Positions 1 to 45,380 of a stretch of 45,380 nucleotides of DNA are shown here, one piece after another. The notes below the pieces were generated by a model. It made no database searches. It was not told the DNA's origin and worked only from the letters and a program-made list of their open reading frames with translations. Source of the stretch: Gammaproteobacteria bacterium. Its GTDB lineage: Bacteria > Pseudomonadota > Gammaproteobacteria > Steroidobacterales > Steroidobacteraceae. The stretch spans positions 1 to 45,380 of the forward strand of contig JANXZQ010000170.1 in the NCBI GenBank assembly GCA_025355445.1, written 5' to 3'. The number at the start of each line of letters is the position of its first letter. The first letter of the stretch is position 1. Both the position numbers and the translations under genes were made by a program.

Positions 1-927
1 CGCAACGCCGATGCGGCCATGTATCACTCCAAGCAGAACGGCGGCAACTCCTGCGCCTTCTACGTGCCCGAAATGAACGCCGCCGCGGTGGAGCGGCTGA
101 TGCTCAAGAGCAAGTTGCGGCGCGCGTTGGAGCGCGACGAATTGGTGATTCTGTATCAGTCCAAAGTGGACCTGCGCAGCGGACGCGTAGTCGGCGCCGA
201 GGCGCTGCTGCGCTGGCGCCTGCCGGGACACGGCGATATCTCGCCCTCGCACTTCATTCCGCTGGCCGAAGAGACCAGCCTGATCCTGGATATCGGCGAG
301 TGGGTATTGAACCGGGTGTGTTCGGACTACCGTCAATGGCAGAAGATCGTGCCGGAACCCGGCCGAATTGCCATCAATCTCTCGCTGCGCCAGCTCAAAC
401 AGGCCAGTTTCATTTCCCGCTGCCGCAGTGTGTTCCGCAAGCATGATGTGTCGCCCACGTGCTTCGAGCTCGAGGTCACGGAAACCACCTTGATGACCGA
501 CCCTAAGCGCACTATCGGCCTGCTGAACGAGCTGTATGCCATGGGCCTGAATCTGGCCATCGACGATTTCGGCACCGGCTACTCTTCGCTGTCGGCGTTG
601 CAGCAATTTCCCATCGGCACTTTGAAAATCGATCAATCCTTCGTTCGCGACGTCGCGGTCGACTCGGACGATGCCGCCATCGTCCGCACCATCATCGACA
701 TGGGCAAGAGCCTGGATCTCGAAGTGATTGCAGAGGGCGTGGAAGCCGGCGAGCAGCTCGAGTTCCTGCGCGAGCATGGCTGTTATTACGCCCAGGGTCG
801 CCTGTTCGGCGATGCCATGGAAGCGGAGAAGTTGCTCGGCATCCTTGCCGCGCAGGCGAGCGGCGCACCCCATCATGCGAATTTGTGCATGCCCACGGTG
901 CTGCGGCCGATTCGATTGTCGTCGTAG
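1..927 (+). CDS. GGDEF/EAL diguanylate cyclase/phosphodiesterase, C-terminal part (5' truncated by window edge)
   Basis: Open from base 1 (RNADAAMYHSK = end of GGDEF domain), then EAL domain: GAEALLRW, NLSLRQL, ELEVTETTLM, IDDFGTGYSSL, LKIDQSFVRD, AEGVE, QGRLFG. Confidence 0.93.
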   Translation, partial: RNADAAMYHSKQNGGNSCAFYVPEMNAAAVERLMLKSKLRRALERDELVILYQSKVDLRSGRVVGAEALLRWRLPGHGDISPSHFIPLAEETSLILDIGEWVLNRVCSDYRQWQKIVPEPGRIAINLSLRQLKQASFISRCRSVFRKHDVSPTCFELEVTETTLMTDPKRTIGLLNELYAMGLNLAIDDFGTGYSSLSALQQFPIGTLKIDQSFVRDVAVDSDDAAIVRTIIDMGKSLDLEVIAEGVEAGEQLEFLREHGCYYAQGRLFGDAMEAEKLLGILAAQASGAPHHANLCMPTVLRPIRLSS

Positions 928-945
928 CCCACAGACAGGCTGCTA

Positions 946-2850
946 GTGTTATCTGCTCGGGATCTCACCCTGCGGCGCGGTCCGCAGCCGCTGTTCGAGC
1001 ACGTCGATTTCATCATCTTCCGCGGCAACAAGGTCGGCATCACCGGCGCCAACGGCACCGGCAAATCCAGCCTGTTCGCGGCAATCTTAAGCGAGCTGCA
1101 CCCTGATCGCGGCGACATCGACATGCCCGCCGGCTTGAAAATCGGCCGCGTCGAACAGGAAATTGCCGCAAGTCCCCGTGCCGCCATCGAATTCGTACTG
1201 GACGGCGACGCCGAATTGCGCAACGTGCAGGGCCAGATCGAGGATGCGGAGCGCCGCGACGCGGCCATGGCGCTCGCGGAAGGCTATGGGTCGCTGCAGG
1301 CCATCGACGGCTATCGGGCCCGTGCACGGGCAGCCGCCATCATGCATGGACTGGGCTTCAAGGCATCGGATCATGCGCGCGCGGTGTCGGAGTTCTCGGG
1401 CGGCTGGCGCGTACGATTGGCCATGGCGCGCGCGCGGTGTTCGCGCGCCGATTTATTGCTGTTGGATGAGCCTACTAATCACCTCGACTTGGACGCCATT
1501 GTCTGGCTGGAGGATTGGCTGACCGCATACCCCGGCACCTTGCTGATGATTTCTCACGATCGCGAATTCCTCGACGCCATCATCAACCGCGTGCTGCACA
1601 TCGAGAACCGGACCCTCCACGCCTATTCCGGCAACTACTCGCAATTTGAACAAAAGCGCACGGAGGAGTTGGCGCTGCAAACCACGCTGCAGGCGCGCCA
1701 GATGCGGCGCATCGCTGAAATCACCTCCTTCGTGAATCGCTTCCGCGCCAGCGCCACCAAGTCGCGGCAGGCGCAGAGCCGCATCAAGATGCTGGAGCGC
1801 ATGCAGCGCATCGTGCCGGCGCATGTCGACAGCCCTTTCGAGTTTGAATTCTTAAAGCCGCTGAAAACGCCGCGGCCGTTATTGACCGTGGAGGATGCGG
1901 CCTGCGGCTATGGCGCCACCCGCATCGTTTCCGGCATCAATGCGTCCATCTCGCCGCAAGATCGCATCGCGCTGCTCGGGCCCAACGGCGCCGGCAAGTC
2001 AACGTTGACCAAAATGCTCGCCGGCGAGACGCCGCCGCTGGGCGGCCGGCGCATAGCCGCGGCCGATTTGAGCATCGGTTACTTTGCGCAGCAACAGATG
2101 GAACAATTGCGGCCGGATTGCGACGCCTTTTGGCACTTACGCAATCTGGGCGGTCCGGACTTTGCCAAGGGCGACGAGCAGCGGGTGCGCGACTTGCTGG
2201 GTCAGTTCGGTTTCGCGGGCGATCGCGCGTTCGAACCGGTGGGACGATTTTCGGGCGGCGAGAAGGCGCGCCTGACTCTCGCCCTCTTGGTGGCGCGCCG
2301 GCCCAATCTGCTGCTGCTCGACGAACCCACCAATCATCTCGACATCGACATGCGCCACGCCCTCACCGTCGCCTTGCAGAGCTTCGAGGGCGGCCTGGTG
2401 ATCGTGTCTCACGATCGCCACTTGATCAAAACCGTGGCCGATTCGCTCTGGCTGGTCGCTGACGGCAAGCTCGAGGTATTCGACGGCGACTTGGACGACT
2501 ACCAGCAGTGGCTTAGATCGCGCGGCAAGAAGGACGGGGGCGCCGCGGGCGGCACGGCCGGCGTTGCGCGCGGCGCCGCAGCCGGCACTGCTAAAAAATC
2601 GCAGCCGGTTCGCGCTCCGCGGGAGTTGCTCAAGCTGCGACGCGAAATCGAACAGGCCGAGCAGCGCATTGCCGAAATTACCGCGGCGAAAGCGCGGGTC
2701 GAAACCGCGCTTTGCCAAGACCCCATGGATGGAGGATTGCAGGCGCAGCATGCCGATTTGACCCGCGACGCGGCGGCGATGGAGACGCGTTGGATGGAAA
2801 TTGGAACTGCGATCGAAGCCGCCGAGGCCGGCGGCCGGGATCAAGGATAA
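946..2850 (+). CDS. ABC-F family ATP-binding protein, YheS-like
   Basis: GTG start; two ABC cassettes (GANGTGKSS / GPNGAGKST; two SGG signatures; LLLLDEPTNHLD twice); linker and C-terminal coiled coil resemble E. coli YheS. Confidence 0.93.
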   Translation: MLSARDLTLRRGPQPLFEHVDFIIFRGNKVGITGANGTGKSSLFAAILSELHPDRGDIDMPAGLKIGRVEQEIAASPRAAIEFVLDGDAELRNVQGQIEDAERRDAAMALAEGYGSLQAIDGYRARARAAAIMHGLGFKASDHARAVSEFSGGWRVRLAMARARCSRADLLLLDEPTNHLDLDAIVWLEDWLTAYPGTLLMISHDREFLDAIINRVLHIENRTLHAYSGNYSQFEQKRTEELALQTTLQARQMRRIAEITSFVNRFRASATKSRQAQSRIKMLERMQRIVPAHVDSPFEFEFLKPLKTPRPLLTVEDAACGYGATRIVSGINASISPQDRIALLGPNGAGKSTLTKMLAGETPPLGGRRIAAADLSIGYFAQQQMEQLRPDCDAFWHLRNLGGPDFAKGDEQRVRDLLGQFGFAGDRAFEPVGRFSGGEKARLTLALLVARRPNLLLLDEPTNHLDIDMRHALTVALQSFEGGLVIVSHDRHLIKTVADSLWLVADGKLEVFDGDLDDYQQWLRSRGKKDGGAAGGTAGVARGAAAGTAKKSQPVRAPRELLKLRREIEQAEQRIAEITAAKARVETALCQDPMDGGLQAQHADLTRDAAAMETRWMEIGTAIEAAEAGGRDQG

Positions 2851-4187
2851 TGGACACGCCGCCCGCCGCACCCTCGTTGTTCACGCGCTGCGTCAGCATC
2901 ATTCCGGCGGGATTGTTGTGCGCGTGGGTTTTGGTCATCTTCTGGAACTCGGCAAAGCCGCTGCCTGCGGGCACGCATGTGGTCTCGCAGGTGTCGCGGC
3001 TGTCGGACTCCGACGTTGAATTCCTTCGCGAAATACCGCGTGACCCAGCTCTTGGCGTCCGGGAAGCGGCGGCGATCGCCCATGCCGAACAGTTGATCGT
3101 GGTCGACCGCTCGCCGGTGACTCGCGAATTGGCGCAGCGCTTGTTGGCGCGCAAGCGAACGCGGCCCAAGATCCAGATCGTGGTCGCTACCGACCCGGCC
3201 AATGAGACATTCGGCGGCACTCCCGCGCAGACGTTGGAGTCCATGGAGCAGGCCGGCATCATCGTCGCGCGCGTGCAGCTCGATCGATTGCGCGATTCGA
3301 ATCCGCTGTATTCGGGCCTTTGGCGGCTGCTGCTGGGCTGGTGGAGCGACCCGTTCGACGAAGCTCCGGGACAGGCCACCGTGCGGAGCTGGTTGCGCAT
3401 GCTGAACTTCAAGGCGAATCAGCGGCAACTCCTGGTGGCGGACGATGGCTCCGGCGGCTGGAACGCCATCATCGCTGCCGATGATTCCACCGCCGGCCTG
3501 GTGCTCAAGGGATCTCTGGCGCGCGCCATGATTGCCAGCGAATTGCACATCGCTAAGTGGTCCACTGATGAGGATCGCCTGCCCGCCGCCGCGCAGATGG
3601 ACGGCGCCGGCTTGGGATCCATCGACGCGCGATTCCTTACCGAGGGAGGCATCGAGTCCGCGCTGCTCGACGCCGTGCGGGCGGCGGGCAAGGACGATCA
3701 GATCAGCATCGCGGTGGGTAACTTGAGTCATCGCCCGCTGATTGCGGCTGCAATCGCAGCGGCGTGGCGCGGTGCGCACCTGCGCGTACTGCTGTCCCGC
3801 AACCGCATGCCCAACCAGGCGGTGGCCGATGAGCTGCTGCGGGAGGGCGGCGGCCGAATTGAAGTGCGCTGGTATCCGAGCGACCCGGCGGCGCCGCGCC
3901 TGTCGTGGCTCGCCGTGCGGCGCCGCAATGATATGTGGGTGAACTTATCCTCGGCGAACTTCACCCGCCGCAATCTTGCCGACTTGAATCTCGAGGCCGG
4001 GGTTGAGCTGCGCATGCCGCCGCGTGCGGCGCCGGCGCGAGCCATAGCGGAATACTTCGACGGACTTTGGTCGGGCGCGGGCGCCGGCGCGAGCGCAGTC
4101 GGCGCGAATGAGGGCGCGGCGAATGCGGGGGCGCTCGCTTATTGGCACTATCGGTTCGCCGAGGCCACCGGCCTATCGAGCTTCTAA
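2850..4187 (+). CDS. Phospholipase D-like (HKD-fold) protein with apparently degenerate catalytic motifs
   Basis: ATG overlaps upstream TAA; N-terminal TM segment; NFKANQRQLLVADDG and VNLSSANFTRRNLADLNLEAG resemble the two PLD repeat regions. Confidence 0.7.
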   Translation: MDTPPAAPSLFTRCVSIIPAGLLCAWVLVIFWNSAKPLPAGTHVVSQVSRLSDSDVEFLREIPRDPALGVREAAAIAHAEQLIVVDRSPVTRELAQRLLARKRTRPKIQIVVATDPANETFGGTPAQTLESMEQAGIIVARVQLDRLRDSNPLYSGLWRLLLGWWSDPFDEAPGQATVRSWLRMLNFKANQRQLLVADDGSGGWNAIIAADDSTAGLVLKGSLARAMIASELHIAKWSTDEDRLPAAAQMDGAGLGSIDARFLTEGGIESALLDAVRAAGKDDQISIAVGNLSHRPLIAAAIAAAWRGAHLRVLLSRNRMPNQAVADELLREGGGRIEVRWYPSDPAAPRLSWLAVRRRNDMWVNLSSANFTRRNLADLNLEAGVELRMPPRAAPARAIAEYFDGLWSGAGAGASAVGANEGAANAGALAYWHYRFAEATGLSSF

Positions 4188-4805
4188 AGTCTTGGCCAGA
4201 GTTGCGTCCACGTCGGCGACGATCTTCGCCAACGCCGCGTCGGTGGCCCGGGCATAGGCGTCGACAATCGCGGTCAATCGATTCTCGGTGGCCGGCTGGT
4301 CCGCATCCGCCGCGAACTGACCGAGAATGCGCCGGTCTGCGGAAGTCCCGACCCGTGCCAGGAACCGCACGCGCACCGTGGGCGCGTTCGCCCCCGCCGC
4401 ATATTCGGCTTGAAAGTCCTTCACTTCGATTTCCAGCCAATAGGCGCTGGCAAACACGGATGCTTCGCCGCTCACGTTGCGCAAGGCGGCGTGGGTATGA
4501 AACGCCTGCACCGCCACGTCCTGCAGCACCTCGCCCAGCGGTCCGCTCCAACGCGCGTCGGCAAAATAATCCAGGTGCCTATCCGGGTACAGAGCGGCGA
4601 TGCGGTCCGACTCCAAGCCCGGCCGCACGTGTGGCTTGAGCACCGCCAGATCAACGGAAATAGCGGCGGCCGGCGGCGACGCACCCGACACGGCTCCCAA
4701 CAAATAAATCGTGGGCGGCGGAACCTTGCTTTGGAACAGCGAGCCCGTGCAGCCCATGGCGCATGCGGCCAATAAAAGGGGCGCGAGTCTGTGCAACCGA
4801 ATCAC
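4173..4805 (-). CDS. ABC-type transport auxiliary lipoprotein (PqiC/ABC_trans_aux-like)
   Basis: Lipobox LLAACAMGC; PPTIYLLGAV start; last gene of an MCE/Mla-type operon. Confidence 0.8.
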   Translation of the reverse strand: MIRLHRLAPLLLAACAMGCTGSLFQSKVPPPTIYLLGAVSGASPPAAAISVDLAVLKPHVRPGLESDRIAALYPDRHLDYFADARWSGPLGEVLQDVAVQAFHTHAALRNVSGEASVFASAYWLEIEVKDFQAEYAAGANAPTVRVRFLARVGTSADRRILGQFAADADQPATENRLTAIVDAYARATDAALAKIVADVDATLAKTLEAR

Positions 4806-5737
4806 TTTGCCACCTCCACTCCGCGGTAATTCGGTTCATAGATGAGCTGCGAGGGGCTTTGCTTCAGGCTGCGCGACAGGTCGCGAAAGTCGCGCGCGGC
4901 CTGGCGGCTCTCACGCAGCAGTTGTTCGAGTTCCGGCAGGCTCTGGTGCGTGAAACGCGATACCCCGGGCTCGTTGTCCGCGACGAAGTGTTCCAGACGC
5001 TGCGAGGTGTTTGCCAAATTGTCCGAGACTTGCCGGATGTTCGCCAGGGCGGAATCGATGTCGGGCGCGGTATGCGCCTCGATTCCGCGCAAGTCCGCGG
5101 CGGCGCCTTGCACTTCCTGGATGGTATGACGGGCATCCGCCACCAATTCCTGGACGTCGCGCACCGTGCCGGGCAGCCGCTCACTGGCAAGCCGCGCATT
5201 GTCCAGGGTGGCCTTGAACGAACGCACGTTCTCGTCGCTGAACACCTGATTGAAGCGATCCACCAGCTCCACCAGGTGTGTGGTCAGTTGCGGCAGGTTG
5301 CTCAGCAGTACGTCGAAATCCGACGGCGCCGAGCGAATCACCGGGTAGCGCAAGCCATCGGGCAGTACTCCCGTCGCCGTCACTTTGCGATCCTGCTCCA
5401 AGTCGATGAACAACAGGCCGGTGATGCCCTGCAGACTCAAGGACGCCTGAGTGCGTCCGTCGATGGGCGCGCTGGCTTCGATATCGGCGATGACGAGCAC
5501 GCGGTTGCGTTGCTGCGGATCGATCATGATGCGATACACCTTGCCCACGTCGACGCCCAGGTAGCGCACCGGACTGCCTTGGGTCAGACCGCTGACCGTG
5601 CCGGCGAAGTAAATCTCATAGCGCAGATAGATGCGCTTATCCTGCTGATTGGTGTACCAAAGCACGAAGGACACCGCCATGGCGATGACCAGCAGCACGA
5701 AGGCGCCGACGGCCACATAATTTGCGTCCCTATCCAT
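4802..5737 (-). CDS. MCE-domain (MlaD/PqiB-like) lipid transport substrate-binding protein
   Basis: MDRDANYVAVGAFVLLVIAMAVSFVLWY TM anchor followed by MCE domain (GLTQGSPVRYLGVDVGKV); preferred start 5737 inside the longer ORF. Confidence 0.88.
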   Translation of the reverse strand: MDRDANYVAVGAFVLLVIAMAVSFVLWYTNQQDKRIYLRYEIYFAGTVSGLTQGSPVRYLGVDVGKVYRIMIDPQQRNRVLVIADIEASAPIDGRTQASLSLQGITGLLFIDLEQDRKVTATGVLPDGLRYPVIRSAPSDFDVLLSNLPQLTTHLVELVDRFNQVFSDENVRSFKATLDNARLASERLPGTVRDVQELVADARHTIQEVQGAAADLRGIEAHTAPDIDSALANIRQVSDNLANTSQRLEHFVADNEPGVSRFTHQSLPELEQLLRESRQAARDFRDLSRSLKQSPSQLIYEPNYRGVEVAK

Positions 5738-6530
5738 GCTTGTCCTTGCCGGGGGCCGGCCTGCCGGCGGCGCGCGCCCGCGGCCCATGAAAATACTCCC
5801 GGATCCACGGCGTCTGATTCTGCAGCATGCCGTCCAAGGTATCGGTGGTCATGCGTCCATCCACGATTACCCCGACCCGGCTGCAGGTTCGAAACAAGGT
5901 ATCCAGATCGTGAGTAATCATGACCACGGTGAGCCGTAGTTGGGAATGAAGGTACAACAGTAGCTCATCGAAGGCCGCGGCGGAAATGGGATCAAGGCCG
6001 GCGGTCGGCTCGTCCAAGAACAACAGCTTGGGTTCGAGAGCAAGCGCCCGCGCCAGCGCTGCGCGCTTGACCATGCCGCCCGATAACTGAGATGGAAATT
6101 TCTTCCCATCCTCTTGCGCCAGTCCCACCAGCGCCAGATTCAGATCCGCCAGCTCATCCATGGTCCGCTCCGACGCGGGATAGTACTCGCGCAGCGGCAA
6201 TTGAATGTTCTGTGCAATGGTCAAAGACGAGATCAAGGCGCCGTTTTGAAATGTCACGCCGTAGCTGCGCACCAATGCGCTGCGATCGACGGCGGCCAGC
6301 TGCTGCACGTCCTTGCCGTACATCTCCACGGTGCCCGCGTCAGGGGACCGCAAACCTAGTATCGTGCGCAGCAACACCGACTTACCGGTTCCGGAACCGC
6401 CGACGATGCCGAAGATCTCATTCGGCGGCACGTCCATGTCGAGCCCATTGTGCACCACCTGCGCGCCGAAGCGGCTGATCAGACCGCGTACGCGGATGAC
6501 GGGCGCGGCAGCGGTTTGGGGTAGGGCCAT
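5730..6530 (-). CDS. ABC transporter ATP-binding protein (MlaF-like)
   Basis: GGSGTGKSVLLRTILGL, LSGGMVKRAALARALALEPKLLFLDEPTAGLDP. Confidence 0.9.
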   Translation of the reverse strand: MALPQTAAAPVIRVRGLISRFGAQVVHNGLDMDVPPNEIFGIVGGSGTGKSVLLRTILGLRSPDAGTVEMYGKDVQQLAAVDRSALVRSYGVTFQNGALISSLTIAQNIQLPLREYYPASERTMDELADLNLALVGLAQEDGKKFPSQLSGGMVKRAALARALALEPKLLFLDEPTAGLDPISAAAFDELLLYLHSQLRLTVVMITHDLDTLFRTCSRVGVIVDGRMTTDTLDGMLQNQTPWIREYFHGPRARAAGRPAPGKDKHG

Positions 6531-7663
6531 CAGAAGCCGATTTGCACGAACAGGATGGCGAACAGCGCGTCGGCCAATATGACCAGAAATATGGACTGCA
6601 CCACGGCGACCGTGGTCAGCCGTCCGAGTTCGCGGGCGGAATCGCGCACCTGCATGCCGCGATAGGTGCCCACCATGGCAATCAACAGCGCGAATACCGG
6701 CGCCTTGATCAGCCCCGACCAGAAAGTCGTGGGCGACAGCGATTCTCGCAGCCGGCTCACGAATTGTCCCAAAGGGATGTGTAGATTGAGCAGCGATAAC
6801 AGGCCGCCTCCCGCCAACCCCATGGCGTCCGCAATCACCGTCAGCAGCGGCAGCGCAATAACGAGCGCGAGGACCCGGGGCACCACCAATAATTCCACCG
6901 GGTTCATGCCCATGGCGCGCAACGCGTCGGTCTCTTCATTGAGCTGCATCACGCCGATTTCCGCGGCAAATGCGCTGCCGGAACGGCCGGCGACGATGAT
7001 GGCGGTCAGTAGCACCCCCATCTCCCGCAGCACCGAAATGGTCACGAGGTCCACGACGAAAATGTCGGCGCCGAATTTGCTCAGCTGCTGTGCTCCCAGG
7101 TAAGCCACGATCACGCTGATGAGAAAGGCGATCAGCGACACGATGGGGATGGCGGTGATGCCGGTCTCATAGATGTGCCGCGCAAGCGACGACGGGCGCA
7201 GCGCGCGCGGCCGCGAAAATATCTCGCCCAAAACCGTGACGATGCGGCCGAAGAAACCGATGACGGCGCGCGCCTCGCTGCCTTGCTCCACGGCCCAACG
7301 CCCCACTTTGCCAACGGATCCTTCCAAACTCGGCTCAGTGCGCTGTGGTTCTGAAGGCGGGCGCTCTCCCGCTTGGAGCTTTTGCAGTAAGCCTAAGAAA
7401 TGCGGCGGATCACCCGTGTGGCTGATCACGAGAGGCGTGGCGCCGATGCCGGTCAAGCGCAGCAACAATGCCCATGCGGGACCGATCCCTGGGTGTTCGG
7501 TGCGCGACCAATCGCAGACCAAGGTGCCATGCAAGCCGCCGGGAATGCTCTTCAGCGCAGCCTCGATTTGCGCCAGTCCGGCCAATGACCAATCGCCGCC
7601 CAGGTGCAACCGCCATTCTTCGCCTTCTCCTTCGAGCTCGAGGACGGTCATACTTGGGCTCAT
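6530..7663 (-). CDS. MlaE-family ABC permease with N-terminal STAS-like domain
   Basis: C-terminal MlaE permease region (YETGITAIPIVSLIAFLISVIVAYLGAQQL..., GRSGSAFAAEIGVMQLNEETDALRAMG). Confidence 0.9.
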   Translation of the reverse strand: MSPSMTVLELEGEGEEWRLHLGGDWSLAGLAQIEAALKSIPGGLHGTLVCDWSRTEHPGIGPAWALLLRLTGIGATPLVISHTGDPPHFLGLLQKLQAGERPPSEPQRTEPSLEGSVGKVGRWAVEQGSEARAVIGFFGRIVTVLGEIFSRPRALRPSSLARHIYETGITAIPIVSLIAFLISVIVAYLGAQQLSKFGADIFVVDLVTISVLREMGVLLTAIIVAGRSGSAFAAEIGVMQLNEETDALRAMGMNPVELLVVPRVLALVIALPLLTVIADAMGLAGGGLLSLLNLHIPLGQFVSRLRESLSPTTFWSGLIKAPVFALLIAMVGTYRGMQVRDSARELGRLTTVAVVQSIFLVILADALFAILFVQIGF

Positions 7664-7716
7664 CGCTATATGCTAGCAGGCAAAGCGCCGGCGTTTTCCG
7701 CAAGTTCGAGGACCTG

Positions 7717-9699
7717 ATGCACAGCGATCCGCTGTTACAAATCCTGATCCTGCTCACCGCTTCAGTGTGCGTGGTAGCCGGTGTGCGCAAGCTCAAATTG
7801 CCGGCGATTCTGGGATATCTCGCGGTCGGCATGCTGCTTGGACCGCATGCGTTGGCACTCGCGCAGGACAGCGAGACCACGCAGCTGCTGGCGGACTTCG
7901 GCGTGGTATTCCTGGTGTTCACTCTGGGGCTGGAGTTCTCTCTACCGCGCTTGGTGGCCATGCGCTGGGAAGTGCTCGGCGTCGGTGGTGCACAGGTGCT
8001 GATCACCACGGCCATCATCGCAATGGGCGTGGCCCTGATTTTCGATGTCGTTCCCGCGGTGGCCGTGGTGATCGGCGGCGCGGTGGCCATGTCCTCGACC
8101 GCCATCATCATTTCGCAGCTCACCGAGCAGTCGGAGAATAACCGCACTCACGGACGCCTCGCCGTGGCGATTTGCCTGTTTCAGGATTTGAGCTTTCCCT
8201 TGTTTCTGGCCTTGGTTTCAGTGCTGAGCGGCGGTGGCGGGACCGCCGATGCCAGGCATATCGGCGGCGCCATCGGTATCGCCATTCTGGCGCTGCTGCT
8301 GGTGCTCGCCGCCGGGCGCTGGCTGCTGCGGCCGCTATTCCTGATCATCGCCTCGGTGCGCTCCGCGGAATTATTCTCGCTGGCCGTGTTGCTGGCGGTG
8401 CTGGCGTCGGCGTGGGCCACTCATGCGGTGGGTCTGTCCCTCGCGCTCGGCGCCTTTCTCGCCGGCATGATGCTCGCGGAAACCGAATTTCGGCACCAGA
8501 TCGAAGCGACGATCCGTTCGTATCGGGAAGTTTTGCTGGGCCTGTTCTTCATCACCGTCGGCATGCTGCTCGATGTGGGATTGCTGTTGCGGCATTTCCC
8601 CTTGGTGGCAGCGATTCTCGCCGGCATGTTGCTGCTCAAGGCGGCGGTGGTCACCCTGGTCACCAAACCGGCCACCAAGAGCTGGTTCAAATCACTGCGC
8701 ACGGGCGTCGTCGTGAGTCAGGGTGGAGAGTTCGGGTTCGCGCTTCTGACTCTGGTATTGAGGCGTGAATTGCTCGATCCCGGCGTCGCGCAGCCGCTGC
8801 TCGCGGCCATCGTCCTCAGCATGGTCCTCTCGCCCCTGCTCATCCGGCACAATCGCCGGATCACCCGCGCCCTGCTGGGGGAATCCGGCCCGCCGCATAG
8901 CGAAGCCATGCGCGAGACCCAGGCCACCCTCGCCGTTGCTGAACGCGATCACGTGGTCATTTGCGGTTTCGGCCGTGTCGGCCAGAACATCGCGCGGGTG
9001 CTCGAACAAACAGGTTTCGAGTACATCGCCCTCGATCTCGACGCTTACCGTATTCGCGTCGGCCGGCAGGCCGGCGACCCGGTCATCTATGGCGATGCCG
9101 GCGAGGTCAAGATGCTGGAGAACGTCGGCCTGGCGCATGCCAGCTGCGTCGTGATCACCTTCGCCAACCCCGAGGTGGCCTTGCGCATCCTGCGGGGCGT
9201 TCGCCAAGTTCGCGCCGACGTGCCGATTCTGGTGCGTACTCAGGACGACACCAAGCTGGAACAGTTGCAGGCGGCCGGCGCGACCGAGGTGGTACCGGAG
9301 ACCTTCGAGGCCAGTTTGATGCTGTTGTCCCACCTGTTGCTGCTGCTCAAGCTGCCGGTGCCGCGGGTGATCCGCACCGTCAACGACATCCGCAGCAGCC
9401 GCTACGGGATGCTGCGCCAATACTTTCCCGCCGCGGACGCCGAGCGCCTCGACGAAAGCCACGCCTTTCGTGAGGAATTGCACAGCGTCATTTTGCCACC
9501 GCATGCCTGGGCGGTGGGCCGCAGCATCGCAGAGCTCGCTGCGCGCGGCTCACGGGCGTCGGTCAGCGCAGTGCGCCGCGACGGCATCGTCGGGCGCGAA
9601 CCCAGCCCGGACACCCTGCTCAAGGTGGGCGATGTGGTCGTGATGTGCGGCACCCCGGAAGCCGTCGAACACGCCGAAACCCTGCTTCTGATGGGGTAA
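7717..9699 (+). CDS. Monovalent cation:proton antiporter-2 (Kef/YbaL-like) with TrkA-N and TrkA-C domains
   Basis: Multi-TM antiporter domain, then Rossmann motif VVICGFGRVGQNIARVLEQ and TrkA-C-like tail; start chosen at MHSDPLLQIL rather than ORF-track start 7468. Confidence 0.88.
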   Translation: MHSDPLLQILILLTASVCVVAGVRKLKLPAILGYLAVGMLLGPHALALAQDSETTQLLADFGVVFLVFTLGLEFSLPRLVAMRWEVLGVGGAQVLITTAIIAMGVALIFDVVPAVAVVIGGAVAMSSTAIIISQLTEQSENNRTHGRLAVAICLFQDLSFPLFLALVSVLSGGGGTADARHIGGAIGIAILALLLVLAAGRWLLRPLFLIIASVRSAELFSLAVLLAVLASAWATHAVGLSLALGAFLAGMMLAETEFRHQIEATIRSYREVLLGLFFITVGMLLDVGLLLRHFPLVAAILAGMLLLKAAVVTLVTKPATKSWFKSLRTGVVVSQGGEFGFALLTLVLRRELLDPGVAQPLLAAIVLSMVLSPLLIRHNRRITRALLGESGPPHSEAMRETQATLAVAERDHVVICGFGRVGQNIARVLEQTGFEYIALDLDAYRIRVGRQAGDPVIYGDAGEVKMLENVGLAHASCVVITFANPEVALRILRGVRQVRADVPILVRTQDDTKLEQLQAAGATEVVPETFEASLMLLSHLLLLLKLPVPRVIRTVNDIRSSRYGMLRQYFPAADAERLDESHAFREELHSVILPPHAWAVGRSIAELAARGSRASVSAVRRDGIVGREPSPDTLLKVGDVVVMCGTPEAVEHAETLLLMG

Positions 9700-9739
9700 A
9701 AAAAGCTCTTTACAGCGCAGCCGGATCAGTCGCATAGTA

Positions 9740-9839
9740 GGCGCGCTGTTCAAGGGCAAACCCGCCGAAAGGTGGGGACGCAAAGCCACCGGTCTAAGGG
9801 GCTTCCCTCATGGGGAAGCCTGACGATAGCGGGGTCGCC
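9740..9839 (+). ncRNA. GEMM-I cyclic di-GMP riboswitch aptamer (c-di-GMP-I)
   Basis: CAAGGGCAAACCCGCCGAAAGGTGGGGACGCAAAGCCACCGGTCTAAGG-GGCTTCCCTCATGGGGAAGCC-TGACGATAGCGGGGTCGCC matches the GEMM-I layout (P2 with GAAA tetraloop, GGACGCAAAGCC, CCGGTCTAAG receptor, P3 hairpin, AGCGGGG); P1 GGCG/CGCC. Confidence 0.93.
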
Positions 9840-9883
9840 AGTCATTCAGTGCGTTACGCACCTCAGAACCATCCGGTTTTGTG

Positions 9884-9930
9884 TCCCCCTGACAGTACGC
9901 GGCATCAGCTTTAGTACGTCTTCCGGGGGA
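9884..9930 (+). promoter_or_regulatory. Putative expression-platform hairpin sequestering the Shine-Dalgarno of the downstream CDS
   Basis: TCCCCC (9884-9889) is perfectly complementary to GGGGGA (9925-9930), which lies 5 nt before ATG 9936; inner GAC/GTC and GTAC/GTAC pairings extend the stem. Confidence 0.7.
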
Positions 9931-9935
9931 AGCAC

Positions 9936-11294
9936 ATGGTCAGCAAAGTCACTCGTTCGCCGGGCGCGGATTCATCGGGTATTTATCGCCGCCCGCGGCT
10001 CGTTCTCAAGGTCAAGCGCTTCGAGGACATTCCCATCCTGTTGGGCAAGAACAAGAGCTATCCCACCCCCATTCGCATCGTCGGCGCCGACTATTCGCAG
10101 ACTCGCTGCGTGGGCGGTGACGGCGGCACGACGGTCGACACCGGCGGCCTCGATAAAATCCTCGAATTCGGCGAAACCTCCGTCCGGGCGCAGGCTGGCG
10201 TGCGCGTGGGCACGCTGGTGCGCGCGCTTGCCGAACGCGGCTTGGAATTACCGCTGACCCCCGAAATCGGCCAGATTTCCTTGGGCGCCGTGGCCGTCAC
10301 CACCTTGCCGCAAGCCTCCTACGGCGCCGGCATGGCGCAGCTGTCGTCCTGCGTGACCGAAATCAAATTGATCACGCCGCAGGGCAAGCAGATGACCGTC
10401 ACGGAGCGGGATCGCGACCTGATGCGCGTGTTACGTTCGAGCTTCGGCTTGCTGGGCGTGGTGCACGAGGTAGAGCTGCGGGTGCGGCCGCTTACGCCGG
10501 TCAAGATCGACTATCAAGTGTTGACCCTCAAAGAATTCTCAGGCCGCTTCACCTCCATCGTGCAGGCGCCCGGGGCGCTGCGACTGCATATCTCGCCCTT
10601 CACCGACAAGATCACCGTCGAACGCCGCACCCTCGACGAAACCGCGTCCGTGAGCCGTTCCGGAATTTGGCAGGTACGCAATTCCGTGATGCGCAATGTG
10701 TTGCCGGCTTTCGGTTCCACCGTCGGTAGCGTCTTGGCGGCGCCCGGCCTGCGCAATGCCATGCTGTCGGGCGTGCAGCGCGCGCTGCGCGCCACTCTGG
10801 ACCGGGCCGCTCGCGGCGTGGTGCTCTATGCGCACGAGTGGATGCGCGACATGCCGAACGAGGCGTGGAAGGCGCGGCACACCTACAGTCTGTGGGCATT
10901 TCCCCAGGCGGATTACCCAAAAATGCTCGCCGAGTACTTCAATTTCTGCAAGTCGTACTACAAGGAGCATCGTTACCGCTCCAACGTGGTCAGCGGCGCC
11001 AGCCGGCTGCACCAGGATCGCGGTTCCTTGTTCAGCGTGAGTTATACCGGCCCCATGTTCACCCTGGAGCCATCTTCCTCCGGCGACAGCGGCTGGGATG
11101 ACTTTCTCATCGACTTCAACGATTTCGCATCGGCCTTGGGCGGCACGCCCACCTTCAATCAAACGCGCGCTTTGCAGGTTGAGCACGTGACCAAATCTTT
11201 CGGCGAGCGCGCCAAATTGTTCCGCGCGCTGCGCCAAAGGACGGATCCGCTCAATCGGCTGCGCAACGGCTACTTCGCATACCTGCTGGGGTGA
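9936..11294 (+). CDS. FAD-binding (PCMH-type) oxidoreductase, D-arabinono-1,4-lactone oxidase-like
   Basis: FAD-binding region PIRIVGADYSQTRCVGGDGGTTVDTGGLDKILEF...VRAQAGVRVGTLVRALAERGLELPLTPEIGQISLGAVAVT. Confidence 0.85.
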   Translation: MVSKVTRSPGADSSGIYRRPRLVLKVKRFEDIPILLGKNKSYPTPIRIVGADYSQTRCVGGDGGTTVDTGGLDKILEFGETSVRAQAGVRVGTLVRALAERGLELPLTPEIGQISLGAVAVTTLPQASYGAGMAQLSSCVTEIKLITPQGKQMTVTERDRDLMRVLRSSFGLLGVVHEVELRVRPLTPVKIDYQVLTLKEFSGRFTSIVQAPGALRLHISPFTDKITVERRTLDETASVSRSGIWQVRNSVMRNVLPAFGSTVGSVLAAPGLRNAMLSGVQRALRATLDRAARGVVLYAHEWMRDMPNEAWKARHTYSLWAFPQADYPKMLAEYFNFCKSYYKEHRYRSNVVSGASRLHQDRGSLFSVSYTGPMFTLEPSSSGDSGWDDFLIDFNDFASALGGTPTFNQTRALQVEHVTKSFGERAKLFRALRQRTDPLNRLRNGYFAYLLG

Positions 11295-11305
11295 CGGCCG
11301 CCGGG

Positions 11306-11326
11306 CCGGCTCACCCTACAAGCCGG
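11306..11326. terminator. Possible hairpin between convergent genes (no clear T tract)
   Basis: CCGGCT-caccctaca-AGCCGG inverted repeat between the oxidase (+) and PH/SHOCT gene (-). Confidence 0.3.
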
Positions 11327-11978
11327 AGACGATCTTCGCCTTGATCGACTCGAATTCGGAGTCGCTGATGAGCTTGGCATCGAGCATTTCGCGCGCCTGC
11401 CGCAACCGTCGCACAGGCTCCGACTCCGCTGCGGCCGTTGCCGTGGCGGCCATTGCCGCGCCCGCGACACCCGCCCCGTCCGCCCCGCCGTAGGCGTTTT
11501 GGCTGCCAATTTGCACTCCGCCGGATTTGGCGCGCAATTCCTCGAGTTCCCGGATACGGCGCTTCTCGCGCCAGACTTGGTCGTGCTGCTGGCAAATGCG
11601 GTACATGCCCTGCGCCTGATCCTTGCGCAGTCCCGCAAAAGTCCATACGCGATTCACTTCCGATCCGATATTGAGGTCCGAACTGCTCTGCGCAACCAAG
11701 GTCAGATCGGCCGCGAGAATTCCAGCGCTGATGCGGGTCTCCTTGAGGTCCTGCCAACGGATGTCGGCCGACTCGTAGCCGCCGAGCAGGCGTCGCTTGA
11801 GTGTTATGAAGCGTCCGCTGGTGGCGGCAATGCAGGCGCGGCGATGGGTCAGCGCAAACAGGCGGTGTTGTACCGCCCATGCTTCCAAAGTCTCTCCGGC
11901 CGTGAGCAGCCCGCGCAATAGGGCGAGCGCCGCTTCGAGCCCGGGCTCCTGCGCAATGCTTGGGGAGGGATCGGACAT
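11316..11978 (-). CDS. PH-domain-like / SHOCT domain protein
   Basis: PH-like N-terminal half and C-terminal SHOCT-like VRRLRQAREMLDAKLISDSEFESIKAKIVSGL. Confidence 0.65.
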   Translation of the reverse strand: MSDPSPSIAQEPGLEAALALLRGLLTAGETLEAWAVQHRLFALTHRRACIAATSGRFITLKRRLLGGYESADIRWQDLKETRISAGILAADLTLVAQSSSDLNIGSEVNRVWTFAGLRKDQAQGMYRICQQHDQVWREKRRIRELEELRAKSGGVQIGSQNAYGGADGAGVAGAAMAATATAAAESEPVRRLRQAREMLDAKLISDSEFESIKAKIVSGL

Positions 11979-12460
11979 CAAGCCTTCTCCTGCAGATGAG
12001 CCTCGATGAACCACAGATACTTGTCCACGTCGCGGGAAATTCCCGTGAATAGATCGGCCGTACCGGCGTCGCCCAGCTTGGCGGTGTCGTCGATCGCCGC
12101 CCGCACCGCCTTTCCATAGACCGACAGCTGCGTCGATAAATAGAATAGATGATCCTTGCCGGCCGTGATGCTCAAGGGATAATTTTTCAGTTTGCTGCGC
12201 TTGGCGGCGACCGCAACCGTACCCTCCGCCGTGCCGCCCAAGGCCGTGATCCGCTCGGCGATTTCATCAATCTGCTCCAGCGCCAGGGCCGAAATCTTAT
12301 CGAATAGTTCGTGCAACGCGATGAAATTGGGACCCTTGACGTTCCAGTGGGCTTGCTTGACCTGGCTCTGCAAATCGATGGCATAGGCCAATCGATCATT
12401 CAATATCAAAATGACATTGCGGCGGACCTTCTCGGTCAGGTCAATCTTGGTCTTGTACAT
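11978..12460 (-). CDS. dps: Dps/ferritin-like DNA-binding starvation protein
   Basis: LQSQVKQAHWNVKGPNFIALHELFDKISALALEQIDEIAERITALGG typical of Dps; start 12460 (MYKTKIDLTEK). Confidence 0.9.
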   Translation of the reverse strand: MYKTKIDLTEKVRRNVILILNDRLAYAIDLQSQVKQAHWNVKGPNFIALHELFDKISALALEQIDEIAERITALGGTAEGTVAVAAKRSKLKNYPLSITAGKDHLFYLSTQLSVYGKAVRAAIDDTAKLGDAGTADLFTGISRDVDKYLWFIEAHLQEKA

Positions 12461-12511
12461 CGGCGCTCCTTCGAGATTGCGAATTCGAACTAACGCGCTA
12501 TTTTGCACCGC

Positions 12512-13465
12512 TTAGTCGTGAATCCCAAGGAAGAAGGTAATGTCGGGAGCGGTGTTGACCGCAGCGTCTTCGGCGAATCCCATCTCGACGCGCCATCGGC
12601 CCCGCAGGGCGCGCGCGGCGCCGACGGTCAGCTGCAGGCTAGGTCCGAGAAAGCGCAGGTCGCTGCCGGCGACATGTCCGGTCTGCCCATCGAGTTGGGC
12701 GCGCAGCGACCATTGAAATCCGACCGAGCGCGTCGCGGCAAAGCGCGCGAACACCGAGTCTCGGTGAGCGGCACCTGCGAAGATTTCGTCACCGAAGGGC
12801 TGCGCGACCCCGACTTCCGCCGCCAGCTGCCATTTCGGCCAACGCATCGCGCCATGCATCCACAGCGCGCCGTCCCAGGCGCCGTCGCTGGTCAAGTCCG
12901 CGACCTTGCCGGTGGGCGCCTTCAGGCCTCCCCACAGGGACAGGGTGTGCCGTGCGTCGTCGAGCGCATACCAGCCCACATCTGCCGCGAAGTCGCCAAC
13001 ACTGGTCTGCGAGTGATGGAAGTCGATATTGGTTACGCCCGAATACGAATAATCGAGCTGGCGCTTCGGATAAAAGGGGCGGTTGCCCCGCGAAAAGCCG
13101 AAGGCTTGGTGCCAGCCATCGATGACGGCGTCGAGCACTCCGCCGCTGTCGTGGATGACGGGCACCGACAAGCGATAGCGCCAATCCGGCGCCAGTGCAT
13201 TCTCATAAGCGAGATCGAGCGCGGCGCTCTCGCCATCCACCAACAGGGTCTCATGCGACCGTGTTTCCACATTGAGCGTGTTGCTCACCAGCAGCGTCGC
13301 GGACAAGACGGCCTGCGCGTCGCGAGGCGTGTCGCTCGGCAGAGGCAGGTAGAAACCCCGCAGCAGCGGGTTTTGATCGCGCGTGGAAAAAAATTCTTCG
13401 GCCCGCGCCGGCCCGCACGCGACTACCCATATCGCAGCCGCGGCACCGATCGGCCGGCATCGCAC
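12512..13465 (-). CDS. DUF3187-like outer-membrane/secreted protein
   Basis: Signal peptide, RDQNPLLRGFYLPLP start and beta-rich body typical of DUF3187. Confidence 0.7.
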   Translation of the reverse strand: MRCRPIGAAAAIWVVACGPARAEEFFSTRDQNPLLRGFYLPLPSDTPRDAQAVLSATLLVSNTLNVETRSHETLLVDGESAALDLAYENALAPDWRYRLSVPVIHDSGGVLDAVIDGWHQAFGFSRGNRPFYPKRQLDYSYSGVTNIDFHHSQTSVGDFAADVGWYALDDARHTLSLWGGLKAPTGKVADLTSDGAWDGALWMHGAMRWPKWQLAAEVGVAQPFGDEIFAGAAHRDSVFARFAATRSVGFQWSLRAQLDGQTGHVAGSDLRFLGPSLQLTVGAARALRGRWRVEMGFAEDAAVNTAPDITFFLGIHD

Positions 13466-13469
13466 CTCT

Positions 13470-14342
13470 TTAGATCTCGCTGCGCCGCATTCGCAGCTGA
13501 ATGGCGCCGAGGATCAGCACGACGCCGGTCGCCACGCCAATCCAGGTTTCGGGGCTTGCGAGAAACCCGCCGAGGTTCAGAAAGCTCCAAATGCTGGACG
13601 GCGTTCGAAAGGTGTCGTGATCGACCACGGTGGTCACCCAAGCCGCGTTGCCGGGATTGGCATTGAATGCCTCGGCAGGCAAGGCCAGTCGCCCCGCCAA
13701 CACGTGCGCAATCACATGAGTGCCCAGGAACAGGCGCTCGCCGAGAATCACAGCGAGCGGCGGCAACAGGGACCAGAGCATGACGGCGCGCTTGGCCCAT
13801 GCGGAGATGACCAGGAAATAGGCGCTGATCGGCAGGAACCAGATGGCCGCAACGAAGATGAGGTACAGCCATAGGCCTTGCAACTGCAGCCAGGTGTCGG
13901 GATGCCACAACGCACTCCCGATGAAAGAACTGGCGCGCACCGAGATGATGAACGCCATCAGCAGAGTAGTGACATCGGCGACCGCGGCGTACACCAGGGG
14001 AATGATGATGACGGCGACGGCCAGCTTGGACAGCACGGTGGCGGCATCAGATATGGGCAGCGACTTCCAGAACAGTACGCTGCGATCCTTACGGTCGGCA
14101 TACAGACAGTCCAACAGGTACCAGGTGGAGTAAATGGCCATGACGGCGAAGAAAATGGCCCCGACGATTCCTAGGAACATCTGACCGACCGCCTGGCCCG
14201 GAAGATGCGCCGGCAGCGACATCAGATCAATTCTGCTGAACAGAGCCGCGAGCAGCAGGAATCCGCTGAGCACCGCGGGAAACATCCAGATTGCGCGGTT
14301 CTCCCAAAATTCGCGCCGAATCAGCCAGCTGTATGTGTTCAT
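13470..14342 (-). CDS. ABC-2 type transporter permease
   Basis: Multiple TM helices; immediately downstream of and overlapping the ABC ATPase. Confidence 0.8.
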   Translation of the reverse strand: MNTYSWLIRREFWENRAIWMFPAVLSGFLLLAALFSRIDLMSLPAHLPGQAVGQMFLGIVGAIFFAVMAIYSTWYLLDCLYADRKDRSVLFWKSLPISDAATVLSKLAVAVIIIPLVYAAVADVTTLLMAFIISVRASSFIGSALWHPDTWLQLQGLWLYLIFVAAIWFLPISAYFLVISAWAKRAVMLWSLLPPLAVILGERLFLGTHVIAHVLAGRLALPAEAFNANPGNAAWVTTVVDHDTFRTPSSIWSFLNLGGFLASPETWIGVATGVVLILGAIQLRMRRSEI

Positions 14343-15196
14343 GCGGCGGCTCCCGACAGCTTGGCGACGAATAAATCCGAAACACTCGGCGTGTGTACCT
14401 CACCGAGCGCCGCGAGCCTGTCGAGATCGGGATGCTCAAAGTACATCACCACCTTGCCGAGCATGCGGCGCTCGTAAAACGGCTTCATGGCGCGCGCGGC
14501 ATCGATGCTGTCAGCCGCCACCGCGACCGCGGCGTAGCGCGTGGCGACGTCCTCGAGCGAGGAGTCCAGGACGATGCGCCCCTTGTCGATGAACAGCACA
14601 TCGGTCAGCAAATTCTCGACTTCTTCCACTTGATGCGTGGTGATCAATATGGTCCGTGTCTCGTCCATATAGTCGTTCACCAGCGCGTCGTAAAAGGCGC
14701 TGCGCGCGAGAATGTCCAACCCCAAGGTCGGTTCATCGAGCACCAGCAGTTTCGCGTCGATGGCCATGGTGAGCGCCAAGTGCACCTGGGTCTTCATGCC
14801 CTTGGATAACTCGCGCATGCGGCGCCTCCCTGTGATTTGCGTCTTGGCCAACAACTCCTGGGCCCGATCGCGGCGAAATTTCGGGTGCACACCGGCGACG
14901 AAGTCGATGGCATTGTCGACGCGCAGCCACGACGGCAGCACGGCGACGTCCGCAATGAAGCAGGCGTCGAACATGAGTTCGGTGCGTTGGCGGAAGGGCT
15001 CGCGGCCCAGCACCGATAGATGCCCGTCGTAGTGGGTCAATCCTAGGATGGCTCGCAGCGCGCTGGTCTTGCCGGCGCCGTTCGGTCCGATGAGCCCGAC
15101 GATACGGCCGGCTTCCACGGTGAAATTGGCTCGATCGAGTGCAATGTGCGACCCATATTTTTTCGTCAGTTCTCGAGCTTCAATGAGCGGTGGCAT
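14339..15196 (-). CDS. ABC transporter ATP-binding protein
   Basis: GLIGPNGAGKTSALRAILGL; LSKGMKTQVHLALTMAIDAKLLVLDEPTLGLD; start 15196. Confidence 0.9.
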   Translation of the reverse strand: MPPLIEARELTKKYGSHIALDRANFTVEAGRIVGLIGPNGAGKTSALRAILGLTHYDGHLSVLGREPFRQRTELMFDACFIADVAVLPSWLRVDNAIDFVAGVHPKFRRDRAQELLAKTQITGRRRMRELSKGMKTQVHLALTMAIDAKLLVLDEPTLGLDILARSAFYDALVNDYMDETRTILITTHQVEEVENLLTDVLFIDKGRIVLDSSLEDVATRYAAVAVAADSIDAARAMKPFYERRMLGKVVMYFEHPDLDRLAALGEVHTPSVSDLFVAKLSGAAA

Positions 15197-15206
15197 GATT
15201 TGGGTC

Positions 15207-15611
15207 TCATTCTTCTTTGGCGTCGCTGCCGCGGGGCGGCGGGGCCGGGTGGGTAAGCGCCGGTGTTTGCGCAAACAATTCCTGCGCAGAGAATCCGAGC
15301 CTGTTGATGACCGCCAGAACTTGCGGCCATTCCTCGTTGAGGAAGCGTTCGCGTTCTCCGGCCAGCAGCAGCCGCTGGGCCCCTTCGCTCACATACATGC
15401 CTCGACCGCGGCGCTTCTCGACCAGGCGCTCATCCACCAGCTGCTGATAACCCTTCAGCACCGTCAATGGGTTGAGCCGATAATCGGCGGCGACTGCCCG
15501 GACGGAGGGCAAGGGGTCGCCCTCCTTCAGCGCGCCCTCGAGAATGAGGGCAACCATTCGATCGCGCAGTTGGCGATAGATCGGCTGGTTGTCGTTCCAA
15601 TTGGGGTCCAT
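15207..15611 (-). CDS. GntR family (YtrA-like) transcriptional regulator
   Basis: MDPNWNDNQPIYRQLRDRMVALILEGALKEGDPLPSVRAVAADYRLNPLTVLKGYQQLVDERLVEKRRGRGMYV. Confidence 0.9.
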   Translation of the reverse strand: MDPNWNDNQPIYRQLRDRMVALILEGALKEGDPLPSVRAVAADYRLNPLTVLKGYQQLVDERLVEKRRGRGMYVSEGAQRLLLAGERERFLNEEWPQVLAVINRLGFSAQELFAQTPALTHPAPPPRGSDAKEE

Positions 15612-15652
15612 TGAGCTCTCTAGTCTAAGGCAACCTGCGGCGGGGCCTGCGA

Positions 15653-15817
15653 TCAAACCGCGCCGTCGTGCGTGGTGGCGGTCTGCGCCAACGAGGGGAC
15701 ACCGGCATGCTGGTGCAATTGGCCGTTGAAGAGATAGGCAACCCCACCGATGATGACGCTATTCATCATGAGGGCGACGGCGAGGGCGGCGAGTTTGATT
15801 GAGATCTGAGTATTCAT
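15653..15817 (-). CDS. Small predicted membrane protein (54 aa), first gene of the GntR/ABC operon
   Basis: Translated by hand: MNTQISIKLAALAVALMMNSVIIGGVAYLFNGQLHQHAGVPSLAQTATTHDGAV*; RBS CGGAGACTCACATG; below the ORF-track length cutoff. Confidence 0.6.
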   Translation of the reverse strand: MNTQISIKLAALAVALMMNSVIIGGVAYLFNGQLHQHAGVPSLAQTATTHDGAV

Positions 15818-15995
15818 GTGAGTCTCCGTTGAGTGTTCAAGTAGTCATCGAGGTGTTTTGGTGACTTGGTTATATAGTTACATACAACACTGCTACATGC
15901 AAGCACTCATTGCAAATTATTTGTTGGAGCGCTGCGATCTGATCTTTATTGCACCGCAACAGACGGTGGGCCCCAGGGGCTTTGCCTGCTCGCGT

Positions 15996-16637
15996 ATGCT
16001 CGACGACATGGAGCCGCTGGACGAGGACGCGGGACTGATGCTGCAGTACCGAGAGGGTGACGCAGACGCGTTCTTGCTGCTCTACACGCGGCACAAGGGC
16101 CCGCTCCATCGCTATTTGCTACGGCAAGTGCGCGACGCCGGCGCGGCCGCGGACTTATTTCAAGAAGTCTGGTCGCGACTGATCGCTACCCGCGCAAGGT
16201 ATGAGGCGCGCGCGAAATTTGCCACCTACTTGTTTCACATCGCACACAACTGCACCATGGATTTTTTTCGGCGCGACCAGCGCGTGCAAACGGCCGCACG
16301 CGCAGCGGACGCCGCGGCGGCGCCGGGAGAGCCGCAGGTGCCCGAGCATCAGCGCCCCGACGGCATCGCGGAATTTGCCGAACAGCAGTCGGCACTGCTC
16401 GCGGCGTTGGGAAGGTTGCCGCACGAGCAGCGCGAGGCGTTTCTGCTCCACGAAGAAACGGGCTTGACCATCGGGGAAATCGCACGCGTGATGGACGTCG
16501 GGATCGAGACGGCCAAGAGCCGGCTGCGCTACGCCATTCGCAAATTGAAGAAATCGCTGGATCCGGCCGACAGCCCAAGAAAGCACCCGCTGCACGCGCG
16601 GCCGTTGCACGGTACCCGACTCAATGCATCCACCTGA
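15996..16637 (+). CDS. ECF-type RNA polymerase sigma factor
   Basis: AADLFQEVWSRLIATRARYEARAKFATYLFHIAHNCTMDFFRRDQR; region 4 LPHEQREAFLLHEETGLTIGEIARVMDVGIETAKSRLRYAIRKLKK; start 15996 or 16008. Confidence 0.88.
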   Translation: MLDDMEPLDEDAGLMLQYREGDADAFLLLYTRHKGPLHRYLLRQVRDAGAAADLFQEVWSRLIATRARYEARAKFATYLFHIAHNCTMDFFRRDQRVQTAARAADAAAAPGEPQVPEHQRPDGIAEFAEQQSALLAALGRLPHEQREAFLLHEETGLTIGEIARVMDVGIETAKSRLRYAIRKLKKSLDPADSPRKHPLHARPLHGTRLNAST

Positions 16638-17148
16638 CGAATTGGACGAGTATTTGCGCGGTGACAGCGCACTATCGCGTCAATACCGCAGAGTATCTGC
16701 GCCGCAGCCGCCGCCTGAGTTCGAGCGCCGCGTGCTGCAGGCCGCCGCTGCGCGAGGCGACAGACAAGGCGCTGCGCAAGGCGAGGTGCGTGACGGACGT
16801 GTGCAGCCGCCGTATCTCGCGCCGCTGGCATTTGCCGCCAGCGTTCTACTATCGGTGGCCGTGGTGCTCGCCATCGTGTTCGGACCGCAACCCGTCAAAC
16901 ACCGCAAAGAGGCGCCGCATCTGGTGCGCACCGCGGCTCATGCCGGCCTCGCGCCCAGTGCTCTGCTTCCCCGTAAGCTCGAGCTCTACAGCAGCGATCC
17001 GCCGCGCACGCGTGTAGCTGCGGCATGGCTTGCCGACATCGACGCGCTGCGCCGTGCCGGGCGCAATAGCGAAGCCGATGCGGAATTGCGCCGCTTTCGC
17101 AGCGCCTACCCCGATCAAGCGGCCGGCGAGTTCAAGGCCCTGCCGTAA
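16624..17148 (+). CDS. Putative membrane anti-sigma-like partner protein
   Basis: Overlaps the ECF sigma gene by 14 nt; single TM ([23 protein letters not shown]). Confidence 0.55.
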
Positions 17149-17207
17149 GACCGGCCACCCGGCGTGATTTCGGCTACCATTCTTCGTTTTTGCGTCCGGA
17201 GCTAGTC

Positions 17208-18185
17208 ATGAAAAAGCCAGTCACTGTCACCATCACCGGCGCGGCCGGAAATATCGGCTACGCGCTCGCGTTTCGCGTCGCTTCGGGTCAGATGCTGGGC
17301 GCCGATCAACCGATCAATCTGAATCTGTTGGAGATCCCCGCGGCCGGCGCTGCGGTGCAGGGCGTGCTCATGGAATTGAACGACTGCGCCTTCCCCACTC
17401 TCAACAAGGTCAGCGCAACCAGCGACGCCGGAGTTGCCTTCAAGGACTGCAACTTCGCCATGCTGGTCGGAGCGCGCCCGCGCGGCCCCGGCATGGAACG
17501 CAAGGATCTGCTGCTGGAGAACGCCAAGATATTCTCCGCGCAAGGAAAAGCGCTGGACGCGGCCGCCAGCCGCGACGTGCGCGTGCTGGTGGTCGGCAAT
17601 CCCGCCAATACCAATTCCCTGATCGCGCAGCGCAACGCGCCTTCGCTGCCGCCAAATCGATTCACGGCGATGACGCGATTGGATCACAACCGCGGATTGG
17701 CGCAGCTCACCGAGAAGAGCGGCGCGCCTTTGGCGGACGTCAAGAAAATCATCATTTGGGGCAACCACTCGGCGACCCAGTATCCCGATCTGCACCACGC
17801 CACGGTGGCGGGGAAGGCGGCGCTGTCCGTGGTCGATCCGGCCTGGTTCAAGGACACCTTCATTCCGACGGTGCAGCAACGCGGCGCGGCCGTCATCAAG
17901 GCGCGCGGCACTTCCTCGGCGGCATCAGCGGCGGCGGCGGCGCTCGACCATGTCCACGATTGGATGCTCGGCACGCCCGCGGGCGATTGGGTGAGCATGG
18001 CCGTTGCCTCCGATGGCAGCTATGGGATTCCGGAAGGCGTGATCTATTCCTACCCGGTCACCTGCAAGAACGGCGAATACAGCATCGTCCAAGGTTTGAG
18101 CATCAGCGATTTCAGCCGGGACAAGATGCAGGCCACACATCGTGAATTGCTCGAAGAGCGAGATGGCGTGAAAGATCTCATCTGA
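17208..18185 (+). CDS. mdh: Malate dehydrogenase
   Basis: [65 protein letters not shown]. Confidence 0.96.
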
Positions 18186-18198
18186 ATGCGTACCCCCG

Positions 18199-20679
18199 AT
18201 GAATAGCACCGGCCTGGCGTGGCTGCAATTTCTGGCCTGGGGCGTGCTATTGCTGGGGATCGTTCTCGTTGTCGCGTATCGGCGCGCCAGTCTTCTCTTC
18301 AGTTCCTGCGTACTCGGTGCGCTGCTGCTCGCGTACTGGGCATTCGGCGCGGTGCCGTCGTGGTGGAAGATCGCCGTCTCCATTCCCTACATTGCGCTCC
18401 TGCTGCTGAATATCCGGCCGTTGCGCCTGCGCCTCGTGACGCGTCCGTTCTTGCGCAGCTATCGCCGATTGTTGCCGTCGATGTCGGCGACGGAACGCGA
18501 AGCCCTGGACGCGGGGACCGTGTGGTGGGATGGGGAGTTATTCACGGGCGGCCCGAATTGGCAGAAGCTCATGTCCGCCAAGGTGCCGACGCTGACCGCG
18601 GAAGAACAGGCCTTCCTCGACGGGCCCTGCGAAGACCTGTGCGCCATGCTCGACGATTGGGACATCACCCACGTGCGCGCCGATCTGTCGCCGCAGGTGT
18701 GGACCTTCATCAAATCGAGCGGCTTCTTCGCCATGATCATTCCGCGGCGTTACGGCGGCTTGGAATTCTCCGCCTATGCGCACTCCTGCGTGCTGATCAA
18801 AATCGCCTCGCGCTCAGGAGTTGCATCCTCGACCATCGCGGTGCCGAATTCCTTGGGGCCGGCGGAACTGCTGCTGCACTACGGCACCGAGGAACAGAAG
18901 AATTACCTGCTGCCGCGCCTGGCCCGCGGCGAGGAAGTGCCCTGCTTTGCGCTCACCGGTCCGCGCGCGGGCTCCGATGCTGCCTCCATTCCCGATACCG
19001 GCGTGATCTGCCGGGGTCCTTGGCACGGTGCGCAAGTCGTCGGCATCCGCCTCAATTTTTCCAAACGCTACATCACTCTCGCGCCCGTTGCCACGCTGGT
19101 CGGACTCGCCTTTCGGCTGTTCGACCCCGAACACCTCATGGGCGAGCGCACCGACCTCGGCATCACCTGCGCCCTGATTCCGCGCGATACGCCGGGGGTG
19201 AGCATCGGCCGGCGGCACTTTCCGCTGAATGTCCCCTTTCAGAATGGACCGATCCAGGGACATGACGTATTCGTGCCCATCGATGCTCTCATCGGCGGCT
19301 TCGCCATGGCCGGCCAGGGGTGGCGCATGCTGGTCGAGCAATTATCGGTGGGGCGATGCATATCGCTGCCCTCGAGCGCGACCGGGGCCGCGCAGGCAGC
19401 AGTGTACGCGTCCGCGGCATACGCACGCATACGCCGCCAGTTCAACATGCCCATCGGCCGCTTCGAAGGTGTCGAACAGGTCCTGGCGCGCATGGCCGCG
19501 CGCACTTACATCATGGACGCAGCGCGCTCGGTCACCGCTGGCGCCATCGACGGCGGGGAAAAGCCCTCGGTGCCGTCCGCCATGTTGAAATATCATGTGA
19601 CCGAGTTCGGCCGCATGATCGGCAACGACGCCATGGATGTGCACGGTGGCAAAGGCATTTGTCTCGGACCTAAAAATTACCTGGGCCGCGGCTACCAGAT
19701 CGTGCCGGTGGCCATCACCGTCGAGGGTGCGAACATTTTGACGCGCAGCCTGATCATATTCGGCCAGGGAGCCGTGCGCTGCCACCCATTCGTGCTGCGG
19801 GAAATGACTGCGGCGCGCAATCCGGACCACGTCGCGGGCGTCGCGGAATTCGACCGCGCGCTGCTGGGACATATCGGCTTCGCGATTTCAAACGCCGCGC
19901 GTTCAGCGGTAATGGCGCTGACTATCGCACGCTTCACCCGGGCGCCGACGGCCGGCCCCACCAAGCGCTACTTCCAGCATGTGAACCGCTACAGCGCCTC
20001 CTTTGCATTGGCCACCGACATCGCCATGCTGGCGCTCGGCGGCTATCTCAAGAAGAAGGAGAGCCTGTCGGCGCGGCTGGGAGACGTGCTCTCCGCGATG
20101 TATCTGGCGTCGATGGTGCTTAAGCATCATGAGAATCAAGGCAGCCCCGCTGCGGATCTACCATTGGTCGAGTGGGCCTGCCGCAGCCTCTTGTACCAGG
20201 CACAGGAACAACTGCATCTGTTCCTGCGCAATTTTCCCAACCGGCCCCTGGCAGGATTGATGCGCCTGCTCATCTTCCCGCGCGGGCTGACGTATTTTGC
20301 GCCGAGCGACCGCCTGGGACGCGACATCGCCGCATTGATCATGAACCCGACGGAGTCGCGGGAGCGCTTGAGCCGCTACATATACAAGACTCAGACGTCG
20401 GATAACCCGCTCGGTCTGCTGCAGGAGGCGCTGATTTTATCGACCATGGCGGAGGGGCTCGAGAAACGCATTCGAGTGGACGGGATCAAGCCGGGACGGG
20501 TCACGGCCTTGGACCTGCCGGGGCAGATTTCCGAGGCGCAGCAGCTCGGAATATTGACGGCAGCCGAGGCGGCCGTTTTGCGGGATTACGACGCCAAGGT
20601 TTCGAATCTCATCAACGTCGATGATTTCGCGGCGCATGAATTGGCAGCGGGTGGCGCCGGCGGCCACTCGCCTTCATGA
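18199..20679 (+). CDS. fadE: Acyl-CoA dehydrogenase, FadE-type (826 aa, N-terminal TM segments)
   Basis: Length and architecture of FadE; LTGPRAGSDAASIPDTGVIC, DVHGGKGICLGPKNYLGRGYQIVPVAITVEGANILTRSLIIFGQGAVRCHPFV. Confidence 0.92.
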   Translation: MNSTGLAWLQFLAWGVLLLGIVLVVAYRRASLLFSSCVLGALLLAYWAFGAVPSWWKIAVSIPYIALLLLNIRPLRLRLVTRPFLRSYRRLLPSMSATEREALDAGTVWWDGELFTGGPNWQKLMSAKVPTLTAEEQAFLDGPCEDLCAMLDDWDITHVRADLSPQVWTFIKSSGFFAMIIPRRYGGLEFSAYAHSCVLIKIASRSGVASSTIAVPNSLGPAELLLHYGTEEQKNYLLPRLARGEEVPCFALTGPRAGSDAASIPDTGVICRGPWHGAQVVGIRLNFSKRYITLAPVATLVGLAFRLFDPEHLMGERTDLGITCALIPRDTPGVSIGRRHFPLNVPFQNGPIQGHDVFVPIDALIGGFAMAGQGWRMLVEQLSVGRCISLPSSATGAAQAAVYASAAYARIRRQFNMPIGRFEGVEQVLARMAARTYIMDAARSVTAGAIDGGEKPSVPSAMLKYHVTEFGRMIGNDAMDVHGGKGICLGPKNYLGRGYQIVPVAITVEGANILTRSLIIFGQGAVRCHPFVLREMTAARNPDHVAGVAEFDRALLGHIGFAISNAARSAVMALTIARFTRAPTAGPTKRYFQHVNRYSASFALATDIAMLALGGYLKKKESLSARLGDVLSAMYLASMVLKHHENQGSPAADLPLVEWACRSLLYQAQEQLHLFLRNFPNRPLAGLMRLLIFPRGLTYFAPSDRLGRDIAALIMNPTESRERLSRYIYKTQTSDNPLGLLQEALILSTMAEGLEKRIRVDGIKPGRVTALDLPGQISEAQQLGILTAAEAAVLRDYDAKVSNLINVDDFAAHELAAGGAGGHSPS

Positions 20680-21521
20680 CCGTCCGGCGCTGCCTCAACT
20701 GCGGCGCGGCACTGACCGGCCGCTACTGCGCCAATTGCAGCCAAGCCGCCGACGTGCATGTGCCATCCACCCGTGAGCTGCTGCATGAGGCGCTCGAGGG
20801 CCTCACGCATTCGGACTCGCGCCTGTGGAACACGCTCAGCCTGCTGTGGTTCGTGCCCGGAAGACTTACCCAGGAATTCATCGCCGGGCGGCGCGCCGCG
20901 TATCTGCCGCCATTTCGCCTATATCTCGTCCTAAGCATCATCTTTTTCCTCGTTGCTTCGGTCTCGCCGATGGGGGGCGAATTCGCCCACTTCGACAATC
21001 CGGGCGCCGGCGTGAACTCGACACGGCCTGATTGCGCACATTTGAAGCTCACCCTTTACGGACGCGACTTAGGCCCGCGCTTGCAGCACGCCTGCGGCGA
21101 GATTGCGCGCGACAACGGCGCCAATTTGCTGCATGTAAGCATTTCGACCATGCCGAAGGCCATGTTCATCTTTTTGCCCTTCGTGGCCTTCCTGCACATG
21201 CTGCTTTACTGGCGCCCACGGCACCGCTATGCCGAGGACCTGGTGTTTTTCCTGCACGTGCACGCGTTTTTTTTCTCGGTGATGGCTGCCGTGGTCCTAG
21301 TGTCCGACGCAGACCCCTGGCCCGTCATGGCCAAGCTGGGCGCCTTCGCGCCGCTGCTGCTCTGGTCTTTGCCGCTGTACACCGTGCTCGCCATGAAACG
21401 GGTGTTCGGCCGCAGCTGGAAAGGTACGGTGGTCAAGGCATTCGCACTTTTTGCCGTCTACATGGTCGTGCTACTCATCACCATGAGCGGCGTATTTCTG
21501 TATGCAGTACTGCAGCTGTAA
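20676..21521 (+). CDS. DUF3667 domain membrane protein
   Basis: N-terminal zinc-ribbon-like CLNCGAALTGRYCANCSQ followed by TM helices. Confidence 0.8.
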   Translation: MTVRRCLNCGAALTGRYCANCSQAADVHVPSTRELLHEALEGLTHSDSRLWNTLSLLWFVPGRLTQEFIAGRRAAYLPPFRLYLVLSIIFFLVASVSPMGGEFAHFDNPGAGVNSTRPDCAHLKLTLYGRDLGPRLQHACGEIARDNGANLLHVSISTMPKAMFIFLPFVAFLHMLLYWRPRHRYAEDLVFFLHVHAFFFSVMAAVVLVSDADPWPVMAKLGAFAPLLLWSLPLYTVLAMKRVFGRSWKGTVVKAFALFAVYMVVLLITMSGVFLYAVLQL

Positions 21522-21563
21522 GATGCGCAGGACGTATGAAAATTGCCCACATCGTGGAATGAG

Positions 21564-22787
21564 ATGCAGCGCAGCGAGCACACCCGCGGCGACGCGCGGC
21601 GTACCGACGCCCGGCGTACCGACGCGCGAGCGATACTGCATATCGACATGGACGCCTTTTATGCGTCCGTGGAAGAGCGCGATCGCCCGGAGCTCAAGGG
21701 CAAACCCTTGATCGTCGGCGGCATGGGTGCCCGCGGCGTGGTCGCGGCTGCGAGCTATGCCGTGCGTCGATTCGGCGTGCGCTCGGCCATGCCAATGCGC
21801 GAGGCGTTGCGGCGCTGCCCGCAGGCCGTGTGTGTGCAGCCGAGAATGGCGCGCTACAAAGAAGTCTCGGATCAGGTGTTCGCGATTTTTCACGAGTTCA
21901 CTCCGCTGGTCGAAGGCCTTTCCCTGGACGAGGCGTTTCTCGATGTCACGTCCAGCCGGCAACTGTTGGGGCCCGCAGAGGCCATCGGCAGCGAGATTCG
22001 GCGCCGCATCGCCAAAGATACCGGCCTCACCGCGTCAGTGGGCATCGCACCCAACAAATTGCTGGCGAAAATCGCATCCGATCTGAACAAGCCTGACGGC
22101 ATGTGCCGCATCGGCGCGGACAATGTGCGGGGCATCATGGACGGATTGCCCATCGAGCGGCTGTTCGGCATTGGCCCCAAGACCGTGCCGGTCATGCATG
22201 CGGCGGGAATTTTGAGTTGCGGCGATCTACGCAAGGCCGGTGATGAGGTGTTGCGGCGGCTTTTCGGCAAACATGCCAAGGCCATGCACGACCGCGCGTC
22301 CGGCGTCGACGACAGGCTGGTGGAGCCGAACCGCGAGGAGAAATCGATCAGCGCTGAGGAGACCTTTGCCACGGACATTCGCGAAGCGCCGCGGCTCACC
22401 GTGCAATTGCTGCGCCTCGCCGATCGAACAGCCTCGCGGCTACGCGCGCAGCATCTGGTCGCGGGTACGGTGAGTGTGAAGATCCGCCGCGGCGACTTTA
22501 CGACGTTTACGCGGCAGCGCTCCTTGGGGACCGCCACCCAGGACACGGCAGTGGTGTGCGCCGCGGCCGAGGTTTTGCTCGGGGAATGGCTGGCGGAGCA
22601 GCCCCGCGCCGCGCTGCGGCTATTGGGAGTCGGAGTCAGCGAGCTGCACACGCTGCAGCAGGCGGATCTGTTCGCGGATGTTCCTGCGCAACATGCGCGA
22701 TTGGACATGGCCATTGACGGAATCCGCGACCGATTTGGGGCCGCCATGCTGACTCGCGCCAGTCTGCTGAGGCCGCCATGTACTTAA
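21564..22787 (+). CDS. dinB: DNA polymerase IV
   Basis: ILHIDMDAFYASVEERDRPELKGKPLIVGG, SLDEAFLDVT, GIAPNKLLAKIASDLNKPDG, GIGPKT; start inferred at ATG 21564. Confidence 0.95.
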   Translation: MQRSEHTRGDARRTDARRTDARAILHIDMDAFYASVEERDRPELKGKPLIVGGMGARGVVAAASYAVRRFGVRSAMPMREALRRCPQAVCVQPRMARYKEVSDQVFAIFHEFTPLVEGLSLDEAFLDVTSSRQLLGPAEAIGSEIRRRIAKDTGLTASVGIAPNKLLAKIASDLNKPDGMCRIGADNVRGIMDGLPIERLFGIGPKTVPVMHAAGILSCGDLRKAGDEVLRRLFGKHAKAMHDRASGVDDRLVEPNREEKSISAEETFATDIREAPRLTVQLLRLADRTASRLRAQHLVAGTVSVKIRRGDFTTFTRQRSLGTATQDTAVVCAAAEVLLGEWLAEQPRAALRLLGVGVSELHTLQQADLFADVPAQHARLDMAIDGIRDRFGAAMLTRASLLRPPCT

Positions 22788-24445
22788 GTTTCTTCGGACT
22801 CAATGAAAAGCCCTTCGCGATCACGCCGGATCCTCGCTATCTGTACTTGAGTGAGCGCCACGCAGAGGCCCTTGCGCATTTATTGTACGGCGTCAACGAA
22901 TCCGGAGGTTTCATTCAGTTGACCGGGGAAGTGGGCACGGGAAAGACCACCGTGGTGCGCACCTTGTTGTCGCGGGTTCCGCATCACGCCGATGTCGCAG
23001 TCATATTGAATCCGCGTATGACACCGATCGAGTTTCTGCTCACCATCTGCGAGGAGCTGGGCCTCGATCTCGCGGATGCCGACCGCGACAGCGTCAAACA
23101 AATGGTCGATGCGCTGAATCGCCGGCTGCTGGCAGCGCACGCCGAAGGGCGCCGCGTCATCGTGATCGTGGACGAGGCGCAGAACCTGTCCACCGATGTC
23201 TTGGAGCAGGTGCGCCTGCTGACCAATTTGGAAACTCCCACGCAGAAGCTGCTGCAAATCATTCTGATCGGACAACCCGAGCTGCGTGAATTGCTCGACC
23301 GCACCGAGTTGCGCCAGCTCGCGCAGCGAATCACCGGCCGATACCATTTGGAGCCTCTGTCGCCGGAGGAAACCCAGGGCTATGTGCGCCATCGGTTGCG
23401 CGTCGCCGGCGCCGCCGAGGAGATCTTTGCGCCTTCGGCACTCGCCGAGGTGCACCGCGTATCCGCGGGAATCCCGCGCGTGATCAATGTCACCTGTGAC
23501 CGCGCATTGCTCGGCGCCTATACCGAGGAAACTCGCAAGGTAACCGCCGGGTTGGTGCGCCGCGCGGCCGGCGAGGTCTACGGACGGCGGTTCATGCCCT
23601 TGTGGCTGGGATGGCTTTACGGCGCATTGGGCGTTGCGGCGCTGGCGGGCGCAGCTCTGCTCGGCTGGCAGCTATGGCAGCGGTTACCCTCTCCGCTGCA
23701 CGCCTTCGGTAATCGACCCAACCGCCACACCGTCCTGCCGCCCGCACCGCTCGATGCGGCCGTTGCGGCGTCGGCGGCCCTACCGATCGCAATCCACGCG
23801 GCGGCGCCTGCGGTCTCCATCAACGACTTACTTGCCGTCAACAGCGCCAATACCAGCGACGCCGCCGCCTTCCGGCGGCTGCTGTCGCTGTGGGGAACGG
23901 CCATGGCGGACGACAAAGATCCTTGCGCACAGGCGCTCAAGGCGGGACTGTCATGCCTGGAGCAGCGCGGCTCTTGGGCGCAGGTCAGAGCCCTGAACCG
24001 GCCGGCCATCCTGACGCTAACGGACGATCGCGGGCAAAGGCATCGCGTCGTGCTCTCCGCGCTGGACGATAAATTCGCCACTTTGAATTTGGGCGAACAC
24101 GATGAGCGGGTGCCACTGGAGGAAATTTCGCGCGACTGGTTCGGGGAATTCACCGTGGTTTGGAAGCCCAAGACGGCGCATGCCCGGCTCCTGTCGATGG
24201 GAATGAAGGGCGACGAAGTTCGTTGGCTGAGGCGCAGTCTCAACGCGCTGCAAGGCGCGGCATCGGACCCGGAACACGGCGATGTCTATGATGAAGAACT
24301 GGCGATCGCCGTGCAAAATTTCCAGCGCGAACATCGGCTCAACGTCGACGGCATTGCCGGTTTGCAGACCCAAGTCGTGCTCGACACGGCGCTGGCCGAG
24401 CCCGGCTCCCCCCTGCTGCTCCCCAACTCGCCGCGCGGCAGCTAG
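22778..24445 (+). CDS. ExeA/GspA-like AAA ATPase with C-terminal peptidoglycan-binding domain
   Basis: MYLSFFGLNEKPFAITPDPRYLYLSERHAEALAHLLYGV, GEVGTGKTT, VIVDEAQNL; C-terminal VRWLRRSLNAL...DEELAIAVQNFQREHRLNVDGIAGLQT. Confidence 0.92.
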   Translation: MYLSFFGLNEKPFAITPDPRYLYLSERHAEALAHLLYGVNESGGFIQLTGEVGTGKTTVVRTLLSRVPHHADVAVILNPRMTPIEFLLTICEELGLDLADADRDSVKQMVDALNRRLLAAHAEGRRVIVIVDEAQNLSTDVLEQVRLLTNLETPTQKLLQIILIGQPELRELLDRTELRQLAQRITGRYHLEPLSPEETQGYVRHRLRVAGAAEEIFAPSALAEVHRVSAGIPRVINVTCDRALLGAYTEETRKVTAGLVRRAAGEVYGRRFMPLWLGWLYGALGVAALAGAALLGWQLWQRLPSPLHAFGNRPNRHTVLPPAPLDAAVAASAALPIAIHAAAPAVSINDLLAVNSANTSDAAAFRRLLSLWGTAMADDKDPCAQALKAGLSCLEQRGSWAQVRALNRPAILTLTDDRGQRHRVVLSALDDKFATLNLGEHDERVPLEEISRDWFGEFTVVWKPKTAHARLLSMGMKGDEVRWLRRSLNALQGAASDPEHGDVYDEELAIAVQNFQREHRLNVDGIAGLQTQVVLDTALAEPGSPLLLPNSPRGS

Positions 24446-24453
24446 AATCCGCC

Positions 24454-25119
24454 ATGTCCTTCATTCTCGACGCCCTCAAGAAATCGGAACTCGAACGGCA
24501 GCGGCAAACCGTGCCGGGGCTGATGGACACCCGCTTGGTCACGCGGCGCCGTACGCTGCCCCGCTGGGGCATTGCCCTAGGCGTGCTGCTGGCGATCAAT
24601 CTGCTGGTCTTGACCTATGTGCTGATGAGAAAGAGCACTGCCGCCCCACAGGCATCGCGGTCCGCGCAGAGCTCATCCCCCGTTACATCCGACGAGCCGG
24701 TGCCCGCGGCAGCGCCCGCGCCGGAGCACTTCAGTCCGCTGGATGCGGCGCCGGTGTATGCGCCGGAGATTCCGGTCGCGGCCGCACAGGAGAAGCCGGC
24801 CGTGGTGGACAAGCCCCTCGTACGCCCCACCCGCCGGGCGGACCCGCTGCTCTCCGATGAGGATACGCAAGCCGACAACCAGGAAGTGCTGCCTTCGATC
24901 AGTGAATTGAGCCTGAGCGGCGCGCAAGCCCTGCCCGACCTGCACCTCGACGTGCATGTTTATGCCACCCGGGCAACCGACCGCTTCGTCTACATCAACA
25001 TGCGCAAGTACCGCGAGGGGTCCGTATTGCAGGAAGGCCCCACCGTCGAGCACATCCGGCGCGACGGAGTGGTGCTGAATTACCAGGGCCTGCGATTCAT
25101 CCTGCCGCGGCAGCCGTGA
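24454..25119 (+). CDS. General secretion pathway protein B-like (GspB)
   Basis: MSFILDALKKSELERQRQ...P, one TM, C-terminal LDVHVYATRATDRFVYINMRKYREGSVLQEGPTVEHIRRDGVVLNYQGLRFILP. Confidence 0.9.
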   Translation: MSFILDALKKSELERQRQTVPGLMDTRLVTRRRTLPRWGIALGVLLAINLLVLTYVLMRKSTAAPQASRSAQSSSPVTSDEPVPAAAPAPEHFSPLDAAPVYAPEIPVAAAQEKPAVVDKPLVRPTRRADPLLSDEDTQADNQEVLPSISELSLSGAQALPDLHLDVHVYATRATDRFVYINMRKYREGSVLQEGPTVEHIRRDGVVLNYQGLRFILPRQP

Positions 25120-25153
25120 GCCTGCGGGTCCAGGGCTACTCTGCCGGCCAGGC

Positions 25154-25360
25154 CTACTCGGCCAGCACGAAGGTCACCTTTAAGCGTACCCGGTACTCGG
25201 TGATCTTGCCCTTGACGATGACGACGTCCTGGCTCGCCACCCAGGCGCCCGCGACATTCTTCAAGGTCTTGGTGGAGCGCTTCACGCCATTCTCGAGGGC
25301 GTCATCGAAACTCTTCTTGGAAGAGGCGATGATCTCCGTGACCCGTGCGACTGATGTCAT
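25154..25360 (-). CDS. Dodecin family protein
   Basis: MTSVARVTEIIASSKKSFDDALENGVKRSTKTLKNVAGAWVASQDVVIVKGKITEYRVRLKVTFVL. Confidence 0.9.
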   Translation of the reverse strand: MTSVARVTEIIASSKKSFDDALENGVKRSTKTLKNVAGAWVASQDVVIVKGKITEYRVRLKVTFVLAE

Positions 25361-25445
25361 GTTCGGCTCCCGTGTTTCTTGAGTTTTGAGCGCTTCATCC
25401 GGACAGAGATAGCCGCAGTCGTACAATCGGTGGTACGGTTTCCGG

Positions 25446-26381
25446 ATGTACCCGTTTCTTGCACGCTTGTCGCTGGCGGCGATGATGTCGCTGGGGCCGT
25501 GCGCCGGTGCTCTGGCGGGCTCGATCGACGGCGCCATTTCGTTCCCCAGCCAGCGCGTCCCGTCAATGACGGTGTACGCCGCCGACCTCGACAGCTCACG
25601 GGTGCGCACCCTGCAATTGGCGCGCGACCAAACAAATTTCAGCGTCGATGTGCCTCCCGGACGCTACCGGGTATTTTTGGCGCCTAACGAGCCCGGTGCC
25701 CCCAATATCTACGGCGCGTACACCCAGTACAGCCTGTGCGCGATGCATGACACCGGTAACTGCGAGGATCATGCGCTGGTTGAAGTGGCCATCACCGCCA
25801 AGACGAGGCGCAGCGCGGTGACCATCGACGACTGGTACCTGCCCGATGATATCGCCGAGCAGATCGATCGCATCCGCGGCATCGCATCGGGCGGCGCCTC
25901 TGACTCCGAACCATTGAGCGCACCGCGATTTTCCGAATACCCTAGCACGGGGTCGGATGGCCCCCTGCCGAAGATCGATGTTGGCGGCCGGGAACTGTCC
26001 GAGGAAGACCGCGCCATCCTGCAGGCGGCGCTCGTCAACGGCCCAAACTTCGCCGGGCAGGTGACCGCGACGCTCACGAGCTGCGGCTTGGCTTGCGGCC
26101 GCCTGCTGCTGGTCGATTGGCGCAGCGGGATGGTCCGGCAGCTGACCGAGCCGCATCCGGCCGAGCCGCATCCGCCCACCGAGACGCTTGCGGCGTTGCC
26201 GTGCCGGCCGGAGGAAGCGCTGCAGTTCAGGCGCGACAGCAGGCTGCTCATCATGACTCGCGTGCGCGGCGCGGCGGTGGTCACCGAGTATTTCGTGTGG
26301 AATCAAAATAATGCAGCGCTGGTGCCGAGCGGTGAATATCAGCGGACTTCGCAGACGTTCTGTGCCGTTGCGGCGCGTTGA
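25446..26381 (+). CDS. Hypothetical secreted protein
   Basis: Signal peptide (MYPFLARLSLAAMMSLGPCAGALAG) and coding-quality ORF; carries EPHPAEPHPP repeat. Confidence 0.65.
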   Translation: MYPFLARLSLAAMMSLGPCAGALAGSIDGAISFPSQRVPSMTVYAADLDSSRVRTLQLARDQTNFSVDVPPGRYRVFLAPNEPGAPNIYGAYTQYSLCAMHDTGNCEDHALVEVAITAKTRRSAVTIDDWYLPDDIAEQIDRIRGIASGGASDSEPLSAPRFSEYPSTGSDGPLPKIDVGGRELSEEDRAILQAALVNGPNFAGQVTATLTSCGLACGRLLLVDWRSGMVRQLTEPHPAEPHPPTETLAALPCRPEEALQFRRDSRLLIMTRVRGAAVVTEYFVWNQNNAALVPSGEYQRTSQTFCAVAAR

Positions 26382-26405
26382 GCCCGATCATGCGATGATT
26401 GAGCC

Positions 26406-27014
26406 ATGCGCAAAATCTTAACGCTGACCATGAGCGGTTTGGTGACCGTACTGCCGTTGGCGTTGACGGTGTCCGTGATTTGGTGGCTGGTCAACACGGT
26501 CGAAGGCTGGCTGCGGCACGCGCTGATTGCACTCGGCATCGTCAGCCCCGAACATTACTGGCCCGGCCTCGGGCTGATCGCGGGTTTCCTGCTGTTGCTG
26601 GCCGTCGGCAGCCTGGTCAACGCCTACGCAGGCAAGATCTTCCTGCGTTATTGGAACGATTTCCTGGGACGGATCCCGTTCGTGAAGACGCTGTACGGCG
26701 GATTTCGCGATGTGGTCAGTCTGTTGCCGTCCGGCAGCGGCGAGAAGCGCGATTTGCAGCGCGTGGTGCTGGCACGCTTTGCCGACGTTCACGCCATCGG
26801 ATTCGTCACTCGCGAGGACGTGCCGTCGGTGCTTCTGGCGCACGGCGGTAATAACTGGGTAACCGTTTATTTTCCCATGAGCTATGCCTTCGGTGGTTAC
26901 ACCCTATACCTGCCGCGTGACCGCCTGCAGCCGCTCGACATCTCGGTCGAGGACGCGATGCGATTGGCGATTACCGCGGGCCTGACTGCTGCCGGCGGCC
27001 GCGCCAACAGCTAG
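26406..27014 (+). CDS. DUF502 family membrane protein
   Basis: GLVTVLPLALTVSVIWWLV...IPFVKTLYGGFRDVVSLLPSG...PSVLLAHGGNNWVTVYFPMSYAFGGYTLYLPRD. Confidence 0.88.
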   Translation: MRKILTLTMSGLVTVLPLALTVSVIWWLVNTVEGWLRHALIALGIVSPEHYWPGLGLIAGFLLLLAVGSLVNAYAGKIFLRYWNDFLGRIPFVKTLYGGFRDVVSLLPSGSGEKRDLQRVVLARFADVHAIGFVTREDVPSVLLAHGGNNWVTVYFPMSYAFGGYTLYLPRDRLQPLDISVEDAMRLAITAGLTAAGGRANS

Positions 27015-27040
27015 GAGCCGGTCTGAGTATTCAACGTGGA

Positions 27041-28075
27041 GTGCTCTTGGTGGCGCGCTGCCTGGCTGTACTCGTACTCGGCGCAGCTCACCCCTCGCTC
27101 GCGGGCGTCGCACCCGCCGCCGCGGCGGCGCGCTCCGGCTCGCCGGCGCAGGCCGTCAAGTATCAGCACTGGCGCATCGCCGCCGCGACCGTGCTCGCGG
27201 CCCGCGGCGATGCAAACTCGCTGGCCGCCGCCGCCGCGCTGCGCTTCGCGGGCCCGGCCGGCGGCCCGACGGGTGCTGCAAAGACGGGCAGCACCGGCTC
27301 CACTGCCGCGCCGACGGCTCTCGAGCTCGCCGCTCGCGCCGCAGAGCTGGCGCCGCAAAACGCCAGCATCGGCTGGCTGCAACTGCAATTGTGCGCGGCT
27401 ACGCCGTCCTGCGACGTACGCGACGCCGCCACGGTCATGCGCTGGGAGGACGCGGACAACGGCGCCGCCTGGCTGCAGATTCTGGCCATGGCGCAGAAGC
27501 AAAAAGATGCGACGGAAGTGCAGCGGGTACTTTCGGATATGGCACAGGCGGCGCGCTTCGACTATTACTGGAACCGGATCGTGGTGTTGATGGCCGATGC
27601 ACTGCATGCTGCGCACGGCCGGCTGCCAAGCGGCTTTGCCGATTCGGACTCCGCGCGATTGTCCACCGTCAACGCGATTGCGGGCGGCGAGCTCATTCCG
27701 TCCTTGGCGGCACTGGTGGAGGCTTGCCGGGAATCGAGCGCCATTCCCGAGCGGCGCGAGTTGTGCCTGAAATTATCGAGAACCATGCAGCGCAGCGACA
27801 GCATTGCCGCACAGATGGTGGGCTTCAGCATCGAGAGACGGCTGCACGCGCCGGACAGCAAGGAGGTTCGGGCAATCGCGGATCGCAAACATGTGCTGGA
27901 GTGGCGTGTCGCCAGCGCCGCGAAGTTCGACGACCCAATCCTGCCCTGGACGAAGAACGCACGCGCTCGAGTGCGGCTCGCGCACATGCGCGCCCTGCCG
28001 CGCGAAGAGGATGTCTGCATCGCAATTCTACGCGAGCACAACATTGCGCTCGAGCCGCCGGAGCTGCGCCAGTGA
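27041..28075 (+). CDS. Hypothetical protein (Ala-rich, N-terminal signal-like)
   Basis: GTG start; 344 aa coding-quality ORF downstream of the DUF502 gene. Confidence 0.6.
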   Translation: MLLVARCLAVLVLGAAHPSLAGVAPAAAAARSGSPAQAVKYQHWRIAAATVLAARGDANSLAAAAALRFAGPAGGPTGAAKTGSTGSTAAPTALELAARAAELAPQNASIGWLQLQLCAATPSCDVRDAATVMRWEDADNGAAWLQILAMAQKQKDATEVQRVLSDMAQAARFDYYWNRIVVLMADALHAAHGRLPSGFADSDSARLSTVNAIAGGELIPSLAALVEACRESSAIPERRELCLKLSRTMQRSDSIAAQMVGFSIERRLHAPDSKEVRAIADRKHVLEWRVASAAKFDDPILPWTKNARARVRLAHMRALPREEDVCIAILREHNIALEPPELRQ

Positions 28076-28138
28076 CCGATTTATGCAGGAGCGCTCAGGA
28101 TGGACCGCGCACCAACGCAGTGTCGATCTTGCGCAATT

Positions 28139-28795
28139 TCAGCGCTCCATAGAATTGTTCCGCCTCGCTTCATGGCGTGCGATAGTTCCACGGCGCGCCA
28201 CCCAGCAATAACGTTGATGTTCATCCACCATTCCCACTGCCTGCATGAAGGCGTGGCAAATGGTTGATCCGACGAAACGAAAACCGCGCTGCTTCAAGTC
28301 CTTGCTCATGGCATCGCTGTGCGGCGTCGTTGGTGCTATGTCGCCCAGGTACAGCGGCCGGCGCCGCAGCACTTTGCCGCCGGTAAATTGCCAGATGTAG
28401 CTGTCAAAGGAACCCGCGGTTGCACGAATCTTAAGGTATGCCTCGGCGTTGCCAATGAAGGCTGCCACTTTGAGCCGATTTCTGACGATGCCGGGATCCT
28501 GCAGCAGGCGCCGGCGTTTCGCAGCGTCGTAGCGGATCATCTTTTGCGCATCGAAACCGTCGAAGGCCCGTGAGTAGGTCGCACGCTTGCGCAAAATGGT
28601 GAGCCAGCTCAAGCCCGCTTGCGCGCCCTCCAAGCACAGCATTTCGAACAGCCGCCGATCATCATGCAGCGCCACGCCCCACTCGGCGTCGTGATAGGCA
28701 ACGTACAGCGGGTCCGGCGGGCACCACGCGCAGCGCAGCTTGCCGTCTGCATGCCGCTGCGCTCCCAGGGTCCGCCGGTCAGGTTGCGTCGCCAT
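28139..28795 (-). CDS. tag: DNA-3-methyladenine glycosylase I
   Basis: RCAWCPPDPLYVAYHDAEWGVALHDDRRLFEMLCLEGAQAGLSWLTILRKR...GFRFVGSTICHAFMQAVGMVDEH. Confidence 0.95.
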   Translation of the reverse strand: MATQPDRRTLGAQRHADGKLRCAWCPPDPLYVAYHDAEWGVALHDDRRLFEMLCLEGAQAGLSWLTILRKRATYSRAFDGFDAQKMIRYDAAKRRRLLQDPGIVRNRLKVAAFIGNAEAYLKIRATAGSFDSYIWQFTGGKVLRRRPLYLGDIAPTTPHSDAMSKDLKQRGFRFVGSTICHAFMQAVGMVDEHQRYCWVARRGTIARHEARRNNSMER

Positions 28796-28809
28796 CAGCC
28801 GGGGGTGAT

Positions 28810-29253
28810 TCAGCCGTGCAGGCGCACGGCGTGACGATCCTTGTATACCAGTTCAATACGCTCGACACCGTGGGTGCGGCGCGCGGCGCTGCGGATTTCG
28901 TGCATGAGTTTGAGCAGCACTCGAGTACTGATTTCCGGGGTCTCGCTCAGGCGTGGCTCCACCCCAAGGTGCAGGACTGCAAACCGTTCGTGCGCCGAGC
29001 GCACGAATACGGCGACTCCTAGTGGTTTGCCGGAGTCGGATACGGCGAACAGGGTTTGCACCCCGGCGATGTCCCCGACGCGCACGCGCAGGCCGCCGTC
29101 TTGCTCGTAGATCTCGGGCACTCCATAAGTTTCTATGGATTGCTGGATGCCGAGACGCACGCGATGCTGGTTGACGTTGAAAAATAGTAACTGCTCCAGC
29201 GCATTGCGCTGGGCCACCGGCAATTTTGACGTAATCCCGATTGAACCGCTCAA
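28810..29253 (-). CDS. Hypothetical protein (147 aa)
   Basis: Coding-quality ORF, no family recognised. Confidence 0.55.
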   Translation of the reverse strand: MSGSIGITSKLPVAQRNALEQLLFFNVNQHRVRLGIQQSIETYGVPEIYEQDGGLRVRVGDIAGVQTLFAVSDSGKPLGVAVFVRSAHERFAVLHLGVEPRLSETPEISTRVLLKLMHEIRSAARRTHGVERIELVYKDRHAVRLHG

Positions 29254-29448
29254 TGGTCTCCCCGCCCTGGGTCTGCCCGTCCCTTTAATGAGCGCCGAGT
29301 CACAGAATTAACTTGACGCAATGCAACAGACATTGTCTGCGGCGTAAGACTACGTATCGTATAGCGTCGCCCATGGAATGACACTAGGTTGGCCGATGGC
29401 GATATGCGTTAACTATCCTGCTGCGGTGCGCTCGAAAGGAAACACACG

Positions 29449-30318
29449 GTGCTAGCTTCGGACGAAGAAGGCGGCACGCTGGATGCGCTGCGGTTCAGCC
29501 TGGCGAGCGAGATCGTCGAGTTGGTGGTGCTCACCGCTGACGAAACCTTCCTACAGACTCTTCGCGAGGCGGTGGGCGGCTCGCGGCGGCTGTGGCACGT
29601 TCCCTCGGCCGACAAGGTCAGCGACCTGCTGGTGGCCGGGGAAGTCGGCATTCTGGTGCTCGATGTGCTGGCGTTGCGCGAAGCCGCCACGGTCTTCGTC
29701 GCACAGATCAAACGGCAATTCCCCGACCTCGTGATTCTGGTCGCCGGCAATCGGGACGCGGAGATTTTGCTGGCCGGATTGATCAGCGCGGGCACGGTGT
29801 ACCGATTCATCCACAAGCCCATGTCGCCGGGACGGGCAAAATTGTTCGCGGATGTCGCCGTTAAGAAGCACGATGAGCAGCGCAGGCGCGCCGCCTCAAC
29901 TCAGGCGACTACGCGCAGGTCCCGGTCCAATCGCGGCCGTTTGATCGGCGGCGCCATCGGAGTCTTGGGGTTGATCATCGTGGTCGCCTGGGCCCGGCAC
30001 GACCTGGACACGGCCGTACACCGGCAACAATTCTTGACCAACGTCGCCGCGGCCGGTGACCTTGAGCCCATCAAGTCGGTGAAGCCCCAGTATCCGAAGA
30101 CAGCCGAGCTCGCCAAGGTTGAAGGCTGGGTCGAACTGGATTTTACGGTCGCCGAAAGCGGACAGGTCACGGACGTGGCCGTACATGCCACCAGCGTCCC
30201 CGGAGCGTTCGAGAGCGCCGCGATCGGCGCGCTATCTCAGTGGCGCTATAGGCCCATCGTGCGGGACGGCAAGCCCGTGGCGCAACGCGCGCGTATTCGA
30301 ATGCGGTTCGCTCCTTAA
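29449..30318 (+). CDS. Receiver-like domain + TM + TonB C-terminal domain fusion protein
   Basis: N-terminal receiver-like fold (LVLDVLAL... FIHKPMSPGR), TM GVLGLIIVVAWA, C-terminal TonB-like PQYPKTAELAKVEGWVELDFTVAESGQVTDVAV...ALSQWRYRPIVRDGKPV; GTG start with AAGGAA RBS. Confidence 0.75.
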   Translation: MLASDEEGGTLDALRFSLASEIVELVVLTADETFLQTLREAVGGSRRLWHVPSADKVSDLLVAGEVGILVLDVLALREAATVFVAQIKRQFPDLVILVAGNRDAEILLAGLISAGTVYRFIHKPMSPGRAKLFADVAVKKHDEQRRRAASTQATTRRSRSNRGRLIGGAIGVLGLIIVVAWARHDLDTAVHRQQFLTNVAAAGDLEPIKSVKPQYPKTAELAKVEGWVELDFTVAESGQVTDVAVHATSVPGAFESAAIGALSQWRYRPIVRDGKPVAQRARIRMRFAP

Positions 30319-30818
30319 GCGGCTGAGCTTCGGGCCAATGCTATGGCGGCCGATTCCTGCGTGAGTGCGCCGATCTCGGCGCCGATCCGCAGATCATCCA
30401 CCGCGCCGAATGCGTGCTTGCGAACGACTCCGTGACGGTCGATCAAGACGAGGCTGGGCGTGCCGCGCATCTTGTATCGCTCCATGGTGAATGGGATGGG
30501 ACTCGACGGATTGGGCTGATCCAGCGCGATCGGAAATCTTGGGCGGTATTCCTGGATGAAGGCCTTGAGCATCGCCGCACTGAAGGCGTCATGATGCTCG
30601 AATGTGGCGTGCAAGCCGATCACCGCGACGTCGCTCGGCTCGAAGGTTTCGAAAATTCTCTGCGCCTGAGGCACAGCGCCGGCAACCGAGATCGGACACA
30701 GCACTTGGAATGCGACGAGTACGACCACGCGTCCCCGCAGGGCGGATATGAGCAGCGGTCGATCGGTATTGAACCATGTTTGCACGAGCAGTTCGGGCGC
30801 ATAGGTTGGAGTTGTCAT
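30315..30818 (-). CDS. Redoxin/TlpA-like thioredoxin-fold protein
   Basis: VVVLVAFQVLCPISVAGAVPQAQRIFE...MRGTPSLVLIDRHGVVRKHAFG; start 30818. Confidence 0.75.
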   Translation of the reverse strand: MTTPTYAPELLVQTWFNTDRPLLISALRGRVVVLVAFQVLCPISVAGAVPQAQRIFETFEPSDVAVIGLHATFEHHDAFSAAMLKAFIQEYRPRFPIALDQPNPSSPIPFTMERYKMRGTPSLVLIDRHGVVRKHAFGAVDDLRIGAEIGALTQESAAIALARSSAA

Positions 30819-30997
30819 GAATAACGCGCCCCGACGGCACCCCGCCGGCGACGATTGTCCCCTCGTTCGATTTTTTGATTGAGCCCGGCTTCTGGCTATT
30901 GTGTGCCCGAAGCAGGCCACAAACACAAGCGGCAAATTACTTGCCGCCGAATTCTTGCGGAATTTTCAGCGATGCGCTAGGGAATTGCGCTGGAGAC

Positions 30998-31180
30998 TTA
31001 AGGAGCCGGGTGCTCGCGGTCGCGCTGCTTGCGTTCCGCAATTTCCTCGCGATCCACGGCGACGTGACGCGGCGCCTTGATGCCGATGCGCACCTGCGAA
31101 CCGTTCACCGCCATGACTGTCACCTCTACGTCATCGCCGATGCGCAAACTCTCTCCGGTACGGCGAGTCAGTATCAGCAT
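30998..31180 (-). CDS. csrA: Carbon storage regulator CsrA
   Basis: [52 protein letters not shown]. Confidence 0.96.
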
Positions 31181-31264
31181 GGTAGGCTCCGCCAAGGGTG
31201 AGTATCCATTACGGCACGGCGCGGGCGGGCGCGCCAGAGTGCTTTCAAGCAATTAAATGTAGGA

Positions 31265-33508
31265 TTACGCTGACTTCGGTTCGCCGGCCCAGGCACTGAC
31301 GGTGGCTTCGTAGATTGCCAATTCCTGCAGCAGCTCCTCGAGGGGTTGTGCCTTGCCCATCGCAAAGCCTTGGCCGTAGTCGACCCCCAAATCCGCCATC
31401 CGCGCGCGCAGCATGTCGGTCTCGACATACTCTGCAATGGTTTCCATGCACATGACCTTCGCCAGCTGCGCGATGGCCTTGATCATTGACTCGGAGCGCG
31501 CATTGACGATGGCATCCCGCACGAAGCTGCCGTCGATCTTCAGATAGTTGACCGATAGATCCTTAAGATACGCCAGCGAACTTACGCCGGTTCCGAAATC
31601 ATCGAGCGCGAACTGGCAGCCGAGATCCTGCAGATTGCGTATGAAATTCTGCGCCTTGACCAGGTTGCCGATGGTAGCGGTCTCGGTCAATTCGAAGCAA
31701 AGGACACCGGGCGGCAGATTGCTGGCCTTGATCTCGTCGATCACGTACGGAAGAAATGTGTCGTCCTGCAAAGATTGGCCGGACAGGTTGATGGCGAAAC
31801 GGGCAATGTCCTCGCCCACCGACGCGCTGTGCGCACCGAGCAGCCGGCAAGAGCGGTGCACCACCCAGCGATCGATGGTCGGCATGAGCTGGTAGCGCTC
31901 GGCCGCGGAGAGAAACTTGCCGGGCGGAATGATTTCGCCGCGGTCACCCAGCATGCGGATCAGCAATTCGAAACGCGGCCGGCCATAGTTGCCGCGCAGC
32001 GGCAGAATGGGCTGTGCGTCGAGACGGAAACTGTCATTGGCGAGCGCGTCGCGCAACTGGCCGATGACCATGATGTCGGTGTGGCGGCGGATGATGCTCT
32101 GATCCGAATCCTGGAATATCTCGACGCGATCACGGCCTCGATCCTTTGCAGCCTTGCAGGCGATCTCGGCGGTCGCCAAGGCATGAGCAAGCGCGTTGTC
32201 CGAGCGGCCTATGGGCGCGACGCCGAGACACACGGACACCTCAAAAGAGCCTTGGCCGGCACGCGGCACGATGGCGGCGGCGGCAGCGCGAATTTTCTCG
32301 GCGGCGGCCGCCGCCGCTTCCATGCTGGTCCTCGGTATCAGAGCGGCAAGCCGGTCTCCGGAAATACGTGCCGACAAGGCGCCCGTAGGCAGCGCCTTGG
32401 CCATGCACTCGGCTACGCTCGCGATCACATCGTCGCCCACGTGCATGCCGAAGGTCTCGTTGATGACATGCAGACGATCGATGTCGAGGTACAGGATGAT
32501 GTGGGGGCCAGCCGTTGCCGTGGACGCGAGCAGGGCCGCGGCCTGGCCTTCGAAAGCCTGGCGGGTCATCAGGCCGGTGCTGGCGTCGTATTGAGCCTGA
32601 ATGATGCTGGTCGCCCGCTTCGCCAGGGCTTCGGCGATACGCGTTTGATGCAGGTCGAAGTCCTGCGCGCTCGGCGGATTGAACATGGCAAGCACGCCCA
32701 TGACCCGTTCCGAGGAATGCCGCACCGGACAGGCAAGGATCTTGTACGGTGCGGCCACGTCGCTTGCGACCTTGGAAATATGATTGATTACGATGGTGCG
32801 CTGCTGTAGCTGCATCCAGGCCATCAAATGCTGCTGCGCCCGCTGCAATGATTCAGGTGACATGGGCTGGCCGCTGCGGGTCAGCGACAGCGCGATGTTC
32901 TTGTCGGGCACCCACAACGCCGCAAGCGCGCAGCCCGTGCGCTCGAGCCCGGTCTTCATGATCAGGCTGAATTCGTCGGTGTCGTTCGAAGACGTCGATT
33001 GTTGCGAGGATATTTCCAGCATGAGGTTGAGGTCGCGTTCACGCACGCCGAGATCGCGCTCGCGAGAACCCAATTTGGAGCGCAGCGAGAGCTCGCGTCG
33101 CAGACACTCCAGTGCCGGCTGTACCAGTTGGCGCACCGTCTGCAAAGGCCGCGCTTCCGTCAGCGAGCCGGAGAGGCGGGCGATCAGGCTGACGACCCCG
33201 AGCAACTCGATCTGCTCGCCGCGTATTGCAAAGGAATAGACGGCCCGGTCGGCGTCGAGCGTCCGCACGATGCCGGCGAATTCCGCCGTATCCGACAAGG
33301 CGTTGGCGATGGCCGCGTTTATCACCTCAGGCTCATCGGCGAGATCCAACTCATCCGAGGCCCACACCAGGTTGGAGAAGCCGTCGTGCACGACCACGCC
33401 GCGCAAACTCGGCATGAGCATGCGAAGCAAACGGCCATAGGGCTCGAACGAGGCGTCCACGGCGGGGCTCTCGATCGCGTTTGACTTGGTTTCCAGCACT
33501 ACTGCCAT
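31265..33508 (-). CDS. GGDEF/EAL protein with N-terminal sensory region; GGDEF site degenerate
   Basis: GGDEF site reads SGDRL; EAL motifs FELLIRM, INLSGQSL, FELTETATI, ALDDFGTGVSSLAYL, YLKIDGSFVRD, AEYVE, YGQGF; start 33508 (MAVVLETKSNA). Confidence 0.9.
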   Translation of the reverse strand: MAVVLETKSNAIESPAVDASFEPYGRLLRMLMPSLRGVVVHDGFSNLVWASDELDLADEPEVINAAIANALSDTAEFAGIVRTLDADRAVYSFAIRGEQIELLGVVSLIARLSGSLTEARPLQTVRQLVQPALECLRRELSLRSKLGSRERDLGVRERDLNLMLEISSQQSTSSNDTDEFSLIMKTGLERTGCALAALWVPDKNIALSLTRSGQPMSPESLQRAQQHLMAWMQLQQRTIVINHISKVASDVAAPYKILACPVRHSSERVMGVLAMFNPPSAQDFDLHQTRIAEALAKRATSIIQAQYDASTGLMTRQAFEGQAAALLASTATAGPHIILYLDIDRLHVINETFGMHVGDDVIASVAECMAKALPTGALSARISGDRLAALIPRTSMEAAAAAAEKIRAAAAAIVPRAGQGSFEVSVCLGVAPIGRSDNALAHALATAEIACKAAKDRGRDRVEIFQDSDQSIIRRHTDIMVIGQLRDALANDSFRLDAQPILPLRGNYGRPRFELLIRMLGDRGEIIPPGKFLSAAERYQLMPTIDRWVVHRSCRLLGAHSASVGEDIARFAINLSGQSLQDDTFLPYVIDEIKASNLPPGVLCFELTETATIGNLVKAQNFIRNLQDLGCQFALDDFGTGVSSLAYLKDLSVNYLKIDGSFVRDAIVNARSESMIKAIAQLAKVMCMETIAEYVETDMLRARMADLGVDYGQGFAMGKAQPLEELLQELAIYEATVSAWAGEPKSA

Positions 33509-33661
33509 CCTGGCGATTTCGATGGTATGCAACTCACGACTTAATGTGCTGCAGGGGCGCCGCAGCGTCTTTGATCGGAGTCGCAATTCAACGTAATAAG
33601 TACAGGGTTTTCCCTACGGGCCTGGCAATATCCACGCAGCTGTGTGATGTGGATCGCAGAT

Positions 33662-34072
33662 TCAATCGCGGCTGCGAGTGCGGCGCGCCAACACGTTCAG
33701 CAGATAGCGGCCGCCGGGGATGCGAACCAGCGGAAATACCCAGCGCCAAAAACGCCGCGCTTTGCTGTCGAATCCCACCAATGGCAGCGCATCGTACAGA
33801 TGAGCGAGAGGCTCGTGCACGATGGCGCTTTGCATCTTGATGGAGGTCCGCCGCTGCGCCGACGTCAGGCTCATTAGCACGGCCCCGTCCTGCCACTCGA
33901 GTTCGATTTCGCTGAAGGCGCCAGGACGATAGGCGTCTGCGGTGCCGCTTTGCACGCCCTTCAGCAGGATATCGATGGGCGCAGGCTCGCGGCCCGACAG
34001 CCGCCACGTTCCCCGGCCAAGATCCCGCGCCACGAATGTGCCGGAGAAATTGCGTCGCATCTTTGGTTTCAT
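33662..34072 (-). CDS. Hypothetical protein (136 aa)
   Basis: Coding-quality ORF divergent from MATE gene. Confidence 0.55.
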   Translation of the reverse strand: MKPKMRRNFSGTFVARDLGRGTWRLSGREPAPIDILLKGVQSGTADAYRPGAFSEIELEWQDGAVLMSLTSAQRRTSIKMQSAIVHEPLAHLYDALPLVGFDSKARRFWRWVFPLVRIPGGRYLLNVLARRTRSRD

Positions 34073-34090
34073 TGCCGCATCCTACGCGGG

Positions 34091-35515
34091 ATGGACGAGC
34101 ACATAAAACTACTCCCCGGAATGCGCTTGAGTTCGAGCGGCCGCCCGCGGCTCGACTACCCCGCCGTTGCCGCACTCGCTTTTCCCTTCATGGTGAACAG
34201 CGCCGTCCAGGCGGTATTGAACGCGACCGATACCTGGTTCATAGGACGGATGTCGCCTGCCGCCACTTCCGCCATCGGCGCGGTGTACTGGCCGATTCTG
34301 GTATGCGTGGTTCTGTTCGGCGGCATCGGTCTATCGGTACAGACCTCCGTGGCCCAGGCCTATGGGGGACGCCGCTATACGCGCGCATCGCAGGCGACAT
34401 GGACCGCTCTCTGGGCTTCGCTGTTCACGACCCCGCTGTTCGTATTGCTTAGCCTGACCGGCATGTCGATTTTCGCGCCGTTCGACATTCCCGATGACAC
34501 TTTGCGTCTGGCGCTGCAGTACTGGCAGCCGCGCATGCTGGGTGGCCCTCTCGGCATTGCCCTCTGGTCGCTGCTCGGATTCTTCAATGGCGTGGGCCGG
34601 CCCATGATTACGCTGTGGGTGACGGTGACCGTCGCGGTCACGAATGCGCTCCTCAATCAATTGTTCATGTTCGACTGGGGGATGGGGATTGCCGGCTCCG
34701 GCTGGGCGACCGATGCGGCGCAGCTGATCGGTGTAGCCGCGGCGGCGGTGTTGTTCCTGGGTAAAGCGACCCGACAGCGCTACGCTTCGCACCTCACCAC
34801 CCGGCTTCACTGGCGGGCGCTGCTGCGCCAGTTCAATCTGGGCTTCCCGATGGGATTGCTGATAGCCGCGGATATCCTCGGCTTCGCATTGTTTCAGTTG
34901 ATGCAGGTGCGCCTGGGTACCATTGACGGCGCATCCACCCAGATCGTCATGATGCTCACGTCCTTCTGCTACATGCCCGCCGTGGGCATCGCCATGGCGG
35001 GCACCACTCTCGTGGGCCAGGCGATCGGCGCCCATCGCCGCGACTGGGCCTTCAAAGTGGGCAATGGAATCATTTGGATATCAGTGCTCTACATGGGGGT
35101 GATCGGCGTGCTGATCGCATTGATCGGCCCCTGGATTCTGCCCTTTTTTGCGAATAGCGCGGATCCTCAAGCTGCGCGCGTCGTGGCGCGTGCGAGCGTG
35201 CTGCTGTGGATTGCCGCCGGGTATCAGCTGTTCGATGGCTTCAACATCAGCAGCGGCGCGTGCCTGCGGGGCGCGGGCGATGTGCGCCTGCCTGCCATCA
35301 TGGTGTTGGCACTGTCGTGGCTGCTGTTCGTGCCGCTGGCGCACAGTCTCTCGTTTGCACCGGGCAGCGGTTGGGTCAATTGGCTGCCGCAGTACGGCTT
35401 GGGCGCGATCGGCGGCTGGTTTGCCGCGCTGACCTATGTATGCTGCCTGGGATTGATGCTTTATCTCCGCTGGTGGTCCCGCGCCTGGGCAAGAATTACG
35501 TTGCCGTTGAATTGA
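34091..35515 (+). CDS. MATE family efflux transporter
   Basis: LAFPFMVNSAVQAVLNATDTWFIGRMSPAATSAIGAVYWP...GACLRGAGDVRLPAIMV. Confidence 0.9.
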   Translation: MDEHIKLLPGMRLSSSGRPRLDYPAVAALAFPFMVNSAVQAVLNATDTWFIGRMSPAATSAIGAVYWPILVCVVLFGGIGLSVQTSVAQAYGGRRYTRASQATWTALWASLFTTPLFVLLSLTGMSIFAPFDIPDDTLRLALQYWQPRMLGGPLGIALWSLLGFFNGVGRPMITLWVTVTVAVTNALLNQLFMFDWGMGIAGSGWATDAAQLIGVAAAAVLFLGKATRQRYASHLTTRLHWRALLRQFNLGFPMGLLIAADILGFALFQLMQVRLGTIDGASTQIVMMLTSFCYMPAVGIAMAGTTLVGQAIGAHRRDWAFKVGNGIIWISVLYMGVIGVLIALIGPWILPFFANSADPQAARVVARASVLLWIAAGYQLFDGFNISSGACLRGAGDVRLPAIMVLALSWLLFVPLAHSLSFAPGSGWVNWLPQYGLGAIGGWFAALTYVCCLGLMLYLRWWSRAWARITLPLN

Positions 35516-35553
35516 GAGGCGCATTGAATTCGAAAGCATGTCGATTGAATGTG

Positions 35554-36972
35554 ATGCAGCGAGCCGCGCTTGCGCTGATCTGGATCATACCGGCATGGTG
35601 CTGGAGCGCCGGCGGCACCGCCGTGCCCGCCGCTGTGACGCAAGCCATTGCTGCGCAGCGCCTGCCGCCGAGCGCGGTCAGCTTCGCCGTCATCGATCCG
35701 GACTCCGGACGCTTGGTCCTGAGCCAGAATCCGGACACGCCGCGCAGCCCCGCATCCACCGTCAAGGTGGTTACGACGTTCGCCGTCCTGGACTTGCTGG
35801 GACCGAGCTATACCTGGCATACGCGAGCTTCGTTCCGGGGCGATCTCAATGAAGGCGTGCTCGACGGAGATCTGATTCTGCAGGGCGGCGGCGATCCCTA
35901 CATGACCTTGGAGCGATGGTGGAGCTTCGCCCGAGAGTTGCGCGCCAAGGGACTGAAGGAGATCCATGGCGACATCGTGGTTGACGATACGGCGTACGCT
36001 CTGCCGCCCGAGGATCCGGCGGAGTTCGATGGCAAGCCGAATCGCTCTTACAACGTTCTGCCGAATGCACTCATGGTGAACTTCCAGTCCATCGAATTTC
36101 GTGTGGTGCCGAACGCCGCAGCACGGCGCATCGATATCATCGCAAGTCCGGCTCCCGGCAATCTGTCGATCGAAAATCACGTGCGCTTCGTTGCCGGGCG
36201 CTGCAGCGCTTCCGCCGCCAGAGTGGACTTCAAAGTGGACTCGGCGGGTTGGGACCACGTGGTATTCAGCGGCGCATTGTCGCCGCACTGCGCGGAACGC
36301 AGCTTCGCCCGCGTGTTGCTGCATCCGAACTCCTATGCATTCGGCACCTTCGTCGAATTATGGCGCGAACTGGGCGGCAAGTTCACCGGCAAGCTGCGGG
36401 TGGAAGCGGCGCCGCCGGACGCTCAGGCGCTCTTGAGCTTCGACTCCTTGACCCTGGGCGAGATCGTGCGCTTGACCAATAAATTCAGCAGTAATTTAAT
36501 GGCACGCCATTTGCTGCTGACCATGGGAGAAGAGCATATGGGTGCTCCTGCGACGCTCGAAAAAGGCGCCGCCGCCATGTCCGACTGGGGCCGCGAACGT
36601 GGACTCGATCTGCAAGGCATGGACATTGACAATGGTTCGGGGCTGTCGCACCGAACTCATATCTCGGTGCTCCAAATGGCGAAGGTGCTGAGCGCCGCCT
36701 ATCACAGCCGCTACGCGCCGGAATTTCTCGCTTCCCTGCCGCTGGCAGGCGTCGACGGCACTTTACGGTCCCGCATGAAGATGACTCCGGCAGGCGCCGC
36801 GCGATTGAAAACAGGACACCTGGACGGCGTCAGCGGAGTCGCGGGCTATGTCACCGCCGCGAGCGGGAAGACCTACGTCCTCGTGTGCCTGGTCAATCAT
36901 GCGCGTGCCGACTCCGGCGGAGGCGAGTCGGTGCATGCGGCGCTGGTGAAATGGATTCTTGACGATCTCTAG
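35554..36972 (+). CDS. dacB: D-alanyl-D-alanine carboxypeptidase/endopeptidase (PBP4)
   Basis: SPASTVKVVTTFAVLDLLGP (SxxK), FSSNLMARHLLL (SxN), LKTGHLDGVSGVAGYV (KTG); start 35554. Confidence 0.93.
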   Translation: MQRAALALIWIIPAWCWSAGGTAVPAAVTQAIAAQRLPPSAVSFAVIDPDSGRLVLSQNPDTPRSPASTVKVVTTFAVLDLLGPSYTWHTRASFRGDLNEGVLDGDLILQGGGDPYMTLERWWSFARELRAKGLKEIHGDIVVDDTAYALPPEDPAEFDGKPNRSYNVLPNALMVNFQSIEFRVVPNAAARRIDIIASPAPGNLSIENHVRFVAGRCSASAARVDFKVDSAGWDHVVFSGALSPHCAERSFARVLLHPNSYAFGTFVELWRELGGKFTGKLRVEAAPPDAQALLSFDSLTLGEIVRLTNKFSSNLMARHLLLTMGEEHMGAPATLEKGAAAMSDWGRERGLDLQGMDIDNGSGLSHRTHISVLQMAKVLSAAYHSRYAPEFLASLPLAGVDGTLRSRMKMTPAGAARLKTGHLDGVSGVAGYVTAASGKTYVLVCLVNHARADSGGGESVHAALVKWILDDL

Positions 36973-36996
36973 GCCTGAAGATATGGACCTACAGCC

Positions 36997-37584
36997 TTAG
37001 GGTCGCTCGAGATCCCAGAGGATCGCACTCACATCTTTGCGCAGCCAGACGCCGAAGCCAAGATAATTGAAGCGTTTTTGCAATCGCCGCCGATACCAGT
37101 CGCCTGGGCGCAGATGCACGGCGCGATCGGTGCGGGCCCGGTCGCAGTTCTCGCGCCAGTCTTCACGCGTCAGCGCGGACACGTACACCGCCGCTCTGGA
37201 GAGTCTTGCGAGATTGACGATGGCGCGCGATGCGTCACGGTCGTCCAGATATTGCAGCACGTCGTAACACACCACCAGGTCGCTCGGCGAGTGCGGCGCG
37301 AAATCGGTCACCGACCCTTTGATCCATTTGTACCGGGTGCAGAGATACTCGCTGTTCTCGAGGCCCGTATAGCGGGCACGCGGTATGGCGGCAACGAAGG
37401 CTTTGCGCAGCAGCCCGATCCCGCAGCCGGCGTCGAGAATGCTGCGCACCGGGATATTGGCATGGCGCAGAATCGCGGCAATCAGTTGCGCACGGCCACG
37501 CATTTCAGCCGGGCTCGTGACGCGAGTGCCCGTATTGAAATAGTACTTGCGAAAGTAAGCCGCATCGAAAGAGGTCTTAGCCAC
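36997..37584 (-). CDS. Class I SAM-dependent methyltransferase
   Basis: ILDAGCGIGLLRKAFVAAIPRARYTGLENSEYL...DLVVCYDVLQYLDD. Confidence 0.8.
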   Translation of the reverse strand: MAKTSFDAAYFRKYYFNTGTRVTSPAEMRGRAQLIAAILRHANIPVRSILDAGCGIGLLRKAFVAAIPRARYTGLENSEYLCTRYKWIKGSVTDFAPHSPSDLVVCYDVLQYLDDRDASRAIVNLARLSRAAVYVSALTREDWRENCDRARTDRAVHLRPGDWYRRRLQKRFNYLGFGVWLRKDVSAILWDLERP

Positions 37585-37835
37585 GGCTTGAAGATCTCGT
37601 TGCGGCCCGCGGATGGTCCATACATGCCTTTGAATGCTTGAAATGCGGGGCAGAGCGCGTCTGAAGGTTAAGCGGGCGGCGGCAAGCGAGTCAAACTATG
37701 CGGTCGAATTGCCTCACTTTTCCGGTAGAGGTATGCTACCCGCGCTATGGTAATTGCGCCGACATAACCTAACCAATTCACGGATCAGGCGCGTCTACAC
37801 GCCTTCGCAATTGGTGCCGCGACAAGGAGGTTTAG

Positions 37836-38504
37836 GTGAAAAAAAGCAATCTGGAATGCAGATCGTTGATTAGTCTTGCGATACTACTAGTGCCGATGCT
37901 CGGCCGCGCTCAGACGCCCACCCGGCTCGATAGCGATGACGTGCAGTTTCAATTTGGCGGGGTTGCCATGGAGACCTCCCACACCGGCTGAAACATTGTA
38001 AAGACCAGTAAGCCTTCCAGCAGGCGGCTCTGCGGATTTGCCATTCGCGGTAACCATAGCAGTAGAGCGAATCCGCACGTCGAGTGGGATTTCAACATCG
38101 ACCAAATCTTCACTCCAGATCGCGCAGCGGCCGGAGTTTCGGCGGGGACGTTCGACGTGACGGATCACAAGCGCAAGCCTCGAGCACCCATCACCCAAAT
38201 GAGTTTCACTTTGCATGGTGTGGCGGATCCCATTGTCGCCGAGATTCGGGGCGTGCCAAATGCCGATGGTGGCATCGTCGCATTGATCCAATCTGAGCCG
38301 GCGAGCCGATTGTTTGCTGAATTCCAGACCGAGCAGCCCATTCTCATTTCCATGCAATACGCCGACCGCACCACCGATCAGCTCGAGGTGCGCGGCTTTC
38401 GAGACAGGCGCAAATTTGGCGGTGGGAAGAACAGTTACTTTGAGGAGTGCTTCCGGGGGTTCAAGGCACTGGTTCCCGGTGAAACTATTACGATATATCA
38501 CTGA
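37836..38504 (+). pseudogene. Hypothetical secreted protein gene interrupted by one in-frame TGA (37989-37991)
   Basis: GTG start after AGGAGG RBS; signal peptide MKKSNLECRSLISLAILLVPMLGRAQ; frame continues without other stops through TGA to ...FRGFKALVPGETITIYH at 38504. Confidence 0.6.
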
Positions 38505-38885
38505 TCGGATCAGCTACTTCGAGGCCGCAAGATCGACGCCAGACTTCTCGACCGTCATCCTTCCAATTACCAAAACGAAGCCTCGGTATCGGTAATTTCG
38601 TGAGTGTAAGCATATTGAATGATGAGGTGTGGTCTGATTGGCGTCGCGGGTCCCGGCCACGCAATACGTATTGTGGCGAAGAGTGTTTTCGGATGCCCGG
38701 TAGCCGACTGCTCCCGGGAATACCTCCGGTAACATTACTTGGTAAAGCTGTAAAGTCGCTGTTGGACGACGGAGAGTGTCGATGATCTCGATAAATCAGC
38801 TCTGTTTGTCGGCAGCGCGAGCTCGTGTTGGTCAACCTCATCGTTAGACGGGAAGTCACTCCCTTGCTTCCGCGCGGCCGCGCCC

Positions 38886-39110
38886 ATGAAAACAACAGCA
38901 TATTTTGATGCCATGCGCGAGCGTCCCGATCGAAGCATCGTCCAGAACGAGTGGATTGAGCGGGCTATTCGCGAATTTCGCCAGGCTGATGGCCGAATCC
39001 GGCGCTGGGTCGAGGTTCCGGAGATGGAAAACCGGTATCTTCGGGTTATCCTATTGTCTGACGGAGAGACTGTTCACAATGCTTTTCTCGACTGCGGATT
39101 TGTCCTATGA
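38886..39110 (+). CDS. Small protein (74 aa), DUF4258-like, paired with DUF2283 protein
   Basis: MKTTAYFDAMRERPDRSIVQNEWIERAIREFRQADGRIRRWVEVPEMENRYLRVILLSDGETVHNAFLD; ATGA overlap with next gene. Confidence 0.7.
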   Translation: MKTTAYFDAMRERPDRSIVQNEWIERAIREFRQADGRIRRWVEVPEMENRYLRVILLSDGETVHNAFLDCGFVL

Positions 39111-39304
39111 AAGTACGATACTTTGCCGATACTGACACTCTCTTGATCGAGTTTCGCGATGCTCCTGTTGCGGAAACGCGCGATCTCGATGAGAACACGC
39201 TTCTCGACGTCGATGCGCATGGGCATATCTGCTCAATCACGGTAGAGCACGCCTCCGAGCGCGCAGATGCGCCCCACTTCTCGTACGAAGAAGTCGCCGC
39301 CTAA
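39107..39304 (+). CDS. DUF2283 domain protein
   Basis: MKVRYFADTDTLLIEFRDAPVAETRDLDENTLLDVDAHGHICSITVEHASER. Confidence 0.88.
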   Translation: MKVRYFADTDTLLIEFRDAPVAETRDLDENTLLDVDAHGHICSITVEHASERADAPHFSYEEVAA

Positions 39305-39458
39305 CAATCGGGCGATCGCGAGTCGCGTCTTCGTTGACCTATGTCAGTAAGCCTGGCACGCCGTTCGTCGATCCTTCGAATTAACAGCTCGCGATTCCGC
39401 GTAGTTATCCACAGGCGTTGCCGCGGAAACGCACAATAGCGCTTCGCGGCGCAGACCC

Positions 39459-41288
39459 CTACTCGACGGTGACACTCTTCGCCAGATTTCGCGGCTGATC
39501 GACGTCGGTGCCCTTGAGGACTGCCACGTGATAGGCAAGCAGCTGCAAGGGAATCGCAAAAATGATGGGCGCCTGCAGCGCTGACGCGGCCACCGGCATC
39601 TCGATCACGGTCACGCCCTCCTCGCTGTGCATGCGCGCCTGCGGATCCGCGAACACGAATAGCTGTCCGCCGCGTGCGCGCACTTCCTGCAGGTTCGACT
39701 TGAGCTTCTCCAGAAGTTCATTGTTCGGTGCCACCGCCACCACCGGCATGTCCTCATCCACCAGCGCGAGGGGCCCGTGCTTGAGTTCCGCGGCTGCATA
39801 GGCTTCCGCGTGAATGTAGGATATTTCCTTGAGCTTCAGCGCACCTTCCATGGCAATGGCGTGCAGCGGCCCGCGGCCGAGAAACAATGCGTGGTGCTTG
39901 TCGGCGAAAACTTTGGCGAGCTCTTGAATAACCGCGTCCAGTTGCAGCGTTTTCTCGACCAGGCCTGGCAATTGCAGCAGTTGCGAGACGAGATCGCGCT
40001 CCTGTACCGCTGCGCTGCCGTTTTTCGCCAGCGCGATGGTCAACATGGCCAGCGCCGTCAACTGGGTCGTGAGAGCCTTGGTCGATGCAACTCCGATCTC
40101 GGGTCCGGCGCGGGTCAGCAGCACCAGACCCGATTCGCGCACCATGGAGCTTTCGGCCACATTGCAAATCGTGAGCGTGGACAGATACTGCGCCTGTTTA
40201 GCGTTGCGCAAAGCAGCCAGTGTGTCGGCCGTTTCGCCGGACTGGGAAATAGTGACGAACAGGGTATCCGGCGTGATGACGGGATCGCGATAACGGTATT
40301 CGCTGGCGATTTCCACCCGCGCCGGTATGCGACAAATCTGCTCGATGAAGTAGCTGGCGACCAGGCCGGCGTGAAAGCTGGTGCCGCAGGCGGCGATGTG
40401 CACGGCTTTGACCTTCTTGAAAACTTGTTCCGCGCCCGGGCCGAAGGCGGCATCGAGCAGCTTGCCGCCCGCGACCCGCTCCTCCAGGGTTTGGGCAATG
40501 GCGCGCGGCTGCTCATGAATTTCCTTGAGCATGAAATGCCGGTACTGGCCGCGCTCCACCGCGTCGGCCGGCAGTTCGCTTTCGCGGATCGGCCGCGCGC
40601 GGCGCGCGCCCGCGGCATCGAGAATCTTGATCGAGGTACGGCGAATCTCGGCGACATCCCCCTCTTCCAGGAACATGAAGCGGCGGGTAACGGGCAGCAG
40701 CGCCGCGACATCGGATGCGACGAAATTCTCATCAACGCCGAGCCCGATGACGACGGGGCAGCCTTGACGGGCCACCACCACGCACTCCGGGTCTGATTCG
40801 CTGATGACTGCCAAGGCATAGGCGCCCCGCAAGTCGGCCACTGTTTTGCGTACCGCCTCGAATAGATCGGCCGAGGAGGCCAGATGATGATGAATGCGGT
40901 GAGCGATGACCTCGGTATCGGTCTCGGAGGTGAAGGTGTAACCCAGCCCTTTGAGGTCGGCGCGCAGCACCTCGTGATTCTCGATGATCCCGTTGTGCAC
41001 GATGGCGACGCCGTCGCGGGAGATGTGCGGGTGAGCATTGTTGACGGTGGGGACTCCATGGGTCGCCCAGCGGGTGTGCGCAATGCCGACGTGCCCGGCA
41101 ATAGGGGCGGCGTCCAGGGCGTCTTGCAGAATCTTGACCTTTCCGACGGTGCGCAGGCGAGCGACCCGGCCGCTTTCGACTACGGCGATACCAGCGGAAT
41201 CATAGCCGCGGTATTCCAGGCGCCGCAGGCCTTCCATGAGTATCGGCACCGAGTTGCGCTCTGCAATCACACCCACGATTCCACACAT
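39459..41288 (-). CDS. glmS: Glutamine--fructose-6-phosphate aminotransferase (isomerizing)
   Basis: [44 protein letters not shown] domains; C-terminal [11 protein letters not shown]. Confidence 0.98.
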
Positions 41289-41436
41289 AAGGCCTGCTCC
41301 GTCCCCGGACTAAAAAGGCTGCCTAGTGTGCCCGACGTAGATCGGAAGTCCAGGGCACAGGTCAGACACAGGCGCGAGGCCTCCAGACAGGGCCTACTTC
41401 CCTAGCCATCCCAGCCGCCCTACTGCAAACATGACG

Positions 41437-41474
41437 ATACTATTTACTAACTACTATTAGTATTTGTATAGTAT
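41437..41474. promoter_or_regulatory. Candidate PadR operator/promoter region
   Basis: ATACTAT (41437-41443) and ATAGTAT (41468-41474) inverted repeat flanking the perfect palindrome TACTA-T-TAGTA (41452-41462), immediately before padR-like ATG 41481. Confidence 0.55.
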
Positions 41475-41480
41475 TAGCTT

Positions 41481-41843
41481 ATGGACGATAGTAACGGCAA
41501 GAAATTCCAAAAAGACCTTAACGGAGGCCTGGTAGGCCTGGTTTTGCTTGCCGTGCTCGAGCAATCCACTGACGACCTCTACGGCTATGAAATCGCCAAG
41601 CGGCTGGCGAACGCCAATGCGGGCGTCGCGATCTTCAAGGAGGGCACCATTTACCCGGTGCTGCGTGCTCTGTCGGCCGCGAATCTGCTCACCAGCCGCA
41701 TCGTCCCCTCGTATGCCGGACCCGCCCGGCGCTACTACCGCATTACCGATCAAGGTCGAACCGTGCTCGCGGAATGGACAGCCATCTGGGCTGGAACCCG
41801 CAGCTTCGTCGATCGCTTCATTGAAAAAGGAAATCCGCCATGA
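41481..41843 (+). CDS. PadR family transcriptional regulator
   Basis: GLVLLAVLEQSTDDLYGYEIAKRLANANAGVAIFKEGTIYPVLRALSAANLLTSRIV...GPARRYYRITDQGR. Confidence 0.92.
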   Translation: MDDSNGKKFQKDLNGGLVGLVLLAVLEQSTDDLYGYEIAKRLANANAGVAIFKEGTIYPVLRALSAANLLTSRIVPSYAGPARRYYRITDQGRTVLAEWTAIWAGTRSFVDRFIEKGNPP

Positions 41844-42764
41844 CCCGCAGCGCGCCGCGTTCCATCGATCAATATCTCAAGGCATTGCGCGAGGAGCTCG
41901 CCGGCGAAGACGCCGCGCTCATTCAGGACGCGCTTTACGACGCCGAGGAATATTTGCGTGCGGAGGTCGGCGGCGCATCCGGACAAATCCGAAGCCGACG
42001 TGCTGGAACTGATCGCGTCCACGTACGGGGCTCCCGACGAGGTGGCGAGCGCCTACCGCGACACCGAGGCGAAGGTGAAGGCCGCGATGACGACACCGCG
42101 CAAATTGCCCAAGAGCGGCGCCGGTGCGTTTTTCGGCGTGTTTTTGGATCCGCGCGCCTATACCTCGCTGTTCTTCATGCTGCTATCCCTCGCCACCGGT
42201 GTCATTTACTTCACGTTCTCGGTCACCGGCCTGGCGCTGTCGGCAGGCCTGTCCGTGCTCGTGATCGGAATACCGTTCTTTCTCATGTTCATCGCGTTGA
42301 CCCGCGTGGTGTCGCTGGCCGAGGGGCGATTGATCGAGGCTATGACCGGTGAGCGCATGCCGCGCCGCCCCGTGCATCAGGGCACTGCCGGCGGATTTTG
42401 GCAGCGCGTCGGCCATATGCTCAAGGATCGGCGCACCTGGACGACGCTCGCCTACTTGATATTGATGCTGCCGCTCGGCATCGCGTACTTCGTCATGGCG
42501 GTGGTCGGGCTGGCGGTGAGTCTCGCCTTCATATTCGCGCCGCTGGTCGAAATCGCGAGCCGCCTCGACTGGTTCGGCCTGCCCGACGACATACACATGA
42601 ATCCGATATGGCTCGATTCGCTGTGGGCGCTGCCCTTCATGGTTCTGGTCGGCGTGCTGCTGCTGACTCTACTTATGCACCTGGCGCGCGGCGTCGGACG
42701 CCTGCACGCCATGTACGCGAAAGCGCTGCTGGTGGCGCCGGCGGCGGCGCAGGCCGCGGCCTGA
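41840..42764 (+). pseudogene. HAAS-like signalling/membrane protein split by a +1 frameshift near 41969
   Basis: Frame from 41840 encodes MTRSAPRSIDQYLKALREELAGEDAALIQDALYDAEEYLRAEV; continuation AAHPDKSEADVLELIASTYGAPDEVASAYRD... is in the 41958 frame. Confidence 0.75.
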
Positions 42765-42791
42765 TGAGCATATGCCGAATCCGCGCTTGCG

Positions 42792-44357
42792 CTAAAAGTG
42801 CAGGATCGCGTCCATGGCGATCATGGCTTGGGAGTGCTTCCCCATTCCCGGTGTCAGGAAGGGATTGTCGTAAGCATCCACGTCCAGCGAATGCTCGAAG
42901 CGCAGCTCGGGACGCAGTTCGATCAAATCCCCGACCCAGTGCGTATAGGAGAGATCGAATTCCACGTAGCGCGTCTTGAATCCCGTGCGCTGGCCTCGGG
43001 CGTCGTTCAAGAAGTCGGTCCGCCACGTAACTATATCGCGCGGTCCGTACTGATAGTTGATGTAATTGACGATGGCCCATTCGTACGAGTAGCAAGTGAC
43101 CAGCGCTGGGTTGCAGATTGCCCCTGACGGAGCGCCGACTTTGAGGTAGGAATAGCGCTGCGCAATCATGGCCAGGCCCGCCGGATTCTGCACGTTCGGC
43201 GTGCGGCTCTGCCACATGTACCAGGCTTCCGTATCGGTGTGCCACTGAGAATTGAACTTGTGATACCAAGTGGCCACGGCGTGCTGCACGTTGTTCCAGC
43301 GCCAATTCCCGTCATTGATGCCGTTCATGCAGGGATAAAGGCTGTCCTTTCCCGAATCCGAGGTCCATTGAATACAGGCTGCCGGAGTCAGGTGCCGCTC
43401 GCTTTTCACCCAGGGTGCAACATCGTTGCCGCTGTTGATCTCGGTTTGAATCTGCCAATTTTTGCTGAGCTTGGTGGTCGCGACGACGCCCTGTTGGGTG
43501 TACGGGTCGAACGTGTAGAGCAACGAATGGCTGTACGTGAGATTGTTCGGCGCGAGCTGGGCCTCGATGTCCGGAATGGAGATGTAGCGCCCCACGCGGA
43601 CATTCGTACCCATGCCGATTTTCGGCAGCCAGAAATCCAGGTAGTACATGACGGGATCGAAGCCGTACTGTCGGGTCTCGTTCGTGTATTGATTACTGAA
43701 AATGCCCTGGGAAAAAGTGTACTTGTAGTCGGTTCCGTACAACAACGTAAGCCGGCCACCCCAGTCGAAATGATCGCGTTGGATTTCGTCGGGCACACGC
43801 TCGAAATACACGGCGACCTGATCGAGCTGCGCGGCGTTGGGTTCGAACGAATACGCCGCCGGGAAATTTCCACCGCTGCCGTTCACATAGTTGAAGCGGG
43901 TGTGCGAAGTGCTGACATTGCCGCCAGGTTCCAGCCATCCATAGACCGTGAAGCGGCCGTCTTTCAATTTTTTGCCGCCCTTGCCGCAATACAATGCGTC
44001 CATGAGAGCGCTGTAGTACATGTTCTCAGTGCCGATCGCCGGGGTTCCGCCAACGTTCCAAGTCGCATAGGGCCACGGTGGAATGGACTCGGGAACCTCC
44101 GCCCCGCCGGCGACCACAGCCGGCGGCACATTCGCGCCGGGACCGTTCCACGCCAGGTGTGACTCATAACTGTCCTTGAGTCGCCGGAAAAAACCGGAAG
44201 ACTCCGAACCTTTTGCGCAGCCCTCCGCGGGTCCATCGGGGTCTGCGGCGACGGACATCGGTGCGCTCGGCGCATCGTCGGCAAATGACCTCACGGTCAG
44301 CGCCAGCAAGCCGAAGAGAATCACGCGAGACATTCGAAAATTGCGATTTGTCGCCAT
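42792..44357 (-). CDS. Outer membrane beta-barrel porin (OmpL-like/BBP2-type)
   Basis: Signal peptide; FTVYGWLEPGGNVSTSHTRFNYVNGSGG...; YLDFWLPKIGMGTNVRVGRYISIPDIEAQLAPNNLTYSHSLLYTFDPYTQQGV; C-terminal IAMDAILHF. Confidence 0.78.
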   Translation of the reverse strand: MATNRNFRMSRVILFGLLALTVRSFADDAPSAPMSVAADPDGPAEGCAKGSESSGFFRRLKDSYESHLAWNGPGANVPPAVVAGGAEVPESIPPWPYATWNVGGTPAIGTENMYYSALMDALYCGKGGKKLKDGRFTVYGWLEPGGNVSTSHTRFNYVNGSGGNFPAAYSFEPNAAQLDQVAVYFERVPDEIQRDHFDWGGRLTLLYGTDYKYTFSQGIFSNQYTNETRQYGFDPVMYYLDFWLPKIGMGTNVRVGRYISIPDIEAQLAPNNLTYSHSLLYTFDPYTQQGVVATTKLSKNWQIQTEINSGNDVAPWVKSERHLTPAACIQWTSDSGKDSLYPCMNGINDGNWRWNNVQHAVATWYHKFNSQWHTDTEAWYMWQSRTPNVQNPAGLAMIAQRYSYLKVGAPSGAICNPALVTCYSYEWAIVNYINYQYGPRDIVTWRTDFLNDARGQRTGFKTRYVEFDLSYTHWVGDLIELRPELRFEHSLDVDAYDNPFLTPGMGKHSQAMIAMDAILHF

Positions 44358-44495
44358 CAGATTTGGCTTCCCGAAGGAAGCTCCCATTAAGTGTGAAAAA
44401 TATTCTGAAGCAGCGCAGCGTCAAAGGTTGTCAACAAATTCCCCAGCTCTGTAAGGAAGTTGTTAAAACCATTTGCGCCGGCCGGCGCGGCCGCA

Positions 44496-44813
44496 TCAGG
44501 TGCGGCGATGCTTCATCAATAGACCTGAAACACTGCCCAGCGCCGCCGCGGCAGATGCCTCGTCCCCGCGTCCACAGGCGCGCCGGACGAATCGAATCCG
44601 GCCCTTCATCCAGAGCGACTGCGCCGCGGTGTACTCCGAGCCATCGGAAGCGGCAACGCGTGCCTGTCCGGGCTTGTCGGGACGCAGCGAGTCAACGAGG
44701 TGTTGCACAGTGGTGAATTGCTCGGTGAGCGGGGCGCTGCATTGCGCATGGGCGAGATTGATCGCGAGCAGCAGAGGGGAGGTGGCCAAAAGGGCAAGGG
44801 CGGTAGCTTTCAT
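44496..44813 (-). CDS. Hypothetical secreted protein (105 aa)
   Basis: Signal peptide MKATALALLATSPLLLAINLAHAQ. Confidence 0.55.
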   Translation of the reverse strand: MKATALALLATSPLLLAINLAHAQCSAPLTEQFTTVQHLVDSLRPDKPGQARVAASDGSEYTAAQSLWMKGRIRFVRRACGRGDEASAAAALGSVSGLLMKHRRT

Positions 44814-44880
44814 GCCTGGAAGACTACACGCAGCCGCATATCAAAGCCGTCAAAAGAAGCGGCTGCTCGCTCATCGAGAT

Positions 44881-44905
44881 GTAAAGACGGCGCAAAAGCG
44901 CCGCC
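44881..44905 (-). terminator. Putative rho-independent terminator of glmU
   Basis: On the minus strand GGCGC-TTTT-GCGCC (44902-44889) followed by GTCTTTA. Confidence 0.5.
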
Positions 44906-44912
44906 GTCCGGA

Positions 44913-45380
44913 TCAGCCGGCGGGCTTCTTCAGCGCCGCATCGATGACGGCGGTCTTGTCGGCCTCACTGTGCTTGACCGGCCGTTTCCACCCGGCGATC
45001 GTGGTTTGCCTGGCACGCGTCAGAGTGAGTTCGCCGTCGGGAGCATTTTGCGTAATGGTCGATCCGGCGCCGATCGTGGCGCCGGAACCGATCCTCACCG
45101 GCGCCACCAGCATGCTGCCGGAACCGATGAACACGCCGTCTTCGATGACGGTCGGCCACTTGTTCTGGCCGTCGTAGTTGCAGGTGACGCTGCCGGCGCC
45201 GACGTTCACGCCTTTTCCGATCCGGCTATCGCCCACATAGGTCAAATGATTGGCTTTGCTGCCGACCCCGATTTCGCTGCTCTTGATCTCCACGAAATTG
45301 CCGACGTGCACGTCGCGATGCAATATCGTGTTCGGCCGCAGCCTCGCGAAGGGGCCGATCCGGCAATTCTCGCCGACTTC
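44913..45380 (-). CDS. glmU: GlmU, C-terminal acetyltransferase part (5' end beyond window)
   Basis: [95 protein letters not shown]; open to window end. Confidence 0.95.

Follow-up and report, generated by a model that had tools for sequence, protein, structure and literature searches.

A predicted translational c-di-GMP-I OFF riboswitch preceding the gene for a VAO-type FAD-linked oxidase in Gammaproteobacteria

The leader of an FAD-linked oxidase gene in a Steroidobacteraceae genome probably functions as a translational c-di-GMP-I OFF riboswitch, serving a single-gene unit that encodes a VAO-type enzyme. The locus is situated in a stretch of 45,380 nucleotides (contig JANXZQ010000170.1, referred to throughout as the window, positions being those of the whole stretch). 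Binding of c-di-GMP would hold the 5' strand GCTGTTCAAGGGC in the aptamer, leaving the arm TGTGTCCCCCTGACAGT free to pair with GGGGGAAGCAC and to hide the Shine-Dalgarno (SD) sequence, in which state the oxidase would not be made. When c-di-GMP is absent, the 5' strand would instead take the arm (GCTGTT with GACAGT, GGG with CCC), the aptamer would open and the SD would be released, with production of the oxidase predicted at low c-di-GMP. With somewhat less assurance, the balance of the comparative data favours the view that this oxidase family constitutes, in a gammaproteobacterial clade (Steroidobacteraceae/Woeseiaceae-labelled), a c-di-GMP output that is dedicated and had not been described before, kept through changes of neighbourhood, and that the switch operates by mimicry, the SD imitating the aptamer 5' strand, one anti-SD arm being common to both, and the arm of Woeseiaceae-type leaders pairing with the ligand-recognising CAAAGGCAC itself. 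The features concerned, all on the forward (+) strand, are as follows.

9709 to 9738, + strand: promoter, comprising TTTACA (9709-9714), 18 nt and CATAGT (9733-9738), from a consensus scan.
9745 to 9842, + strand: c-di-GMP-I (GEMM-I) riboswitch aptamer, RF01051, with key positions mapped by script.
9745 to 9757, + strand: aptamer 5' strand, proposed to exchange between the aptamer (ligand bound) and the anti-SD arm (ligand free).
9849 to 9861, + strand: small linker hairpin GTGCG-TTA-CGCAC, from the sequence; a short hairpin is predicted here in many relatives.
9867 to 9878, + strand: small linker hairpin AACC-ATCC-GGTT, in the minimum free energy (MFE) fold and present in close relatives.
9880 to 9896, + strand: anti-SD arm, whose CCCCC has two alternative partners, the SD and the GGG of the aptamer 5' strand.
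9920 to 9935, + strand: SD region CTTCCGGGGGAAGCAC, containing the SD GGGGGA.
9936 to 11,294, + strand: FAD-linked oxidase, 452 amino acids, FAD_binding_4 / VAO fold, from PF01565 and an AlphaFold2 model.

An Infernal search against all of Rfam 15, the check that had been suggested for a near-canonical GEMM-I aptamer, bore out that description: RF01051 was matched over the full model (1-87) with a score of 69.8 bits (E 8.9e-12), compared with a gathering score of 35 bits, and was the sole Rfam match within the window. The motif TT[TG]ACA-N17/18-CATA[GT]T is found at the same place in all 20 related leaders and ends 6-7 nt 5' of the (G/A)CTG that opens the aptamer 5' strand. Given this spacing, the RNA should begin with the aptamer, the transcript probably starting at about position 9745, approximately the aptamer's first base. 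The aptamer is followed by one or two small hairpins, the anti-SD arm and then the SD.

Pairing of TCCCCC (9884-9889) with the GGGGGA of the SD (9925-9930), 5 nt before the ATG at 9936, is as claimed in the original prediction. The MFE fold of the 47-nt element (9884-9930) comprises this stem together with GAC/GTC and GTAC/GTAC pairs (-19.4 kcal/mol, z -2.7), but the true stem is longer than that element, with TGT (9880-9882) pairing outward with GCA (9932-9934) to give -22.8 kcal/mol over 57 nt. Judged on the window sequence by itself, the hairpin exceeds what chance would give by a small margin, with about 5.8-8% of shuffled linkers pairing as well with the SD region (p about 0.06) and with several ordinary genes in the window having SD-region pairing of similar energy; hence it is conservation in relatives that makes the hairpin real. 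An SD pairing is present in 16/16 leaders of the GGGG-SD type, with energies of -14.8 to -20.5 kcal/mol and with arms that differ in sequence (CCCCTTAGG/CCTACAGGGG in L011, CCTTGGAACGG/CCGTTCCAGGG in L015, CGTCCCCT/AGGGGTGACG in L016). The hairpin and the target gene, the conservation of which had been put forward as a check, are thus both conserved, and the proposal of an SD-sequestering hairpin is supported. Relatives do not keep the inner GAC/GTC and GTAC/GTAC pairs; what they retain there is (G)ACAGC, for which pairing with the aptamer 5' strand is a better explanation than inner hairpin pairs. A separate arrangement is seen in the subclade L022-L025, which is without the CCCCC/GGGGG hairpin and has long-range TTCGATC/GATCGAA and GTGCC/GGCAC pairing across the start codon instead. 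The 5' arm of this pairing is directly 3' of the aptamer, and TTCGATC/GATCGAA seems to cover the start codon.

Besides the SD, the anti-SD arm in the window has a second complement in the 5' strand of the aptamer itself, and this complementarity recurs in the same position in 18/20 relatives. The window sequence places GCTGTT (9745-9750) opposite GACAGT (9891-9896) and GGG (9754-9756) opposite CCC within 9885-9889. In 18 of 20 leaders, the downstream segment that best complements the 15-nt 5' strand of the aptamer is on the anti-SD arm or, in L022-L025, on the aligned counterpart CGCCCGG(G/A)ACAGCC. The exceptions are L007 and L011, in which the best complement is elsewhere, L011 being without the ACAGC motif. 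The pairing is kept with other letters in L015 (GCTGTTCAAGGGC/GCCTTGGAACGGC), L016 (GCTGTCA-GGG/CCC-TGACGGC) and L020 (CTGTTC--GGGC/GCCC--GAACAG). Leaders of the Woeseiaceae-type clade have a single conserved arm, GGTGTCTTTGGCA, with two pairing partners, namely the SD TGCTGGAGACAT (at up to -16 kcal/mol) and the aptamer CAAAGGCAC, which holds the ligand-selecting G. In the Woeseiaceae-type alignment the helix CAAAGGCAC/GTGTCTTTG is paired in 133/135 cells (98.5%), compared with 26-53% for slid versions, and in L117 a CCGCTGAAC/GTTCAGCGG pairing adjoins the anti-SD arm. Formal covariation within each clade does not exceed that of shuffles, the helices being nearly invariant. Since helices that hardly vary within clades yield covariation counts that neither support nor refute the pairing, a between-clade swap test was used, in which the 5' strand and platform of the same leader paired better than swapped combinations across six leader groups (mean interaction -2.5 kcal/mol, permutation p 0.003). 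Exchange of the P3 strand GGCTTCCC (9800-9807) with the SD copy GGGGGAAGC was also considered, and was rejected since P3 varies freely in relatives whereas the SD does not.

The original prediction held that the direction of control could not be read from sequence. Comparison of the leaders nevertheless predicts translational OFF control, since the SD and the aptamer 5' strand, both complementary to the one arm, would compete for it. Folding of the 20 leaders with the aptamer enforced left the SD closed or unchanged, at most 0.02 more open than in the free ensemble, and enforcing the alternative helix opened it to 0.40-0.58 in 14/16 GGGG-SD-type leaders; the free energy of the alternative-helix state is mostly within a few kcal/mol of that of the aptamer-formed state. 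The OFF prediction is uneven across relatives, in that the ligand-free state is not open in every leader, the SD being mostly closed in the free ensemble of L009, L015, L020 and L021 according to secondary-structure energies. A local CTTCC/GGAAG palindrome in the SD region may loop out part of the G-run once the anti-SD arm is removed, and even in the ON state would keep the SD partly sequestered.

A predicted SD that is mostly closed when ligand-free in several leaders, and the existence of both ON and OFF GEMM-I riboswitches (PMC9262584), would also suit a translational ON switch in which c-di-GMP opens the SD hairpin, for example if a sequence set free as aptamer P1 forms were to capture the anti-SD arm. 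This arrangement is considered unlikely, however, since besides the SD the sole conserved complement found for the arm is the aptamer 5' strand, which is occupied on ligand binding, and since enforcing the aptamer never opened the SD beyond the 0.02 noted above. A somewhat poorer prospect is that the main effect of the aptamer is on transcription or on the stability of the RNA, by intrinsic or Rho termination, with the SD hairpin being incidental. Some GEMM-I platforms are indeed terminators (PMC6456294, PMC11218506), and translational repression can feed back on RNA levels, but a terminator scan revealed no terminator-like site, in support of the absence of a terminator, and in two clades that differ in sequence the partner whose pairing is conserved is the SD itself.

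With regard to the ligand, script mapping places G 9755 at G20 and A 9782 at A47 of Vc2 (G11 and A38 in aptamer numbering, after PMC11218506). Since these are the residues of a c-di-GMP binder, the ligand of the window aptamer is predicted to be c-di-GMP, in agreement with the original view that the aptamer is of the c-di-GMP rather than the cGAMP type. The G at position 20 is invariant across the aligned genus leaders; an A at this position is the mark of the cGAMP type, and the A20G change turns a cGAMP aptamer to c-di-GMP selectivity (PMC6456294). Identity as a GEMM-Ib (cGAMP) aptamer, which calls for A20, was consequently rejected on finding G at 9755, as was identity as c-di-GMP-I-GGC (RF03167), which requires G at position 47, on finding A at 9782. 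That the aptamer senses another dinucleotide, such as the cGAMP of GEMM-Ib aptamers, or a variant ligand, is very improbable, for although RF03167 gives the top score for several leaders of distant orthologues, G occupies the c-di-GMP-selecting position and the A at position 47 is kept in the RF03167-scoring relatives also. In the leaders of distant orthologues L095, L097, L104, L105, L106, L108, L110 and L112, GGCAC replaces GGCAA and GUC replaces GAC before GCAAA; RF03167 is the best-scoring model for these aptamers although the A absent from that variant is kept, and the C of GGCAC lengthens the pairing with the anti-SD arm.

A riboswitch is present directly upstream of an oxidase orthologue in at least 43 species, and the enzyme thus looks like a dedicated output of c-di-GMP signalling. 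Close orthologues are carried by 21 genomes of the genus (own genome included), 19 of which have RF01051 less than 250 nt upstream of the oxidase on the same strand, and a riboswitch also precedes the oxidase in one further genus of the family (G024). A protein-alignment scan of 84,980 species genomes returned 58 loci. In a distant gammaproteobacterial clade, with orthologues that are 28-32% identical and many members titled Woeseiaceae, a c-di-GMP-I aptamer is located just upstream in 23/23 members with upstream sequence. The riboswitch is absent from homologues in Acidobacteria, Chloroflexi and Nitrospirales (L084-L086, L089, L092, L113, L118), and from upstream of the homologue in a separate gammaproteobacterial group (L088, L091). 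Three changes of the riboswitch label are required on a maximum-likelihood tree, a number that agrees with one gain followed by two losses (L074, L071); the fork that unites the two riboswitch-bearing clades has moderate support (92/82) and involves long branches. At L013/L071 (G018) the SD hairpin is kept but the aptamer's 5' part has been replaced, L071 retaining only the aptamer 3' end, and at L017/L074 (G001) the aptamer is gone. These two genus members with a lost switch would be natural test cases for expression. The oxidase of the window has as a neighbour a Na+/H+ antiporter with TrkA domains, whereas at the Woeseiaceae-type locus L097 the neighbours are PLD, PadR and HlyD proteins. 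Since flanking genes differ between the clades, the riboswitch appears to follow the oxidase as opposed to the neighbourhood, and no pathway is inferable from these differing neighbours.

The original assignment of a single FAD-linked oxidase as the target is supported by a match to PF01565 (FAD_binding_4; E 2.1e-13, 50.6 bits against a gathering score of 26.4), and the next ORF in the 3' direction (11311-12117) is on the opposite strand, so that the transcription unit appears to be single-gene. The protein falls below the cut-off of all named NCBIfam subfamilies, scoring 84.3 bits with TIGR01679 (a bacterial FAD-linked oxidoreductase subfamily), under the curated cut-off of 292. The AlphaFold2 model (mean pLDDT 79) matches L-galactono-1,4-lactone dehydrogenase in Foldseek (E 6.5e-24, TM 0.70), and also alditol oxidase, cholesterol oxidase and DprE1 (TM about 0.7). 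The fold and FAD domain are thereby shared with VAO aldonolactone and alditol oxidoreductases (L-galactonolactone dehydrogenase, alditol oxidase, DprE1), from which the window oxidase nevertheless differs in being only 14-20% identical over the structure. On the basis of the model, the enzyme is probably related to the aldonolactone and alditol oxidoreductases and sugar-oxidase-like.

Several observations indicate that c-di-GMP signalling is likely to be active in the host, whose genome has 26 GGDEF domains, one of them within the window, and three GEMM-I aptamers. The window copy is in a 773-aa ORF at 31265-33586 (- strand) with a GGDEF domain of the diguanylate cyclase type. A second GEMM-I aptamer (L002) precedes a pilM-like gene, as read by eye, and the third (L003; G000:C477:37462-37549, - strand) is situated before an ORF that starts with an apparent signal peptide.

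Riboswitches for c-di-GMP are known mostly for motility, pili and matrix genes. The riboswitch class described here is ordinary, whereas the oxidase is a new conserved target; a literature search, mostly without subscription papers, returned nothing relevant on a c-di-GMP riboswitch paired with an FAD-linked oxidase. The retention of the switch in front of one flavoenzyme across these species would make the enzyme part of the motile/sessile programme, and an enzyme made when c-di-GMP is low would belong to the motile or dispersing state. The host group is large, mostly uncultured, and found in soil and sediment, and the pairing with a riboswitch provides a handle on the role of the enzyme. The anti-SD arm common to the SD and the 5' strand, which different clades have rebuilt from different sequences, also makes a clear comparative case of the coupling of a translational platform to a GEMM-I aptamer, from which the OFF direction follows as a direct prediction.

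A redox target is indeed unusual for GEMM-I, as originally proposed, but the contrast drawn with the commoner targets is tempered by precedent, since in Geobacter there are cytochrome genes with GEMM-Ib aptamers in front of them (PMC6456294). The cGAMP riboswitches of that genus (pgcA, omcAHG) resemble the window riboswitch in placing a GEMM-I scaffold before redox genes; unlike it, they have A20, respond to cGAMP and are ON switches that employ a transcription terminator/antiterminator (PMC6456294). The c-di-GMP-I-GGC family (RF03167) is of the same clan, and its cut-off is exceeded by some leaders of distant orthologues. However, its consensus has G at the Vc2 A47 position (CGCGAA), where the leaders studied here have A, and the window aptamer is plain RF01051. 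The closest parallel in mode is with Vc2 of Vibrio cholerae tfoY, which belongs to the same aptamer class and which, going by the title of Inuzuka 2018 as given in PMC7371385 and by PMC9262584, is a translational OFF switch that masks the RBS away from the aptamer, the same mode as is predicted for the window. The Vc2 target is TfoY (motility, type VI secretion), whereas that of the window is an oxidase; the likeness between the two lies in the aptamer class and in the OFF mode predicted for the window.
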